64,000 nucleotides of DNA from Myxococcales bacterium (GCA_012798435.1 JAAZNF010000022.1:1-64000), one strand, 5' to 3'; counted from the first letter of the stretch, positions 1 through 64,000 are shown. The notes: generated by a model not told the origin, from the letters alone. Numbers and translations are program-made.

Positions 1-418
1 GTACCACCCTGATTTCCCGCCGGTCAAACCAGGGGAAAGGCGGGTTCCGGGTTCCACTTTCCATGTTCCGTGTTTCGGGCCGAAGTCGCATGGCGACCTG
101 ATGATACCGCTCGCATCTGACAATCACTTCTCCGAATCATTGGCCCTTCCCAACCAACCCTCACCTCCCCTTTCACTCATATAGAGGCGCCCAACTCCCC
201 GTTTGGGACCAAAAATGTTCAGGGCATCGGATAAATCAAAGAAAAGCATCCTATTAGTATAAAGACCGGATTGGTTGCCGATGTCATTTTCGTAGATAAC
301 TTATTGAACACAACCAGTTGAAATCAGCCGGCAATCGAGGTAGCATCCTTTCGATTGTTTAACAGCACCCACAAAATCGCCGACAATCATACGAACATCT
401 AACTCGAAGGAGGGCTGT
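1..418. other. Upstream non-coding region
   Basis: No convincing gene is visible. The stretch is less GC-rich than the genes, especially from about 200 onward, as expected for a promoter region ahead of the lipoprotein at 419. There is a possible small hairpin where CAATCGA and TCGATTG flank a 12-base loop near 333-358. Weak -35/-10-like pairs exist around 271-302 but none is good enough to call. The last bases before the gene carry a strong Shine-Dalgarno sequence (GAAGGAGGG). Confidence 0.5.
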
Positions 419-4564
<4,146 letters not shown>

Positions 4565-4604
4565 CGAAAGCCGGCGACAACGATCTTTCGAAGGGAGGTC
4601 CCCT

Positions 4605-6011
4605 GTGAGAACAACGCTCGTCATCGGATCCGTACTGGTTTGGATGGCGGGTTGCAGTAGTGACAATGACCACGGCAAGAAATGCGACCCCGCCCAGGAC
4701 GACTGCGGCGCGGGAACTGTCTGCGAACCGGTCCAGGGCGGTGACTTCACTTGCTTCTCTCCCGTGCTCCTGCGCGGGAAGGTCCTACACGCCGAGACCG
4801 GTGCGGGCATCGAGGGCGCATTGATCCAGGCCGCGGACGTGAACGGCGCGGCGGTGGGCACGCCGGGGGTGAGCGGAGCGGACGGGTCCTATTCGCTCTC
4901 GCTCCCGGCGACTCGCAACAAGGACGGAAAACCCGTCGCCGGCGACTACACCTTGCGCGCCCAGGCCGCCGGGTTCCAGGCCTTCCCCTCCCCCATCCGG
5001 CCGGCGCTGCCTATCGCGGCGAACTCCGCCGTCGCCGAGGGCGAGGCCGTGCGCTGGGTGATCGAGGACGCCCAGACCGACATCTATCTCATCCCGCTCT
5101 CGCAGGCGGCCGGACTGGGATCGATATCGGGGAAGATCACCGCGGAGAAAAGATCCGGCATCCTGGTGGTGGCCGATGGCGGCAGCGCCGGTCTCACCGG
5201 GTATTCCGACAGCGCAGGTGATTACACCATCTTCAACGTCCCTGCCGGAAACTACACCGTACGCGGTTACGCCAAGGGCGTCCAGCTCGCGACCGCCAGC
5301 ACCACGCTCGCGGCAGGAGAGAACAAGACGGGCGTGGATCTGGCCGCCTCTGCCAACCCGCTGTCGACCGTGACGGGCTCGATCCAGATCGTGAACGGCT
5401 CCGGCGCCACCAGCGTCATCCTGGCCGTCGAGAGCACCTTCGTCGAGAACGCCGCCCGGGGCGAGACACCGCCCGGTCTGCGCGCCCCGCCACCGGGTAC
5501 CGAGCCCAACGTCACGGGCAACTTCACCATCGAGGGGGTTCCCGACGGGCGCTACGTGGTGCTGGCAGCGTTCGAGAACGACGGTCTGGTGCGTGATCCC
5601 GATCAGACCATCGGCGGCACCAAGATCGTGCACATCGAGGTGCCGGGGACGAGCGGCAACACCGTCACCCTGCCGGAGTCCTTCAAGGTGACGGCTGCAC
5701 TGAACGTCGTCTTTCCCGGCGCGACCGGGCCGGAGGGCGTGAACGCGGCCTCGCTCGCCTTCCGCTTCGCCGACGACTCCTCGGAAGACAGGTACGAGCT
5801 GCGCGTCTTCGACGCCTTCGGGAGCGAGGTCTGGAGCGACCTCGCCGTACCCAAGGTTTCCGGATCGGCGACCGTGACCGTGAACTACGCCGGTCCGGCG
5901 CTGGAGCAGGGCATGTATTACCAGTTCCGCGCCACCTCCATCAAAGACGGCGTCCCCATCAGCAGCACCGAGGATCTCAAGGGCGTCTTCTTCGTCCAAC
6001 CCGCCCCCTGA
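4605..6011 (+). CDS. Lipoprotein with carboxypeptidase-regulatory-like domains
   Basis: This protein has 468 residues and a GTG start behind the RBS AAGGGAGGT. A short signal peptide ends at MAGC (Cys16), then comes a small Cys-rich stretch (CDPAQDDCGAGTVCEP) typical of deltaproteobacterial lipoproteins. Three beta-sandwich segments resemble carboxypeptidase regulatory domains: about residues 50-140 (LRGKVLHAETGAGIEGALI), 165-235 (GSISGKI, GDYTIFNVPAGNYTV) and 255-350 (GNFTIEGVPDGRYVV). The C-terminal 110 residues look like an FN3 or Ig fold. It lies 40 bp after the large lipoprotein, so the two may be co-expressed and act together at the surface. The substrate is unknown. Confidence 0.8.
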   Translation: MRTTLVIGSVLVWMAGCSSDNDHGKKCDPAQDDCGAGTVCEPVQGGDFTCFSPVLLRGKVLHAETGAGIEGALIQAADVNGAAVGTPGVSGADGSYSLSLPATRNKDGKPVAGDYTLRAQAAGFQAFPSPIRPALPIAANSAVAEGEAVRWVIEDAQTDIYLIPLSQAAGLGSISGKITAEKRSGILVVADGGSAGLTGYSDSAGDYTIFNVPAGNYTVRGYAKGVQLATASTTLAAGENKTGVDLAASANPLSTVTGSIQIVNGSGATSVILAVESTFVENAARGETPPGLRAPPPGTEPNVTGNFTIEGVPDGRYVVLAAFENDGLVRDPDQTIGGTKIVHIEVPGTSGNTVTLPESFKVTAALNVVFPGATGPEGVNAASLAFRFADDSSEDRYELRVFDAFGSEVWSDLAVPKVSGSATVTVNYAGPALEQGMYYQFRATSIKDGVPISSTEDLKGVFFVQPAP

Positions 6012-6045
6012 CCCCACTGCTTCCAGGACGGCGACGTCGATGAGC

Positions 6046-6085
6046 CGCCGCGCCTCCGGCCACTCGTTCGCGACGCGCAAGGCGA
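6046..6085. repeat. Dispersed 40-bp repeat, copy 1
   Basis: The core CGCGCCTCCGGCCACTCG followed by TTCGCGACGCGCAAGGCG recurs with few changes at 37641-37680 and 37829-37868. All three copies are in non-coding DNA, on the same strand. The copies may be remnants of a mobile or REP-like element. Confidence 0.6.
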
Positions 6086-6225
6086 GTCCTCCATGTAGTG
6101 GAGCCGGCTCTGCGGCGAGCAATTTCGTTTGGCCGCGCTCGCTCCGGAATGATTTGCGGTCAGAAGCACCAACCAGTCGATCCTCTTGAACCCGGAGGAG
6201 CGGGCCAGAAAAACCGAGGCTCGGC

Positions 6226-6297
6226 TGCCGTCAAGGGAGAGCGAAGCGAATCCCGAAGGGAGCGGAGCGGGTTTGAGCGCGAAGGCCCTTGACGGCA
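6226..6297. repeat. 12-bp perfect inverted repeat with purine-rich interior
   Basis: TGCCGTCAAGGG at 6226-6237 is exactly complementary to CCCTTGACGGCA at 6286-6297, with a 48-base interior. The interior holds iterated GAGCGAAGCG/GAGCGGAGCG-type motifs. It could form a long imperfect stem. There is no U-run, so it is not a classic terminator; it looks like a REP-type or small mobile element. Confidence 0.55.
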
Positions 6298-6340
6298 CAG
6301 GCCGAGCGGAGGCAGTGCACATCACATCTATTTTCATGAT

Positions 6341-6369
6341 TTGACCTGCTGGTGGGCATCCCGCACAAT
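6341..6369 (+). promoter_or_regulatory. Sigma-70-type promoter for mutM, probably leaderless
   Basis: TTGACC at 6341-6346 and CACAAT at 6364-6369 are separated by exactly 17 bp. The expected transcription start, six to seven bases past the -10 element, falls on or next to the mutM ATG at 6376. No Shine-Dalgarno sequence precedes that ATG, which fits a leaderless mRNA. Confidence 0.5.
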
Positions 6370-6375
6370 CGGTGC

Positions 6376-7218
6376 ATGCCCGAACTTCCAGAGGTCGAGT
6401 GCACCCGCCGCCGCATCGCGCCGGACGTCGAGGGCCGGCGCATCCTCGAATTTGCATCGCTGTGGCCACGCAAGGTGTTCCCCTCCGAAGGTGAGCTTTC
6501 ACGTCGCGTCCAGGGACAAAAAATCCGCCCGCTCCAGCGGCACGGAAAAAGGCTGATCTTGCCGCTTTCGGACGGGAGCGCCGTCACCGTCCACCTGGGC
6601 ATGAGCGGAAACCTAGAGTTTCACCGCCACCCTCCGAGGGAGCAAAGACACCTCAGGGCCATGTTTTCCCTTTCGCGGGGAAAATTACTGTTTTTCGACG
6701 CGCGCAAGTTCGGCCGCATCGAGTGGCATCCGTCGCTCGAGGCGGCGCGCGCGGGCCTCGGCCCGGACGCGCTCGACCCGGCGCTCACCGCCTCCGCGTT
6801 CGGTAGTGCGCTCGCAAAGACCCGACGTCCCGTGAAGTCGGCGCTCCTCGACCAGTCGCTCGTCGCTGGCGTGGGAAACATCTATTCCGACGAGGCGTTG
6901 TTCCACGCCCGCATCCATCCGCTGGCTCCCGCTTCCTCGCTGACACCCGCACGGCTCGCCCGCCTCTTTCGGGCCGTGCGCGCGGTGCTACGCGCCTCCG
7001 TCTGCCGCCAGGGCACCTCCATCGACTGGGTGTGGCCGGGCGGGCGCATGCAGCACCACCTCCTGGTCTACGGCCGGACCGGCGAGCCTTGCGCCCGCTG
7101 CGGCGCGGCCATCCGGCACCTCGTGATCGGCCAGCGCTCTTGTCACTTCTGCGCGAGGTGCCAGCCACCCCGGACGCCCCGGACGCCCCAGGGACACCGG
7201 AGACGAACCAGCGGGTGA
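6376..7218 (+). CDS. mutM: Formamidopyrimidine-DNA glycosylase
   Basis: This base-excision repair enzyme removes oxidised purines such as 8-oxoguanine and nicks the abasic site by beta/delta elimination. The ATG at 6376 is chosen because mature Fpg must begin MPELPEVE, with Pro2 as the Schiff-base nucleophile and Glu3 as the catalytic acid; an in-frame ATG 24 bases upstream would bury them. Lys58 is in the conserved HGKRL loop. The H2TH region reads LLDQSLVAGVGNIYSDEALF. The C-terminal zinc finger is C-x2-C-x16-C-x2-C, with the phosphate-binding Arg just before its second half. At 280 residues it has the normal length and looks intact. It stands alone, with its own predicted promoter and a downstream hairpin. 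Confidence 0.96.
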   Translation: MPELPEVECTRRRIAPDVEGRRILEFASLWPRKVFPSEGELSRRVQGQKIRPLQRHGKRLILPLSDGSAVTVHLGMSGNLEFHRHPPREQRHLRAMFSLSRGKLLFFDARKFGRIEWHPSLEAARAGLGPDALDPALTASAFGSALAKTRRPVKSALLDQSLVAGVGNIYSDEALFHARIHPLAPASSLTPARLARLFRAVRAVLRASVCRQGTSIDWVWPGGRMQHHLLVYGRTGEPCARCGAAIRHLVIGQRSCHFCARCQPPRTPRTPQGHRRRTSG

Positions 7219-7249
7219 CCGGCATCACCTGAAGTTTTCACACTGTCAC

Positions 7250-7271
7250 AAAAATACCACTGGGTATTTTT
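7250..7271 (+). terminator. Rho-independent-type terminator after mutM
   Basis: A perfect 9-bp stem (AAAAATACC and GGTATTTTT) with the loop ACTG lies 31 bp after the mutM stop and ends in a T-run. The stem is AT-rich, so it may be weak. The symmetric A and T runs would also work on the other strand. Confidence 0.6.
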
Positions 7272-7303
7272 ATACAACTTATTGTTATATATGGATTTTA
7301 TCA

Positions 7304-7319
7304 TGGCACCATCCTTGCT
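7304..7319 (+). promoter_or_regulatory. Sigma-54 (RpoN) -24/-12 promoter
   Basis: TGGCACC-N4-TTGCT matches the consensus TGGCACG-N4-TTGCW at every position but one, with the obligatory GG-N10-GC spacing. It lies 36 bp before the ATG at 7356, leaving room for a short leader with the RBS AAAGGAGGA. Transcription would need a bacterial enhancer-binding protein; none is encoded in the window. Confidence 0.75.
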
Positions 7320-7355
7320 AATTACCAGGCGAGCGACAAAACAAAGGAGGATGCG

Positions 7356-8141
7356 ATGGCCAATGAAAGGATGAATCGAAAGCGCACGGTTTCCGGACGG
7401 ACCTTCGGGCTTCTCATCGTGGCGGCGATGTTCTCAACCTACTGCGCCACGGTCGATCGCGGCGTCTCGAGGACCACCCTCTCGATCGATGCCGAAGGCG
7501 GCGCGGCCAACCGCAGGACCTACGGCTGCGGTGGCGAGTTGCTCACGGCGCAGAAGGACACCCAGATCGGCGGCCAGGTGGAGATCCGGCACGAGACCCG
7601 TAAGGGCCTGAACTTCTCCGCCAAGATCGGCGGCGTCTACGGCTCCAACCAGGAGGCCTATGGTTTCGAGCCGACGCGCAGGGACTACGGCATCGGTGTC
7701 GTCGGTGGGAACATGGGATACGACACCAGGTGGTTCGGTCTGGACGCCGGCTTCAACCTGGCGGTGAACGACGTGGGCGGGGCGCTAATCGCGCCGCGCT
7801 TCGCCTTTCGCCTGGGGGACACCCAGCGCTTCTTCTGGGAGTCGGGGATCGGGATGGACGGGCCGTTCGATGGCCGGCTGGCCTGGACGGGTTTCGGTAT
7901 CCGCGGGCAGCAATTCCGACTCGACCTGGGCGTGGCGACCATTGGGAAGTACATGATGGACCTCTCCGAGTGCAGCCGCAGGCTCGAACTGGGATTCCTC
8001 TCGGACGCTTTCAACGGCCCCGAGGACATCGGCGGATACCTGATGCTGCACCTCCCCCTGTCCAGACGCCTCGGCCTCGAGCTGGGCCTCATCGGCGCCG
8101 AGTCGTTCTCCGTGCGCGTCGGCCTCAGCATCGAGCTGTAG
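7356..8141 (+). CDS. Predicted outer-membrane beta-barrel protein
   Basis: This protein of 261 residues starts at an ATG with the excellent RBS AAAGGAGGA. The N terminus has a basic stretch (MNRKR) and a hydrophobic segment (TFGLLIVAAMFSTYC), so it is exported; Cys could be a lipid site but Tyr before it is unusual. The remainder alternates aromatic and polar residues with many Gly, as in small outer-membrane barrels, and ends in a hydrophobic strand (SVRVGLSIEL), though without the usual terminal aromatic. I do not recognise a specific family. It is monocistronic behind a sigma-54 promoter, which suggests expression under a particular stress or developmental signal. Confidence 0.7.
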   Translation: MANERMNRKRTVSGRTFGLLIVAAMFSTYCATVDRGVSRTTLSIDAEGGAANRRTYGCGGELLTAQKDTQIGGQVEIRHETRKGLNFSAKIGGVYGSNQEAYGFEPTRRDYGIGVVGGNMGYDTRWFGLDAGFNLAVNDVGGALIAPRFAFRLGDTQRFFWESGIGMDGPFDGRLAWTGFGIRGQQFRLDLGVATIGKYMMDLSECSRRLELGFLSDAFNGPEDIGGYLMLHLPLSRRLGLELGLIGAESFSVRVGLSIEL

Positions 8142-8207
8142 ATTCTTTCGCCCGCCACCGGCTTCATCCCGGCCCGCTTTCAGCATCTCAGCCGACGCGG
8201 ATAGTCC

Positions 8208-8236
8208 TTGATCGCGCCCATCGAATGGGATAGCTT
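8208..8236 (+). promoter_or_regulatory. Possible sigma-70-type promoter for the 8272 cluster
   Basis: TTGATC at 8208-8213 and TAGCTT at 8231-8236 are 17 bp apart, about 35 bp before the first gene of the cluster. The -10 match is modest (3 of 6), so this is tentative. Confidence 0.35.
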
Positions 8237-8271
8237 TTTTTCGCGTTCGGGGGCAGCCGCGGGAGGCCGCT

Positions 8272-9078
8272 ATGTGCCGGATGCTGGGGTTGATGTGCAA
8301 CGACGAGGACCTGCTCACCTGCGCCGTGGTCGAGGCGCGCGCGGCGCTGGACGTCCCGGCCGCGGACCGGCCAGCGGGCACTGGCGTGGCCTACTACCAG
8401 AACGAGGAGCCGCTCCTCCGGAAACGTCCCGTTCCACCGGGGACCGGTGTCGACTTCACCCATCTGGCCGAGGGGCTCTCCTCCAACGTGCTGCTGGTCC
8501 ACGTGTTGCCGGCTGGCGACGAACCCTGGAAGGACAGCCAGGCCCAGCCGTTTCGATTCCGCAAGTGGGTGTTCTGCCTGGCGGGAGAGATCGCGGGGCT
8601 TGGCGAGCGACGCGAGGAAGTGCTGCGGCGCCTGCCGGAGTTTCTGGCCCGCAACGTGCAGGGCGAATCCGACGCGGAGCTGGTGTTCCACATGCTGCTC
8701 AACCGGATGTTCGCCACCGGTACGCTCAACGACCTGGGCGTGGCGCCCGAGATCCTGGCGCGCCAGGTGTCGGCGTGCCTGGATGACATCCAGAGCTTGA
8801 CCCGCATCCCTCCCGGTCACTTCGCACTGCTGGTCACCAACGGCCAGACCATGGCCGCCGCCTGCCGCCAGGTCCCGCTGCACTACTCGCACCGCGAGGG
8901 CATCCAGAGCTGCGCCCGCCACGAGGACTCGGAGCAGCAGCGCAAGCTCCACCGGCGCTTCAAGGGCATCATGCTGGGCGCCCAGATGACGGAGCCCGGG
9001 CACCAGTGGCGCGAGGTGGCGGACGGCAGCCTGCTCACCATCTCCCATGAACTCGAACTCCGGGTGGAGCAGCTCTAG
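8272..9078 (+). CDS. Class II glutamine amidotransferase-like protein
   Basis: This 268-residue protein begins MCRMLGLM, so removal of Met would expose the N-terminal Cys nucleophile of Ntn-type glutamine amidotransferases. GTGVAYYQNEEPLLRKRPVP and NVLLVHVLPAG align with the family's first strands. The usual oxyanion and substrate motifs are changed: the family's AHVR-x-A is VHVLPA here, and HNGxI is LAGEI. It may therefore have a weak or altered activity, or be a regulatory relative. No synthase domain is attached. It is the first gene of the signalling cluster that follows, ending 24 bp before the receiver-DUF4388 gene, so a signalling-linked role is possible. Confidence 0.75.
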   Translation: MCRMLGLMCNDEDLLTCAVVEARAALDVPAADRPAGTGVAYYQNEEPLLRKRPVPPGTGVDFTHLAEGLSSNVLLVHVLPAGDEPWKDSQAQPFRFRKWVFCLAGEIAGLGERREEVLRRLPEFLARNVQGESDAELVFHMLLNRMFATGTLNDLGVAPEILARQVSACLDDIQSLTRIPPGHFALLVTNGQTMAAACRQVPLHYSHREGIQSCARHEDSEQQRKLHRRFKGIMLGAQMTEPGHQWREVADGSLLTISHELELRVEQL

Positions 9079-9102
9079 GCGCTCTTCTGGTTTGAGGTTC
9101 GC

Positions 9103-10320
9103 ATGGCTCGCAAGGTCCTGGTCATCGACGACAGCCCGACCATCCACAAGGTGGTCGACAGCACCTTGAAGAAGATCCAGCTCGAGGTGGTGCACGCCAA
9201 GGATGGCGAGGCCGGTCTGGCCCGGGCGCGCGAGGACCGCCCGGACCTCATCCTGGTGGACTTCATGATGCCCGGTCTCAACGGCTACCAGGTGTGCAAG
9301 GCCCTGTTCGAGGACGAGGCGCTCTCGCGCATCCCGGTGGTGCTGATGTCGGCCAAGGGCGAGCTCATCGGCGAGCGCCTGGTGAAGACCATGGGCATCG
9401 TGGATTTCATCACCAAGCCCTTCAGCCCCGAGGCGCTGGCCACCGTGACCATGCACGCGCTGGAGGCGGCCCAGCCCGAGGCGGCCGCCGGGCCCGCACT
9501 GATGAACGTGGGCGACCGCGTGCCCGACGCGCCTTCCACCTCGGAGGATCTGTCGGACGCCCGGGGCGTCCCCGCTCTGCGCGGCGATCTGGCCATGGTG
9601 TCGCCGGGCGAGCTGCTGCAACTGCTCAAGTTCCAGTCCCACACCGGCATCCTGCACCTGGCGCGGGGCCAGGCGCACCTGGAGGTCTTTCTACAGGAGG
9701 GGAGCGTGGCCTTCGCGCGCGCCCAGCGCGTGGACGAGGAGTTTCTGCTGGGGCGCTTCCTGGTGGAGACGGGGGCCATCTCGGCGCGCGATCTCGAGGT
9801 CTTCTTGCAGAACCGCCAGGGCACCCGCAAGCTGCTCGGTGAGCAGCTCCTGCGCCTGGGTCAGGTAAGCGCGGAAAAGCTCAAGGAAGCCCTGGCCCGC
9901 CAGACCGAGGCCTTGCTGTACGAGATCATCCGCTGGGGCGAGGGCGAGTTCGCCTTCTTCGCCACCGACCACCTGCCGGCCGAGGCGCTGGAGCCGGGGC
10001 TACACCTCTCCATCGATCAGATCCTGATGGAGGGGTTCCGCCGGGTCGACGAGTGGGGCTTGATCGAGAAGGAGATCCGAGACTTCGACATGGTGCTCGC
10101 GCCCTGCCAGGACTCCACCGGGATCATCCGCCGGGTGAAGCTGGAGCCCGACGAGGAGCGCATCCTGGCGCTGGTCGACGGCCAGCGCAGCGTGCGCGAG
10201 ATCATCCGCCAGAGCCGGCGCAGCTCGTTCGACGCCTGCAAGATCTTGTTCCGGCTCCTCCAGAGCCGGATCGTTCGCAAGCGCTCCCGGGTGGAGCCGG
10301 CGGAAGGGGAGCCGGTGTGA
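9103..10320 (+). CDS. Response regulator with C-terminal DUF4388 domain
   Basis: This protein has 405 residues. Residues 1-120 are a canonical receiver: acidic pair Asp9/Asp10, phosphoacceptor Asp53 (LILVDFMMPG), and the conserved Lys in FITKPFSP. From about residue 157 there is a DUF4388 (PatA-type) domain beginning LRGDLAMVSPGELLQLLKF, with HTGILHLARG, and a long helical extension with a second related segment. There is no DNA-binding output domain, so the phosphorylation signal probably passes to partner proteins. It overlaps the next gene by 4 bp (GTGA). It is the only protein in the cluster that keeps a phosphorylation site. Confidence 0.9.
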   Translation: MARKVLVIDDSPTIHKVVDSTLKKIQLEVVHAKDGEAGLARAREDRPDLILVDFMMPGLNGYQVCKALFEDEALSRIPVVLMSAKGELIGERLVKTMGIVDFITKPFSPEALATVTMHALEAAQPEAAAGPALMNVGDRVPDAPSTSEDLSDARGVPALRGDLAMVSPGELLQLLKFQSHTGILHLARGQAHLEVFLQEGSVAFARAQRVDEEFLLGRFLVETGAISARDLEVFLQNRQGTRKLLGEQLLRLGQVSAEKLKEALARQTEALLYEIIRWGEGEFAFFATDHLPAEALEPGLHLSIDQILMEGFRRVDEWGLIEKEIRDFDMVLAPCQDSTGIIRRVKLEPDEERILALVDGQRSVREIIRQSRRSSFDACKILFRLLQSRIVRKRSRVEPAEGEPV

Positions 10321-10640
10321 CTGCGCTGGTGCTGGTCCTGGCGCCGGAGGAAGTTCCGAGCGACGGGCCGGGAGGGAACGTGCGCTACCGGCGCCTGCCG
10401 CCCACCCTGGAAGAAACCATGACGCTCATCGCGGGCGAGCCGTGTCGTTGCGTGATCCTGCCTCACCCCGGGCCGGTGAACGGCTTCGCGCTGAGTCGCC
10501 GCCTGGACCCGGCCCGCGGGCCCCGGGTGTGCCTGGTGGCCAAGATGCGGCCCGACCTCTGCTTCTGGGCCGAGCGCTGCGGCTGCGAGCTGTTTTCCGA
10601 TGTGGAGGCGGCCCTGGCCGCGCAAGGAATTGTCCCATGA
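10317..10640 (+). CDS. Small degenerate receiver-like protein
   Basis: This protein has 107 residues. The GTG start is set by the GTGA overlap with the previous stop, and its own stop overlaps the next ATG (ATGA). The strand pattern resembles a receiver: TALVLVLAP, a short VRYRRLP strand, then CRCVILPHPG, where the phosphoacceptor Asp is replaced (His in LPH). VCLVAKM and CGCELFSD would be the last strands. No acidic pocket is present, so it would be a pseudo-receiver. The assignment is structural inference from spacing and hydrophobicity and needs a profile search. Confidence 0.6.
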   Translation: MTALVLVLAPEEVPSDGPGGNVRYRRLPPTLEETMTLIAGEPCRCVILPHPGPVNGFALSRRLDPARGPRVCLVAKMRPDLCFWAERCGCELFSDVEAALAAQGIVP

Positions 10641-12733
10641 CCACGCCCAGCGATGAAGATCTCGCGGTCCCTCCCCCGCCCCCCCCGTTACCCAGCCGCC
10701 GCCTCCGACCGGCCGGCCGCTGGCTGGTCGGCATCTGGCTGCTCGTCCCCGGCCTGGCGCTGGCGGGGACGATCTCGCTCTTCGCCCTGTGGCACATGCC
10801 GCGCGAGGAACACCTCGTCCGCGAGCTCTCGCAAGGGTTGGAGCGCTCCCGAGAGCGCGAGCGGGATCTCCACGCGTCCCTGCAGAAGCTCGAGGCGCGG
10901 GAGCGCGAGTGCCGCCGGGAGCAGGCGCGCACCAGCGCCGCCGAGCGGCGGGAACGCTCGTTGCGGGAACTCACCATGCCGTTGCTGGCCGCGCTGGCGG
11001 ACAAGAAGATCGAGGAGGTGCCCTCCGACGCCACCGTCCGGGCGGTGCTGGAACGGGCCTCGCCCGAGCTCCTCGATCTGTCGCTGATCGATAATGCCGG
11101 ACAGCAGGTGTTCGTCCGGAGAGGGGGGGCCGCGGGTACCTTGCGGGAGGCACTGCCCGAGCTGGCCGCCGTCTATGCCCCGGACCGTCCGTCGCCGCCG
11201 GCCAGCCAACCCGGCTGGCACTGGTTCGGAGTCAAGGGATACAACCTGCAACTCGCCTACCGCTCCCAGGAAGAGGAGCTCCCTGCCACAACCGAGCCGC
11301 CGCTCGCCCCGGCGCCTGCCGAGCCGGCCGCCACGGCCGCCGCCTCGCTGTCGCCCGCGCTGCGCCCCTGGCACCTGATGCTCGCCGGCGCCGCCGCTCT
11401 CGTGCTCCTCCTGTTTGCCTTCGTGTGGATCAACGCGCGGGTGCTCCGGCCGCTGCACGAACTTTCCCAACGTTCCCGAGACATGCTGGAGCGGCCGGCC
11501 CAGACGGCCCCCATCGTTCCCTTCGAGTCCGGGCCGGCCCGCGAGCTTTCGCTTTCGCTCCAGCGCCTGCAGCATGCCGTGCACCGCTTGGCCGAGGAAG
11601 ACCAGGCCGCCGAGGAACGCAAACAATCGCTCCAGGCGCTGGTGTCCCTGCTCGAGGAGGTGCGCCGCGGCGAGCTCGGCCAGCGCATCCAGGACCTGTG
11701 TCCCGAGTTCTCTCTGCTGGGATCTTCGCTGAACCGCGCGCTGGAGGAGGTGTCCGGGCGCATGCAGGCCGCTCGGGAGGCCACCCAGCGCATGGAAGAC
11801 GCTGCCCGGCGCTTGACGAGCCTGGCCGAGGCGATGGCCGGAAGGATGGAAGGCCCCGGCGCCGAGGCGGTCGCCGACCCCACGCTCCTCGCCGACGCCC
11901 TCGAAGTGCAGCTTCGGGAGATCTTCGCCTCCGCCCGGGCCCTGATCGCCGAGGGCGAATCGAGCGTGTCCGGGGCCGAACCCGAGCCGGCGGGGGAAGG
12001 CCCGCTGGCGCTCGCCGAGCTTCGGGCCGACGTGGAGTCTCTGGAGCTCGCGGAGCAAGCACTGCAGCCGTTCTTCTCCGATCTTACCGGGCTGTCCACC
12101 ACGCTGGCGGTGGCCGCGCAGTCCGGCACGACCCCCAACTTGGAGGAGCTGGCCCGGACGGCCCGACGGTTGGTCGAGTCCCTGGAGACGGCCCAAACGG
12201 ACCTCCGGCTCCACCGCGGACGGCTGTCCCGAAACCTGGAGGCGCTGGCCGGCGTGGATATCGAGCTTCAGTCTCTCCGGGCGCTGCAAAACCGCCTGTA
12301 CCGACTCCGCGAGCAGCTGCTCCAGAGACTCTCGGCCTTCGAACCCGTCGGGCGCGGCCTGGGAGAGCGGGTTCGGCAATTGGTCGCCGAGATCCAGCAG
12401 CGGCGCGCGCACCAGCGCTCGCTGCAGGAGTTCGTCTCAGGGCTGTCAGAGTCGGCTCACGCCCTGGCCGGGACCGGCCGCGAGCTGCTCACGCACCTTG
12501 GAACCCTCCGGACCGCCACGGTGCTGCGATCGCCGTCGCGGGAGATGGCCGAGCAGCTGAGCCGCTTGCACCAGGCGTTGGAGCGGCTGGCCCAGACCGC
12601 CGGGCAGGACGGCATCCAGGCGCTGCGCCCGGAGACCACCGAGATCGTCCGGCGCATCCAGGAGAGCGCGGCCCGGGTCCAGGAACGCCTGACGCAGAAC
12701 TCCTTCCACCCCCCTCCCGACGGCCCCGCATGA
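10637..12733 (+). CDS. Chemoreceptor-like membrane protein with long coiled coils
   Basis: This protein has 698 residues and starts at the ATG within the ATGA overlap. A proline-rich cytoplasmic start leads to TM1 (about 29-52), a periplasmic region of about 195 residues that opens with a charged coiled coil, TM2 (about 248-268), a HAMP-like segment starting RVLRPLHELSQRSRDMLERP, and then about 400 residues of coiled coil. This is the layout of a methyl-accepting chemotaxis protein. The conserved hairpin tip is missing; only a vague echo (LAVAAQSGTTPNLEELARTA) stands where the family has a highly conserved CheA-binding tip. It is probably a receptor-like scaffold for the next protein rather than a classical chemoreceptor. 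Confidence 0.65.
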   Translation: MTTPSDEDLAVPPPPPPLPSRRLRPAGRWLVGIWLLVPGLALAGTISLFALWHMPREEHLVRELSQGLERSRERERDLHASLQKLEARERECRREQARTSAAERRERSLRELTMPLLAALADKKIEEVPSDATVRAVLERASPELLDLSLIDNAGQQVFVRRGGAAGTLREALPELAAVYAPDRPSPPASQPGWHWFGVKGYNLQLAYRSQEEELPATTEPPLAPAPAEPAATAAASLSPALRPWHLMLAGAAALVLLLFAFVWINARVLRPLHELSQRSRDMLERPAQTAPIVPFESGPARELSLSLQRLQHAVHRLAEEDQAAEERKQSLQALVSLLEEVRRGELGQRIQDLCPEFSLLGSSLNRALEEVSGRMQAAREATQRMEDAARRLTSLAEAMAGRMEGPGAEAVADPTLLADALEVQLREIFASARALIAEGESSVSGAEPEPAGEGPLALAELRADVESLELAEQALQPFFSDLTGLSTTLAVAAQSGTTPNLEELARTARRLVESLETAQTDLRLHRGRLSRNLEALAGVDIELQSLRALQNRLYRLREQLLQRLSAFEPVGRGLGERVRQLVAEIQQRRAHQRSLQEFVSGLSESAHALAGTGRELLTHLGTLRTATVLRSPSREMAEQLSRLHQALERLAQTAGQDGIQALRPETTEIVRRIQESAARVQERLTQNSFHPPPDGPA

Positions 12734-14085
12734 GCCCGGCCAAGGTCAACCCGATTCTCGCCGCCTCTCTGGCCGAGGAGATCCTCGCGGCCGCGGGGTT
12801 CCTGGCCTCCCCCGAGCCACCGTCCCGCGTGGCGATGCGCGAACGCCTCCAGGCCCTGCGGGACGCCGCCAGCATGGCCGGTATCCCGGCGGCGCACCCG
12901 GCGCTGGAAAAGGCCGAGCGCCTGGTGTCGCTCTCCAGGGAGGAACGACTCACCGAAGAAGAGGCGACCGAGGTGTTTCGTTCCCTGGACGAGCTGCATG
13001 CGGGTCTGAACTCGGACACCGGCTCGGACGCGGTTGCGGTTCTCGCCCGGATCGGGAACCTGGCGGATGAGCTTTCCGCTCGAACGGCCTCGGAGCAAGC
13101 ACTGCTGCGAAGCCTGGCCGAGACCGTCGAGCGACTGGGCGCAGCGCCGGCCAGCGACGGCGCCCGGTGGCGGGAGGCGGCTCGACTGCTGTCGAGCCTC
13201 GGTCGCCAGAACCTGCAACTGCGGGCGATGGCGATCGAGATGGAGCACTCGGCCGGCTGGCTCGCCGCGCAGGCCGCGTCGCTCCATAAGACGCCGCTTT
13301 CGCACCTTTCTTTCGAGTGGCGGCGGCTGGCCCGGGACGTTTCCCGCGAGGCCTCGCGCCCGGCCTCGCTCGAAATCCGCATCCTCCCCGGCGGCGTGGC
13401 GCGAGATCGCATCGAGCCGCTGCGGCGCTTGGTCGGGGGCTTGCTGCGGGAAGCCATCGTCGATCTCCGGCCGCCGGAACAGCGGCGGCGGGAGCGGCGC
13501 CCGCCGGTGGCCACGCTCCGCGTCCAGATAGAAGCGCAGGACTGGCGCCTGCGGCTGCGCCTGGAAGGTTTTGAGGATCCGGCCACGACGAAACGGGCGC
13601 TGGACAAGGGGCACAGCGACGTGCTCGCGCTGGGCGCGGTCTTCTCCCTTACGCCGCGCGAGGCGGCCTGGGACGTGCTGCTGGAGTGGCTCGAGCCCCC
13701 CGCGTTGTGTCAGGTCGTGCGGGCACGGGTCGGACAGATGGACGTGCTCCTACCCCTGGAGATCCTCGAGAACCCGCCGCCCGCGTCCGCGACAACCTCG
13801 CTCCCTCCCCCGCTGCCGGATCCGGCGTTTGCCGGCGGCCCGGCGAACACGGTCTTCGTGATGCGCTGCGGAGACTTTCGCGCTTCTCTGCCCACCCGCG
13901 TGCTGGATCCGCCGTGCTGGGTGCACCTGGCACGGTTACAGCCGCCAAATCCAGGTTGGGCAGCTGCCCGCGCGGTGGTCCGGCACCGGACCTTGCCGGT
14001 GCTGCACCCCTGGTTCTTCTGTCGCGTGGGATCCGACCGTGCTTCGTCGGTTTCGCCCGAGAAAGGAGCCGCTTCCGATGACTGA
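12730..14085 (+). CDS. CheA-like protein lacking all catalytic motifs
   Basis: This protein has 451 residues and starts in an ATGA overlap. An Hpt-like helical start has LQALRDAASMAGI, where CheA P1 has the phospho-His; Gln41 stands in its place. About residues 215-310 follow the CheA ATPase outline (IEPLRRLVGGLLREAIVDLRP for the family's DPLxHLVRNAxDHGIE), but the Asn, the His and the glycine-rich ATP motifs are absent. A CheW-like segment follows (VVRARVGQMDVLLPLEIL), and a second CheW-like stretch may end the protein. It therefore looks like a non-catalytic CheA scaffold. The frame is clean and codon use matches the neighbours, so it is not a pseudogene. Confidence 0.6.
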   Translation: MSPAKVNPILAASLAEEILAAAGFLASPEPPSRVAMRERLQALRDAASMAGIPAAHPALEKAERLVSLSREERLTEEEATEVFRSLDELHAGLNSDTGSDAVAVLARIGNLADELSARTASEQALLRSLAETVERLGAAPASDGARWREAARLLSSLGRQNLQLRAMAIEMEHSAGWLAAQAASLHKTPLSHLSFEWRRLARDVSREASRPASLEIRILPGGVARDRIEPLRRLVGGLLREAIVDLRPPEQRRRERRPPVATLRVQIEAQDWRLRLRLEGFEDPATTKRALDKGHSDVLALGAVFSLTPREAAWDVLLEWLEPPALCQVVRARVGQMDVLLPLEILENPPPASATTSLPPPLPDPAFAGGPANTVFVMRCGDFRASLPTRVLDPPCWVHLARLQPPNPGWAAARAVVRHRTLPVLHPWFFCRVGSDRASSVSPEKGAASDD

Positions 14086-16789
14086 CGCTCGGCGTCTCCT
14101 GTTGATCTCGCTCTCGATCTCCCTGCTCGCGCCGACCGGGCCGGCGAGCGCTCAAGCGGACCGCGTCGCCCGCATGTCAGAACGGTTGCTCCAGGAGCGC
14201 GACATCCCGGATTGGGAGCAGGCGGTCGGGATCTTCGCCGAGATCAACGACCCTCGTGTGCTCGGCACCCTGCTTCGCCTGCTGGACAGCGGCAACGCCG
14301 TGGCCCGGGCCGAGGCGGCTGGCGTGTTGTGGCGCTACAACACCAAGGAGGTACGAGAAAAGCTCGTGGCGCTATCACAGCAGGGCGTGCCGCTGGTGCG
14401 CGTCGAGGCCGCCAAGTCACTGTGCCTGATGAAATTCACCGCCGCCTTGTCTACGCTGGAGGAGTTGCTCTCCTCCGCGGACACCGAGGTCCGCGCCCGG
14501 ACGTGGCGGGCGCTGGCGAACATCCCTGAAGAGGGAGCCCGCCGCCTGGTCGAGAAGCCTCCGCGCGCCGCCGCCGGCGATACCGTGTGGAGCGCCTACG
14601 CCGCCTACCGTCACGAGCTGGATCGCCCACGCCAACTCGAAACGCTCCAGAAGATCCTGCTCAACCTCCCGCAGGCCTCCTGGCTCGCGGGCAAGATCGA
14701 TCCGCGCCGCTCGGATCTCGAGGAGGCCGCCCGCCTGGCGGAAAAGGGGCAGAAGCTCCGTCTCCAGGCCGCCGCGGCGTTGTCTCGGCTGCACGACGGG
14801 CCCGCCTTGGACATCCTGGCCCTGGGATGCGCCGATCCAGCAACGTTCGATCTCCCCGAGGGGCCGGCGCGCCTGCTCGCGCGCGCGGGGGACGCGGCGT
14901 TGCCGCCGGTGAGCCGGGCGCTACGACACGAGAAGCTCCTGGTCCGGTTGGGAGCGGCGCGGACGGCGGAGTTGCTCAACCTGACCCCGGAGGCGGACCG
15001 AAAGCCGCTGGCCGAGGCGTTGGACGCGGCCCTGGAAGACGGCAGCCACCTGCTGCGGATCCACGCGCTGCGAGCCGCGGCGGCGCAGCGCCTGACCGGG
15101 CTTGCCCCGCGAATTCGCGAGGGCTTGCGACACGCGCACGCCGGCACCCGGGCCGAGGCGGCCCGCGCGCTCGGCGTGCTGCGGCTCGATGACGCCTTCG
15201 CTACGCTGAGCGGGAGGCTCCAGGACGAACCCGATCGCGGGGTGCGCCGCGCCCTGTACCAGTCCATCGCGCTCCTGCGCTCCGAGGCGGCCGCCGACTC
15301 GCTGCTGCCTCGCCTCAAGAACCTCGCCACCCAGGCCAACCGCAGCGCCCAGGCGGCGGAGGAAGCCTCCTGGTGCCTTACCGCCATGGCCTCCGCCGGA
15401 GACGCCGCGGCCCGGCTGGCGCTGCGGCTGCTTCCCAAGCTGGAAGGCCCGCGCCGCGACATGATGCTCGAACTGCTGGCGGCCTCGGGCAGCGAGCCCG
15501 GGCTCGATTTCTTCATGGATCGTCTGCGCGACGCGCCACCGCCGCCCGAGGATCCGGCGGTCCGGTTCTTCGACAGCCTGGACGAGCGTTTCGTCCCGCG
15601 CCTTCTGCAGCTCATAGAGTCCGAGACCGCCATGTGGATCCGGGTCATCCTGGCGCGAGCGCTGTACCGCCTGGGACGTGTGGAATTCGGGCGCGGGATC
15701 CTGTGGGCGCTGCGTAACGAGGACGGGTACCTGCGTAGGCTCGGCGCGGCGCTGGCCAGGGAGTTGAACATCCCCGGCTCCGTCGAACTCCTGGCCGGTT
15801 TGCTGGAAACGGACGCAGAGACCGCCTGGTTCGCGGCCCGCTCCCTGTTCGCCGACGGTTCCAGCGAGGCGTTGCGCGCCTACCTGGCCAGGCTCGGCTC
15901 GAGCGCCCTGCGGCGCAGGCGGCCGGTGCCCCTCACCAACTACTGGGACGGCGACAACAGGGGCCTGCACCCATCCCAGAAGGACTTCGACTCGGACCGG
16001 GTGTGGGTGGCCTTCGCCGACGATCGCCTGGGCCGGCCCTACGACCTGTTTCTGACCTCCTCCAACGATGGCGGCAAGGTGTGGGCCGAGCCGGTGTTCA
16101 CTGGCCTCACCTCGTTCGCCGATCCCGCCGGCGAGGTTCCGCCACCCACCTTCTCGCTGAAGGTACGCGGCCGCGACATCACCGTGGCCTGGACCCACAC
16201 CCGGGCCCAAGGAACCGATCCCGATCGCCCGCAACACAAGACCCAGCAGCGCGTCCATCCCTTCAAGTACCAGGACTTCTTCAAGGATCGGGACCAGGAC
16301 GGCCTGCGGGACAGCGAGGAGCTGGCGCTCTTCACCAACCCGGCGCTGGCGGACAGCGATGGCGACGGCTTGTCTGATGGAGACGACAAGAACCCCCTGG
16401 CCGCGCCACCCGATCTTGCGCGCGACGAAGACGTGATCCGGGTGCTGGCCTTCTCGCATGCGCTGTTCTCGGGAAAGCTGCTCCCGGGCGCACCCCGTCT
16501 GCTGTGCGTAGTGCTGCCGGCGGGCGGCGGGCGGGTGCCCGAGGTCGCGGCCTTCCCCTGGCTGGTGCTGCACCTGCGGGCAGACCAGCTCCTGACGTTG
16601 TGGCAGAATACTGGCGCCAGCTTCCCCCGCCTCGCGTTCGGCGCCACCCGGATCGACTCCGGCGGCCTGCGGGCCGTCCAGTCGCTCACGCTGCAACGGG
16701 ACGCGCGCGACCGGTTACAGGTGATGGTGGGCCTGGCCCGCCGGGGAGACCAGTGGGTCGTCACCGGCATGAGCCAGGAGGAGCCATGA
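14078..16789 (+). CDS. Secreted HEAT-repeat protein with C-terminal calcium-type repeat
   Basis: This protein has 903 residues and starts at an ATG after GAAAGGAGC, overlapping the end of the CheA-like gene by 8 bp. A signal peptide ends near GPASAQA. About residues 25-600 are HEAT/PBS-type helical repeats (DPRVLGTLLRLLDSGNAVAR, RAEAARALGVLRLDDA and many more), usually protein-binding solenoids. About residues 620-720 contain a WVAFADDRLGRPYDLFLTSS stretch like a sialidase-type BNR repeat. Near residue 745 there is a thrombospondin type-3 unit (DRDQDGLRDSEE, DSDGDGLSDGDD). The end is a beta-rich domain of unknown type. A periplasmic or surface scaffold is inferred. An upstream in-frame ATG at 14039 is rejected because it hides the signal peptide. 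Confidence 0.8.
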   Translation: MTDARRLLLISLSISLLAPTGPASAQADRVARMSERLLQERDIPDWEQAVGIFAEINDPRVLGTLLRLLDSGNAVARAEAAGVLWRYNTKEVREKLVALSQQGVPLVRVEAAKSLCLMKFTAALSTLEELLSSADTEVRARTWRALANIPEEGARRLVEKPPRAAAGDTVWSAYAAYRHELDRPRQLETLQKILLNLPQASWLAGKIDPRRSDLEEAARLAEKGQKLRLQAAAALSRLHDGPALDILALGCADPATFDLPEGPARLLARAGDAALPPVSRALRHEKLLVRLGAARTAELLNLTPEADRKPLAEALDAALEDGSHLLRIHALRAAAAQRLTGLAPRIREGLRHAHAGTRAEAARALGVLRLDDAFATLSGRLQDEPDRGVRRALYQSIALLRSEAAADSLLPRLKNLATQANRSAQAAEEASWCLTAMASAGDAAARLALRLLPKLEGPRRDMMLELLAASGSEPGLDFFMDRLRDAPPPPEDPAVRFFDSLDERFVPRLLQLIESETAMWIRVILARALYRLGRVEFGRGILWALRNEDGYLRRLGAALARELNIPGSVELLAGLLETDAETAWFAARSLFADGSSEALRAYLARLGSSALRRRRPVPLTNYWDGDNRGLHPSQKDFDSDRVWVAFADDRLGRPYDLFLTSSNDGGKVWAEPVFTGLTSFADPAGEVPPPTFSLKVRGRDITVAWTHTRAQGTDPDRPQHKTQQRVHPFKYQDFFKDRDQDGLRDSEELALFTNPALADSDGDGLSDGDDKNPLAAPPDLARDEDVIRVLAFSHALFSGKLLPGAPRLLCVVLPAGGGRVPEVAAFPWLVLHLRADQLLTLWQNTGASFPRLAFGATRIDSGGLRAVQSLTLQRDARDRLQVMVGLARRGDQWVVTGMSQEEP

Positions 16790-17721
16790 GCGCCCCCGCC
16801 CTCCGAACGTTGGTGATCATCAACCCCCACAGCGCCAACGGCGCCACCGGGCGGCGCTGGAAGACCATCCGTGAGGAACTGCGCCGGGCCATTGGCGATT
16901 TTGACGAACGCTTCACCGAACGAACGGGACACGCCACTGACCTTGCCCGCGAAGGCCTGCGCACTGGCTGCGAGCGCATCGTGGCGGTGGGCGGCGACGG
17001 CACCAACAACGAGGTGGTGAACGGTTTCTTCGAGCATGGCCGCCCTGTCAACCCGCAGGCCGCGCTGGGCTTCATCCCCCGCGGGACCGGGGGCGATTTT
17101 CGCAGGACCCTGGGCATCGGCAAACGTCTCGAGGAGTGCCTGCCCGTCCTCCAGGCAGGACGGGTGCGCCCCGTGGACGTGGGCACTGCGACTTTCCGGG
17201 ACGGCGCCGGGCGCGAGACCCACCGGCACTTCATCAACATCACCAGCTTCGGCATCGGCGGGCTGGTCGACGCCCTGGTCAACCGCTCCTCCAAGGCGCT
17301 GGGTGGCCGGCTCTCCTTTCTCCTGGCCACCGCCCGTGCCCTGGCCTCGTACCGCAACCGCCACATCCGGCTGCGGGTGGACGACACCTTCGACGAGCGG
17401 CTCACCATCAACAACGTGGCGGTGGCGAACGGCCAGTACTTCGGGGGCGGCATGTGGGTGGCGCCCAAGGCATCGCCCGACGACGGGCTCTTCGACGTGG
17501 TGATCCTGGGCGATCTCTCCCGCGGCGAGGTAATCCGCGGCTCGCGCCGCATCTACCGCGGCACCCACCTCGAGATGCCGAAGGTGCGCTGGCTGCGCGG
17601 GCGCCGCGTCGTCGCCGAGAGCGACGAGGAAGTGCTCATCGACATGGACGGGGAGCAGCCCGGGCGGCTTCCCATCACCTGCGAGCTTCTGCCCGGCGCG
17701 CTGCGCCTCATCGTCCCCTGA
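16786..17721 (+). CDS. Diacylglycerol kinase-like lipid kinase
   Basis: This protein has 311 residues and starts at the ATG in an ATGA overlap. It belongs to the DAGK/YegS/sphingosine kinase superfamily: an N-terminal VIINPHSANGATGRRW, the nucleotide motif VGGDGTNNEVVNGFF and PRGTGGDFRRTLGI, and a C-terminal beta-sandwich with IDMDGEQPGRLPI. In the third motif Gly replaces the Asn of the commoner GTGNDF; this variant is frequent in the family. The likely reaction is ATP-dependent phosphorylation of a lipid hydroxyl at the inner membrane; the substrate cannot be told from sequence. It is the last gene of the cluster and converges with the ABC exporter genes. Confidence 0.88.
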   Translation: MSAPALRTLVIINPHSANGATGRRWKTIREELRRAIGDFDERFTERTGHATDLAREGLRTGCERIVAVGGDGTNNEVVNGFFEHGRPVNPQAALGFIPRGTGGDFRRTLGIGKRLEECLPVLQAGRVRPVDVGTATFRDGAGRETHRHFINITSFGIGGLVDALVNRSSKALGGRLSFLLATARALASYRNRHIRLRVDDTFDERLTINNVAVANGQYFGGGMWVAPKASPDDGLFDVVILGDLSRGEVIRGSRRIYRGTHLEMPKVRWLRGRRVVAESDEEVLIDMDGEQPGRLPITCELLPGALRLIVP

Positions 17722-17726
17722 GTCCC

Positions 17727-18875
17727 TCAGGCGAGCCGCTTGCGAAAGCGCAGCGCTCCCAGCCCCAGCACCGAGAGGCCGAAGACGAGCAGCACCAGCA
17801 GCTTGGGCCACAGCTCGGCCAGACCGCTGCCACGGATGAGACAGCCGCGCATGAACTCCACGAAGTAGCGCATGGGATTGAGGTAGGTGATGGGCTGGAG
17901 CCAGCCGGGCATGTTGCCGATGGGGGTGGCGAACCCCGAGAGCAGCAGGGCCGGCAGCATGAAGAACAGCGCCCCCAGCATGGCCTGCTGCTGGGTGCGG
18001 CTCACCGTGGAGATGAGGATGCCGATCCCGAGCGTGGTCAGCAGGTACACCAGGGTGCCGGCGAACACCAACCACAGCGGCCCGCGCATCGGCACGTCGA
18101 ACAGCAGCGCCCCGATGGCCACCAGGCCGGCCACGTCGATGAGGCCCAGGAAGGCGAACGGCAGGCACTTGCCCGTGAGCAGCGCCATCGGCGAAAGGGG
18201 CGTGACCAGGATCTGCTCCAGCGTGCCCAGTTCCCTCTCGCGCGCGATGCCCATGGCCGTGAGCAGCGTGGTGACGAGCAGCAGCAAGAACGCCGCCACC
18301 CCCGGCACCATGTAGCGCGGCGAGGACAGGCGCGGGTTGTACATGATGCGCGGCTCGAGCGTCAGCCGGGGGACGGCCAGCGAACGGCCCTGGAGGCGCT
18401 CGAGCCATGAGAGCCGCTCTTGGCTCAGGCGCGCGGCCCGGCCGACGAAGAATTGGGTCGAGGCGCTCATGGCCACCAGCGCCCGGTTGGAGTCGCTGCC
18501 GTCGATGAAGACCTGCACCGACGCCGCCTGGCCGGCGCGCAGGCGCTCGCCCAGACCCCGCTCCAGGATCAGGGCCACCGCCGCGTCGCCTCGATCCAGC
18601 CAGCGCTCGGCGTCGGCGGGTTCGGCGGCCCGGCCCACCAGTCGAAACGTCCCGCCCGCCAGGTACTCCTGCACCAGCGCCCGGGAGGCGGGGCTCTGGT
18701 CCCGATCGCACACCACCGTGGGCACGGCGTCCACGTCCAGGTCCACGGCGTACCCGAGCACCACCGTCTGGATCAGCGGCGCCATGATCAGGATGGCCAC
18801 CATGCGCCGATCGCGGAAGGTCTGCCGCAGCTCCTTCCTCATTACCGCCATAAGCCCTGAAAGTCCCGTACCCAT
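17727..18875 (-). CDS. ABC-2 type transporter permease (YbhR/YbhS-like), second
   Basis: This permease has 382 residues. TM1 lies near the N terminus (MVAILIMAPLIQTVVLGYAV), then a large extracytoplasmic domain of about 140 residues (VVCDRDQSPASRALV), then five further TM segments from about residue 175. It ends in the basic tail RFRKRLA. This is the long ABC-2 permease type that pairs with a membrane-fusion protein. It is the last gene of the exporter module, 12 bp after its paralogue. Together with the paralogue it should form the transmembrane heterodimer. Confidence 0.9.
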   Translation of the reverse strand: MGTGLSGLMAVMRKELRQTFRDRRMVAILIMAPLIQTVVLGYAVDLDVDAVPTVVCDRDQSPASRALVQEYLAGGTFRLVGRAAEPADAERWLDRGDAAVALILERGLGERLRAGQAASVQVFIDGSDSNRALVAMSASTQFFVGRAARLSQERLSWLERLQGRSLAVPRLTLEPRIMYNPRLSSPRYMVPGVAAFLLLLVTTLLTAMGIARERELGTLEQILVTPLSPMALLTGKCLPFAFLGLIDVAGLVAIGALLFDVPMRGPLWLVFAGTLVYLLTTLGIGILISTVSRTQQQAMLGALFFMLPALLLSGFATPIGNMPGWLQPITYLNPMRYFVEFMRGCLIRGSGLAELWPKLLVLLVFGLSVLGLGALRFRKRLA

Positions 18876-18887
18876 GGCGTCACACCT

Positions 18888-20024
18888 TCAGTCCAGCCGC
18901 CGTTGGAAGCGGGCGTTGGCCGCCGCCAGCATCACCAGGGCGAAGGTGAGCAGCGCCGCGAGCTGCGGCCAGATCTCGGCCGGGCCGTTCCCCTTGAGCA
19001 TGATCCCGCGCAGCGCGCTGATGAAGTAGCGCGCCGGCACGATGGTGGACAACGCCTGCAGCGGCCAGGGCATGTTCTCGATGGGGAAGATGAACCCCGA
19101 CAGCAACACCGTGGGCAGCAGGGCGGTGATGGCGGCCACCTGGGTGGCCAGCTGCTGGTTGCGGGTGAGCACGCTGATCAGCAGGCCCTGCCCCACGCAA
19201 CCCGAGATGAAGACCAGCGCGGTGCCGAGGAGCCAAAGCAGCGAGCCCCGCACGGGCACCTGGAACAGCAGCGTGCCCAGCGCCAGCACCAGCAGCACCT
19301 GCAGCATGCCCAGCGCCACGTAGGGCAGGAGCTTGCCGATCAGGATCTGGAGCCTCTTCGCGGGCGTGGCGAAGAGCTGCTCTAAGCTTCCCCGCTCCCA
19401 CTCGCGGGCCACGCTGAGGGAGGTGAGCAGCACCATCATGAGCGCCAAGATCAAGGCGATCAGGCCCGGCACGATGAAGATGGTGGAGCGCGCCTCGGGG
19501 TTGTAGCGCAGCCGCACCCTGGCATCGAGCGGGGGCGCGAGTTCCAGCGAAAGCCTCGAGAGCAGGCGAAGCTGGTACGCCTTGGCGATGGCCCCCGCGT
19601 ATCCCAGGGCGATGGCCGCGGTCACGCCGTCGGTCCCGTCCAGCAGGAACTGGACCTGGCCCTCGCGGCCGGCGCCGAGTTCCCGCCCGAATCCGGGCGA
19701 TATCACCAGCGCCCCCTGGATGCGGCCGCGATGAAAGTGGCCTTCGGCCTCCTCGGCCGCGTTCGAGAGATCCCACGCCCGCTGGAACACGCCGCTACTT
19801 TCGAAGGCCCGCACAAGCTCGCGCGACTCGGGCGAGCGGTCAGCGTCCAGTACGCCCAGGGGGAGGCGATCCAGATCGAACGTCACCGCGTACCCGAAGA
19901 TGAACAGCATCACCACCGGCATTCCCAGGGCGAGGTACAAGGTGCGCGGGTCCCGCACGATGTGGCGGAGTTCCTTGCCCGACAGCGCCAGGGTCCGGCG
20001 CAGGCTCCGGCCGGCGGGGCTCAC
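18888..20024 (-). CDS. ABC-2 type transporter permease (YbhS/YbhR-like), first
   Basis: This permease has 378 residues. The GTG start at 20024 forms a GTGA overlap with the upstream ATPase stop, which decides the start against a much longer open frame. TM1 is YLALGMPVVMLFIFGYAVTF; a periplasmic domain follows (GVLDADRSPESRELVRAF); five TM segments lie in the C-terminal half, including ARYFISALRGIMLKG, a hallmark of this family. It is a paralogue of the downstream permease, with the same layout and the same DRSPESRxLV motif. It probably pairs with that permease and with the two ATPases just upstream. Confidence 0.92.
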   Translation of the reverse strand: MSPAGRSLRRTLALSGKELRHIVRDPRTLYLALGMPVVMLFIFGYAVTFDLDRLPLGVLDADRSPESRELVRAFESSGVFQRAWDLSNAAEEAEGHFHRGRIQGALVISPGFGRELGAGREGQVQFLLDGTDGVTAAIALGYAGAIAKAYQLRLLSRLSLELAPPLDARVRLRYNPEARSTIFIVPGLIALILALMMVLLTSLSVAREWERGSLEQLFATPAKRLQILIGKLLPYVALGMLQVLLVLALGTLLFQVPVRGSLLWLLGTALVFISGCVGQGLLISVLTRNQQLATQVAAITALLPTVLLSGFIFPIENMPWPLQALSTIVPARYFISALRGIMLKGNGPAEIWPQLAALLTFALVMLAAANARFQRRLD

Positions 20025-20956
20025 GGCACCGCCTCCCCTCGCGCCTGGGTCACGACCTCCAAGAACACGTCCTCCAGGTCGGGTTCCACGCGCTCGACTC
20101 GAACCGCGGCGGGCCCCAGCAAGGCGCGCAGCTTCTCCGGATCGAAGCGGCCGGCCTCGACCCGCAGGCGGTACGCCGCGCCCGCCGACTCGATGCGCAA
20201 CACCCCCGGCTGGCTTGCCAGGGCGTCGATGGACCGGTCCGGCGAAAGCTCCAGGTGAAACATCTCCCCGGGGAGGAAGCTGCGCTTGAGCCCGTCCGGC
20301 GTGTCCAGCGCCCGCAGCCGGCCGTCGGCCATGAGCCCGATACGATCGCAGAACTCGGCCTCGTCCATGGCGTGGGTGGTCACGAAGACGGTGACACCTT
20401 CCCGCGCCGCCTCGCGGATCAACGCCCAGAAGGACTGACGCGCCCGCGGATCGACGCCCGAGGTGGGCTCGTCCAGAAACAGGATGCGGGGTCGGTGCAG
20501 CATGGCGGCCGCCAGCGCCAGCCGCTGGCGCATGCCACCCGGCAGCCGGCCGGTGATCTCCGCGCTGCGCTCCCGCAGGCCCACTCGGGCCAGCAGCTCC
20601 CGACCTCGCTGGCGCAGCGCCCGGCGCCCCAGGCCATAGGCGCCGCCGAAGAACTCGAGGTTCTCCTCGGCGGTGAGATCCAGGTACAGGGAGAACTTCT
20701 GCGACATGTAGCCGATGGAGCGCTTCACCGCCTCGGGATCCCGGGCCACGTCGATACCGGCCACGCAGGCGTGGCCCTCGCTGGGCGCGAGCAGGCCGCA
20801 CAGGATGCGGATGGTGGTGGACTTGCCGGCGCCGTTCGCTCCCAGAAAGCCGAAGATCTCCCCTGCCCGGACGGAGAAGCTCACCTGTTGCACCGCGGTG
20901 AAGCTTCCGAAACGCCGGGTGAGCCCGGCCACCTCGATGACCGCCTCAGGCCCCAT
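20021..20956 (-). CDS. ABC transporter ATP-binding protein (second of pair)
   Basis: This ATPase has 311 residues. Motifs are complete: Walker A GANGAGKST, Q-loop YMSQKFSLYLDLT, signature LPGGMRQRL, Walker B ILFLDEPTSGVDP and H-loop TTHAMDEAE. A C-terminal extension of about 90 residues ends in LEDVFLEVVTQARG, as in drug- and lipid-export ATPases of the YbhF/DrrA kind. It overlaps the permease by 4 bp and the upstream ATPase by 11 bp. It corresponds to the C-terminal half of the fused YbhF protein of enterobacteria, here as a separate gene. Confidence 0.94.
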   Translation of the reverse strand: MGPEAVIEVAGLTRRFGSFTAVQQVSFSVRAGEIFGFLGANGAGKSTTIRILCGLLAPSEGHACVAGIDVARDPEAVKRSIGYMSQKFSLYLDLTAEENLEFFGGAYGLGRRALRQRGRELLARVGLRERSAEITGRLPGGMRQRLALAAAMLHRPRILFLDEPTSGVDPRARQSFWALIREAAREGVTVFVTTHAMDEAEFCDRIGLMADGRLRALDTPDGLKRSFLPGEMFHLELSPDRSIDALASQPGVLRIESAGAAYRLRVEAGRFDPEKLRALLGPAAVRVERVEPDLEDVFLEVVTQARGEAVP

Positions 20957-21863
20957 CGCCGCCCTCGCTGGTGAAGAGCAGGAAGAGATCCTCGAACCCC
21001 GGCTGGGTCGGGGTCAGGCGCCCCCCGGCTTGCGACACCCGCTGGGCCAGGGCTTCCTCGCCGTCGCGGCGCACCAGGAGCCGGTAGCGCTTTCCCTGCG
21101 GCACGCGGGTGAGAACCGCCGTTTGGGCCAACACCTCCTCGGCGATTTGGCGAGGGAGGTCTTCCAGCCAGTAGCAACCGTGCCCGACGCTGTGGCGCAG
21201 CTCGCCCGGCGGCCCGCAGCGCACCAGGCGCCCGCGGTGCAGCAGCCCGACCCGGTGGCAGCGAGCCGCCTCGTCCATATAGGGCGTGGAGAGCAGCACC
21301 GCCATGCCCTGGGCCGCGAAGCGCTGGAGCAACTGCCACAGCTCCCGGCGGCTGATGGGATCGACGCCGTTGGTGGGCTCGTCCAGCAGCAGCACGCGGG
21401 GCCGGTGCAGCAGCGAGCAGGCCACGGACAGCTTCTTGTACATCCCGCCCGAGAGCGCGTCGGCGCGCCGCGACCGGAAGGGCTTCAGGCGGGTGAGCGC
21501 CAGAAGCTCCTCGGAGCGGGCCTCGACCTCGGCGCCGTTCAACCCGAACATGGCCCCGAAGAAGTCGAGGTTCTCCTGCACGCTGAGATCCCCGTACAGG
21601 CTGAACTGCTGCGGCACGTAGCCGAGCTCGGCTCGCACCGCGTCCCCTTCTCGCACCGGGTCTCGCGCCATCACCCGCACCGACCCCGCGTCTGGCCGTA
21701 GCTGGCCGGCCAGCAGCCGCAGGGCCGTGGTCTTGCCGGCGCCGTCCGGCCCCACCAGGCCGAACAGCTCCCCCGCGCCCATCGACAAACTCAACCCGTC
21801 CAGCGCCACGATCTTGCCGAAACGCCGGGAAAGGTCCGTCGCCGCCAGAATCGCCCCGCTCAT
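20946..21863 (-). CDS. ABC transporter ATP-binding protein (first of pair, H-loop altered)
   Basis: This ATPase has 305 residues. The ATG at 21863 overlaps the stop of the membrane-fusion gene (ATGA). Walker A is GPDGAGKTT, Q-loop YVPQQFSLYGDL, signature LSGGMYKKL and Walker B VLLLDEPTNGVDP. The H-loop reads STPYMDEA, with Pro in place of the switch His. This suggests an asymmetric ATPase pair in which one site hydrolyses poorly. It matches the N-terminal half of YbhF-type proteins. Confidence 0.93.
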   Translation of the reverse strand: MSGAILAATDLSRRFGKIVALDGLSLSMGAGELFGLVGPDGAGKTTALRLLAGQLRPDAGSVRVMARDPVREGDAVRAELGYVPQQFSLYGDLSVQENLDFFGAMFGLNGAEVEARSEELLALTRLKPFRSRRADALSGGMYKKLSVACSLLHRPRVLLLDEPTNGVDPISRRELWQLLQRFAAQGMAVLLSTPYMDEAARCHRVGLLHRGRLVRCGPPGELRHSVGHGCYWLEDLPRQIAEEVLAQTAVLTRVPQGKRYRLLVRRDGEEALAQRVSQAGGRLTPTQPGFEDLFLLFTSEGGDGA

Positions 21864-22912
21864 CGCTCGGGTTCCGTGCCGTCGATGCGGACCTCGACGG
21901 GCATGCCGGCGCGCAGCCGCTCCTGCGGGTTGTCGACGCGGGCCTCCACCGCGTACACCAGGCGCTCTCGATCCTCTCGGGTCTGCACGTTGCGCGGGGT
22001 GAACTCGGCCTCGGCCGACACCCGCTGGATCTCGCCGTGGAACACCTCGCCGGGGTAGGCGTCGGCGGTCAGCGACACCGTCCGCCCGGGCACCGCCAGC
22101 CCCACCTGCTCGTTGGGCAGAAAGAAGGTCACCTGCGTCTGGGAGAGGTCGACAATGGTGAGCACCGCCGTCCCCGGCAGGACGGCCTCGCCCACCTCCA
22201 GGTGACGGTGCTGGACGCGGCCGCCGCGCGGCGCCACCAGGCGGCACTCGGCCACCAACACCTCGGCCCGGCGCACGCCGGCGCGCGCCTGTTCCGCGTT
22301 GCTCTCGACCGCCTGGACCTGGGTGCGCACCGCCCGGCTGCTCATCTCCGCGGCCAGGGCCTGGGCCCGCACCGCCTCCTGGTTCGCCCGCACCCCGGCG
22401 ATCTCGTGCTCCAGGCCCAGCACCTGATCCTGCACCCGATCGAGATTGGACACAGACACCGCGCCCGCGGCCTGGAGGGTGCCCAGCCGCGCGGCCTCCT
22501 TGCGGGCGGTGCCGCGTCCGACCTCGAGCGCCTCGAGGCGAGCGCCGGTGGCCTGGATGGCCTGTCGCGCCGCGCGGGCGTTCAGTGAGGCGGCCTCGGC
22601 GTTGACCCGCGCCGCCTCCACCGCGGTCTCGGCCGCCTGGAGCTGCGCCCGAGCCTGTTGCAACAGGCTCTCCGGCTCGGCGCAGTCGAGCTCGACCAGC
22701 ACCTGGCCCGCCTCCACCCGATCGCCTTCCCGGGCATGGATGGCGGTGATGCGGCTGGCCAGGCGCGAGGTGACCCGCACCTCCACGCCCTCGATGGTGC
22801 CGCTTCCTCCCGCCGGGCCGCGACCGGCCGCCCGCTGGCGCGAGAGCTGCCAGGCGAGCAGCGCCCCCAGGCCCACGGACAACAGCAGCAAGAAGACGAT
22901 GACCCGCCTCAT
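21860..22912 (-). CDS. HlyD/YbhG-family membrane-fusion (periplasmic adaptor) protein
   Basis: This protein has 350 residues. The ATG at 22912 overlaps the previous stop (ATGA). An N-terminal anchor (VIVFLLLLSVGLGALLAW) is followed by a biotinyl-lipoyl half-motif (GDRVEAGQVLVELD), a long Ala/Gln/Glu-rich coiled-coil hairpin (about residues 85-215), the second half-motif (LVAPRGGRVQHRHLEVGEAV) and a C-terminal beta-barrel with the NPQERLRAGMPVEVRI stretch. It would link the inner-membrane exporter to an outer-membrane channel. No TolC-like gene is in the window. Confidence 0.93.
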   Translation of the reverse strand: MRRVIVFLLLLSVGLGALLAWQLSRQRAAGRGPAGGSGTIEGVEVRVTSRLASRITAIHAREGDRVEAGQVLVELDCAEPESLLQQARAQLQAAETAVEAARVNAEAASLNARAARQAIQATGARLEALEVGRGTARKEAARLGTLQAAGAVSVSNLDRVQDQVLGLEHEIAGVRANQEAVRAQALAAEMSSRAVRTQVQAVESNAEQARAGVRRAEVLVAECRLVAPRGGRVQHRHLEVGEAVLPGTAVLTIVDLSQTQVTFFLPNEQVGLAVPGRTVSLTADAYPGEVFHGEIQRVSAEAEFTPRNVQTREDRERLVYAVEARVDNPQERLRAGMPVEVRIDGTEPER

Positions 22913-24039
22913 GGATGCTCCTCGCCAGGCACCGGGCCCGCGCCGTCCAACGCCTCGGCCAGCACCTCGATGACGTCGCGCACCTGCCCGCCGGCCTCGC
23001 CCAGCATGCGCTGGCAACCCGGACAGGCGGTGGCGATGCGTTCAGCCCCGGTGGCCTGAAGCTGCTTTAGCCTGCGCCGCGCCGCGGCCGCGGCCGGCCC
23101 GGGCAGTATCCAGGGCACGCCACCCCCGCCGCCGCAGCAGGCGGCGTCATCCCGGGCCCAGGCCGCCTCTTGCAGCGGCTCGGTGAGGCAGAAGGACAAT
23201 ATCCGCCGCGGCGCCTGGTAGCGCTCGCGGTAGCGGCCGGCAAAACAGGGATCGTGATAGGTAAAGCGCCCCGGGATCTTTTGGACCGGCGTCCGTTGCT
23301 CCAGGCGAGGGCCGAGCCACTCGGCCAGGTTCTCCACCCGGGCCGAAAGCGGTTGCCCGACCTCGGCGTAGAGGGTGCGCAACGTCTCCTCGCAGGTGGG
23401 GCACAGGCATAGCACCAGCCGGCAGGCGCCGAGCTGCCGCCGCAGGCGCTCGGCGTGCGCCTCGAAGCCCTTCCGGTCTCCCATCTGCCACAGCGGCGCG
23501 CCGCAGCACAGGTCGTCCCCGGCGAACACGCCGACGAAGTCGATGGAGAGAGCCGAGAACACCCGCCGGGCGGCCGACACCACCGACTCCGCGCGCAGGG
23601 CCTGGCAGCCCGCGAAGAGCACCGCCCGCGCCTCCGCGGGGCGCAGCTCCGCCGGCACGATCCGCTCCAGCCGGGCCCCAAGATCCTCCGCGAAGGGGTT
23701 CCCCTGCTTCCGGAAGCGGGCCAGAAAACCGCACACCAGCGGGTCCTCCAGGTTGCGCGAAAACAGCGCGGCGCGCGCCTCCAGCAGGGCGCCCGGCACG
23801 TCCACCGCGTGCCGGCAATGGGTGCGGCAATGCAGGCAGGAGAGGCAGTGATACACGACGGCGGCGGCCTCGGGAGAGTCCGGGGCGCGGCGGGCACCGA
23901 TGCGCTCCGCCTGGATCATCTTCCACCACGGGGTGACGGCCTCGCGGTGCTCCACCTCGGCCATCGGGCAGGCGAAGCGGCACATCTTGGGGCAGAAGGC
24001 GCACATGGCCAGATCCCGCTTGTGGGAAAGCAGGCTCAC
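22909..24039 (-). CDS. Iron-sulfur protein with two CCG domains (GlcF/GlpC-like)
   Basis: This protein has 376 residues. The GTG at 24039 forms a GTGA overlap with the flavoprotein stop. Two [4Fe-4S] motifs lie near the N terminus: CAFCPKMCRFACP and CLSCLHCRTHCRHAV. Two CCG-type domains follow: FAGCQALRAES with CCGAPLWQMGD and CPTCEE, then YHDPCFAGRYRERYQ with CCGGGGGVPW and CPGCQRM. This is the architecture of electron-transfer subunits such as GlcF, GlpC and the heterodisulfide reductase HdrD part. It should carry electrons from the two upstream flavoproteins toward quinone or another carrier. Confidence 0.9.
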   Translation of the reverse strand: MSLLSHKRDLAMCAFCPKMCRFACPMAEVEHREAVTPWWKMIQAERIGARRAPDSPEAAAVVYHCLSCLHCRTHCRHAVDVPGALLEARAALFSRNLEDPLVCGFLARFRKQGNPFAEDLGARLERIVPAELRPAEARAVLFAGCQALRAESVVSAARRVFSALSIDFVGVFAGDDLCCGAPLWQMGDRKGFEAHAERLRRQLGACRLVLCLCPTCEETLRTLYAEVGQPLSARVENLAEWLGPRLEQRTPVQKIPGRFTYHDPCFAGRYRERYQAPRRILSFCLTEPLQEAAWARDDAACCGGGGGVPWILPGPAAAAARRRLKQLQATGAERIATACPGCQRMLGEAGGQVRDVIEVLAEALDGAGPVPGEEHP

Positions 24040-25229
24040 GCCAGCACCTCCCGTTCCAGCCACGGCAAGGCCTGGGGGTTGAGCAGGCTCCCCGGATCCA
24101 GCTCCCTCTTCACCCGCCGCAAGCGCTCGAACTCCGCAGCGCGCGCCCGCCCCCGCTCTCCGTCGGGATCGAGAAACCGGCGCAGGCGGGCAGCGAGCGA
24201 GGCGGGCTCGCCGCCGAGCACCCGCAGCCGACAGCCGCTGACCTCCGGCCGGTCGAGCATCAGCGCGTCCACCAGCGGCAGGTTGAACTCGGTTATTACG
24301 CGCTCGAGGCGGGACCAACGCACCCCGCCGGCCACTGGCAGATCCTTGGCGACAGCGAGCGGGGCGTCCTCGCCGCTCCGCAGCTCCCGGGCCGTGATGG
24401 ACTTCAGGTGTTCGCGCAGCTCCCGCACGGCTTCCTCCACCAACCCCGCCGTCCCCTCGAAACCAAGCTCCACCCGTGCCCCGCGGCCGTCCACCCAGAT
24501 CAAGGCGCTTCCTTCGGCCGGGGGAAGCGGGCCGAGCGCAGCCCGACGCAACACCTCGGCCGCCTGCACCGGCTGGTTCAGTTGCACCGAGATCCGTTTG
24601 CGCTCGCTCCCTCCTGGCGCAAGGCGTAAGGCCGCCTCGGTGAGCACGCCGAAGGCCCCGCCGGTGCCGAAGAACAACGCCCCCAGATCCGGCCCACAAG
24701 CCGAGCGCGGCGAGGTGATGCTGCGCCAGGCGGTCCCGTCCGGCAACACCGAAGAGATCCCCAGCGCGGGCGACACCGGCAGCGCCAGGACGGGATCGTG
24801 GATCCGCGCCGTCGTGGCGAGCCAGCCGCCCACCGTCCCCGGATCGGACGGCTCGACACCGACCAGACGCAGGCCCGCCTCCTCCGCCGCCGCCCGCGCC
24901 TGCGGTAGGGGGGTGCCGGCGCGGACCCGTAGCAGCAGGGCCTCGGCGTCCAGCGCGAGCACTCCGCGACAAGCGGTCGTGTCGAGGAGAATGCGGCGCG
25001 CGCCGGCCTCGGCCGGCACCATCCGGCCGAGCAGCGAGCGGGCGCCCGCGGACACCAGCGCCACCCCGTCCGCGCGGGCCGCCCGCAGAAGCTCGGAGAT
25101 CTCCTCAGCGGTGGCGCAACCCACCGCGGCGGCGAACCCCGCGCCATCCCCGGCCGCCGCTGGCAGCGCGGGAAGCACGCGCCGAAGCTCCCTCGAGCCT
25201 GGCAATCGGTTCGTCTCGTCCGCGGCCAT
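24036..25229 (-). CDS. FAD-binding oxidase subunit (GlcE-like)
   Basis: This protein has 397 residues. The ATG at 25229 overlaps the upstream stop (ATGA), which settles the start. A PCMH-type FAD domain is visible: ALVSAGARSLLG, VRAGTPLPQARAAAEEAGL, SDPGTVGGWLATTARI and GALFFGTGGAFGVLTEAALR. The C terminus ends RRVKRELDPGSLLNPQALPW, the usual end of this flavoprotein family. It lacks the His-rich active-site motif of its upstream neighbour, as GlcE does compared with GlcD, so it is probably a non-catalytic or electron-relay subunit. Confidence 0.85.
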   Translation of the reverse strand: MAADETNRLPGSRELRRVLPALPAAAGDGAGFAAAVGCATAEEISELLRAARADGVALVSAGARSLLGRMVPAEAGARRILLDTTACRGVLALDAEALLLRVRAGTPLPQARAAAEEAGLRLVGVEPSDPGTVGGWLATTARIHDPVLALPVSPALGISSVLPDGTAWRSITSPRSACGPDLGALFFGTGGAFGVLTEAALRLAPGGSERKRISVQLNQPVQAAEVLRRAALGPLPPAEGSALIWVDGRGARVELGFEGTAGLVEEAVRELREHLKSITARELRSGEDAPLAVAKDLPVAGGVRWSRLERVITEFNLPLVDALMLDRPEVSGCRLRVLGGEPASLAARLRRFLDPDGERGRARAAEFERLRRVKRELDPGSLLNPQALPWLEREVLA

Positions 25230-26779
25230 CAGCGCGCTCCGTCCGCAAAGAGGGTCCCCGGGTTCATGCGCCCGTCGGGATCGAAGGCCCGCTTCAGGGC
25301 CCGGTGTAGCGCCCCGCCCGTCCCGAGCTGCCGGGCCAAAAACGGCGCCTTGAGCCGGCCGATGCCATGGTGGTGGCTCACCGTGGCGGAGGCGGCGAGC
25401 ACCGCCTCCTGCGCCTCGCGCCACATTCTGTCGTAGGCCTCGATCGCGCGCTCGTCGCTGCCGGCCGCCGCGGCCAGGGTGAAGTAGATCGAGCACCCTT
25501 CGCGGTAGGCGTGCGAGAAGTGCGCCATGACGAAACAGCGCCGCCACAGCCGCTCCCGCACCGCCCGGTACAGCGGCAGCACCCGCTCCCAGGTGGTGGC
25601 CACCTCCATGGTGTCCACGAAGGCGCCGGCGGCAAAGAGCGGCGACTGCTTGTACGAGACGGCGTAGCGGTTCTTCCACCAGTGGCGCGCCGGGCCTTCG
25701 CCCAGCTCCTCTCCCCCGGCCGTGACACAGGCCGCATTCAGCGCGCGCGCCGTCTCGCGCGTCTCGCCCTGGCTACCCTCGCACACCGCCACCAGCAGGC
25801 AACCGCCGGGCAGTAGCGTGGTCATCCGGTTGAGCAACGCCGGACGCCCGAGCAGCACACTCAGCGAGGCCTCGCCCAGCCGGCCCAGGGGCTTCGCGGC
25901 GCGACCGAGCAGGTCGCGCAGCCAGGAGCTCGCCTCCCCGTCCGCCTCCGGGCCGGTCTTGGCGATCAGGGTGTCGAACTCGTCGTACAGCCGGAGCACG
26001 GCGGGCCGCAGCCCGGCGCGCAGACACGAGCGCATGGCCGTAACACCCGCCGCAAGATCCGCGAAGCGGAACGCCGCGAACGCCCGGGCGGGCGGGAGCG
26101 GCCGCACCACCAGGCTGGCCGAGAGCAGCACGCACAGCGCGCCCTCCGAGCCCACCAGCAGCGGCAACAGCGAAAAACCGTCCAGGCCGGGTTCGAGCGG
26201 GGCTGTGCTGCGCCGCTCCCCGGCCGCGTCCAGGTACTCCACCGCGCGCACCATGTCCTCGATCTTGCCGTAGCGGCTGGAGCACTGGCCGGCGCTGCGG
26301 GCGGCGATCCAGCCGCCCACGGTCGAGCAATAGATCGAGGACGGAAAGTGCCCCAGGGTGTACCCGCGCCGGTTGAGCTCGCGCTCCAGGTTCTCCCCCA
26401 CCGCGCCGCACTCCACTTGCAGCAAGTGATCGCGCGAATCGAGCTCCAGGATCCGGTCCAGGCGCTTGAGGTCGAGGACCAGGCCGCCCCGCTCGGGCAA
26501 CGCGCCGCCGCACACGCCCGAGCCCGCGCCGAAGGGCACCACCGGCCAGCCCGCCTGGGTGGCGATGCGTACCACCGCCGCCGCCTGCGCGCCGTCCGCG
26601 GGCCAGGCCACCAGGTCGGGAAGACCCTCGAAGCGCCCCGCCCGCCGCCGCAGCAGCGCCCGGGGCCACATGTCCCGCGCCGCGTAGCGATCGGCGTCGG
26701 AGGCCGACACGAACTCCGGCCCCACCACGGCCGAAAGCCGTCGCCGGAGCTCCTCCGTGTCGAGGCGAGGTTCGAGCAT
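25229..26779 (-). CDS. FAD-linked oxidase, alkyl-DHAP synthase-like (GlcD position)
   Basis: This protein has 516 residues. I take the ATG at 26779 (MLEPRLDTEELRRR); the open frame continues to a TTG 36 bases earlier, which has no better ribosome site. The FAD domain reads PVVPFGAGSGVCGGALP and FPSSIYCSTVGGWIAARSAG, followed by YGKIED. The C terminus has SHHHGIGRLKA and FDPDGRMNPGTLF. The STVGGW...YGxIED and HHHGIG signatures are those of alkyldihydroxyacetonephosphate synthase, while gene order (two flavoproteins plus a CCG protein) is that of glycolate/lactate dehydrogenases. The substrate is open: a 2-hydroxy acid, glycerol-phosphate-like compound or ether-lipid precursor. Confidence 0.85.
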   Translation of the reverse strand: MLEPRLDTEELRRRLSAVVGPEFVSASDADRYAARDMWPRALLRRRAGRFEGLPDLVAWPADGAQAAAVVRIATQAGWPVVPFGAGSGVCGGALPERGGLVLDLKRLDRILELDSRDHLLQVECGAVGENLERELNRRGYTLGHFPSSIYCSTVGGWIAARSAGQCSSRYGKIEDMVRAVEYLDAAGERRSTAPLEPGLDGFSLLPLLVGSEGALCVLLSASLVVRPLPPARAFAAFRFADLAAGVTAMRSCLRAGLRPAVLRLYDEFDTLIAKTGPEADGEASSWLRDLLGRAAKPLGRLGEASLSVLLGRPALLNRMTTLLPGGCLLVAVCEGSQGETRETARALNAACVTAGGEELGEGPARHWWKNRYAVSYKQSPLFAAGAFVDTMEVATTWERVLPLYRAVRERLWRRCFVMAHFSHAYREGCSIYFTLAAAAGSDERAIEAYDRMWREAQEAVLAASATVSHHHGIGRLKAPFLARQLGTGGALHRALKRAFDPDGRMNPGTLFADGAR

Positions 26780-26828
26780 GAGCGAACGATAGCCCAGCGC
26801 GCTCGGGGCGGTCAAATGAGAGCGCCGC

Positions 26829-28226
26829 TCACTTCCAGTGACTGGTGATGAACTCCTCGGTCTCGGGCAGCCCGCCCTGGAGGATGAGGTAGCCGTTGTG
26901 GGGCTCGCGCTCGGTGATCTCGTGGGACACGGGGGTGCGCATCATGCGCATCACCTCGGCGTGATCCTGGGTGTGCCCCAGCACCCAGCACAGCTTCATC
27001 AGCGCGGTCTCGGGCAGCATGTTGTCGAGCGGCACGATGCCGATGTCCAAAAGGTCTCGCCCGGTGTCGTAGACGTACATCTGGGCGTAGCCCCAAAGCG
27101 TCTGCACCGCCATGACCACGTGCACGCCCTGCTGGATGGCCCGCTTCAGCGCCGGGTACAGCGGCTTGTTCACATGTCCCAGCCCGGTGCCGGCGATGAC
27201 GATGCCCTTGTAGCCCTTCTCCACCAGCGCGTCCACCAGGTCGGGCTTCATGCCGGGGTAGTAGTACAGGATGGTCACCCGGTCGTCGTACACCGCGTCG
27301 ATGTGGACCTTCCGGCTCTTGTCGCGGGGCAGGTAGTCACGGGTCAGGTAGTCGAAGCGATCCCGGCTCACCATGCACAGGGGGATGTCGCCGACGGTGC
27401 GGAAGGTGCTGCGGTAGGAGCTGTGCATCTTGCGGCAGCGGGTGCCCCGGTGCAGCAGGCCGTAGCGGTCCGAGGTGGGGCCGAACATGCTGATCATGAC
27501 CTCGGCGATGTCGCCGTAGGCCGCGGAGCGCACGGCGTGGATCAGGTTGAGCGCCGCGTCGCTGGAGGGACGGTCCGAGCTGCGCTGGCTCCCCACCAGC
27601 ACGATCGGCACCGGGCTGTGCTGCACCATGAACGACAGGATGGCCGCGGTGTGGCCCATGGTGTCGGTGCCGTGCCCGATGACGATTCCGTCGGCCCCCG
27701 CGGCGATCTCCTCGCCGATGGCCTGCGCCAGCGGGATGTACTGATCCTTCGACATGTTCTCGGAGAACACGCCGAACAGCTTGCGGGTGGTCAGGTTGCA
27801 AATGTCGGCCAGCTCCGGCACCGCGCCGTACAGCTCGCCCGGGGTGAAGGCCGGGATCACCGCGCCGGTGCGGTAGTCCAGCCGCGAGGCGATGGTGCCG
27901 CCGGTGCCGAGCAGGGTGACCTTGGGCAGGCCGGCGTTGAAGGGGAACTCCCGCTCGGGGATCTTGTAGACCGCCTCCTTGTACCCCAGCTCCTGGATGG
28001 CGCGGATGCGCTCCACGTGGACGCCGGTGTTGTAACCGTTGCGCATCTTCACCACCACGTGCAGATCGTCGAAGGTCTCCGAGCGCGGCAGGATCACGCC
28101 CTCGAAGACGCTGCCCGCGTCGTTGGTGAGGCGCACCTCGCTCCACACCCGCACCCCGAAGCGCTCGAGGGCCTGGCGGGCCTGTCCCCGGTATCCCTTG
28201 AGGGGATCCTTGGCTGGCTGGTTCAT
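26829..28226 (-). CDS. gatD: Glu-tRNA(Gln) amidotransferase subunit D (archaeal type)
   Basis: This protein has 465 residues. The ATG at 28226 overlaps the gatE stop (ATGA). An N-terminal beta-barrel of about 95 residues (GVRVWSEVRLTN, DDLHVVVKMRNGYNTGV) precedes an L-asparaginase-type domain. The amidase tetrad is visible as Thr111 (LLGTGGTIAS), Thr187-Asp188 (IGHGTDTM) and Lys266 (RCRKMHSS). In archaea GatD hydrolyses glutamine and feeds ammonia to GatE. The extra N-terminal domain and coupling to gatE distinguish it from a plain asparaginase. Finding it in a bacterial-looking operon is unusual. Confidence 0.92.
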   Translation of the reverse strand: MNQPAKDPLKGYRGQARQALERFGVRVWSEVRLTNDAGSVFEGVILPRSETFDDLHVVVKMRNGYNTGVHVERIRAIQELGYKEAVYKIPEREFPFNAGLPKVTLLGTGGTIASRLDYRTGAVIPAFTPGELYGAVPELADICNLTTRKLFGVFSENMSKDQYIPLAQAIGEEIAAGADGIVIGHGTDTMGHTAAILSFMVQHSPVPIVLVGSQRSSDRPSSDAALNLIHAVRSAAYGDIAEVMISMFGPTSDRYGLLHRGTRCRKMHSSYRSTFRTVGDIPLCMVSRDRFDYLTRDYLPRDKSRKVHIDAVYDDRVTILYYYPGMKPDLVDALVEKGYKGIVIAGTGLGHVNKPLYPALKRAIQQGVHVVMAVQTLWGYAQMYVYDTGRDLLDIGIVPLDNMLPETALMKLCWVLGHTQDHAEVMRMMRTPVSHEITEREPHNGYLILQGGLPETEEFITSHWK

Positions 28227-30208
28227 GGCTTCACCCCTTGTGCGGCGGCGCGTGGCTCGAACGCGCGTACTGCTTCCCACACCTCGCGGCCTGGCACCCG
28301 CCCGCGCAGCCCGGGCATCACCCGGGCCATGGCGCGCCTTGGCCACGCCCCGGGCGCGGCCTTGGCCCTGGACGGCGGAAGGTCGGCCAGGACGCGCCCG
28401 AGCTCCGAGCGCCAGTCGCCGGCCGGCCGGTCCAGGCCGAGATCCGAGAGCGTCTCCTGGAGCGTCCGCTCCGGCCTCTCCGCCAGCGCCCGCGCGATGG
28501 CGTCCTGCGCCTCCCATAGCACGGGCCGCTCGCGCAGGACCGCAAAGAGCTCCACCCAGCGCTCCGGCTCGATCTTGTCGACGGAGATGCCCCGCCGGCG
28601 CAGGGCCTTCCAGCGCTCGCCGAAGAAGCGCCCGGCTCGCAGCACGTCGGCCTCCGCCCGCCGCACCACCAGATCGACCAGCTCGGCCCCGCCGCGGCGG
28701 ATGAGGTAGCGCACCGTCTGGCGCGGCACCCCGGCGGCCTCCCAGCGCGCCTCCCGTTCCCAGGGCGGCGGTGGCAGCGCCACCCGCAGGCGCTCGACCC
28801 GGTCGCGGGTCATGCGCACTGGCGGGTGGTCGGTGTCGGGGTACATGCGATCCGGCCCCGGCAGGATGCGCTCGAAGTCGGTGCTGCCGTCGGGGAAGGG
28901 CTGGCGCGTCTCATTGGGCACGCCGTCCAGGGCGGCCTGGTAGCGAATCCCGATCTCCTGGGCCGCGGTGATGGTGTCGGCCTCGGGGCCCCACACCAGG
29001 ACCAAGGCATCGCCCTCGGCGCAGTGCAGGTGCTTGCGCAACCTGCCCAGCTCCCGGCGCGAGTCGGCGTAGTCCGGCCAGCGCTCGCTGCTCACCAGGA
29101 TGGGTTGCTGGTCGAGGCCGGCGATGACCCGCACCCGGCCGGCGAGCTCGTGGGAGAAGTCGTGGTACGGCTGGGTGGGCCAACACAGGGTCCCGGCGAG
29201 CCCCGGCAGTTTCACCGCCCGCACGCAGAAGCGCCCCTCGCCCAGCTCGAAGCCGGGGCGGCGTTTCTCCTGCTGCACGAAGGCCTCCCAGGCCTCGGCG
29301 CGAAAGTGCGAATAGCCCGACTGAGTCAGCAGCCGCGTCACGTCGCGGTGCTCGAGTTTCAGGTCTTCGGCCTTGGCGAACCCGCGCCCGCGGAGCTCCT
29401 TCTGCAGGCGCAAGAGGTTCACCTGGCGGATGGCCTCACCGTGGACCAGCCGGCGCGCCCAGCCCGCCTTGGGCACACCCTTGATCTCGACCCGGCGTCC
29501 GCCGCGCACCGAGACGTTGACGTCCTGGCGGCTGGCCCCGATGCCCACCCGTACGTGCCGGGTGGTGCGGCACACCCGGCCAATGAGCAAGATGGCCTCG
29601 GCCACCTCGTCCGGGGTGCGCAGGTCCGGCGCGGTGACCGTCTCGATGAGCGGCATGCCCAGCCGGTCGGTGCGCCACACGATGAGGTGGCCGCGGTCCC
29701 GGACCTCGCGGCAGCTGTCCTCCTCCACGCTCACCTGGACGATGCCCAGGGTGCGGCCGGCGAAGGGCAGCTTGCCGTTCACGCCCACGATGGCGGTGCG
29801 CTGGAAGCCGGTGGGGATGGACCCGTCCAGGTACTGCTTGCGCGCCACGTGCACCTCGTCCACGATGTCGCAGCCCAGCATCAGGCACTGCTCCACCGCC
29901 ACGTCCAGCGCCTCGGGGTTCATGAGGAAGGGCGGAGTGTCGTCCATCTCGTAGGTGCACACGTTCGACTTGTGCAAAAGGTAGATGATGTTCTTCTTGG
30001 TCTTGAACTCCATCAAGGCGGTGCCGTCGTACTCGCCGAGCTCGGAGAGCGTGGGCCGCATGTGACGCAGGATCTCGCCGTCGTGTTTCTGGGTGTACAG
30101 CCCGGCCGGGCACTTGCAGAACAGCTTGCGCCGGGTGAGGAGCTGCTGGTGGACTTCCAGGCCGGCCATGAGGCCGACCTCGGCGTAGTCGATGCGTTCG
30201 CTGGCCAT
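28223..30208 (-). CDS. gatE: Glu-tRNA(Gln) amidotransferase subunit E (archaeal type)
   Basis: This protein has 661 residues, near the archaeal length of about 620-640. It starts MASERIDYAEVG and has the GatB/GatE signature GLEVHQQLLTRRKLFCKCP. The catalytic cradle continues (QYLDGSIPTGFQRTAIVG, VSVEEDSC, RLGMPLIETVTAPDLRTP and VRVGIGASRQDVNVSV). About residues 300-400 form the AspRS-like insert found in GatE but not GatB (VKLPGLAGTL, ELAGRVRVIAG). A tail domain ends with a helical YqeY-like region. It phosphorylates Glu-tRNA(Gln) and amidates it with ammonia from GatD. It is the first gene of the long minus-strand operon. Confidence 0.93.
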   Translation of the reverse strand: MASERIDYAEVGLMAGLEVHQQLLTRRKLFCKCPAGLYTQKHDGEILRHMRPTLSELGEYDGTALMEFKTKKNIIYLLHKSNVCTYEMDDTPPFLMNPEALDVAVEQCLMLGCDIVDEVHVARKQYLDGSIPTGFQRTAIVGVNGKLPFAGRTLGIVQVSVEEDSCREVRDRGHLIVWRTDRLGMPLIETVTAPDLRTPDEVAEAILLIGRVCRTTRHVRVGIGASRQDVNVSVRGGRRVEIKGVPKAGWARRLVHGEAIRQVNLLRLQKELRGRGFAKAEDLKLEHRDVTRLLTQSGYSHFRAEAWEAFVQQEKRRPGFELGEGRFCVRAVKLPGLAGTLCWPTQPYHDFSHELAGRVRVIAGLDQQPILVSSERWPDYADSRRELGRLRKHLHCAEGDALVLVWGPEADTITAAQEIGIRYQAALDGVPNETRQPFPDGSTDFERILPGPDRMYPDTDHPPVRMTRDRVERLRVALPPPPWEREARWEAAGVPRQTVRYLIRRGGAELVDLVVRRAEADVLRAGRFFGERWKALRRRGISVDKIEPERWVELFAVLRERPVLWEAQDAIARALAERPERTLQETLSDLGLDRPAGDWRSELGRVLADLPPSRAKAAPGAWPRRAMARVMPGLRGRVPGREVWEAVRAFEPRAAAQGVKP

Positions 30209-30263
30209 GTCCAAGGTCGCTCTCCGGTTTTCGAGGCGGGCGTGCTGCCCGCCGGGCGCCGGG

Positions 30264-30292
30264 ATTGTAGCCGCATCGGCCCTCCGGCTCAA
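30264..30292 (-). promoter_or_regulatory. Sigma-70-type promoter for the gatE-gatD operon
   Basis: On the minus strand TTGAGC (30287-30292) and TACAAT (30264-30269) are exactly 17 bp apart. The predicted start near 30257 leaves a leader of about 49 bases before the gatE ATG. It is the only good promoter seen ahead of the ten-gene run. Confidence 0.65.
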
Positions 30293-30383
30293 GCGCCAGG
30301 CTTGCGCGGCGCGTTTTTTTCGGGCCTGATGGGGGCAGGGCCGGCCGGCGCTTTCGCCGGCGCGGCGAACCTGGCGGTGAAAC

Positions 30384-31199
30384 GTGAGTGAAAACAACCG
30401 CAAACCCCTGGTCATCGCATTCTTGCTGGTCGTGCTGGGCGCGGGCCTGGCCCTGTACCTCGCGATGAGAAAGCCTGACGCGGCCCCGCCCGCTCCCCCG
30501 CCCGCCCCCACCTCGCCTCCCGAGGCACCGGTCACTCCGCCCCCGCCCGCGCCCGCCGAGCCGGACGCCGCGCGGCCCGCACCGCCCGCCACCGAGCCGG
30601 ACGACGAGCAGATCCGCGCCCAGGCCGCCCAGTGCGTGGGGAGCGCGCCGCTCGCCCGCTGGCTGGAGAACCAGTCCCTCCTCGGCAAGGGGGTGGCGGT
30701 GGTCGATCTCATCGCGCGCGGAGAGAGCCCGCGCAAGCTCCTCTCGGTCCTGGAGCCCACCGGCAAGTTCCGCTCCCTGCGACAGAACGAGCGGGAGTAC
30801 CTGGATCCGCAGAGCTACGAACGCTACACGCCGCTGGCCGACGCCGTGGAGGCCATGGACGCGCAGGCCTGCGGGCGGCTCTACCAGCGGCTCGAGCCCT
30901 GGCTGGAGAAGAAGTACCGCGAGATCGGCGAGCCGGGCCGCACCTTCCGGGCGGCGCTCACGGAGGCCATCGGCGAGCTCTTGCGGGTCCCCGCCTTCGA
31001 GGGCGACATCCCGCTCTCCACCACCGCGGTGAACATGAAGATGGACCTCCCGGAGCTGGAGAATCTCAGCGACGCCCAGAAGCACCTCCTGCGCATGGGG
31101 CCGAAGAACGTCCGGCGCATCCAGACCAAGCTGCGCGAGCTCGCCCAGACTTCGGGATTGTCCCTGCCGACCACCCCGGACCGAAAGGCAACGCCATGA
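30384..31199 (+). CDS. DUF3014 domain membrane-anchored protein
   Basis: This protein has 271 residues with a GTG start (MSENNRKPLVIAFLL). One TM helix lies at about residues 8-28, then a Pro/Ala-rich linker to about residue 72. The globular part, from about residue 75, matches the DUF3014 outline: GKGVAVVDLIARGESPRKLL, GKFRSL, YERYTPLADAVEAMDA and LYQRLEPWLEKKYREIG. Its function is unknown. It is anchored in the inner membrane with the domain in the periplasm. Its stop overlaps the next start (ATGA), and it is transcribed divergently from gatE. Confidence 0.8.
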   Translation: MSENNRKPLVIAFLLVVLGAGLALYLAMRKPDAAPPAPPPAPTSPPEAPVTPPPPAPAEPDAARPAPPATEPDDEQIRAQAAQCVGSAPLARWLENQSLLGKGVAVVDLIARGESPRKLLSVLEPTGKFRSLRQNEREYLDPQSYERYTPLADAVEAMDAQACGRLYQRLEPWLEKKYREIGEPGRTFRAALTEAIGELLRVPAFEGDIPLSTTAVNMKMDLPELENLSDAQKHLLRMGPKNVRRIQTKLRELAQTSGLSLPTTPDRKATP

Positions 31200-32773
31200 T
31201 GACGCTTGCCAGAAAACCTCTCTCGGCCGCCCGCACGCACTGCGAGCAGGCATCTTACGCGACCGCCCGCGCTGGCTCTCTTGGCCCCGCGGTCGGTCGC
31301 GCGTCCGGGGCGCGTCCGAAGATCACGCGGGGATTTCTATCCGCCACCTTCTGGCTTTCGGCCGCAGCGCTGTGCGCCTGCTCCTCTGGCTCGGGCGGCG
31401 CGGTGTGCGGCGACGGGACCTGCGACGCCACCGAGGACTGCACGAGCTGCGCGCAAGACTGCGGGTCCTGCGCGGTGTGCGATCGCGACGGGACCTGCGA
31501 GGCCGGCGAGAGCTGCCAGGGTTGCCCCTCGGATTGCCCCTGCTGCGATCACGACGGGAGCTGCGATCTCGACGAGACCCCCGCTTCCTGCCCGGACGAC
31601 TGCCGGGCGGATCCGCAACTTGTGCAGATCTCCGACTTCGAGTACGCCGGCGCCTTCCGGCTCCCCGCGGACACCTTCGGCATCTCCGAGCTGAACTTTT
31701 CCCAGGGCCCCATCGAGGTGGACCCGGCGGCGGGCTCGATCTTCATCGTGGGCCACACCTACCAGCAGGCCATCGCCGAGTTCGTCATGCCCGCGCTGGT
31801 GGTCTCCAGCCGGCTCTCGGAGCTCAACATGGCGAGCGCTCCCCGGCAGACCTTCGCCTCCGTGCTGGACCGGGCGCGCGGCGGGAACCCGCAGGCCATC
31901 GACACCCTGGCGGCCCTGAAACTGGTGGGCGGGCCCCGCGGCACCGAGCTGCTCGTCAACGCCTACGAGTACTACGACGCGCCGGCCGACAACACCCACA
32001 CCACCCTGGTGGTCCGCGATCCTTCCCACCTGACGAGCTCCCCGGTGGACGGGTTCTTCGCGCTCCAGGGCGCGGCGCACGCGGCCGGCTGGATGTCCCC
32101 CATCCCCGTCGCCTGGCAGACGCCGCTGGGCGGGGCCTGGCTCACCGGCTCCTCCAGCGGCTTCCCTATCATCTCCCGGCTGTCGGTGTGCCCCTCGGCC
32201 TTCGTCTTCGATCCGCTGGCCATGGTGGGCCAGGACAACGTGCCAGACCCGGTGCCGACCACGCCCCTCCTCGACTTCAGCCTCGAGCATCCCCTCCACG
32301 AGGACCTCTCGAACGAGACGGGGCAGAACGATCTCTGGACCCACCTGTCCCGCGCGGTGTTCGGCTTCGTCGTCCCGGGGACCCGCTCCTACGTCACCCT
32401 GGGCCACTCGGGCGGCCACGGCCCGGGCGGGGTGTGCTACAAGTGCACGCCCACCGGCGAGAACGAGCCCTGCGGCGGCTACTGCGCCGTCGACCCCGAT
32501 GACTATTCGCTGTACTACTGGTTCTTCGACCTCGACGATCTGGTGGCGGTGCGCCAGGGCCGCAAGGCCCCGCACGAGGTACGCCCGTACGCCTACGGGC
32601 CGTTCACCTCGCCCATCCCGGCCAGCGAGCTCGGCGGCGGGGCCTACGACCCGGGATCGGGGCTGCTGTACCTCACGCTGCAGCGGGCCGACACCGAGCA
32701 GGGCGAGTACGCCAACCCGCCGGTGGTGGCGGCCTATCGCGTTCGAAGCGATCGTCTTGGCAAAGCCTATTGA
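31196..32773 (+). CDS. Cys-rich lipoprotein of unknown function
   Basis: This protein has 525 residues when started at the ATG overlapping the previous stop; a second ATG follows immediately. The lipobox AALCAC lies unusually far in, near residue 60, after a long basic lead. Next come three short Cys-rich units (CGDGTCDATEDCTSC, CDRDGTCEAGESCQGC, CDHDGSCDLDETPASC) of the CxDGxC type found in deltaproteobacterial surface proteins. The remaining 400 residues are beta-rich (FEYAGAFRLPADTFG, FIVGHTYQQAIAEF) and may form a propeller. I do not recognise a family beyond that. Confidence 0.75.
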   Translation: MMTLARKPLSAARTHCEQASYATARAGSLGPAVGRASGARPKITRGFLSATFWLSAAALCACSSGSGGAVCGDGTCDATEDCTSCAQDCGSCAVCDRDGTCEAGESCQGCPSDCPCCDHDGSCDLDETPASCPDDCRADPQLVQISDFEYAGAFRLPADTFGISELNFSQGPIEVDPAAGSIFIVGHTYQQAIAEFVMPALVVSSRLSELNMASAPRQTFASVLDRARGGNPQAIDTLAALKLVGGPRGTELLVNAYEYYDAPADNTHTTLVVRDPSHLTSSPVDGFFALQGAAHAAGWMSPIPVAWQTPLGGAWLTGSSSGFPIISRLSVCPSAFVFDPLAMVGQDNVPDPVPTTPLLDFSLEHPLHEDLSNETGQNDLWTHLSRAVFGFVVPGTRSYVTLGHSGGHGPGGVCYKCTPTGENEPCGGYCAVDPDDYSLYYWFFDLDDLVAVRQGRKAPHEVRPYAYGPFTSPIPASELGGGAYDPGSGLLYLTLQRADTEQGEYANPPVVAAYRVRSDRLGKAY

Positions 32774-32810
32774 ACTGGCGGCCTTTCCATCCCCGAGGTT
32801 GCTATTTCCG

Positions 32811-32843
32811 GTGATATTTCCGTGACACGGCTTGTGGTACAAG
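32811..32843 (+). promoter_or_regulatory. Possible regulated promoter for the sensor kinase operon
   Basis: GTGATATTTCC and GTGACACGGCT (32811-32832) are an 11-bp-spaced pair resembling half-sites of the array at 35531-35574. A -10-like TACAAG lies at 32838-32843, and the -35 position has no good match, as at activator-dependent promoters. The transcription start would fall close to the ATG at 32850. This is tentative. Confidence 0.3.
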
Positions 32844-32849
32844 GGCTGC

Positions 32850-34840
32850 ATGAGGCGCCGCCCGACCGATCCCGCCTCGCGCGGATTGCGGCTGTTCGTG
32901 CTGGTGACCATCTTCGGGGTGGCCCTGCCCAGCCTGCTGCTCACCGGCTTCGGCCTCATCGCCATCGGCAACGAGCGGGCCGCCGCGACCCAGCGGCTGA
33001 GCGAGATGTACCAGCCGCTGTGCCGCACGCTCGCCGCCAAGGCCTCCCGTGAGATCCAGGCCCGCGCCGAGGCCCTGCGGGATCGCCTGACGCTCCTCGA
33101 ACGCTGGGCCCGGCGGGAGATCCCGCCGCCGGCCCCCTGGCCGGCCGAGGCGTTCGCCGGCGGCCTTCTCGGCGTCACGATCTTCGATGACGACGGACGC
33201 TGGCTGCTGCCGCGCCGCGAACGTCCCGACCCCACCTGGCACGGGTTTTTACCCCCGGAGTACGAAGAAGGCTTGCAGCGGGAGTTCTCGCTCGGAGATC
33301 CAGCGGCCGCCGCGGCCAGCTACCGGGCCGCCCTGGCCCCCCACACGCCCGGGCCGGGCCGCTGCCCGATCCTCTCCGCCCTGGCCCGCAGCCTGTGGAA
33401 GGCCGGGGACGTCAGCGCCGCCGCCGCCACGCTGGAGGAGGCGGGCCTTCGCTGCGTCGATTTCGTGGACCACACCGGCTATCACGTCGGCCTCGGGAAT
33501 CTGCTGTTCGCCCTGGAGATCGCGCCGACGATGGAGGCTCGCCGCCGCGCCGCAGAAGCCCTTGCGCTACGGCTCTCGGATCCGCTGCTCCTGGCCGCTC
33601 CCGGCCAGGTGCGGATCACCTTGCGCCGGGCGCTGGACGCCTTGGGCCAGGACGCCCCGGGGAGCCCGAGCGAGGCGCGGGCGCGGCTGCTTCGTCTCTC
33701 ATCCCGGGAGGCGCTCGGCGCCGCCATCGCAGGCCGGGCGCCGGCCGGACGGGCCGGGTTCGAAGCGCCGCTCGTCGAAGGGCAGTTGCGGCTTTTGTGG
33801 CTCGACCAGAAAGGCCGGGTCGCGGTGGAGTGGCTTCCCGAAGCCTTCGAGCGCGAAGTCCTCCTGCCCGCCCTGGCGGCGGAGAACACCGGCGCCCGGC
33901 TCCTGGTGCGGCTCGCCCACGTCGCCCAGAAGCGCGCCGACGGCGATCCGGAGCCCGCCGCCAGCGCCCCGCTCGAGGGCGATCTCGGCGACCTGCGCGT
34001 CGAGCTTCGGCTCGCCGACGCCGGCGCGCTCGACGAGCTGGCTCGGAGCCGCACCCGGCTCTACCTGTGGGCGCTGCTCCTGCTGGTGCTGGTGCTCGCC
34101 GGCGGCATCGGGTGGCTGGTGATCATCACGGTGCGCGAGGCGCGCCTCACCCGGCTCAAGACGGACTTCGTCTCCAGCGTGTCCCACGAGCTGCGCACGC
34201 CGCTCACCTCGATCCGCATGTTCGTGGACACCCTGCTCCTCGGCCGCACGCGGGACGAGGCCGAGCGGCGCGAGGCGCTCTCCATCATCGCCGCGGAGAG
34301 CGAGCGCCTCACCCGTCTTACCGAGCGCATCCTCGACTTCTCGCGCATGGAGGCCGGCCGGCGCGCCTACCGCTTCGAGCCGCAGCAGGTCGGCGAGCTG
34401 GTGCGGGCGGCGCTCGACGCCTGCCGGCCGCTCATCGAGGAGCGGGGCTTCTCGGTCGAGAGCGACATCCCCGCCGGCCTTCCGCCGGTCCCGGCGGACC
34501 GGGACGCCATCATCGAGGTGCTCGTCAACCTGCTCAGCAACGCCGTGAAGTACAGCCCCGACAACCGCCGGGTGGAGGTGTCGGCCCGGGCGGAGGCGGG
34601 CCAGTTGCTCATGATGGTGCGGGACTTCGGTATCGGCATCCCGGCCTCGGAGCACAAGCGCATCTTCGAGAAGTTCTACCGCATCGACCACCCCGTGACC
34701 GTCGCTGCCGGCGGCAGCGGGCTGGGCCTGAGCCTGGTGCGCTACATCGTGTCGGCGCACGGCGGCGAGGTGGCAGTGGACAGCGCCCCGGGGAAAGGCA
34801 GCACCTTCACCGTGCGCCTGCCGCTGCAAAGAGGTCTGGC

Positions 34841-34844
<4 letters not shown>
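32850..34844 (+). CDS. Membrane sensor histidine kinase
   Basis: This protein has 664 residues. TM1 is at about residues 14-40, a large periplasmic region of about 360 residues follows with no recognised sensor fold, and TM2 is at about 404-425. The kinase core then follows directly, with no clear HAMP. His446 is the phospho-His in SVSHELRTPLTSI. The ATPase motifs are EVLVNLLSNAVKYSP (N box), RDFGIGIP (G1) and GGSGLGLSLVRYIVSAHGG (G2). The ATG at 32850 is preferred over a TTG six codons earlier. It overlaps the response regulator by 4 bp, so the two form a cognate pair. Confidence 0.93.
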
Positions 34845-35530
<686 letters not shown>

Positions 35531-35545
<15 letters not shown>

Positions 35546-35574
35546 CCCGGCGGTGACCGGGCCGTGACCATCGT
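35531..35574 (+). promoter_or_regulatory. Four 11-bp phased TGACC repeats, predicted PhoB/OmpR-type operator
   Basis: The units ATGACCAAACC, ATGACCCGGCG, GTGACCGGGCC and GTGACCATCGT start at 35531, 35542, 35553 and 35564. Each is 11 bp, the helical spacing at which OmpR/PhoB-family dimers bind direct repeats, and ATGACC resembles the reverse complement of a Pho half-site (ATGACAG). The array spans the stop codon of the regulator gene and ends 48 bp before the next ATG. A weak -10 (TAGTGT, 35579-35584) follows. Confidence 0.6.
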
Positions 35575-35622
35575 TCGCTAGTGTCGAGGCCAGGAGGCAA
35601 CCCCAACCCGAAGGAGGAAGAG

Positions 35623-37446
35623 ATGAAAAAGATGATCCTGGCCCCCCATGCGCTCGCGATCCTGACACTGGCCCTGGCCGCCGCCGCCCCGCCCGCGCGC
35701 GCCGGCGCGCCGGCCGATGCCGCCGCCGCCGAGGAGGCCTATTACCTGGGCCTGTACCTCCAGCGCGCCCGCGGCGACCTGGACGGCGCCCGGCGGGCTC
35801 TCGACAAGGTGCTGGCGCTGAACCCCGAGCCCAACTCCGGCGCCTTGCGCGAGGAGGCGCTGCGGCGCAAGGCCGAGATCGAGCGCTGGCAGGGAAAGTC
35901 GCGCCAGGCGAGTGTGACGCTGGCCGCCGCCAAACCGGCCTCGGCCGTGGAGGCGCTCGGCCCGGCACGGTTCTTCCCGCCCCAGATGGAGCTCGTCGCC
36001 CAGGTGCGGCTGGCCGACTTGCTGGCCTCGCCGCTGGTCAAGCAGCTCGAGGTCACAAAGCAGATCCCGACGCAGGAGCTGGAGAAGGTCACAACCGCGC
36101 TGGGCATCAACCCGCTCAAGGACATCCAGCGCCTGACGCTGGCGGCGACCCTCCCCGAGAAGAGCGAATTCTCCCTGACCCTCTCCGACGAGGACGAGCA
36201 GCGCGAACCCGCCAGGGCACACGGCCATGCCGCCAAGGCCAGCGCTTCCACGCACATTCAACTGGCCCGCCAGCACTTCCTGGTGGTCGCCGAGGGCCGG
36301 CTGGCGGGGTTCAAGGCCGACGAGGTGCTGAAGCTCATGCGTTCGGTGGAGTCGCCGGGCGGCACGCCGGTGGAGAGCGCGCGCATCCAGGGCGTCCCGG
36401 TCAGCGTGCTGACGCTGGAGGACGAGGGCCAGAAGATCCGTCTGGGGTTGTGCCGGCTCGACGACGGCGCGCTCGTCCTGGGAGACCTGCAGAGCCTGGA
36501 GGAGATGCTGGCCGCGCGCGCGGGGCAGAAGCCGGGACTGCGCGACAACCCGGTCTTGCAGTCGTTGATCGACGGGGTGAAGCCCGACACCATGGTGTGG
36601 GTGGCGGCGCCGGCGCAGAAGATCCTGGATTCGGCCCGGGAGATCCGCGACCTGCTCAAGATCGGCGATCGGCCGCTGGCGCTTCGGGGCCTGCTCGTCA
36701 CCTCGCACCTCGGCAGCGACCTCGCGCTCCGCGCCACCGTGTCCACCGAGGACGCCCAGAGCGCGCAGGTGCTCTCGGACATCGCCAAGGGCGTGGTGGC
36801 CCTGGCCCAGTTCGCCCCCGTGGAGAAGCCGCAGGAGAAGATGATCCTGAAGAGCCTCAAGGCCGAGTCGCGCGAGCGTGAGGTGACCGTCGCCGTCACT
36901 GTGCCTGGGGAGCTGATCCGCGAACATGCCGCCGAGGGAGAGGCGGGGGTTGCGGTCGTCCGTACCGAGCGCATCGTGCTTCGTGTGGGCGGCGACGAGC
37001 CCGCCCTGGCCCACCCCGAGCTGCCGACGGGCTCCATCGCCAAGGTGGTGGTGGCCGATCCCAAGGTCGCGGACGTGACCGTGCAAGCGGACGGCGGGCT
37101 CAAACTCCGCGGCGTCGGACCGGGAGACACGCAGCTCCGGGTGATCCGCAAGGACGGCACACCGGTCGCCTTTCAGATCCGCGTGGTGAAGGAAAAGGGC
37201 GAGAAGGCGGCCGGCGAGTCGCGCTCCGTGGTCGTCGATGTCGGAAAGAGCGCCCGGCTCGCCTTCAAGACCCTGGGGGCCGGCGAGATCGTGCGGGTCA
37301 CGGTCGAGGATCCCGAGGTGGCCGACGTGCTCATGGACGCTGCGGACGCCATCTCCGTCACCGGCCTCGCCCCGGGGGAGACCACCGTCCACCTGCTGCG
37401 TAAGGCCGGAGGGGAAACCACCATCCGGGTGACGGTGAGAAAGTAA
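35623..37446 (+). CDS. Secreted protein with two pilus/secretin N-terminal-type domains
   Basis: This protein has 607 residues and starts at an ATG after AAGGAGG; the in-frame upstream extension lacks a ribosome site. The signal peptide is MKKMILAPHALAILTLALAA, ending near ARA. About residues 25-100 are TPR-like (YYLGLYLQRARGDLDGARRA). A central region of about 300 residues is unrecognised. The C-terminal 170 residues are two copies of a beta domain (IAKVVVADPKVADVTVQADG and IVRVTVEDPEVADVLMDAAD) like the T2SS/T3SS pilus N-terminal domain seen in secretins and CpaC. Expression is probably controlled by the upstream regulator through the 11-bp repeats. Confidence 0.75.
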   Translation: MKKMILAPHALAILTLALAAAAPPARAGAPADAAAAEEAYYLGLYLQRARGDLDGARRALDKVLALNPEPNSGALREEALRRKAEIERWQGKSRQASVTLAAAKPASAVEALGPARFFPPQMELVAQVRLADLLASPLVKQLEVTKQIPTQELEKVTTALGINPLKDIQRLTLAATLPEKSEFSLTLSDEDEQREPARAHGHAAKASASTHIQLARQHFLVVAEGRLAGFKADEVLKLMRSVESPGGTPVESARIQGVPVSVLTLEDEGQKIRLGLCRLDDGALVLGDLQSLEEMLAARAGQKPGLRDNPVLQSLIDGVKPDTMVWVAAPAQKILDSAREIRDLLKIGDRPLALRGLLVTSHLGSDLALRATVSTEDAQSAQVLSDIAKGVVALAQFAPVEKPQEKMILKSLKAESREREVTVAVTVPGELIREHAAEGEAGVAVVRTERIVLRVGGDEPALAHPELPTGSIAKVVVADPKVADVTVQADGGLKLRGVGPGDTQLRVIRKDGTPVAFQIRVVKEKGEKAAGESRSVVVDVGKSARLAFKTLGAGEIVRVTVEDPEVADVLMDAADAISVTGLAPGETTVHLLRKAGGETTIRVTVRK

Positions 37447-37481
37447 GCCCCGCGCCCGGCATCTTGCACAGAGGATTTCAG

Positions 37482-37501
37482 CAAGGGGGCAAGCCCCCTT
37501 G
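37482..37501. repeat. Hairpin repeat CAAGGGGGC-AA-GCCCCCTTG
   Basis: A perfect 9-bp stem with a 2-base centre lies 36 bp after the secreted-protein stop. The same stem, with TT as its centre, occurs at 46256-46275. It may act as a terminator or mRNA 3' end stabiliser, but there is no U-run. Confidence 0.55.
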
Positions 37502-37611
37502 GACCCACCGGAAGAGACCCGGAAAGACCTTACTACCAAAAAGAACCCCGAAAAAAACCGCCAACAATAGATGAAAAAAGATCAATTAAAACAGGGGTAA
37601 TCCGGGGTAAT

Positions 37612-37628
37612 CCGGGGTGCCTGGCACC
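37612..37628. repeat. 17-bp dispersed repeat, copy 1
   Basis: CCGGGGTGCCTGGCACC is identical to 39471-39487. It contains the near-palindrome GGTGCC-T-GGCACC, as in REP-type sequences. Confidence 0.6.
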
Positions 37629-37640
37629 TCTCCAACTCCT

Positions 37641-37680
37641 GCCGCGCCTCTGGCCACCCGTTCGCGGCGCGCAAGGCGGA
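37641..37680. repeat. Dispersed 40-bp repeat, copy 2
   Basis: This is the second copy of the element at 6046-6085. It reads CCGCGCCTCTGGCCACCCG followed by TTCGCGGCGCGCAAGGCGGA. Confidence 0.6.
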
Positions 37681-37828
37681 CAATTTCGCCGCAAACAGTA
37701 CCCAAGGAGCGGCCTGTTTACGCCGACCACCCCCGGCGCTGCTCGGGAGGACCCTGCGCGGCGGCGGGGGGCCCCCGGTCGGCTACGCGGCCGCCACCAT
37801 GTTCTCAAGGCGGCGACATCGGTAGGCA

Positions 37829-37868
37829 GCCGCGCCTCCGGCCACCCGCTCGCGGCGCGCCAAGCGGG
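37829..37868. repeat. Dispersed 40-bp repeat, copy 3
   Basis: This third copy is only about 150 bp from copy 2. It reads CCGCGCCTCCGGCCACCCG, then CTCGCGGCGCGCCAAGCGG. Both lie inside the possible MITE-like element. Confidence 0.6.
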
Positions 37869-38047
37869 CCAATCAAAAAATTTTTAGAACCTGCTGACAA
37901 GGAAAGGCCCGAAAAAAAAAGGAGGCCGAGCCACATTTGACTGCGTGCTCTTCTGCATCGCTTTTTCCCTCTATTGTTGGCGTTTTTCTGTGTTTTTCCA
38001 GGGGAGGGCAATGGGGGATGCGTCCCCTCGCTGCATTCAGCGCCGTA

Positions 38048-39235
38048 TCAGAGGTTTTTGTGGAGCCCCCGGGACACCGCCTCCGCCAGCCGCTCATATT
38101 GCTCGAGCGAATTGTAGGCCTGGGCCGAGATTCTGAGCAGCCGCTTGGGGTGCGAGGGCCAGGCCATCACCGGAACCTCGATCCGGTGCTCCTGCCGCAG
38201 ATAGCGTTGCAGCGCGTCGATGTCCCGCCAGTTGGCCTGCTTATCCCTGGCGTCGGGAAGCGGCAACGAGGCCATCGAGCCGAGAAGCTCCTCCGGGCAC
38301 GGCGCGGGAATCCCCAGGGTCGAAAGCAGCACCTCGCGGCCACGGACAGCCAGCTCGTGGTTGCGCACGCGCAAGCCCTCCAGCCCACCAGGCGATAGCC
38401 TGCTCAGCGCCTCCCGTCCCTTCTCGAAACAAAGCCAAGGCGAAAAATCCCTGGTTCCCATCCAGTCGAACAGCTCACGGAAGCGTGCCGAGGCGTCCGT
38501 CACGTGGGCGTTCAACCCATGGCTTATGGCGAGTGGCTGGATCCGGTCCTGGCGGTCGGGCCGGACGTACAGGAAGGCCGCGCCCTTGGGCAGGCACATC
38601 CACTTGTGGAGGTTGCCCGTGTAGTACGCGGGCCCGAGCGCCCTCAGATCGAGCGGCACCATGCCCGGCGCGTGCGCGCCGTCCACCAGCACGTCCACGC
38701 CTCGCGCCTGGATCTCGCCAACCAGCTTTCCGACCGGAAAGACCAGCGCCGTCTGGCTGGTGACGTGGTCCAGCAGCACGAGCCGCGTCCGCTCGCCGAG
38801 GCAGGCCAGGATGGCGGCGGCGATCTCTTCTTTCAATTTCAGCGGGAACGGAATCTTGGCGACGACGATCCGCGCCCCGGCCCGGCGAGCAGCGAACTCG
38901 GCTGCCGCCCGGCAGGCCCCGTACTCGTGATCGGTCACCACGATCTCGTCGCCGGGGGCGAAGGAGAGGCTGCGCAGGACGGTGTTCACGCCCTCGGTGG
39001 CGTTGGTGACGAACGCCAGGTCCTCGGCCGGAGCACCGAGGAACGTGCCCAACGCTTGTCGCGCGGCGGCCTGGAGTTCGGGCAGCCGGCGCAGGAACCA
39101 CTCCATCGGGTTTTGCTCCGCCTCGCGCCGCAGACGCTCCTGGAACTCGAGGACGGGGACCAGACCGGCGCCGAAGGAGCCGTGGTTGAGGTAGGTGACG
39201 TTTGGATCGAGAGACCACAACGTGTCGTTTTTCAC
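38048..39235 (-). CDS. Class V PLP-dependent aminotransferase (isopenicillin-N epimerase-like)
   Basis: This protein has 395 residues. The GTG at 39235 is chosen because it follows GAAAGAGG and gives a normal N terminus; the open frame upstream is repeat DNA. The family core is visible: YLNHGSFGAG, VTNATEGVNTVLRSL, VTDHEYGACR, DGAHAPGM (PLP-binding Asp/His) and TGNLHKWMCLPKGAAFLY, where the Lys after LH forms the Schiff base. Relatives act as epimerases, desulfurases or lyases, so the reaction is open. It is monocistronic, between two repeat-rich stretches. Confidence 0.9.
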   Translation of the reverse strand: MKNDTLWSLDPNVTYLNHGSFGAGLVPVLEFQERLRREAEQNPMEWFLRRLPELQAAARQALGTFLGAPAEDLAFVTNATEGVNTVLRSLSFAPGDEIVVTDHEYGACRAAAEFAARRAGARIVVAKIPFPLKLKEEIAAAILACLGERTRLVLLDHVTSQTALVFPVGKLVGEIQARGVDVLVDGAHAPGMVPLDLRALGPAYYTGNLHKWMCLPKGAAFLYVRPDRQDRIQPLAISHGLNAHVTDASARFRELFDWMGTRDFSPWLCFEKGREALSRLSPGGLEGLRVRNHELAVRGREVLLSTLGIPAPCPEELLGSMASLPLPDARDKQANWRDIDALQRYLRQEHRIEVPVMAWPSHPKRLLRISAQAYNSLEQYERLAEAVSRGLHKNL

Positions 39236-39276
39236 GGGCGGGCCTCTTTCATTTTCCTGCACAGAGATTCCGGGGT

Positions 39277-39305
39277 ACTTTATTGTGCCGGCCTCCCGGC
39301 CGCAA
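39277..39305 (-). promoter_or_regulatory. Possible promoter for the class V aminotransferase
   Basis: On the minus strand TTGCGG (39300-39305) and TAAAGT (39277-39282) are 17 bp apart, about 42 bp before the GTG start. The matches are modest. Confidence 0.35.
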
Positions 39306-39694
39306 CCCTGCGCAACCTGGGGCCTGTCCCCAATGTTTCCCCCAATGTTTCCACGAATCGGACACCCTGCGGGCAACGAAAAACTGAAAACCATCCAATT
39401 TCATCGAACTTTTGAAAAGGTAAACTCTGTTTGCGTCTTTTCACTCGATTCAACCGCTGGTCAGAGTGGCCCGGGGTGCCTGGCACCGTCCCACGGCTGC
39501 ACCGTCCCACGGCTCGTCCCACGGGCCGTCACACGGCCGTCCAACGGGATCCGAGGCAAGTTATCCGGAGCAGAAATAGAATAAAATTACAAAGATTTCA
39601 AAATACTCTTTCTATTCTAAAGAATTGCATCGCTGTACCGATCAAACCTTCTGAATTTGAATTGCAGGCATTCACCCTCACGACATGGAGGTGA
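39306..39694. other. Intergenic region with short tandem and dispersed repeats
   Basis: No gene is supported here. The stretch holds the tandem unit CCCCAATGTTTCC twice (39328-39352), the second 17-bp repeat (39471-39487) and an iterated CCGTCCCACGG motif (39487-39543). An AT-rich segment of about 120 bp leads into the hybrid kinase gene, presumably with its promoter, though I could not pick out a clear -35/-10 pair. Confidence 0.5.
39471..39487. repeat. 17-bp dispersed repeat, copy 2
   Basis: CCGGGGTGCCTGGCACC is identical to 37612-37628, on the same strand, about 1.9 kb away on the other side of the aminotransferase gene. Confidence 0.6.
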
Positions 39695-41674
39695 ATGAAG
39701 ATGGTTTCGCACCGACATCGAATCCTGATCGTGGACGACGAAGACAACATCCTTCAGATGATGGAACGGATCCTGGTCGCGGCGGGGTACGAGTTCTTTG
39801 GCGCAAAAGATTCCGCTCAGGCACTCGTCCTCGCCCGGGAGAAGAACCCCTGCATGATCATGGTGGACGTCATGATGCCGGAGACCGATGGCTACCAGAC
39901 GGTCCGGTCGCTACGCAAACTACCCGGCCTCCAGAGCAAGCCCATCGCCCTCATGAGCGGCAAGCTCGAGGGCCTGGACCCGAAAATCGTTCTCGATTGC
40001 GGTGCCGACGACTTCCTCCACAAGCCGTTCGACAAGACCGACCTGTTGCAACGGGTCGCGGTCCACATGCGCCTTTTTGAAAGAGAAACTCGCCTGCGCG
40101 CCGTGAGCGAAGCCGCCCAGGACGCCATCATCGTCATCGACGACTGCGGCGACGTGGTGCATTGGAACCCCGCCGCCGAGCGGACCCTGGGATATTCCGG
40201 AAGCGAGGTACTTGGGAAGAACATCCACCACCTTATCGCGCCCGAACGGTTTCACTCGGCGCACTTCAAGGCCTTCGAGGTCTTTGCCAGCGAAGGAACT
40301 GGCGGCGCGGTGGGAAAGACGATCGAGCTTCCCGCCCGTCACAAGGACGGCCACGAGATCATCTGCGAGCTGTCGCTCTCGGCGGCGAAGCTCAATGACC
40401 GCTGGCACGCCATCGGCATCGTACGCGACGTGACCGAAAAAAAGCGCATTGAGGCTGCTCTGCGAGAGAGCGAGGAACGGCACCGGGTTTTCTACGACCA
40501 GTCCCAGGACGCCATCATGACATTGGCTCCGCCCTCCTGGCGTTTCACCTCGTGCAACCCGGCCACGTTGAAGTTCTTCAATGTTAAGACGGCAGAGGAG
40601 TTCACCCGGCTCGGCCCCTGGGACGTCTCGCCTGAGAAGCAGCCGGACGGCACGCTTTCCGCAGTGAAGGCCCCGCAGATGATCGAGAGGGCCATGCGCG
40701 AGGGGCGCAGTTTCTTCGAATGGACCCACCAGACGATCGACGGTCGGCCCCTCCAGTGCACCGTGCTGCTCTCCCGCATCGAACACAAAGGCGAACATGT
40801 GCTACTCGCCACTGTGCGCGACATCAGCGAGCAGAAGCGCGCCGAGGCCGAGCTGGGCCATGCGCGCAAGCTCGAAGCGGTGGGGCGGCTGGCCGCCGGC
40901 ATCGCCCACGAGATCAACACCCCCACCCAGTTCGTCTCCGACAGCGTGCAGTTCATCAAGGGCGCCTTCGAAGACGGACTCCAACTCATCCGCACCTATC
41001 AACAGGAGCTCAAACCATTGCGCGAGCGGGACGCGGCGCTGGACGGGCGCCTCAACGAAGCGGAGGAAGCATCCGATTTCGAGTTCGTGAGGGAAGAGGG
41101 TCCCAAGGCCTTCGCCCGCACCGAGGATGGCCTGAATCGCATCGCCACCATCGTGCGCGCCATGAAGGAGTTCTCCCACCCCGCGACCAAGGAGAAGACC
41201 CCGGCCGACCTCAACCGCGCCATCCAGACCACGCTTACCATCGCCCGCAACGAGTACAAGTACGTGGCCGAGGTCGAGACCGACCTCGGTGAGCTTCCGC
41301 CCGTGCCGTGTTTGCTCGGCGACCTCAACCAGGTGTTTCTCAACCTCATCGTCAACGCCGCCCACGCCATCGGCGACAAGGTGAAGGGCACCGATCAGAA
41401 GGGAAAGATCACCATCCGCACGCGCCGGGAAGGCGATCAGGCACTGATCGCCATCTCCGATACCGGCAGCGGCATCCCCCAGAGCATCCGCCACCGTATC
41501 TTCGAGCCGTTCTTCACCACCAAGGATGTGGGCAAGGGAACGGGCCAGGGGTTGGCCATCGCCCGCTCGGTGGTGATCGACAAGCATGGCGGAAGGCTCG
41601 ACTTCGAGAGCGAGGAGGGGGTGGGCACGACCTTCTTCATCCGCCTGCCGCTGGAGAACGCCCATGGCAAATGA
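39695..41674 (+). CDS. Hybrid histidine kinase (receiver-PAS-PAS-HisKA-HATPase)
   Basis: This cytoplasmic protein has 659 residues and starts at an ATG after ATGGAGGTGA. The N-terminal receiver has Asp14/Asp15 and phosphoacceptor Asp58 (MIMVDVMMP). Two PAS domains follow: about residues 130-250 (DAIIVIDDCGDVVHWNPAAE) and 260-385 (FYDQSQDAIMTLAPPSWRF). The phospho-His is His405 in AAGIAHEINTP. The ATPase part has NLIVNAAHAIGD, ISDTGSGIP and KGTGQGLAIARSVV. There are no membrane segments, so it senses a cytoplasmic or redox signal. It overlaps the HDOD protein gene by 11 bp. Confidence 0.95.
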   Translation: MKMVSHRHRILIVDDEDNILQMMERILVAAGYEFFGAKDSAQALVLAREKNPCMIMVDVMMPETDGYQTVRSLRKLPGLQSKPIALMSGKLEGLDPKIVLDCGADDFLHKPFDKTDLLQRVAVHMRLFERETRLRAVSEAAQDAIIVIDDCGDVVHWNPAAERTLGYSGSEVLGKNIHHLIAPERFHSAHFKAFEVFASEGTGGAVGKTIELPARHKDGHEIICELSLSAAKLNDRWHAIGIVRDVTEKKRIEAALRESEERHRVFYDQSQDAIMTLAPPSWRFTSCNPATLKFFNVKTAEEFTRLGPWDVSPEKQPDGTLSAVKAPQMIERAMREGRSFFEWTHQTIDGRPLQCTVLLSRIEHKGEHVLLATVRDISEQKRAEAELGHARKLEAVGRLAAGIAHEINTPTQFVSDSVQFIKGAFEDGLQLIRTYQQELKPLRERDAALDGRLNEAEEASDFEFVREEGPKAFARTEDGLNRIATIVRAMKEFSHPATKEKTPADLNRAIQTTLTIARNEYKYVAEVETDLGELPPVPCLLGDLNQVFLNLIVNAAHAIGDKVKGTDQKGKITIRTRREGDQALIAISDTGSGIPQSIRHRIFEPFFTTKDVGKGTGQGLAIARSVVIDKHGGRLDFESEEGVGTTFFIRLPLENAHGK

Positions 41675-42896
41675 GCCGGCCAAGAAGCGTGTCTTGTTCG
41701 TCGACGACGAGCCCAACGTGCTCGCCGGCCTGCGCACGCTGCTCCGGCGCTACCGCAACCAATGGGAGATGACCTTCTGCGGGAGCGGGGAGGAAGCCCT
41801 GGCGGCCTTCGCCGAGAAGCCCTTCGACGTGATCGTATCCGACCTGCGCATGCCCCGCATGAACGGCGCCGAACTCCTTCACGCGGTGCGCGAGAAGTTC
41901 CCCGAAGCGGTGCGCATCGTGCTCTCAGGAGAGGCCGAGGCTCACGTTGGCCTGCGGGTGGCGGCCGAGGCGCACCAGTTCCTGGCCAAACCCTGCAATC
42001 CCGAGGCGCTGGAGAAAGCCATCGAACGTTCCTGCGCTCTCCAGAGCCGTCTCCAGGACCCCGCCCTGCGCCAGCTGGTGGGCCGCACCGACAGCCTGCC
42101 CTCCGCGCCCGCCACCTACGCCTCGCTCACCACCTTGCTCAAGAATCCCCAGAGCTCCATCCAGGATGTGACTCGGGTGGTCGCCTCGGACGTCGGCATC
42201 ACGGCAAAAATCCTGAAGCTGGTCAACTCCGCCTTCTTCGCCATGGCTCAGCCGACCTCCAGCATCGAGCGTGCGGTGGCCGTGCTGGGCACCGAAACCC
42301 TGCGCACGCTGGCGCTCGCCATGGGGGCCTTCGAGTGCTTCAACTGTCAGAGCGCGCCGGGGCACTGCTCCATTGAGAAGATGGAAGCGCACTCGCTGGC
42401 GGTCGGTCAGCTGGCGCGCCACATGCTCACCGGGCGGCAGGAGCAGGAGGAAGCCTTTACCTGCGGGATGCTCCACGACGTAGGCAAGTTGGTGCTCGGG
42501 GCGCGCGCGCCGGAGCGGCTGCGGTCCGTGTTCGAGCTGGCGCAAGCGAAAAAACTGCCCATGTACCGAGCCGAACAGGAGCTCTATGGTGTCGACCACG
42601 GAGATGTGGGGGCCTTCCTGCTCGGCCTTTGGAACCTGCCTCTGACCACCGTCGAGGTTATCGCCAACCATCACCATCCGACCTGGCAGGCAGGTGGTCC
42701 GTTCGATCTGGGTATCTCGGTTCACCTGGCCGACGTGCTGGTCCACGAGACGAGCGAGTCGCCTCCCGACGGCTGCGATCAGTCGTTGTTTGTCCCGGAT
42801 CCGGCCCTGGTGCGGGATCTGGGGCTCGAGTCGCGACTGCCCGAGTGGCGCGCGAAGGCACGGGAGCTTGGCGGCGGGAAAGGCGAGGCCTCATGA
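41664..42896 (+). CDS. Receiver-HDOD domain protein
   Basis: This protein has 410 residues. The ATG at 41664 starts MANEPAKKRVLFVDDEP. The receiver phosphoacceptor is Asp60 (VIVSDLRMP). From about residue 145 there is an HDOD domain (LPSAPATYASLTTLLKNPQS, DVGITAKILKLVNSAFFA, MLHDVGKLVLG, IANHHHPTW), a signalling domain related to HD hydrolases. It keeps an HD pair, though HDOD proteins are usually not enzymes. It lies between a hybrid kinase and another receiver protein, so one phosphorelay is likely. Confidence 0.93.
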   Translation: MANEPAKKRVLFVDDEPNVLAGLRTLLRRYRNQWEMTFCGSGEEALAAFAEKPFDVIVSDLRMPRMNGAELLHAVREKFPEAVRIVLSGEAEAHVGLRVAAEAHQFLAKPCNPEALEKAIERSCALQSRLQDPALRQLVGRTDSLPSAPATYASLTTLLKNPQSSIQDVTRVVASDVGITAKILKLVNSAFFAMAQPTSSIERAVAVLGTETLRTLALAMGAFECFNCQSAPGHCSIEKMEAHSLAVGQLARHMLTGRQEQEEAFTCGMLHDVGKLVLGARAPERLRSVFELAQAKKLPMYRAEQELYGVDHGDVGAFLLGLWNLPLTTVEVIANHHHPTWQAGGPFDLGISVHLADVLVHETSESPPDGCDQSLFVPDPALVRDLGLESRLPEWRAKARELGGGKGEAS

Positions 42897-44032
42897 GCGA
42901 GCTCGCCAAGATCCTGTGTGTGGACGACGAACCGCAGGTGCTGGACGGCTTGCGCGCCAACTTGCGTCGGCGCTTTCAGGTGGCGACGGCCGGCGGCGGC
43001 GAGGAAGGCTTGCGGCAAATCGAGAGCGCCGGCCCGTTCCAGGTGGTGGTCTCCGACATGCGCATGCCGGGCATGGACGGAGCGCACTTTTTGGCCCGGG
43101 TGAGAGAGCTCGCCCCGGACACGGTGCGAATCCTGCTCACCGGGCACGCCGACCTGGACTCGGCCATTGCGGCGGTGAACGAGGGGCAGATCTTCCGCTT
43201 CCTCACCAAGCCCTGCCCGGCACCGCAGCTCGTCTCTGTCCTGGAGAGCGCGGCGCGCCAGTACCAGCTCGTCACCGCCGAGCGCGAGCTTTTGGAGAAG
43301 ACCCTGCGCGGCAGCATCCAAGCGTTGGTCGAGGTGTTGTCCCTGGCCCAACCCACCGCCTATGGCCGGGCGGCGCGGGTCAAGGATCGGGTCTCGGCGC
43401 TGTGTCTGAAGCTTGGTGTCTCCGAGAGCTGGCCGCTGGAGATCGCCGCCTTGCTGTCACCCATCGGGGCCGTTGCCCTGCCCGACGAAGTGGTCGAGAA
43501 GATGGCCCAGGGAAAACCCCTGGACGAGCGCGAACGCGAGCAGGTGGCGCACCTGCCTGAGATCGCCGAGCGATTGCTGCAACGAATCCCGAGGCTCGAG
43601 CCGGTGCGCGAGATCCTGCGATATCAAGCACGAGCGTTCACTCCGCAGGACGGACTACCCCCGGCTGGAAAGGCCATCCCACTCGGCGCCCGCATGCTCA
43701 AGCTTCTGCAGGACCTCGACGAGCTGGAAACGCAGGGGCTGCTCCCCGCCCAGGCGCTGGATATCCTCCAGGGTCGCGCTGGCCAGTACGATCCCGAGCT
43801 GTTACACCCGTTGGGCGAGGTCGTCGATCGGGCTCGACGGGACATGGTGGTCCGCGAGGTCTTGCTCGATCAGCTGCGCGAGGGGATGCTCATCGCCGCA
43901 GACGTGAAGTCTGTGCGTGACACCCTGATCATCGCCCGCGGCAACGAGGTCACGCTTTCGCTTCTGGCGCGTATGCGCAACCTGCCGAAGGGCTTCATCC
44001 GTGAACCAGTCCGAGTGCTCATCAGAGGTTGA
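42893..44032 (+). CDS. Receiver with degenerate HD-GYP domain
   Basis: This protein has 379 residues and starts in an ATGA overlap. The receiver has Asp11/Asp12 and phosphoacceptor Asp55 (VVVSDMRMPGMDG), with Lys in FLTKPCP, as in RpfG-type regulators. The C-terminal half follows the HD-GYP outline but lacks its signatures: LLSPIGAVALP stands where the family has LLHDIGKIGIP, and TPQDGLPP replaces the HHHxxxxGxGYP region. Cyclic-di-GMP hydrolysis is therefore unlikely; it may bind the nucleotide or a partner. Codon use and frame are normal. Confidence 0.85.
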   Translation: MSELAKILCVDDEPQVLDGLRANLRRRFQVATAGGGEEGLRQIESAGPFQVVVSDMRMPGMDGAHFLARVRELAPDTVRILLTGHADLDSAIAAVNEGQIFRFLTKPCPAPQLVSVLESAARQYQLVTAERELLEKTLRGSIQALVEVLSLAQPTAYGRAARVKDRVSALCLKLGVSESWPLEIAALLSPIGAVALPDEVVEKMAQGKPLDEREREQVAHLPEIAERLLQRIPRLEPVREILRYQARAFTPQDGLPPAGKAIPLGARMLKLLQDLDELETQGLLPAQALDILQGRAGQYDPELLHPLGEVVDRARRDMVVREVLLDQLREGMLIAADVKSVRDTLIIARGNEVTLSLLARMRNLPKGFIREPVRVLIRG

Positions 44033-44146
44033 TTCAGGACAATGCCGTAGTAAGAAGCCTGCTGAAACAGCCGTTGCTGAGTAGAAAACGACCCACTGGG
44101 TCAATTTCAACACCGTGGATTCAGTGCAATGTGGCGAGCGTGACCC

Positions 44147-45013
44147 TCAATCTCCATTTTTTTCGTTGCCTTCTTCCTCCATCTGCGGAAGGTCCTCCGG
44201 CTTGAGCCTCGGCAAGGATTCCAGGCTCAGCAGTGCGCGAATGTCCTTGGCGTAGGCGCCGCGCGGGTTCTGTTTGAGGTACCGTTCATACGCCTCGCGG
44301 GCTTTGGCCTCGTCACCGAGTACCTGGTAGATGGAGCCACCGAGGAGCCAGAGCTCGCTCTTCTTGCCGATGGCACGGGCGCCGCGTTCCAGCACCCGGC
44401 AGGCGGCGTCGTCTTGGCCCTGCTCGAAGAGCGCCAGCGCCAGGCCATAGTATCCGTCGATCTTCTTCGGCTGCTCGCGCACGGCCCGGCCGAACACGTT
44501 GGAGGCGGCGACGAAGTTTCGCGCCTGGTAGAACTTCCAGCCGCGGGCAATGAGGCGCAAGAACTGTAGCCTCCGCTCCACCGACATGCCGTCCTTGTGT
44601 GAGAGCGAAGCGGACGCGGCTGACGACGTCCCCGCGGTTTCTTCTTGTTCTGAGGCGCCTGCTATTGCTGATTCTTCCGGTGTAGGAGCCTGCTCGTCTT
44701 TCTCGTCCAGAGCAGGGGCCTCCACAGAAGCCTGGCTCGGCGGGGCCGGCGACTGGACGGAGATAGCGGCGACGGAGTTGTCCGCAGCCTCTGAAACCGA
44801 ACGTTGTGAGAGTGCCTGGTACGCCAAGAATCCGATGAGCAACCCGCCGGCGATGGCGATGAGAATGTCCCGTATCCACCAGGACACTCGTGGCACCACC
44901 TCGGGCTCATCGACGATCTCGACCGGGGCGATGGAGTGAGCCGCCATCAACGCGATGTAGCTCTCGGCCACTTCCTGAAAATCGCCTGAAGACTCGATCT
45001 CCAATTTTTCCAT
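44147..45013 (-). CDS. Membrane-anchored TPR protein
   Basis: This protein has 288 residues. The ATG at 45013 follows GGGAGGGTGG; an upstream ATG lacks a ribosome site. An N-terminal cytoplasmic segment of about 45 residues is followed by one TM (DILIAIAGGLLIGFLAYQAL), a Ser/Ala/Pro/Glu-rich linker, and two or three TPRs from about residue 155 (KFYQARNFVAASNVFGRAV, GYYGLALALFEQGQDDAACR, GGSIYQVLGDEAKAREAYERY). TPRs bind proteins, so it is probably a scaffold. It converges on the receiver operon and diverges from the PilZ gene. Confidence 0.8.
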   Translation of the reverse strand: MEKLEIESSGDFQEVAESYIALMAAHSIAPVEIVDEPEVVPRVSWWIRDILIAIAGGLLIGFLAYQALSQRSVSEAADNSVAAISVQSPAPPSQASVEAPALDEKDEQAPTPEESAIAGASEQEETAGTSSAASASLSHKDGMSVERRLQFLRLIARGWKFYQARNFVAASNVFGRAVREQPKKIDGYYGLALALFEQGQDDAACRVLERGARAIGKKSELWLLGGSIYQVLGDEAKAREAYERYLKQNPRGAYAKDIRALLSLESLPRLKPEDLPQMEEEGNEKNGD

Positions 45014-45270
45014 GCCACCCTCCCGCGGGCACTCTTTTTGCAAATTATACGCCATGACATCAGCAAATAAAATACATGAATATCAATATGATAATAAATA
45101 ACACCCGTCGCCCACAGGGTCATAATGTACCCACGGCAGATATCACACCAATCATTGATGCGTGCCAAAGAAAAAGAGTTGCGTCATGATTCAGTTTGAA
45201 AAAGAGAGGCCGACCGATTAACATTCCCACGGCTTATAAAAAGGATTGGTTGGTCCTTGAGGGAGGTCTC
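45014..45270. other. AT-rich divergent promoter region
   Basis: This 257-bp stretch between divergent genes is much richer in A+T than its surroundings. On the minus strand a perfect TATAAT lies at 45044-45049, about 31 bp before the TPR-protein ATG, but its -35 is poor. On the plus side TATAAA at 45235-45240 is the only candidate. No gene is supported in it. Confidence 0.5.
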
Positions 45271-46032
45271 ATGAGCACGTTGAAGAAATCGGGAGAAGAC
45301 CTGGATCCCGCAGCCATCGAGCGCCAGAAGAAAGAATGCGAGGCCAGACTCACCGCGCTGGCGCAGGAGGAGCACGCGCTCGGCGAGGAGGACAAGGCAG
45401 TCGAGGTCAAGGCCCGCGAGGTGGAAGAGAAGGTCCGCGCCCTGGCCGCCGAGGAGGCCGAGCTCAACCGGCGCAAGAAGCTCGTCGCCGACGAGGCGCG
45501 CGAGGTGGGCAACCGGCGCACCGACATCGCCGCGCGTCGGCGCAAGATCGAAAAGGAGCGCGATGCGGTCCAGGCGCGCATGCGTTCTCTGGGAATGGAG
45601 GAGCAGGCCATTCAGGAGGCGCGGTCACGCGAGCAGGCCGCCGCCGAGGCCGAGAAGGCCGCTGTCATCCAGCGTCTGCCGCCGGGGGCGGAGAAACGCA
45701 CCAGCCCTCGGGTCGAGGTGAAGGTCGAGGTGGCCATGCACACCGAGCACAACTTCTACATGGGGATCTCCGAGAACCTCTCCGAGGGAGGCGTATTCAT
45801 CGCCACCTACGACAACCTCCCCATCGGCACTCAGATGGACCTCGACATCAGCCTCCCGGACAAACCACCCATCCACGTCCAGGGGACGGTCCGCTGGGTT
45901 CGCGAGTACCACAAGTTCACCGAGGACCTCTCGCCCGGCGTCGGCGTCCAGTTCCAGAACCTCACGGACCAGGACCAAGCCGCAATCAAGGAGTTCTTGC
46001 GCCGCCGGGCGCCGCTGCTGTACGAGACCTGA
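45271..46032 (+). CDS. PilZ domain protein with N-terminal coiled coil
   Basis: This protein has 253 residues. The ATG at 45271 follows GAGGGAGGTC; the open frame reaches further back without a ribosome site. About residues 10-140 are a charged coiled coil (Glu/Lys/Arg/Ala-rich heptads). From about residue 148 there is a PilZ domain: EKRTSPRVEVKVEV, SENLSEGGVFIATYDNLPIG and GTVRWVREY. The RxxxR and SxGG elements for cyclic-di-GMP binding are present in part (RTSPR, NLSEGG). The form resembles the PilZ-type family TIGR02266, common in myxobacteria. It probably conveys a second-messenger signal to a partner. Confidence 0.88.
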   Translation: MSTLKKSGEDLDPAAIERQKKECEARLTALAQEEHALGEEDKAVEVKAREVEEKVRALAAEEAELNRRKKLVADEAREVGNRRTDIAARRRKIEKERDAVQARMRSLGMEEQAIQEARSREQAAAEAEKAAVIQRLPPGAEKRTSPRVEVKVEVAMHTEHNFYMGISENLSEGGVFIATYDNLPIGTQMDLDISLPDKPPIHVQGTVRWVREYHKFTEDLSPGVGVQFQNLTDQDQAAIKEFLRRRAPLLYET

Positions 46033-46279
46033 GCCCGCCGGTTTGACCTTCAAGATCGCCGCCGAGAACATCCCTATAAAACACTGACCGTGGAGTGAAA
46101 AAGCCGAGACGAAGAAGGGCAAAGCCAGCGAACGTCACTGAAAAGGAAAATTATCTGGCATCCCAAACCTCCTCCCTCGCCTCCCGACCCCCTCTCCGCA
46201 GCGGAGAGGGCGAACGAGATGAAGAGAGAAAGACTTTGGGGAGAGGTGGGGGTCAAGGGGGCTTGCCCCCTTGCCAAGT
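46033..46279. other. Intergenic region with two hairpin repeats
   Basis: There is no gene here. It holds a 10-bp inverted repeat, CCCTCTCCGC-A-GCGGAGAGGG (46190-46210), and the stem CAAGGGGGC-TT-GCCCCCTTG (46256-46275) also seen at 37482-37501. Neither has a T-run, so terminator function is uncertain. Confidence 0.55.
46256..46275. repeat. Hairpin repeat CAAGGGGGC-TT-GCCCCCTTG
   Basis: This shares its 9-bp stem with the hairpin at 37482-37501, with TT instead of AA at the centre, so it is that repeat in opposite orientation. It lies just past the end of the twin CX3C protein gene. Confidence 0.5.
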
Positions 46280-46888
46280 TCACTTCGGCAGCGGTCGGGT
46301 GAACCCCTTCGGCGCGGCCCAGGGCTTGGGGGTGCCGCAGTGGTACATGTCGAAAAACAAGATCACCGTCTTGTCGGCACAGACGACCTCGTAGCGGTCC
46401 ACGATGTGCTCGTCCTTCTTCCCCTTGGGCACTGCCACGAAGGGATCCATCCAGGCCTCGTCGAACGATTCGCTCGCCATGGGGTTGCGTGGGCCCACGT
46501 TTCCTGAACGCTTGAAAGTGGGCGCCTGCCCGCTCGCGCACCGCAACTCCGAGAGGAAGAGGTGCTCGCCAGGCGGAAGGCACACCTCGATGGCCAGCTC
46601 CTTGGTCATTCCCCAGCTGGGTTCGAGCGCGGTCTGTTGGGCGACGCGGGTCGCGGCCGCATCCATGCACTGGCGCATGCACCCTTGCTGGCGCTCGTCG
46701 CGCTTCTTTTCGGAGAGATACTGGTCGTGATCCTTCAGGATGAAGCACTCCCGCACGCACCCATGTTGGATGGCGGCTCGCACCTTCTCGGATTCCTGGT
46801 CAGGGTCCTTTTGAGCTGGATCCCCGGCTAAAGCGGGTGGCGGCGAGCCGAACAAGAAGGCGGCCCACAAATAGGCGCTCCAGAGCAT
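46280..46888 (-). CDS. Secreted protein with twin CX3C motif
   Basis: This protein has 202 residues and starts at an ATG after GAGGAGGA. The signal peptide ends near PPPALA. Residues 44-48 (CVREC) and 70-74 (CMRQC) form a twin CX3C pair inside predicted helices, an arrangement that in other proteins is a disulfide-linked helical hairpin. The C-terminal half is beta-rich (KELAIEVCLPPGEHLFLSEL, DKTVILFFDMYHCG) with a further pair of Cys. I do not recognise a family; a periplasmic location is inferred. It is divergent from the moxR operon. Confidence 0.75.
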   Translation of the reverse strand: MLWSAYLWAAFLFGSPPPALAGDPAQKDPDQESEKVRAAIQHGCVRECFILKDHDQYLSEKKRDERQQGCMRQCMDAAATRVAQQTALEPSWGMTKELAIEVCLPPGEHLFLSELRCASGQAPTFKRSGNVGPRNPMASESFDEAWMDPFVAVPKGKKDEHIVDRYEVVCADKTVILFFDMYHCGTPKPWAAPKGFTRPLPK

Positions 46889-46935
46889 CGCGTCCTCCTC
46901 AGGCGTTCCTCGATCCGCCGGGGCGGCCGAGGAGA

Positions 46936-46964
46936 TTGATTTGCAGACCCGGCTGATCTATACC
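46936..46964 (+). promoter_or_regulatory. Sigma-70-type promoter for the moxR-bat operon
   Basis: TTGATT (46936-46941) and TATACC (46959-46964) are 17 bp apart, in the divergent region before moxR, and predict a leader of about 90 bases. Confidence 0.45.
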
Positions 46965-47061
46965 GCAGCCCGGGAATATCGGGAAGCGGCAAGGCGTTGC
47001 AGCCGTGGTGCCTCGGCAAGTTCTGGCCTTGCGCCGGGGCCTCCAACCAGCGGGAGGATTC

Positions 47062-48051
47062 ATGGACGTGAACATCCGAGCCATCAACGAGAAGATCGAG
47101 CGCGAGAGCGCATTTGTGGATCGGCTCGCCGCCGAGGTGGGCAAGGTCATCGTGGGCCAGAAGCCCATGGTGGAGCGCATCCTGATCGGGCTTCTGTGCA
47201 ACGGGCACGTGCTCCTGGAAGGCGTGCCGGGCCTGGCCAAGACGCTCTCCATCAAGACGCTGTCCGACTGCGTGGCGGCGCAATTTCGCCGCATCCAGTT
47301 CACACCGGACCTCTTGCCCGCGGACCTGGTCGGCACCATGATCTACCACCAGCCGACCGGCCAGTTCCTGCCCAAGCGTGGTCCGGTGTTTACCAACTTC
47401 GTGCTGGCCGACGAGATCAACCGCGCCCCGGCCAAGGTGCAGTCCGCCCTGCTCGAGTGCATGCAGGAGCGCCAGGTGACCCTGGGCGACCAGACCCACC
47501 CCCTACCCGACCCGTTCCTGGTGCTGGCCACCCAGAACCCCATCGAGCAGGAGGGCACCTACCCGCTACCCGAGGCCCAGGTGGACCGGTTCATGCTCAA
47601 GGTGGTGGTGGGCTACCCCACCCGCGACGAGGAGCGCGAGATCATGGCCCGCATGGCGGGCGCGACCCCGCCGAAGGCGCAGGCGGTCGTCGGGGTAGAG
47701 GACATCCAGCGCGCCCGCGCGCTCATCCACGAAATCTACGTGGACAAGCTCATCAACGAGTACATCCTGGACATCGTGTTCGCCACCCGCGAGCCCAAGG
47801 CCTTCAAGCTGGAGAAGATCGCCGACTTCATCGCCTACGGCGCCAGCCCGCGCGCCTCCATCTACCTCAACCAGGCGGCCCGCGCCCACGCCTTCCTGCG
47901 GCACCGCGGCTACGTGACGCCGGAGGACATCAAGTCGGTGGCCCTGGACGTGCTGCGCCACCGCATCATCCTGACCTACGAGGCCGAGGCCGAGGAGATG
48001 ACCAGCGAGGACGTGATCCGCAAGATCTTCGAGCAGTTGGCCTCGCCCTGA
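47062..48051 (+). CDS. moxR: MoxR-family AAA+ ATPase
   Basis: This protein has 329 residues and starts at an ATG after GGGAGGAT. Walker A is GVPGLAKT, Walker B VLADEINRAPAKVQSALLE, sensor 1 VLATQNPIEQEGTYPLPEAQ, and the Arg finger lies in VDRF. The C-terminal lid reads YGASPRASIYLNQAARAHA. MoxR proteins act as chaperone-like ATPases with VWA-domain partners. It heads the Bat-type operon, which supplies two VWA proteins, so a role in assembly or stress tolerance at the cell envelope is likely. Confidence 0.96.
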   Translation: MDVNIRAINEKIERESAFVDRLAAEVGKVIVGQKPMVERILIGLLCNGHVLLEGVPGLAKTLSIKTLSDCVAAQFRRIQFTPDLLPADLVGTMIYHQPTGQFLPKRGPVFTNFVLADEINRAPAKVQSALLECMQERQVTLGDQTHPLPDPFLVLATQNPIEQEGTYPLPEAQVDRFMLKVVVGYPTRDEEREIMARMAGATPPKAQAVVGVEDIQRARALIHEIYVDKLINEYILDIVFATREPKAFKLEKIADFIAYGASPRASIYLNQAARAHAFLRHRGYVTPEDIKSVALDVLRHRIILTYEAEAEEMTSEDVIRKIFEQLASP

Positions 48052-48075
48052 GGAGACCCGGACTGGCGCCGTGCC

Positions 48076-48957
48076 ATGCTGACCCGCGACCTCATCCGCA
48101 AGATCCGCAAGATCGAGATCACCACCCGCCGGGCGGTGAACGATCTCATGGCCGGCCAGTACCACTCGGTGTTCAAGGGCCGCGGCATGACCTTCGACGA
48201 GGTGAGGCCCTACCAGCCGGGCGACGACGTGCGGGTGATCGACTGGAACGTGACCGCCCGCATGAACGACCTCTTCGTCAAGCAGTTCATCGAGGAGCGC
48301 GAACTCACCGTGATGCTGTTGGTCGACGCCTCGGGCTCGCTCTCCTTCGGCACGCAGGAGCGCTTCAAGTCCGAGCTGGCGGCGGAGATCTCCGCCCTGC
48401 TCGCCTTCTCGGCCATCCAGAACAACGACCGGGTGGGGCTGGTCATGTTCACCGACCGGGTGGAGAAGTTCGTCCCGCCCAAGAAGGGCCTGCGGCACGT
48501 GCTGCGGGTGATCTCCGAGGTGCTTTCCTTCCGGCCGGTCCATAGCGGCACCGACATCGCCGCCGGCCTGCAGTTCCTCTCCCGCATCAGTCGGCGCAAG
48601 ACCATCTCCTTTTTGCTCAGCGACTTCTGGGCCGAGGGGTACGAGGCCGCGCTCAAGGTGGCCAACCGCCGCCACGACCTGGTGAGCGTGGTGCTGCGCG
48701 ATCCCATGGAGCGCACGCTGCCGCCGGCCGGCCTGGCCAATTTCATCGATCCCGAGAGCGGCGAACAGGTGCTGTTCGACACCGGATCGGCCACCGCCCG
48801 CGAGGCGCTGCGGCGGTTGGTGGAGGACCGCTGGGAGGAGCAGCGGCGTCTGTTCTCCCGCCTGCGCATCGACTCGGTGGAGCTCACCACCGGTCAGGAT
48901 TACCTGCGCCCGCTGTCGCTGTTCTTCCGGCAACGGGCCGCCCGGAGGGGCCGATGA
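48076..48957 (+). CDS. DUF58 domain protein
   Basis: This protein has 293 residues. The DUF58 signature is clear: GRGMTFDEVRPYQPGDDVRVIDWN, followed by a VWA-like fold with a MIDAS motif (VDASGSLSFG) and LVMFTDRVEKFVPP. DUF58 proteins almost always follow moxR, 24 bp upstream here, and are thought to be MoxR partners. It overlaps the next gene by 4 bp. No membrane segment is seen. Confidence 0.93.
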   Translation: MLTRDLIRKIRKIEITTRRAVNDLMAGQYHSVFKGRGMTFDEVRPYQPGDDVRVIDWNVTARMNDLFVKQFIEERELTVMLLVDASGSLSFGTQERFKSELAAEISALLAFSAIQNNDRVGLVMFTDRVEKFVPPKKGLRHVLRVISEVLSFRPVHSGTDIAAGLQFLSRISRRKTISFLLSDFWAEGYEAALKVANRRHDLVSVVLRDPMERTLPPAGLANFIDPESGEQVLFDTGSATAREALRRLVEDRWEEQRRLFSRLRIDSVELTTGQDYLRPLSLFFRQRAARRGR

Positions 48958-49931
48958 GGCGCGCGCTCACTCTGGCCCTGGCGCAGATGCTGGTGTTTCC
49001 GGCGCTCGCCCAGGAGGCCCCGGACGCGGGCGCGGACGGCGGAACGACGGCCGGCGGCGCGGCGGCGGTCTCGGTCAGCGCCGAGCCGCGCGAGGCCAAG
49101 CTGGGACAACCCATCACCCTGTCCATCGAGATCCACGGCCGGGGCGCAACCTACCGGCTGCCGGAGAAGCTGCGCATCGCCCCCTTCGAGGAAGTCTCTC
49201 GCAAGGAACTCGGCGGCGACCCGCAGCGCATCACGCTCCAGCTCACCACCTTCGAGAAGACCGGCGAGCTCTCGGTGCCGGCCATCCCGCTGGAGGCCGT
49301 CGCCCAGGACGGCGGCCCCGCGGCCGCGCCGCTGGAGGTGCCGGCCGTCCCGGTGCGGATCGTCAGCATGCTTTCCGGAAGCGACGGCAAGCCGCGCCCG
49401 CCGACGGACCCCTTGCCGATCCACGTCCGTGATCTGCGTCCCGTCGCCGCGGCAGGGCTTTTGTTGCTGTGGCTGGCGCTGTGGCTCTACCTGCGCTTCG
49501 TGCGCCGGCCGGCCCCGGCGGCGGTGCTCCTTGCGCAGCTCGCGCCGCCACGGGAGGCCCACGAGATCGCCCTGGAGAAGCTGAACGCGCTGGTGCAGGC
49601 CGACCTGCTGCGCCGGGGCGAACACCACGAGTTCTTCCGCATCGTATCCGAGATCCTGCGCGAGTACGTGGGGAACCGCTTCGGGTTCTTCGCGCTGGAT
49701 CTCACCACGCGCGAGCTGTGCGAGGAGCTGCGGGACCGGGTGACCCCGGGCCTCGATCTCGGCCTGCTTGCCCAGATCCTGCAGCAGGCCGATCTGGTCA
49801 AGTTCGCGCGGGAGCACCCCAGCGACGAGGCCTGCTCCCGGGCCATCAACGGCGCTTTCGCCATCGTGGAGGCCACCCGCTACCGGCCCGAACCGGCGCC
49901 CGCCGCCCCGACCCAGACGGAGGCCGGCTGA
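48954..49931 (+). CDS. BatD-like membrane protein, first in the bat operon
   Basis: This protein has 325 residues. The signal peptide is MRRALTLALAQMLVFPALAQ. A beta-sandwich follows (AVSVSAEPREAKLGQPITLS, ITLQLTTFEKTGELSVPAIP), like a single BatD N-terminal domain. One TM (AAAGLLLLWLALWLYLRFV) leads to a cytoplasmic helical domain of about 150 residues (EIALEKLNALVQADLLRRGE) of the DUF4381-like kind. It begins in an ATGA overlap and ends one base into the next gene. It probably links the VWA proteins to the membrane. Confidence 0.8.
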   Translation: MRRALTLALAQMLVFPALAQEAPDAGADGGTTAGGAAAVSVSAEPREAKLGQPITLSIEIHGRGATYRLPEKLRIAPFEEVSRKELGGDPQRITLQLTTFEKTGELSVPAIPLEAVAQDGGPAAAPLEVPAVPVRIVSMLSGSDGKPRPPTDPLPIHVRDLRPVAAAGLLLLWLALWLYLRFVRRPAPAAVLLAQLAPPREAHEIALEKLNALVQADLLRRGEHHEFFRIVSEILREYVGNRFGFFALDLTTRELCEELRDRVTPGLDLGLLAQILQQADLVKFAREHPSDEACSRAINGAFAIVEATRYRPEPAPAAPTQTEAG

Positions 49932-51184
49932 TGCGCTCCTCGGAGTTCCATTACGCCGCGCCCTGGGCCTGGACGCTGCTGTGCGTGTTGCCGGCGGTGC
50001 TGCTGGCGGCCTTCTCGCGTTCGCTGCGCACCCGGCGCGGGCCGCCCTCGGCCGCGGGGGAACGCCTGCTGCCGGCCATCCTGATCTTCTGCGTACCGGC
50101 GACGCTGGGCGGCGCCGCGCTCTCGTTCTACGGGCTCCTCGGCCGCAGCGGCGCGCTGGAGGAGAACCCGTTCTTCCTGGGCGGGATCGGCCTGCTCGGC
50201 GCGGTGGTGCTGGTGCTGCCGCTGGCGCTGTGGCTGCGGGGAAGGCTGAACCCGGTCTTCACCCTGCCCACCGCCGGCCTGGCCCGGCGGGTCCCCTCTG
50301 GCCGGCCCGGGGTGCTGCGCCTGGCATCGCCGTTCTTCCGCGCGCTGGCCGTCGTGTTGCTGCTGGTGGGCCTGGCCCGGCCGCAGGTCTCCACGGTGGA
50401 GTCGGACGTCTATACCGAAGGCATGGACATCATCATCACCCTGGATCTCTCGACCACCATGCGTGCGGTGGACTTCTCCCCGCCCGGCCGGGCCTCGGAG
50501 CGCCTTTCCCGCATCGAGGGTGCCAAGCAGGTCATCGCCGATTTCATCCGGCAACGCAGCCACGATCGCCTGGGCCTGGTGGTGTTCTCCGGCGAGGCCT
50601 TCACCCAGTGCCCGCTGACCCTGGACTACTCGGTAATCGTGAACATCCTGCAGACGCTGCGCCCGGGGGTCATCGAGGACGGCACCGCCATCGGCGACGC
50701 CCTCATGGTCTCCGTCAACCGCTTGCGGGATTCCGAGAGCAAGAGCAAGGCCATCATCCTGGTCACCGACGGCGACGACAACATGAGCCGCATCGCACCC
50801 ACCCAGGCCGCCGAGACCGCGGCCGAGATGAACATCCGCGTCTTCCCTATCCTGGTCGGCCGCGGTGGGCAAGTCCCCTACCCGGTGGGCACCGACGCCT
50901 TCGGCAACGTCCACTACCAGAACGTCGAGATGCGCACCAACCCGGAGCTGCTCAAAAACATCGCCACCCTCTCCAAGGGCGAGTTCTACCAGGCCACCGA
51001 CACCCAGGCGCTACGGCAGGATTTGCAGTCCGTGTTGGATCACATGGAGAAGACGCGCCTGATGGATCCCGGCCGCTTCACGCGCCACACCGAGATCTTC
51101 CAGCTCTTGCTGCTCGGGGCGCTGCTCGCGCTGCTTCTGGACCTGTGCCTGCGGTGGTCGCCGCGGCTTCGCAGTTTTCCGTGA
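49931..51184 (+). CDS. batA: BatA-like VWA domain membrane protein
   Basis: This protein has 417 residues. The ATG shares one base with the previous stop. TM segments lie at the N terminus (WTLLCVLPAVLLAAF) and near residues 50-115, an atypical extra pair for BatA, then the VWA domain (about residues 158-370) and a last TM (FQLLLLGALLALLLDLCL). The MIDAS reads DLSTTM, with Thr at the second Ser position, then DGTAIGDAL and VTDGDDN. The VWA domain faces the periplasm. BatA and BatB are paralogues thought to act with MoxR. Confidence 0.9.
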   Translation: MRSSEFHYAAPWAWTLLCVLPAVLLAAFSRSLRTRRGPPSAAGERLLPAILIFCVPATLGGAALSFYGLLGRSGALEENPFFLGGIGLLGAVVLVLPLALWLRGRLNPVFTLPTAGLARRVPSGRPGVLRLASPFFRALAVVLLLVGLARPQVSTVESDVYTEGMDIIITLDLSTTMRAVDFSPPGRASERLSRIEGAKQVIADFIRQRSHDRLGLVVFSGEAFTQCPLTLDYSVIVNILQTLRPGVIEDGTAIGDALMVSVNRLRDSESKSKAIILVTDGDDNMSRIAPTQAAETAAEMNIRVFPILVGRGGQVPYPVGTDAFGNVHYQNVEMRTNPELLKNIATLSKGEFYQATDTQALRQDLQSVLDHMEKTRLMDPGRFTRHTEIFQLLLLGALLALLLDLCLRWSPRLRSFP

Positions 51185-51191
51185 GGAGAGC

Positions 51192-52202
51192 ATGCGTTTC
51201 GCCGGCAACGAGTGGTTCTTCTGGCTCACCCTGCTCCCGCTGATTCTGGCGCTGGGCATCACCGCGCTGGTGCGAAGGCTGCGGGATCGGGCACGCCTCT
51301 CCGGCGGGCTCTTCTTCCGGTTGGCGCCGGAGGTCTCGCTAGAGCGTGAGATCCTGACCATGTCTCTCGTCGTCCTGGCCTACGTGGCCCTGGTGCTCTC
51401 CCTGGCGCGGCCCCAGTTCGGCTCGGAGACCCGCCTGGTCAAGCGGCGCGGCGTGGACGTGGTGGCCGCCGTGGACGTGAGCCGCAGCATGCTGGCCCGC
51501 GACGTAGGCGGCTCGGGCACCCGACTCAAGCGCGCCAAGCTGGAGGTGAGCGGGCTCATCGATCGGCTCGAGGGCGACCGCATCGGACTAGTGGCGTTCG
51601 CCGGCGCGGCCTTTCCCCAGTGCCCGCTGACCTCGGACTACGCGGCGGCCAAGCTGTTTCTGCGCTCCATGGAAGCGGGCGCGATCCCGGTGGGCGGCAC
51701 CAACTTCTTGCAGGCGCTGCAGGTGGCGGGAGATCTGTTCGAGAACGCCCGCGGCGGCTCGCGCTCCCGCGTGCTGGTGCTCATCACCGACGGCGAGGAC
51801 CACGAGGGCGGCTTCGAGGCCGAGGTGGAACGGCTCGCCAAGGCCGGCGTGATCATCCACACCGTGGGCATCGGCACCCAGATCGGCGAGCTGGTGCCGA
51901 CGGACGAGGGCGGCTACATGCGCTCCGAGGGCAAGCCGGTGATGAGCCGGTTGCAGGAAGGCACCCTGCGGGCCATAGCCGAGGCCACCGGCGGTATCTA
52001 CATGCACTCGGCCGCGGGGGATCTGGGCTTCGACGCGGTGGTGGAGCACATCTCCCGGTTGCAGAAGGCCGACTACGAGTCTCGCCTGGAGACCGTGTAC
52101 GAGGAGCGCTTCCAGATCCCGGCCCTGGTGGCCTTGCTGCTACTGCTGGCCGCCACCTTCACCCCCGGCCGCCGCGCCCGGAAACCGGAGGGAACGCCAT
52201 GA
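51192..52202 (+). CDS. batB: BatB-like VWA domain membrane protein
   Basis: This protein has 336 residues and starts at an ATG after GTGAGGAGA. Two N-terminal TM segments (WFFWLTLLPLILALGITAL and MSLVVLAYVALVLSLARP), a VWA domain (about residues 90-290) and a C-terminal TM (LVALLLLLAATF) give the BatA/BatB topology. The MIDAS motif DVSRSM is intact, with GGTNFLQAL and ITDGEDHEGG. It lies 7 bp after batA and overlaps batC by 4 bp. Confidence 0.92.
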   Translation: MRFAGNEWFFWLTLLPLILALGITALVRRLRDRARLSGGLFFRLAPEVSLEREILTMSLVVLAYVALVLSLARPQFGSETRLVKRRGVDVVAAVDVSRSMLARDVGGSGTRLKRAKLEVSGLIDRLEGDRIGLVAFAGAAFPQCPLTSDYAAAKLFLRSMEAGAIPVGGTNFLQALQVAGDLFENARGGSRSRVLVLITDGEDHEGGFEAEVERLAKAGVIIHTVGIGTQIGELVPTDEGGYMRSEGKPVMSRLQEGTLRAIAEATGGIYMHSAAGDLGFDAVVEHISRLQKADYESRLETVYEERFQIPALVALLLLLAATFTPGRRARKPEGTP

Positions 52203-53248
52203 GGAGCCCGGTTCCGATGCCCCTGATGCTGTGCGCCGGCCTGTGTCTCGCCGCCCCGCCCGCGGCGGCATGGGATCCGTTCTCGCGAGCGCTCCCAGAG
52301 GTCGAGCGCGGCAACGCGCAGTACGCCGAGCAACACTACGACCAGGCGCTGGAGAGCTTCGAGCAGGCCGAGTCTCGCCTCCACAACGAACCGCGCATCC
52401 ACTACAACCGAGGCACGGCCTTGCTAAGCCTCTCCCGCGGCCGCGAGGCGCGCGAGGCCTTCCTGCGCGCGCTGGGCAGCGACGACCCCGAGTTCAAGAA
52501 GCGGCTCTATTACAACCTGGGCCAGAGCTTCTTCGCCGAGCAGGCCTTCCGCGACGCCGCCACCTACTTCCGGCGAGCGCTGGAGATCGATCCCGACTTC
52601 GACGACGCGCGCTACAACCTGGAGCTGTGCCTCCAGGCGCAGGAACAGCAGTCCAAGCAATCCGGCGACTCGCAGCAGAAACCGCAGCCACAGGACGGCC
52701 AGGATCGTCAGGAGGACGGCAAGCAAGGGCAGAACCAGGACAAGAAAGACCAGCAGGATCCGAAGGACCAGAAGCAAGACGCGCAGGACCAGGCGGGGAA
52801 GGAGGGCCAGGACTCGCAGGGCTCCGGCGACCAGCAAGACACGCAGGCCAAGCCCGAGCCCGGCCAGGACCAGCAGAAACAGTCCGCGGACGCCCAGCGC
52901 AAGGAAGGCCAGGACTCGCAGGCGCAGGATGCGCAGGACGGAAAGCAGGACGCCCAAAAGAAGGACGCGGACTCCGGCGAACAGAAGGACGACCGCCAGA
53001 ATCCCGACGCCAAGGAGTCACAAGGCCAGGCGCAGCCCAAGGACGCCGACGCCGTGAAGGACGCGCAGAGAGAATCGCCCGACAAGGCCGGTCAGAGCCG
53101 CGAGGGCCGCGAGGCGCGCCGGCTCTCGACCCGGCAGGCGCAGGAGCTGCTGGACGCGCTGCGCGAGACGGAAAAGCCGTTCCAGCTCCAGCGATTCCTG
53201 TTGCCCAAGTTCCAACCTCGGGATAAGAAGGTGGAGAAGGACTGGTAA
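52199..53248 (+). CDS. batC: BatC-like TPR protein with long Gln/Asp/Lys-rich region
   Basis: This protein has 349 residues and begins in an ATGA overlap. The signal peptide ends near PPAAA. About residues 38-145 are TPRs (AEQHYDQALESFEQAESRL, FKKRLYYNLGQSFFAEQAF, AATYFRRALEIDPDFDDA). About residues 150-300 are a highly polar, low-complexity stretch of Gln, Asp and Lys, probably disordered. The end is helical (LSTRQAQELLDALRETEKP). The layout is that of BatC, whose tail varies greatly. The reading frame is uninterrupted through the low-complexity part. Confidence 0.85.
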   Translation: MRSPVPMPLMLCAGLCLAAPPAAAWDPFSRALPEVERGNAQYAEQHYDQALESFEQAESRLHNEPRIHYNRGTALLSLSRGREAREAFLRALGSDDPEFKKRLYYNLGQSFFAEQAFRDAATYFRRALEIDPDFDDARYNLELCLQAQEQQSKQSGDSQQKPQPQDGQDRQEDGKQGQNQDKKDQQDPKDQKQDAQDQAGKEGQDSQGSGDQQDTQAKPEPGQDQQKQSADAQRKEGQDSQAQDAQDGKQDAQKKDADSGEQKDDRQNPDAKESQGQAQPKDADAVKDAQRESPDKAGQSREGREARRLSTRQAQELLDALRETEKPFQLQRFLLPKFQPRDKKVEKDW

Positions 53249-53252
53249 CCTC

Positions 53253-55127
53253 ATGCGCGGCGTGCGGCACCATGCGGTCGTGTGGCTCGGCGTGATGCTG
53301 TGCCTTTCGTTTTCGGCGGCGGCCGGTGAGGTTTCCTTCTCTGCCTCGGTCGATCGCAACGTGGTGGGCCTGGAGGAGATGTTCACCTTCACGCTCACCG
53401 TGAGCGTGCCCGACATCTCCCGCATCGAGAAGCTCACCCTGCCCGACACCGGCACGCTGAAGATCTTCTCGCAGCGGGAGCAGACGGCCACCACCTTCAG
53501 CCTCTCCGGCGGCTCGCAGGACTTCCGCCGCATCAAGAGCGTGGTGATGGTCCTCAAGCCGACGCGGGAGGGCGCGACCACCATCGGGCGCGCCAGCTTG
53601 CGCTACGCGGGTCAGACCTACACCACCGAGCCCATCGCCATCCAGGTGACGAAGAGCGCCCCCCAGAAGAAGCCACGGCAGCGCTCGCCCGGCCCCGGGA
53701 TGTCTCCCTTCCCCTTCGACGATGACTTCTTCCGCTCGCCCTTCGACGACCCGTTCTTCCGCTCGCCGCTGGACGAGTTCCTGGGGCGCCCGCGCGAGAT
53801 CGACGAGAAGGACGCCTTCGTCGAGGCCTACCTCTCACCGGACGTGGTGGTGCAGGGGCAGCAGGTGACAGTGACGCTCATGGTGTACTCCCGCATCGAC
53901 GCCCGCATCGGCGAGACGCGCTGGCCCAAGTTGGATGGCTTCTATTCCGTGGACCGCGATGTCTCCGGCGCGCGCACCGAGCAGAAGTTCATCGACGGCG
54001 AGCGGTACATGTACAAGCTGCACCAGCAGAAAGCGCTGTTCCCCCTCAAGGCGGGCGAGATCACGCTCGATCCCATCTCGGTGGAGATGGTTCTCTCCGC
54101 CTCTCCCTTCGCGCAGGAGACCCGCACCCTCAAGACCCGGCCGCTGAAAATCAAGGTGCTGCCGCTGCCCGAGGCGGGCCGCCCGGCCGACTTCTGCGAG
54201 GCCAACGTCGGGCGCTTTTCCCTGAGCGCCGCGGTGGACACCACCCAGGCGACCCTCAACCAGCCCGTCACCCTGACCCTGACCCTGCGCGGCACGGGCA
54301 ACATCCACCAGGTGCGCGCCCCGGAGTTCCCCGCGCTGGACAAGTGGAAGCGCTTCGACCCGGCCGTCGACATCCAGTCGCCCAAGGCGGGCGCCGAGGT
54401 GCGCGGCACCAAGACCATCGAGTACGTGCTGGTACCGCTGGCTTCGGGGGAGCACGTGCTGCCGGCGCTGCGCCTCTCGTTCTTCGATCCCCAAGACAAC
54501 CGCTACCGCACCGTGCAGACCGAGCCCATCACCATCCAGGTGGCCGCCAGCGCGGACAGCCCCGCCGGCACCGAGCCGGGGCGCGAGGTCAACCTGCTGG
54601 CCGGCACCTTCCAACCCATCCGCTTCGAGAGCACCCTGTCCGGCCATGGGCCACCGCTGTACCGCAGCCGCGCCTTCCTGCCGCTGCTCATCCTGCCCCC
54701 GGCGGTGTGGCTCTTGCTGCTGCTGGGCAGCGCCGTGTCCCGGCGGCTTCAGTCCGATTCGCCCCGCGGCCGGGCGCGCCAGGCCATGGCCCGAGCGCGC
54801 GGGCGGCTCAAGCAGGCGACCCGCCACGCTACCGCGGGACGGGCACCGGAGTTCTTCTCTGAGATCAAGGCCGCCTTGCTGGACGCGGTGGAGGCACGCC
54901 TGGGCGCGTCCGCCCAGGGCATGTTGATCGAGGAGATCCGGCGGGGTCTGAGCGCGGACGGCGTGGGCACGGCCATCGTGGAGGAGCTGCTGCGCGAGCT
55001 CGAGAACTGCGACTTCGGCCGCTTCGCTCCCTCGGCTTCCCGCGGCCAGGAGATGCAGGATTCGCTTCAGCGCAGCCGACGCCTGCTCCAGGAGCTCAAC
55101 CGCGCCGGCAAGAGGAGCGCCCCATGA
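53253..55127 (+). CDS. batD: BatD-like membrane protein
   Basis: This protein has 624 residues. The signal peptide ends near AAAGEVSFSASV. Several beta-sandwich domains follow (VDRNVVGLEEMFTFTLTVSV, ATTFSLSGGSQDFRRIKSVV, TLNQPVTLTLTLRGTGNIHQ), with a Phe/Ser/Arg/Asp-rich linker near residues 145-175 (PFDDDFFRSPFDDPFFRSPL) typical of BatD. One TM (PLLILPPAVWLLLLLGSAVS) precedes a cytoplasmic domain of about 130 residues. The extracytoplasmic part is proposed to bind the BatA/BatB VWA domains. It overlaps batE by 4 bp. Confidence 0.92.
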   Translation: MRGVRHHAVVWLGVMLCLSFSAAAGEVSFSASVDRNVVGLEEMFTFTLTVSVPDISRIEKLTLPDTGTLKIFSQREQTATTFSLSGGSQDFRRIKSVVMVLKPTREGATTIGRASLRYAGQTYTTEPIAIQVTKSAPQKKPRQRSPGPGMSPFPFDDDFFRSPFDDPFFRSPLDEFLGRPREIDEKDAFVEAYLSPDVVVQGQQVTVTLMVYSRIDARIGETRWPKLDGFYSVDRDVSGARTEQKFIDGERYMYKLHQQKALFPLKAGEITLDPISVEMVLSASPFAQETRTLKTRPLKIKVLPLPEAGRPADFCEANVGRFSLSAAVDTTQATLNQPVTLTLTLRGTGNIHQVRAPEFPALDKWKRFDPAVDIQSPKAGAEVRGTKTIEYVLVPLASGEHVLPALRLSFFDPQDNRYRTVQTEPITIQVAASADSPAGTEPGREVNLLAGTFQPIRFESTLSGHGPPLYRSRAFLPLLILPPAVWLLLLLGSAVSRRLQSDSPRGRARQAMARARGRLKQATRHATAGRAPEFFSEIKAALLDAVEARLGASAQGMLIEEIRRGLSADGVGTAIVEELLRELENCDFGRFAPSASRGQEMQDSLQRSRRLLQELNRAGKRSAP

Positions 55128-55948
55128 CCCGGCTGCTGCTCGTCAGCTCGCTCCTGCTCTGGGCGGGCGCCTCGAGCGCGGACGACGCTCCGGCGCCCCC
55201 CCCCGCCGCCTTGGGTTCCGCCTCACCCGCCACCCGCACGCTGGATGAAGAGCTGTTCGAAGTCTTTCGACGGGCCAACCAGGCCTATCTCGCCGGCGAC
55301 TACGCCGCGGCCATCACCGGGTACGAGCGCATCCTCAATGCCGGTCGGATCCATCCCGACGTGACCTACAACCTGGCCAATGCCTACTACCGGGCCGGCC
55401 GCAAGGGCCTGGCGGTGTTGTTCTACGAGAAGACGCTTTCCAAGAATCCGGCCGACGAGGCCGCCCGCTTCAACCTCTCGCTGGTTCAGAAGGAGCTCAT
55501 CGATCGGGTGCTGCCCACCGGCGGAGCGACCTCCGCCGAGCCTCCGTGGGAGGCTTTCGTCCGCTCCCTGCCTCCCACCGGCTTGACGTACGTCTTTTTG
55601 GGGCTATACCTCGTGTTCTTCGCCGTGGCCGTGACGCGGCGCTTCGTGCGCTCCCGCCCGCTGTACCGGCTGCTCTTCTGGGTAAACGTGCCGCTGCTGT
55701 GCCTGGCGCTGGTCGCCGGTTCGTTGCTCGCCGCCCGGATGTACGCGGAGGAGCGCGTCCACTACAGCGTGGTGATCGTCCCCACCGCCCCACTGCGGGA
55801 GGGCCCCGAGCGGACCGCCAAGGCACTGATGGAACTCCACGAGGGGCTCAAGGTGCGCACACTCTCCGAGAGCGGCGAGTACGTCCGGGTGCGCCTCTCC
55901 AACGGCGTGGAGGGCTTCCTGTTACGGAACCAGGCCGGCGAGATCTGA
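55124..55948 (+). CDS. batE: BatE-like TPR and SH3-like membrane protein
   Basis: This protein has 274 residues. The signal peptide is followed by TPRs (FRRANQAYLAGDYAAAITGY, VTYNLANAYYRAGRKGLAVL, NPADEAARFNLSLVQKELI), two TM segments (TYVFLGLYLVFFAVAVT and LLFWVNVPLLCLALVAGSLL), and a C-terminal bacterial SH3 domain (LREGPERTAKALMELHEG, VRVRLSNGVEGFLL). This matches BatE. The start is in an ATGA overlap with batD. Confidence 0.9.
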   Translation: MTRLLLVSSLLLWAGASSADDAPAPPPAALGSASPATRTLDEELFEVFRRANQAYLAGDYAAAITGYERILNAGRIHPDVTYNLANAYYRAGRKGLAVLFYEKTLSKNPADEAARFNLSLVQKELIDRVLPTGGATSAEPPWEAFVRSLPPTGLTYVFLGLYLVFFAVAVTRRFVRSRPLYRLLFWVNVPLLCLALVAGSLLAARMYAEERVHYSVVIVPTAPLREGPERTAKALMELHEGLKVRTLSESGEYVRVRLSNGVEGFLLRNQAGEI

Positions 55949-56044
55949 TTGACGCTCCGAGGGGTTCCGTGGTACCTTGCCCCGCGTTTCGTCGCGACGT
56001 TCCGGGGCGCGCCCGAGGACGGACCTGGGTCAGGAGGTAAATCG

Positions 56045-56986
56045 GTGAAGCGCCTGAACATCCGCCTGCTGGCCGCCTCCCTGGCCCTGAGCGTGGGCTG
56101 CGCCTCGGGGCCAACGGCGCGGCCCAAGGTCTCCTACAAGGTCTCGGCGCAGGAGAACTTCGCCAAGGGCATGAAGGCCTTCCAGGACAAGGACTACCTG
56201 GAGGCCATCGAGTTCTTCACCTTCGTCAAGACCAAGTTCTCCTACGACAGCCGGGCCGCCGAGTCGGAGCTGATGATCGCCAACTGCGAGTTCGCCCGGG
56301 AGCGCTACCTGGAGGCGGCCGAGGCCTACACGGGCTTCATCAAGATGCACCCTCGGCACCCGCGAGTGCCGTTCGCCACCTTCCGCGTGGGCATGTGTTT
56401 CTACCACCGCATCCCCAGCGATTGGTGGCTGTTTCCACCGGCATACGAGCTGGACACGGAAGAAACCGAGCGCGCCATACGCGAATTGCAGCGTTTCCTG
56501 AACGCCTACCCGAACGACGAGAACGTTCGTGCGGCCCGCGAGGCGCTCCGCGAGTGCATGCTGCGCATGGCCCAGCGCACCCGGTTCGTGATGAACTTCA
56601 ACGGCAAGCGCAACCGCCACCGCGGGGCGTTGTGGCGCGCGGAAGAGCTGCTGGCGCGCTATCCCGGCCTGGGCTTCGACGAGGAGGCGCTCTTCGTGAA
56701 GGGCCGCTCCCTGGCGGACCTGGGCGAGGGCGCACGCGCCCGCGAGGCGCTGGAGAGCCTGCTCGAACGTTTCCCGAGCGGCTCCTTCGCCGGCCCTGCC
56801 CGGCGCCTGCTGGAAAGGCTGCCGGCCGCAAGCGTTTCAAAACCCGCCCCGGCACCGGCCGCGCCCGCGGCGCACATGGATCCAGCGCAGACCCCCGCCG
56901 CTCCGACCGCCGCCCCTCCCCCTCCCGCGGACGCACCGGCCCCGGCGCCATCCGACGAGCCAACGCCGGAAGGGGCGGGTGCGTGA
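56045..56986 (+). CDS. bamD: BamD-like outer-membrane assembly lipoprotein
   Basis: This protein has 313 residues. The GTG at 56045 follows CAGGAGGTA at good spacing. The lipobox is LSVGC (Cys19). Five TPR-like repeats follow (NFAKGMKAFQDKDYLEAIEF, ESELMIANCEFARERYLEAA, PRVPFATFRVGMCFYHRI, ETERAIRELQRFLNAYPND, EALFVKGRSLADLGEGARAR), the BamD fold with its hallmark paired helices. A Pro/Ala-rich tail of about 60 residues is extra. BamD is part of the BAM complex inserting outer-membrane proteins. It overlaps the next gene by 4 bp. Confidence 0.82.
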   Translation: MKRLNIRLLAASLALSVGCASGPTARPKVSYKVSAQENFAKGMKAFQDKDYLEAIEFFTFVKTKFSYDSRAAESELMIANCEFARERYLEAAEAYTGFIKMHPRHPRVPFATFRVGMCFYHRIPSDWWLFPPAYELDTEETERAIRELQRFLNAYPNDENVRAAREALRECMLRMAQRTRFVMNFNGKRNRHRGALWRAEELLARYPGLGFDEEALFVKGRSLADLGEGARAREALESLLERFPSGSFAGPARRLLERLPAASVSKPAPAPAAPAAHMDPAQTPAAPTAAPPPPADAPAPAPSDEPTPEGAGA

Positions 56987-57708
56987 TCCGGTCAGGTAGA
57001 GCCCTCTCGCTGTTCCTCCTGCTGGCGGCGGCCTGCGCTCCAGGCGAGCCGAAATCACCGGAGGAGTTTTCTCACGCCCTCGCTCGCTGGTTGCAGGGCG
57101 CGGACGCCGGGGGCATCCTGAACCTCGTGGACATGCGCTACCAGGACGAGGTGGGCGGCCAAGGCCGCCTGGGAGACGACCTGCGCCAGCTCTTCACGGT
57201 GTACGGGCCCTTGCGGCTCCGCTTCGAAAAGCTCGTGGAGGACGGCGACATTTGTACCGGCACGGTCCGGCTCAAGGGGCGCGGGCTCACCTTCCACGGT
57301 CCCTGGAAGCTCAGCTTGATCCCCGGGCCCCAGGGGCCGCTGATCGGAAGCGGGGTGTTGCCGGAGCTACGCCTGGTTTTGAACACGCTGCGCGAGCGCC
57401 GCCTGGCCCTGGAAACCGGCGTGGTGGAGCGTCTGGCCGACGTGGTGAGCCACACCTACCACGATCGCAACGGCGGGCGCGACGAGCTCGTGTCCCGGCT
57501 GCGCGGTGAGCTGCTGGCCTCCTATGGTATGGCGGTGATCTACCGGGACCTGGACATCACGGTGGAGGCGACCTCCGCCAGCGCCAGGGTCAAGCTCCTC
57601 CTGGTACGCCACACCGGTCCGGACAAGGTCATCGAGGAGAATCGCGAGGAGACGCTTTCCTTGGTGCGTGAGGGAAGCAGCTTCCGCCTGGCCGGCGGCC
57701 TGGATTGA
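56983..57708 (+). CDS. Lipoprotein of unknown function
   Basis: This protein has 241 residues. The GTG at 56983 overlaps the bamD-like stop (GTGA). The lipobox AAAC (Cys18) is followed by a mixed helix/strand fold with no family I recognise (SPEEFSHALARWLQGADAGG; LSLIPGPQGPLIGSGVLPEL). Several DExxxV-type strands near the C terminus look like a NTF2-like or LolA-like sheet, but this is only a visual impression. Because it is coupled to bamD, an outer-membrane role is plausible. Confidence 0.7.
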   Translation: MIRSGRALSLFLLLAAACAPGEPKSPEEFSHALARWLQGADAGGILNLVDMRYQDEVGGQGRLGDDLRQLFTVYGPLRLRFEKLVEDGDICTGTVRLKGRGLTFHGPWKLSLIPGPQGPLIGSGVLPELRLVLNTLRERRLALETGVVERLADVVSHTYHDRNGGRDELVSRLRGELLASYGMAVIYRDLDITVEATSASARVKLLLVRHTGPDKVIEENREETLSLVREGSSFRLAGGLD

Positions 57709-57737
57709 CGCGCCGGCTGTACCGCGGGGAGAGTGCC

Positions 57738-58451
57738 ATGGACGACAAGACCAAGGAGTTGCTCAAGTTGGGCCGCGAGGCCTACCGCAAGAAGGAGTAC
57801 TCCCGCGCCGAGAGCTACCTGGCCCAGGTGGTGGACGACCAGGGAACGTTCGCGGACGTCTTCAACATGCTGGGCGTCATCTACCACGACCGCGGGCTCT
57901 TCTCCAAGGCGCAGAAGAACTTCGAGCGCGCCCTGGCCATCAACCCCAACTACACCGAGGCGGCCCTCAACCTGGCGGTGACCTACAACGATCTTGGACG
58001 CTACGAAGAAGCGCGGGCCATCTACTCCCGGGTGCTGGAGGTGGGCAAGAACGAGCCCGGCGAGCTCGACCCGTTCGTGCGCGGCAAGGTGGCCAACCTG
58101 TACGCCGACATCGGCGACATCTACCAGTCGGCCGGTCTGTACGACACGGCCGCGGTCGAGTACCGCCGGGCGCTGACCCTGGGGCCGGGTTTCGTGGACA
58201 TCCGCCTCAAGCTGGCCCAGGCGCTGCGGGATGCCGGCAAGCGCGAGGAGGCACTGGAGGAGCTGCGCCGGGTGGTCCAGGAGCGGCCCACCTTCGTACC
58301 GGCCCGCATCCACCTGGGTATCACCCTGTATGCCATGGGGCGGATTGGCGAGGCGGTGACCGAGTGGCAGGAGGCGCTGCGTCTGGAGCCGGAGAACCGT
58401 AGCTGTCAGATGTACCTCAACCTGATCAAGGAAGGGCCCAAGACTCCCTGA
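57738..58451 (+). CDS. TPR repeat protein
   Basis: This protein has 237 residues and starts at ATG after GGGGAGAG. Six TPR units fill almost the whole chain (LLKLGREAYRKKEYSRAESY, FNMLGVIYHDRGLFSKAQKN, ALNLAVTYNDLGRYEEARAI, YADIGDIYQSAGLYDTAAVE, RLKLAQALRDAGKREEALEE, RIHLGITLYAMGRIGEAVTE). There is no signal peptide or TM, so it is cytoplasmic. It precedes the FHA-DUF4388 gene by 29 bp and may be an adaptor in that pathway. Confidence 0.88.
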   Translation: MDDKTKELLKLGREAYRKKEYSRAESYLAQVVDDQGTFADVFNMLGVIYHDRGLFSKAQKNFERALAINPNYTEAALNLAVTYNDLGRYEEARAIYSRVLEVGKNEPGELDPFVRGKVANLYADIGDIYQSAGLYDTAAVEYRRALTLGPGFVDIRLKLAQALRDAGKREEALEELRRVVQERPTFVPARIHLGITLYAMGRIGEAVTEWQEALRLEPENRSCQMYLNLIKEGPKTP

Positions 58452-58480
58452 AAGTTGCGTACCCCGCGCGGGGTGGTAAC

Positions 58481-59497
58481 ATGGCTTCAGGGAAACCGGT
58501 GCTGGCACAGGAGCTCTCGATGCCGGGCGAGCTTGAATCCGAACCGAAACGCTTCGCGCTGCGCTTCATCTCCGGAAAGTACCAGGGCGGCGAGTTTCCC
58601 CTCCAGCCCAACCGCGAGATCGTCATCGGCCGCAGCTCGGATCTCGACATGGTTTTGGTCGAGGACATGGTGTCGCGCAAGCACGCCAAGATCCTGACCA
58701 CCGATCGCGAGATCGCCATTCAGGACCTGGGCTCCACCAACGGCACCTTCGTCAACGGCGAGAAGGTCAAGAAGGCCCGTCTCAAGGAAGGCGACCGCAT
58801 CCTGATTGGCACCTCCATCCTCAAGCTGGTGGCGCTCTCCGGGCCGGCCGGCGCCGACCGCGACAAGCCGCTCAACGACGCCGAGATCCGCTCCATGCTG
58901 GAGCAGGTGGCCGCCAAGAAGGCCCGCAGCTCCTCCCCCATGTCAGGAAAGATCGAGGAGGTGCCGGTCCCGGACCTATTGCAGCTCTTCTCCACCAGCA
59001 AGAAGAGCGGCGTGCTCAGCATCCGGCCCAGCGCCGGGGGCGAGGGCCGCATCTACATGCGCAACGGCCGCATCTACTACGCCTCCATCAACAACCAACA
59101 CGAGCTCGGCCCGCAGAAGGCCTTCCAGCGCATCCTGGCCTGGCCCGAGGGGCTGTTCGAGCTCACCGGCCCCTCCACCGAGAAGTTCATGCTCGAGCTG
59201 GACGAGAGCACCGAGTCGCTGCTCATGGAGGCGGCGCGCCAGACCGACGAGCTCAAGCGCCTCGAGCCGCAGCTCCCCGCCCCCACCACGCGCTTTTCGC
59301 TGGCCAGCCCCTTGAACCCCCCGCTGCGGGAGCTCAACCCCGACCAGCTCGACACCTTGCAGCTGGTCATCAACCTGGGCCGTCTGAGCCAGGTCCTCGA
59401 CAAGAGCATGCTCTCCGACCTCGACACCTGGCAGGCCGTGCTGCACCTCATCCGCAAGGGCTACATCCGTGAGGCCCGCGGCGGCAGCCAGGGCTGA
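58481..59497 (+). CDS. FHA domain and DUF4388 protein
   Basis: This protein has 338 residues. The FHA domain spans about residues 24-115, with the phosphothreonine-binding residues in IGRSSDLDMVLVEDMVSRKHA and LGSTNGTFVNGEKV. From about residue 150 there is a DUF4388 domain (MSGKIEEVPVPDLLQLFSTS, KSGVLSIRP, GRIYYASINNQ), the same output domain as the receiver protein at 9103. FHA domains read Ser/Thr kinase phosphorylation; no such kinase is in the window. It converges with murJ. Confidence 0.92.
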   Translation: MASGKPVLAQELSMPGELESEPKRFALRFISGKYQGGEFPLQPNREIVIGRSSDLDMVLVEDMVSRKHAKILTTDREIAIQDLGSTNGTFVNGEKVKKARLKEGDRILIGTSILKLVALSGPAGADRDKPLNDAEIRSMLEQVAAKKARSSSPMSGKIEEVPVPDLLQLFSTSKKSGVLSIRPSAGGEGRIYMRNGRIYYASINNQHELGPQKAFQRILAWPEGLFELTGPSTEKFMLELDESTESLLMEAARQTDELKRLEPQLPAPTTRFSLASPLNPPLRELNPDQLDTLQLVINLGRLSQVLDKSMLSDLDTWQAVLHLIRKGYIREARGGSQG

Positions 59498-59540
59498 AAT
59501 TACTTTCACCAAGCCATTGACGGAACATGTCGGGCGAAGG

Positions 59541-61157
59541 CTATGCGCGGCGCGCCACCCGGCGCAGCCGTTTCCACAACCCCCGCGCCTCCTCGATGCC
59601 CAACAGCGCGGCCAGGCCGAAGTAGGCGACGCCGAAAAGCGAGAGCACCGCACACGCCTGCGGGATGGGATGCAGGCTCGAAAGTAGCCGCGCGAGCCCG
59701 AAGGCCACCCCCGCCGCCACCAGGCCCGAAAAGAGCAGCCGCAGCACAAACCCCATCGGCAAACCCGTCCGGCCCACGCGCCGGTTCAAAAAGCGCCGCA
59801 ACATGGCAAGCTCGACCCAGGCGGCCAGGCCCGCCGCCGCGGTGAGGCCCGCCACGCCGAAGCGAAGATCCAGTCCGAGCCAGCGCGGCACAAGCAGCGC
59901 CGCCATCGCCCCCAGGCCGGCGCCGAGCAGCACGCGGCAGGTGGCGGTCAAGAGCGGGGTGCGCGTGTCGCGCAGGGCGTAGAACGCCGAGGCGTACAGC
60001 CTCCCCAGCGTGGCCGCCAGCAACCCCGCCGCGTACCCGGCCAGCACCGCCCACACGTACATGACGTCCGCGCGGGTGAACTCCCCGGTCTGGTAGATGG
60101 CGCCCACCACCACGTCCCCCAGCGCCAGGAACCCGATGGCCGAGGGCACGACCAAGAGCGCGATCCGTCGCAGGCTGTGTCCGATGCGCTCGCGCAGGGC
60201 GGCGGCCTGCTTCTCGGGGTCCCCCTGGACCTCGGACATGGCCGGGAGCTCCGCGGCCGACACCGACATGCCGAACAGGCTCACCGGCAGAAGGTACAGC
60301 GTCTGGGCGTACCCCAGCGCCGCCATGGCCCCGTGCGGCAGCAGCGAGGCGATGAGCTCGTCCACGAAGGCCGAGATCTGCACCACGCCCCGCCCCAGGC
60401 AGGCCGGCAGGAAGTTTCGCAGCACCGTGCGCACCGACTCGAGCGCGAAGAAGAACCCGGCCCGCAGCCGGCCAGCCAGGCGCACGGCGAGCGGCGCCTG
60501 GATGAGGAACTGCAGCGCGCTCCCCGCCACCGAGGCCCAGGCCAGGATCGGCGCGAGCGTCTCCTGCCCGCGCCCGCCGAAGGTGATCATGGCCGCGATG
60601 AGCACGGCGTTCCAAACCACCGGCGCGGCGTAGGAGAGGAAGAAGCGCCGGTGGCTGTTGAGGATGCCCAGGCACCAGGCGGACAGCACCAGCAAGCCCG
60701 CCCCCGGGAACAGGATGCGCACCAGCCGGATGGTGAGCTCCCGCTTCTCGCCGGTAAACCCCGGCGCAATGGCGGCGACCAGCGCCGGGGCGAAGGTCAC
60801 GCCCAGGGCCACCACCAACGCCACCAGCAGGCCCAGGCTGGCCAGGACGCCGGAGGCGACGTGCTGCGCCTCCTCGGCTTTTCCTTCGCTGCGCAGGCGC
60901 GCGTACACCGGGATGAACGAGGCCGACAGGGACCCCTCGCCGAAAAGGTTTTGCAAAAGGTTCGGGATACGGAAGGCCGCCCGGTAGGCGTCGGCCACCC
61001 AGGAGTTGCCGAAGTAGTGCGCGAACACCCGGTCGCGGACGAGCCCGAACAGGCGGCTCAGCAGGATCCCCGCGCCGACCAGGATCGCGTGCCTGCCCCC
61101 GCCTGACGGCGACGCCGGGGGAGCGACGCCCTGGGCTTCCTCGGCCGGGTCGGACAC
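59541..61157 (-). CDS. murJ: Lipid II flippase
   Basis: This protein has 538 residues with a GTG start (MSDPAEEAQG). Fourteen TM segments are expected and about that many hydrophobic stretches are seen. The N-terminal core SRLFGLVRDRVFAHYFG and FRIPNLLQNLFGEGSLSASF are MurJ/MviN signatures, with conserved Arg and the LFGEG loop. MurJ moves lipid II across the inner membrane for peptidoglycan synthesis. It follows the OmpA lipoprotein gene by 7 bp. Confidence 0.95.
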   Translation of the reverse strand: MSDPAEEAQGVAPPASPSGGGRHAILVGAGILLSRLFGLVRDRVFAHYFGNSWVADAYRAAFRIPNLLQNLFGEGSLSASFIPVYARLRSEGKAEEAQHVASGVLASLGLLVALVVALGVTFAPALVAAIAPGFTGEKRELTIRLVRILFPGAGLLVLSAWCLGILNSHRRFFLSYAAPVVWNAVLIAAMITFGGRGQETLAPILAWASVAGSALQFLIQAPLAVRLAGRLRAGFFFALESVRTVLRNFLPACLGRGVVQISAFVDELIASLLPHGAMAALGYAQTLYLLPVSLFGMSVSAAELPAMSEVQGDPEKQAAALRERIGHSLRRIALLVVPSAIGFLALGDVVVGAIYQTGEFTRADVMYVWAVLAGYAAGLLAATLGRLYASAFYALRDTRTPLLTATCRVLLGAGLGAMAALLVPRWLGLDLRFGVAGLTAAAGLAAWVELAMLRRFLNRRVGRTGLPMGFVLRLLFSGLVAAGVAFGLARLLSSLHPIPQACAVLSLFGVAYFGLAALLGIEEARGLWKRLRRVARRA

Positions 61158-61164
61158 GGTGTGC

Positions 61165-62409
61165 TCACTCGGAGACGATGCGGAACTCCACGCGGCGGTT
61201 GGCCTCCTTGCCGCGAGGCGTGCGGTTGGAGGCGATGGGCTTGCTCTCGCCGAAGCCGACGGACTGCAGGCGCTCCTCCTCGATGCCCTGCTTGATGAGG
61301 TAGTCCTTGACCGAGCCAGCGCGTTTCTCGGAGAGCATCTGGTTGTAGGCGTCGGGGCCGTCCGAGTCGGTGTGGCCCTCGATGGAGATCTTCATCGTCG
61401 GGTAGTCCTTGAGCACCTGGGCCACCTGGTTGAGCAGGCCGAACGACTTGGGCAGGATGTCCCATTTGTTGTAGGCGAAGTAGATCTTCTCCTTGATCTC
61501 GATCTGTTTCTTCTCCCGGTTGACCTTGACCAGGGAGAACTTGCGCGGGCAACCCTTGCCCTGCGGGCTATCGGGCGGTCCGGGCTCGTCCGGGCACTTG
61601 TCTTCCTTGTCGATGATGCCGTCGCCGTCGCGGTCCGGGCAGCCCTGGTACATGGCCGGGCCAGGCTCGTCGGGGCAGGCGTCGTCCTTGTCGATGATAC
61701 CGTCCCCGTCGCGGTCCGGGCAGCCCTTCAGCTCGACCTTGCCGGGGTCGTCCGGGCAGGCGTCGTCCTTGTCCGGCACGGTGTCCTTGTCGCGATCGGG
61801 GCAGCCCTTGGTCTCGGGCGGTCCTGGGTCGTCAGGGCACTCGTCCTCGACGTCGGGGATGCCATCCTTGTCGCGATCCAGGATCGGGCAGCCCTGGTTC
61901 TCCTTCGGGCCGGGATCCTTCGGGCACTTGTCCTCGGGATCGATCAGCCCGTCGCCGTCCGTGTCGGGCGGCGGGCAGCCCTGGTACTCGGGGAGCCCCG
62001 GGACCTCGGGGCACTGGTCGTCCACGTCGGGGATGCCATCGCCGTCCTTGTCGGTCTTGGCGATGGCCACCACCTTGGGCGGCTCCTTGATGAGCACCTT
62101 CTTGGGACCGCAGTCCTTGGAGTCCTCGATGGCCCGTTTGATGGATGACATGGCCACCTTGACGTGCTCGTCGGCCCGCAGCCAGTCGCCCTGGTCCAGC
62201 TCGTCCTCGGCGAACTGGGTGTTGGACTCGGCCAGCGCCAGATCCCGCGGCGCGCACTTGTAGGCGCCGCTCTCGCGGGCCTTGGCGATGTCGCGTTTGA
62301 GAACCTCCACGTCGGCCCGCAACTTCGAGCCACTCACGCAGGCGAAGAGCCCGCCCATGGCCAGCGCCAACAGGCCCAGCAGGCATTGGTTGCGAACGGT
62401 CGGCTTCAT
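61165..62409 (-). CDS. OmpA-family lipoprotein with thrombospondin type-3 repeats
   Basis: This protein has 414 residues. The lipobox is LFAC (Cys24). About residues 30-105 form a DUF4398-like helical segment (LRADVEVLKRDIAKARESGA). Six or more calcium-type repeats follow (DKDGDGIPDVDDQCP, DRDGDGIIDKDDACP), then an OmpA peptidoglycan-binding domain from about residue 300 (IEGHTDSDGPDAYNQMLSEK, RAGSVKDYLI, RTPRGKEANRRVEFRI). It should tether the outer membrane to peptidoglycan. The upstream DUF4398 lipoprotein is related in sequence to its N-terminal part. Confidence 0.93.
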   Translation of the reverse strand: MKPTVRNQCLLGLLALAMGGLFACVSGSKLRADVEVLKRDIAKARESGAYKCAPRDLALAESNTQFAEDELDQGDWLRADEHVKVAMSSIKRAIEDSKDCGPKKVLIKEPPKVVAIAKTDKDGDGIPDVDDQCPEVPGLPEYQGCPPPDTDGDGLIDPEDKCPKDPGPKENQGCPILDRDKDGIPDVEDECPDDPGPPETKGCPDRDKDTVPDKDDACPDDPGKVELKGCPDRDGDGIIDKDDACPDEPGPAMYQGCPDRDGDGIIDKEDKCPDEPGPPDSPQGKGCPRKFSLVKVNREKKQIEIKEKIYFAYNKWDILPKSFGLLNQVAQVLKDYPTMKISIEGHTDSDGPDAYNQMLSEKRAGSVKDYLIKQGIEEERLQSVGFGESKPIASNRTPRGKEANRRVEFRIVSE

Positions 62410-62443
62410 GTGAGCATCTCCCGGCGGTCCTTCTCGATGGCGG

Positions 62444-62746
62444 CTACTCTTCCGGCTTGAGCGAGCGCTCGCGCGCCTTCTCGGACAGGGCTTTGGCCTT
62501 GCGCGCGTAGTCGATAGCGTACTCGAAGTCCGAGTATCCCCACTTCTCGCGGGCCTTGTGCAGGTACTGTTCGGCGGAGACGTACTCGTAGGGCGACTTC
62601 TTCTCGGCGTCGGCCACCCGGGCGCCCTCGAGCGCGGTGTCGGCCTTCAGGATGAGGTGAGTGGACTCGACCGGCCCGCAGCCACCGACGGCGAGCGACA
62701 GCCCAAGAACCGCAAGGCACACAGCAATCAATGTGGCGCTCTTCAT
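62444..62746 (-). CDS. Small DUF4398 lipoprotein
   Basis: This protein has 100 residues. The ATG at 62746 (MKSATLIAVC) follows AAGAGGTC; the open frame's upstream Met is not near a ribosome site. The lipobox is LAVGGC (Cys23). The rest matches the DUF4398 pattern: STHLILKADTALEGARVADAEKKSPYEY is one helix, then SAEQYLHKAREKWGYSDFEY. The function is unknown, but it is nearly always paired with an OmpA lipoprotein as here. Confidence 0.85.
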   Translation of the reverse strand: MKSATLIAVCLAVLGLSLAVGGCGPVESTHLILKADTALEGARVADAEKKSPYEYVSAEQYLHKAREKWGYSDFEYAIDYARKAKALSEKARERSLKPEE

Positions 62747-62791
62747 CTTTGACCTCTTGGAAAAACGCCCAATCACGCGATTTATGAAGCA

Positions 62792-62819
62792 ATTAGCAGA
62801 CCCCCGCGCGGACTGTCAA
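62792..62819 (-). promoter_or_regulatory. Sigma-70-type promoter for the DUF4398-ompA-murJ operon
   Basis: A perfect TTGACA (62814-62819) on the minus strand is 16 bp from GCTAAT (62792-62797). The predicted start near 62785 leaves a leader of about 39 bases. It lies just after the stop of the upstream membrane-protein gene. Confidence 0.55.
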
Positions 62820-62832
62820 GCGCTTTTCCCCC

Positions 62833-63573
62833 TCATCCCTTGGGGCTGCTCCCCGACGCCGAGGGAGCCTTGGCCGGGGCGGAAGGGGCTGCCGACGCGA
62901 CAGCCGCCTCGGAGGTGGCGCCCGGGTTCAGCAGGCGCTCGAAGGAGCCGGCCTTCGAAGGATACGAGGAGGTCGCGCCCGCCGGCGGGAGCGGATCGGC
63001 GGGCATCTGGCGGAGCAAGATCGCCTGGCGGATCTTCCGGCCCTCCACCTCGAAGAACACCAGCAGGAAGATCCACCCGCCGAGGAGCACCGGTATGGCG
63101 AAGGCGAGCACCGCCGGGAGCGGCGTCGAGAAGAAGGCCGGGGCCTTCTCCAGCTCCAGCCCCGCGGCCACCACCGCCAGCCGCTCGCCGAATACGAAGA
63201 GCAAGACCACCCCGGCCACGAGAAACAAACCGGCCAACCCGGCCGGCAGCCAGGTCACGCCACCGCGGCACAACAGCACCCCGACCCAGAACCCCGCGGC
63301 GGCGAGCACCGGCAGCGCCGCCAGGAAGGCCAGGGCCATCCAGATGTTGAGCGCCTCCGGATCCAACAGATACAGCAGGCTCCACCCGGGAACCTGGTAG
63401 AGCAGCACCGCCGCGAGAGGAACGACCACCAGCCCGACGAAGCACAAGAGCCCGGGGAGGTACGGCCCCCGGTGCTGGCTCTTCTCGCGCCGGACCTGCT
63501 CGCGGGCGGTGAAGGCTACGGAGAACCCCGCCGCAAGGCATAGGAGCGGAAACAGGATGACGATAGCGCCCAC
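62833..63573 (-). CDS. Polytopic membrane protein of unknown function
   Basis: This protein has 246 residues with a GTG start after GGGAAGGGAG. Five hydrophobic stretches are visible: VILFPLLCLAAGFSVAF, GLLCFVGLVVVPLAAVLLY, IWMALAFLAALPVLAAAGFW, AGLAGLFLVAGVVLLFVF and VLAFAIPVLLGGWIFLLVFF. The C-terminal 60 residues are polar and Ala/Pro/Ser-rich. I do not recognise the family. Its stop is 14 bp from the -35 of the next operon. Confidence 0.75.
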   Translation of the reverse strand: MGAIVILFPLLCLAAGFSVAFTAREQVRREKSQHRGPYLPGLLCFVGLVVVPLAAVLLYQVPGWSLLYLLDPEALNIWMALAFLAALPVLAAAGFWVGVLLCRGGVTWLPAGLAGLFLVAGVVLLFVFGERLAVVAAGLELEKAPAFFSTPLPAVLAFAIPVLLGGWIFLLVFFEVEGRKIRQAILLRQMPADPLPPAGATSSYPSKAGSFERLLNPGATSEAAVASAAPSAPAKAPSASGSSPKG

Positions 63574-63591
63574 CTCCCTTCCCGGCGCGGC

Positions 63592-63620
63592 ATTATGGCA
63601 CAGGCGGCGGCCTCCACCAA
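63592..63620 (-). promoter_or_regulatory. Sigma-70-type promoter for the membrane-protein gene
   Basis: On the minus strand TTGGTG (63615-63620) and CATAAT (63592-63597, 5 of 6) are 17 bp apart, with the start predicted about 12 bp before the GTG. It is divergent from the promoter at 63644-63672. Confidence 0.55.
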
Positions 63621-63643
63621 ATCATTTGATCGGCCCGCGTCGG

Positions 63644-63672
63644 TTGCGAGCATCGGAAAGAACGGCTACAAT
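63644..63672 (+). promoter_or_regulatory. Sigma-70-type promoter for the window-edge lipoprotein
   Basis: TTGCGA (63644-63649) and TACAAT (63667-63672, 5 of 6) are 17 bp apart. The predicted start is near 63679, about 125 bases before the TTG start at 63805. Confidence 0.55.
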
Positions 63673-63804
63673 GCCTTCTTCTGTCAAAGGAATGCGGCCA
63701 TGCGATGGATGTTTCAAGAGGGCTCGTGTCTTGGAGCTCAGGACAGCGAGGTCAGAAGAGCCTGTGCTTTCGGAAGGTGAAGAAAAGATGGGAGGTCATG
63801 CCAA

Positions 63805-64000
63805 TTGACTCCAAGAGTCCCTTCAAAGGAGTTCGTAAAAATCTCCGGCCTGATCCTGCTGGGTTTGGCGCTTTGCTCCCCGGCGTGCAGCCCTGACAAG
63901 ACCCCGCTCGACGCCGCCCTCGACGGCGATGGAGACGGCGACGCAGACGCGGATGCGCATGACGCCGGGCCCGACGGGGGTGAAGGCGGAGCGCAAGACG
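63805..64000 (+). CDS. Partial lipoprotein running off the window edge
   Basis: This gene starts at TTG (63805), nine bases after GGGAGGT, the only good ribosome site nearby; the frame is open to the window end, 65 codons so far. The product begins MTPRVPSKEFVKISGLILLG and has the lipobox LCSPAC. The mature part opens with an Asp/Gly/Ala-rich, DGDGDGDADADA-type stretch as in other deltaproteobacterial surface lipoproteins. What follows is outside the window. Confidence 0.65.
   Translation, partial: MTPRVPSKEFVKISGLILLGLALCSPACSPDKTPLDAALDGDGDGDADADAHDAGPDGGEGGAQD

Follow-up and report, generated by a model that had tools for sequence, protein, structure and literature searches.

The DNA analysed here, a 64,000-nucleotide stretch from a Myxococcales bacterium (hereafter the window), carries on its minus strand two genes, gatE and gatD, both with uninterrupted reading frames. 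gatE (positions 28223–30208) encodes a 661-residue protein corresponding to Glu-tRNA(Gln) amidotransferase subunit E, with an AspRS-like insert and a helical C-terminal tail, while gatD (26829–28226) encodes a 465-residue protein corresponding to the asparaginase-like glutaminase subunit D. The latter comprises an N-terminal GatD_N domain, a T111-T187-D188-K266 tetrad and a C-terminal extension of the kind referred to below as type II EREPHNGYLILQGGLPETEEFI. The gatE stop codon and the gatD start codon overlap in an ATGA (28223–28226, minus strand), which suggests that translation of the two genes is coupled. A sigma-70-like site, TTGAGC-17-TACAAT (30264–30292, minus strand), precedes the gatE start by 56 nt and agrees with the consensus at 9 of 12 positions (0 in 50 shuffles), this being a consensus match only. 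A preliminary description of the locus had reported intact genes, the insert, the tetrad, the N-terminal domain of GatD, the ATGA overlap and a good sigma-70 promoter; all of these were recovered, the promoter as a located consensus match rather than as a site with evidence of use.

Both proteins exceeded the cut-offs of the relevant NCBI profiles: GatE scored 460.7 bits against PRK04028 (equivalog cut-off 456) and 395.8 bits against TIGR00134 (cut-off 319.55), and GatD scored 491.1 bits against TIGR02153 (cut-off 324). In phmmer comparisons, residues 3–648 of GatE aligned with Pyrococcus abyssi GatE (1zq1_C, E = 7e-91) and residues 22–443 of GatD with P. abyssi GatD (1zq1_A, E = 6e-120), the best solved relatives of both subunits being the archaeal GatDE complexes 1zq1 and 2d6f, with near end-to-end alignment. 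When an AlphaFold model of GatE (mean pLDDT 79, pTM 0.78) was ranked by fold, 1zq1_C came first (E = 1.4e-40), followed by 2d6f and then by GatB structures; AspRS structures were weak matches ranked below GatB, in agreement with an AspRS-like insert. The GatD tetrad showed zero substitutions among 76 aligned GatDs (bacterial rows and one archaeal row), and GatE residues E18, H20, E162, E163, D181, E189, D229, N231, S233 and K243 are common to the bacterial and archaeal proteins. Judged by profile and predicted fold, the locus encodes a genuine GatDE-family tRNA-dependent amidotransferase, and not the plain asparaginase and GatB that the preliminary description had named as the other possible outcome. 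Note that the placement of GatE nearer to the GatE than to the GatB families comes from profile scores and fold ranking, the trees described below containing GatE only.

The same description had treated the pair as an archaeal enzyme turning up in one bacterium, a view that found no support, as the clade to which the window GatE belongs is an old one, widespread in bacteria. When an alignment of bacterial GatEs was used to scan GTDB at one genome per species, at least 548 confirmed GatE matches were obtained. Among the best 80 of these 548, the set for which the domain was assessed, MAG names point to Myxococcota or Deltaproteobacteria, Acidobacteriota, Aminicenantes, Planctomycetota, Ignavibacteria, other Bacteroidota or Chlorobiota, Calditrichota, KSB1, Eisenbacteria, Zixibacteria, Latescibacteria, Cloacimonadota, Neomarinimicrobiota and Riflebacteria, and to one archaeon (Thermoplasmata). 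Close relatives of GatDE span about ten or more bacterial phyla, and GatE was present in 10 of 58 genomes of the host's own family and phylum.

Two GatE trees were computed, one with FastTree and one by a quick IQ-TREE search under LG+C20 PMSF, with archaeal rows taken from 118 Thermoplasmatota genomes, P. abyssi and M. thermautotrophicus. In both trees all sampled bacterial GatEs formed a single clade (SH-aLRT 95), which adjoins a minority of the Thermoplasmatota (L116, L228–L232, L235 and the long-branched L239), and the bacterial and minority Thermoplasmatota sequences together were split from ordinary archaeal GatE (SH-aLRT 99). We call this bacterial and minority-archaeal clade type II GatDE. 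The window GatE falls in a 14-row bacterial set (support 99) drawn from Myxococcota, Acidobacteriota, Zixibacteria and Riflebacteria; since three genomes of the host's own family (G001, G007 and G008) carry a deeply different bacterial subclade, gatE has probably moved among bacteria. With ordinary archaea taken as the outgroup (the root was not inferred by the programs), the branching order is best accounted for by a single old transfer into bacteria, from a donor resembling Thermoplasmatota, followed by spread, but the branch uniting the bacterial GatEs is short (0.086) and its support is only at threshold. Of the ancient or recent transfer proposed in the preliminary description, the recent one is rejected on account of the depth and spread of the clade. 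For a core enzyme of translation, a single old transfer between domains is likely. Archaeal GatE was also sought by way of plasmid records, which yielded mostly GatB matches and one partial haloarchaeal match.

Type II proteins are also recognizable from their sequences. About 22 GatE positions are fixed differently in type II and in ordinary archaeal proteins (e.g. DGSIPTGFQRT versus DGSNTxGFQRT), and type II GatD carries the C-terminal extension EREPxNGYLIxQGGxPEVxEFI. The strict form of this motif was found in 73 of 96 GatDs, and all 18 ordinary archaeal GatDs inspected lack it; six bacterial rows miss the strict motif, near variants being among them (e.g. QGA in L145).

The glutamine and asparagine machinery of the host genome (5.05 Mb in 129 contigs, 97.3% complete) was surveyed by targeted searches, on which the co-occurrence data also rest. 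The gatB model matched only gatE, with 84.8 bits against a cut-off of 314.8, and GatCAB, for which GatB was used, is therefore considered missing, GatB being absent from a 97%-complete genome. GlnRS is present at full length (705 bits), its gene lying directly after a tRNA-Gln(CUG) gene, along with one bacterial GluRS and a bacterial-type AspRS. The archaea-like setting, i.e. no GlnRS and a non-discriminating GluRS, was thus not encountered: besides the presence of GlnRS, Thermus thermophilus Arg358 is matched by an Arg in the host GluRS, a marker of the discriminating type that points away from a non-discriminating GluRS as the source of Glu-tRNA(Gln), although this marker is not universal and failed in H. 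pylori (PMC3927822). The host tRNA-Gln has the bacterial U1-A72 pair. Archaeal GatDE is reported to read the A1-U72 pair and the D-loop of tRNA-Gln (PMC9499178), and linked tRNA-Gln genes with A1-U72 occur in two archaeal type II loci (L116 and L259); like the presence of GlnRS and the type of GluRS, the U1-A72 pair of the host concerns the setting and not the protein family. The replacement of GatCAB suggested in the preliminary description accordingly stands as far as the missing GatB goes, but with GlnRS present such a replacement need not make the cell dependent on GatDE for its Gln-tRNA.

We then cross-tabulated GlnRS and GatB by hand over 60 genomes with type II GatDE (59 bacterial genomes and one archaeal MAG). 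GlnRS without GatB was found in 30, both in 14, GatB without a full GlnRS in nine (four of these with GlnRS fragments) and neither in seven, absences being soft in that many of the genomes are incomplete MAGs. The 30 genomes with GlnRS and no GatB indicate that type II GatDE is not a stand-in for a missing GlnRS; indeed, simple replacement of a missing GlnRS is ruled out by the GlnRS of the host genome and of most of the sample. Within the host's phylum, GatB was found in 4 of 10 genomes with GatE and in 38 of 48 without (Fisher p = 0.02), a difference that is suggestive only, as the test ignores relatedness and the GatB signal in the group without GatE consists of weak matches of P0001.

The surroundings of gatDE were analyzed in 96 sources (the window and 95 further gatDE loci) with a tRNA-Gln/Glu covariance model. 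Eight credible tRNAs were detected in the approximately 1.1 Mb around gatDE, and six of them, each next to gatE or gatD, belong to the Gln/Glu group: tRNA-Gln(CUG) in L088, L116 and L259, tRNA-Gln(UUG) in L261, tRNA-Glu(CUC) in L115, and, in L105, a tRNA that resembles tRNA-Gln and has the anticodon CUA. Reassignment of UAG in L105 was rejected, some neighbouring genes there still ending in TAG. At a base rate of 4 Gln/Glu genes in 46 tRNAs, the chance that at least six of eight would be Gln/Glu tRNAs is about 1e-5, a figure to be used as a guide only (a single genome supplied the base rate, the tRNAs on which the model was trained include the six, and the loci are partly dependent). In addition, a GlnRS gene lies divergently beside gatE in one genome (G024, locus L064), a glutamine synthetase homologue occurs near gatDE in six loci, and the Thermoplasmata MAG G084 shows the order gatD, gatE, tRNA-Gln, glutamine synthetase homologue and archaeal asparagine synthetase A. 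These links support the view that type II GatDE is concerned with tRNA-bound glutamine. Beside the window's own gatDE, the covariance model found no tRNA, and neither a tRNA nor a GlnRS gene is adjacent.

We infer the activity, substrate and physiological role of type II GatDE, and consider it probable, on the strength of these comparisons, that the enzyme amidates Glu-tRNA(Gln) beside GlnRS, in an auxiliary or clean-up capacity, filling the position that GatCAB occupies in related bacteria. To judge from the protein families, the GatD tetrad (Thr-Thr-Asp-Lys) would hydrolyse glutamine (or asparagine), and the ammonia would pass to GatE, which would use ATP to activate the gamma-carboxylate of the Glu carried by Glu-tRNA(Gln), giving Gln-tRNA(Gln). 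GlnRS would thus make most of the Gln-tRNA, with GatDE amidating mischarged Glu-tRNA(Gln). Of the possible roles, this one demands the least. Some GluRS1 enzymes have been inferred to charge the CUG isoacceptor of tRNA-Gln (PMC3927822); as tRNA-Gln(CUG) is also linked to gatDE in three loci, it is the foremost candidate substrate.

Several observations weigh on the other side. Given its Arg marker, the host GluRS may make little Glu-tRNA(Gln); G005 and G006, from the same family, lack GatDE in these searches; and the host has U1-A72 tRNA-Gln and, as noted above, no tRNA or GlnRS gene next to gatDE.

Type II GatDE could instead act, at least in this bacterium, on Asp-tRNA(Asn), so that asparagine would be made on the tRNA; we regard this as unlikely, and the asparagine route as less likely than the Glu-tRNA(Gln) route. 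It deserves consideration because neither AsnA nor AsnB was found in the host genome, as in Bdellovibrio. Indeed, the host has AsnRS (612 bits), no AsnA was detected, no AsnB match exceeded the cut-off (best match 52 bits), and no archaeal-type, AsnRS-like asparagine synthetase was seen among the asnS matches, a 357-residue match that was a candidate reading as EpmA. With GatB missing too, AsnRS plus an amidotransferase without AsnA or AsnB is the layout of tRNA-dependent asparagine synthesis, and 11 bacterial genomes with GatDE and without GatB likewise had neither AsnA nor AsnB in these searches. The host layout is that of Bdellovibrio (PMC4206432), except that GatDE stands where Bdellovibrio has GatCAB. 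Bdellovibrio GatCAB acts on Asp-tRNA(Asn) alongside AsnRS and GlnRS. Against this, a Leu in the host AspRS corresponds to His in the Asp/Asn-charging enzymes of Pseudomonas aeruginosa and Mycobacterium tuberculosis, T. thermophilus AspRS1 also having Leu in this single-residue comparison. This position is one that we take to mark tRNA discrimination; since the marker residues of GluRS and AspRS are both of the discriminating type, neither mischarged tRNA would obviously be plentiful. Moreover, the neighbourhood of gatE includes AsnA in G004 and L109, AsnA or AsnB is present in many other type II genomes, and the tRNAs linked to gatDE are Gln or Glu, not Asn, tRNAs. Archaeal GatDE, for its part, is specific for Glu-tRNA(Gln). 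A further feature of the tRNA-dependent asparagine pathway is a tRNA-Asn with U1-A72; no tRNA-Asn was among the tRNAs read from the host draft, a set to which six long tRNA matches do not belong. That the substrate was widened or switched to Asp-tRNA(Asn) in this lineage, leaving GatDE as the cell's only asparagine route, is a proposal to which we would give little weight.

It is rather improbable that type II GatDE has a dedicated tRNA-Gln of its own, encoded next to it, and with this forms a second route to glutamine parallel to GlnRS. In G084, a tRNA-Gln(CUG) gene adjoins gatE and a second one adjoins GlnRS. The D-loop of the gatE-linked copy, a region that archaeal GatDE is reported to read, is one base longer; tRNA-Gln genes adjoin gatDE in three further loci, as does the CUA tRNA in L105. 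Most loci, however, including the window, have no tRNA beside gatDE, and the tRNA-Gln genes found in the host genome number only two.

There is likewise little chance that drift has preserved the genes as a relic, vestigial or non-translational, or that they encode an asparaginase/glutaminase that moonlights. In G005 and G006 neither GatDE nor GatB was matched in our searches, which implies that the enzyme is dispensable there, and in G001, G007, G008 and G031 the two genes are found on different contigs; yet the catalytic residues and the type-specific C-terminal extension are strongly conserved across many phyla, and gatE–gatD linkage is kept in most loci. Finally, contamination or a chimeric contig, conceivable for a 129-contig draft and raised in the preliminary description as an archaeal or chimeric origin, is scarcely credible. 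It is contradicted by the bacterial-style genes flanking gatDE on both sides in the 64-kb window and by a G+C content of 70–72% over the locus that is the same as in its surroundings, and is refuted by independent relatives in the host's own family, its phylum and many other phyla, two of them in single long bacterial chromosome records (CP054675.1 and CP070707.1), all of which bears out the bacterial origin of the contig.

Reviews confine GatDE to archaea and describe archaea as being without GlnRS (PMC9499178, PMC8007984), and surveys of the charging of bacterial tRNA-Gln and tRNA-Asn counted only GatCAB (PMC3927822, PMC4206432). In abstracts and passages of open papers naming GatDE, we found no report of a bacterial GatDE. 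Such proteins will already be named by the automatic annotation of NCBI, and the novelty lies in the pattern rather than in the gene name. The bacterial clade alters the existing tallies, in which bacteria with GlnRS and without GatCAB were taken to be without an indirect route, and type II GatDE provides an example, open to testing, of a single cell with two routes to glutamine.

Compared with the archaeal complexes of P. abyssi (1zq1) and Methanothermobacter (2d6f), type II GatDE has the same domain order, fold and two-subunit make-up, and the same GatD tetrad and most of the same active-site residues; it differs in forming a separate clade, in the fixed GatE positions and GatD extension described above, and in being found in bacteria, mostly together with GlnRS. 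With bacterial GatCAB it shares a homologous catalytic domain (GatB and GatE) and likely the same physiological niche. By contrast, GatE has the AspRS-like insert, its partner is the asparaginase-like GatD instead of the amidase-like GatA together with GatC, and the gatB model scores the window GatE far below cut-off. Thermus GatCAB acts on Asp-tRNA(Asn), with AsnRS and GlnRS also present. Like Bdellovibrio, Thermus and Deinococcus, which combine GlnRS, AsnRS and GatCAB and are without asparagine synthetase, the host genome has GlnRS and AsnRS without AsnA or AsnB, but its amidotransferase is GatDE, not GatCAB, and its AspRS carries the discriminating-type residue.

Three genes follow gatD in the window (22909-26815, on the minus strand like gatD); two of them are FAD-oxidase-like and one is iron-sulphur-protein-like. 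Judged by eye, they resemble genes for glycolate oxidase subunits; this trio is not kept next to gatDE in other loci. The gatDE operon itself is split in four other genomes (G001, G007 and G008, of the same family as the window's genome, and G031), as gatE and gatD lie there on separate contigs, and the GatE proteins concerned belong to bacterial subclades other than that of the window GatE.

tRNA-Asn was not found among the tRNAs read in the window's own draft genome, a gap that probably stems from the assembly since six long tRNA matches stand outside that set. A low-scoring tRNA match of 62 bases also lies near the end of a contig of this genome (G000:C94:30689-30750, locus L070): it corresponds to the 3' part of a tRNA with a CAU anticodon, possibly an integration-site remnant. 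Targeted searches of the draft found neither AsnA, AsnB nor an AsnRS-like asparagine synthetase.

Genomes G082 and G092 each carry two full bacterial GluRS genes; in the G082 pair, the position of Thermus thermophilus Arg358, a marker of the discriminating type, is occupied by Arg in one copy and His in the other.

In a Holophagaceae MAG (locus L105, PLUC01000041.1), the gene 69 bp upstream of gatE (4188-4263) encodes a tRNA that combines a CUA anticodon, which reads amber, with a U1-A72 pair and a tRNA-Gln-like body. Some genes around this gatE still use TAG stops, so that general reassignment of TAG is not implied.

The Thermoplasmata archaeon MAG Hel238.bin54 (G084) has two tRNA-Gln(CUG) genes, whose D-loops differ in length by one base: one adjoins gatE (L264, 3692-3765), the other GlnRS (L262, 3218-3291). 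The GlnRS gene follows the latter tRNA, which has the archaeal A1-U72 pair (L262, 3218-5252 for both genes), and an archaeal-type GluRS-like gene is also present (L263, 3549-5264). This GlnRS is of the bacterial kind, with 63% identity to that of the window's genome; archaea are described as lacking GlnRS in two reviews (PMC9499178, PMC8007984).
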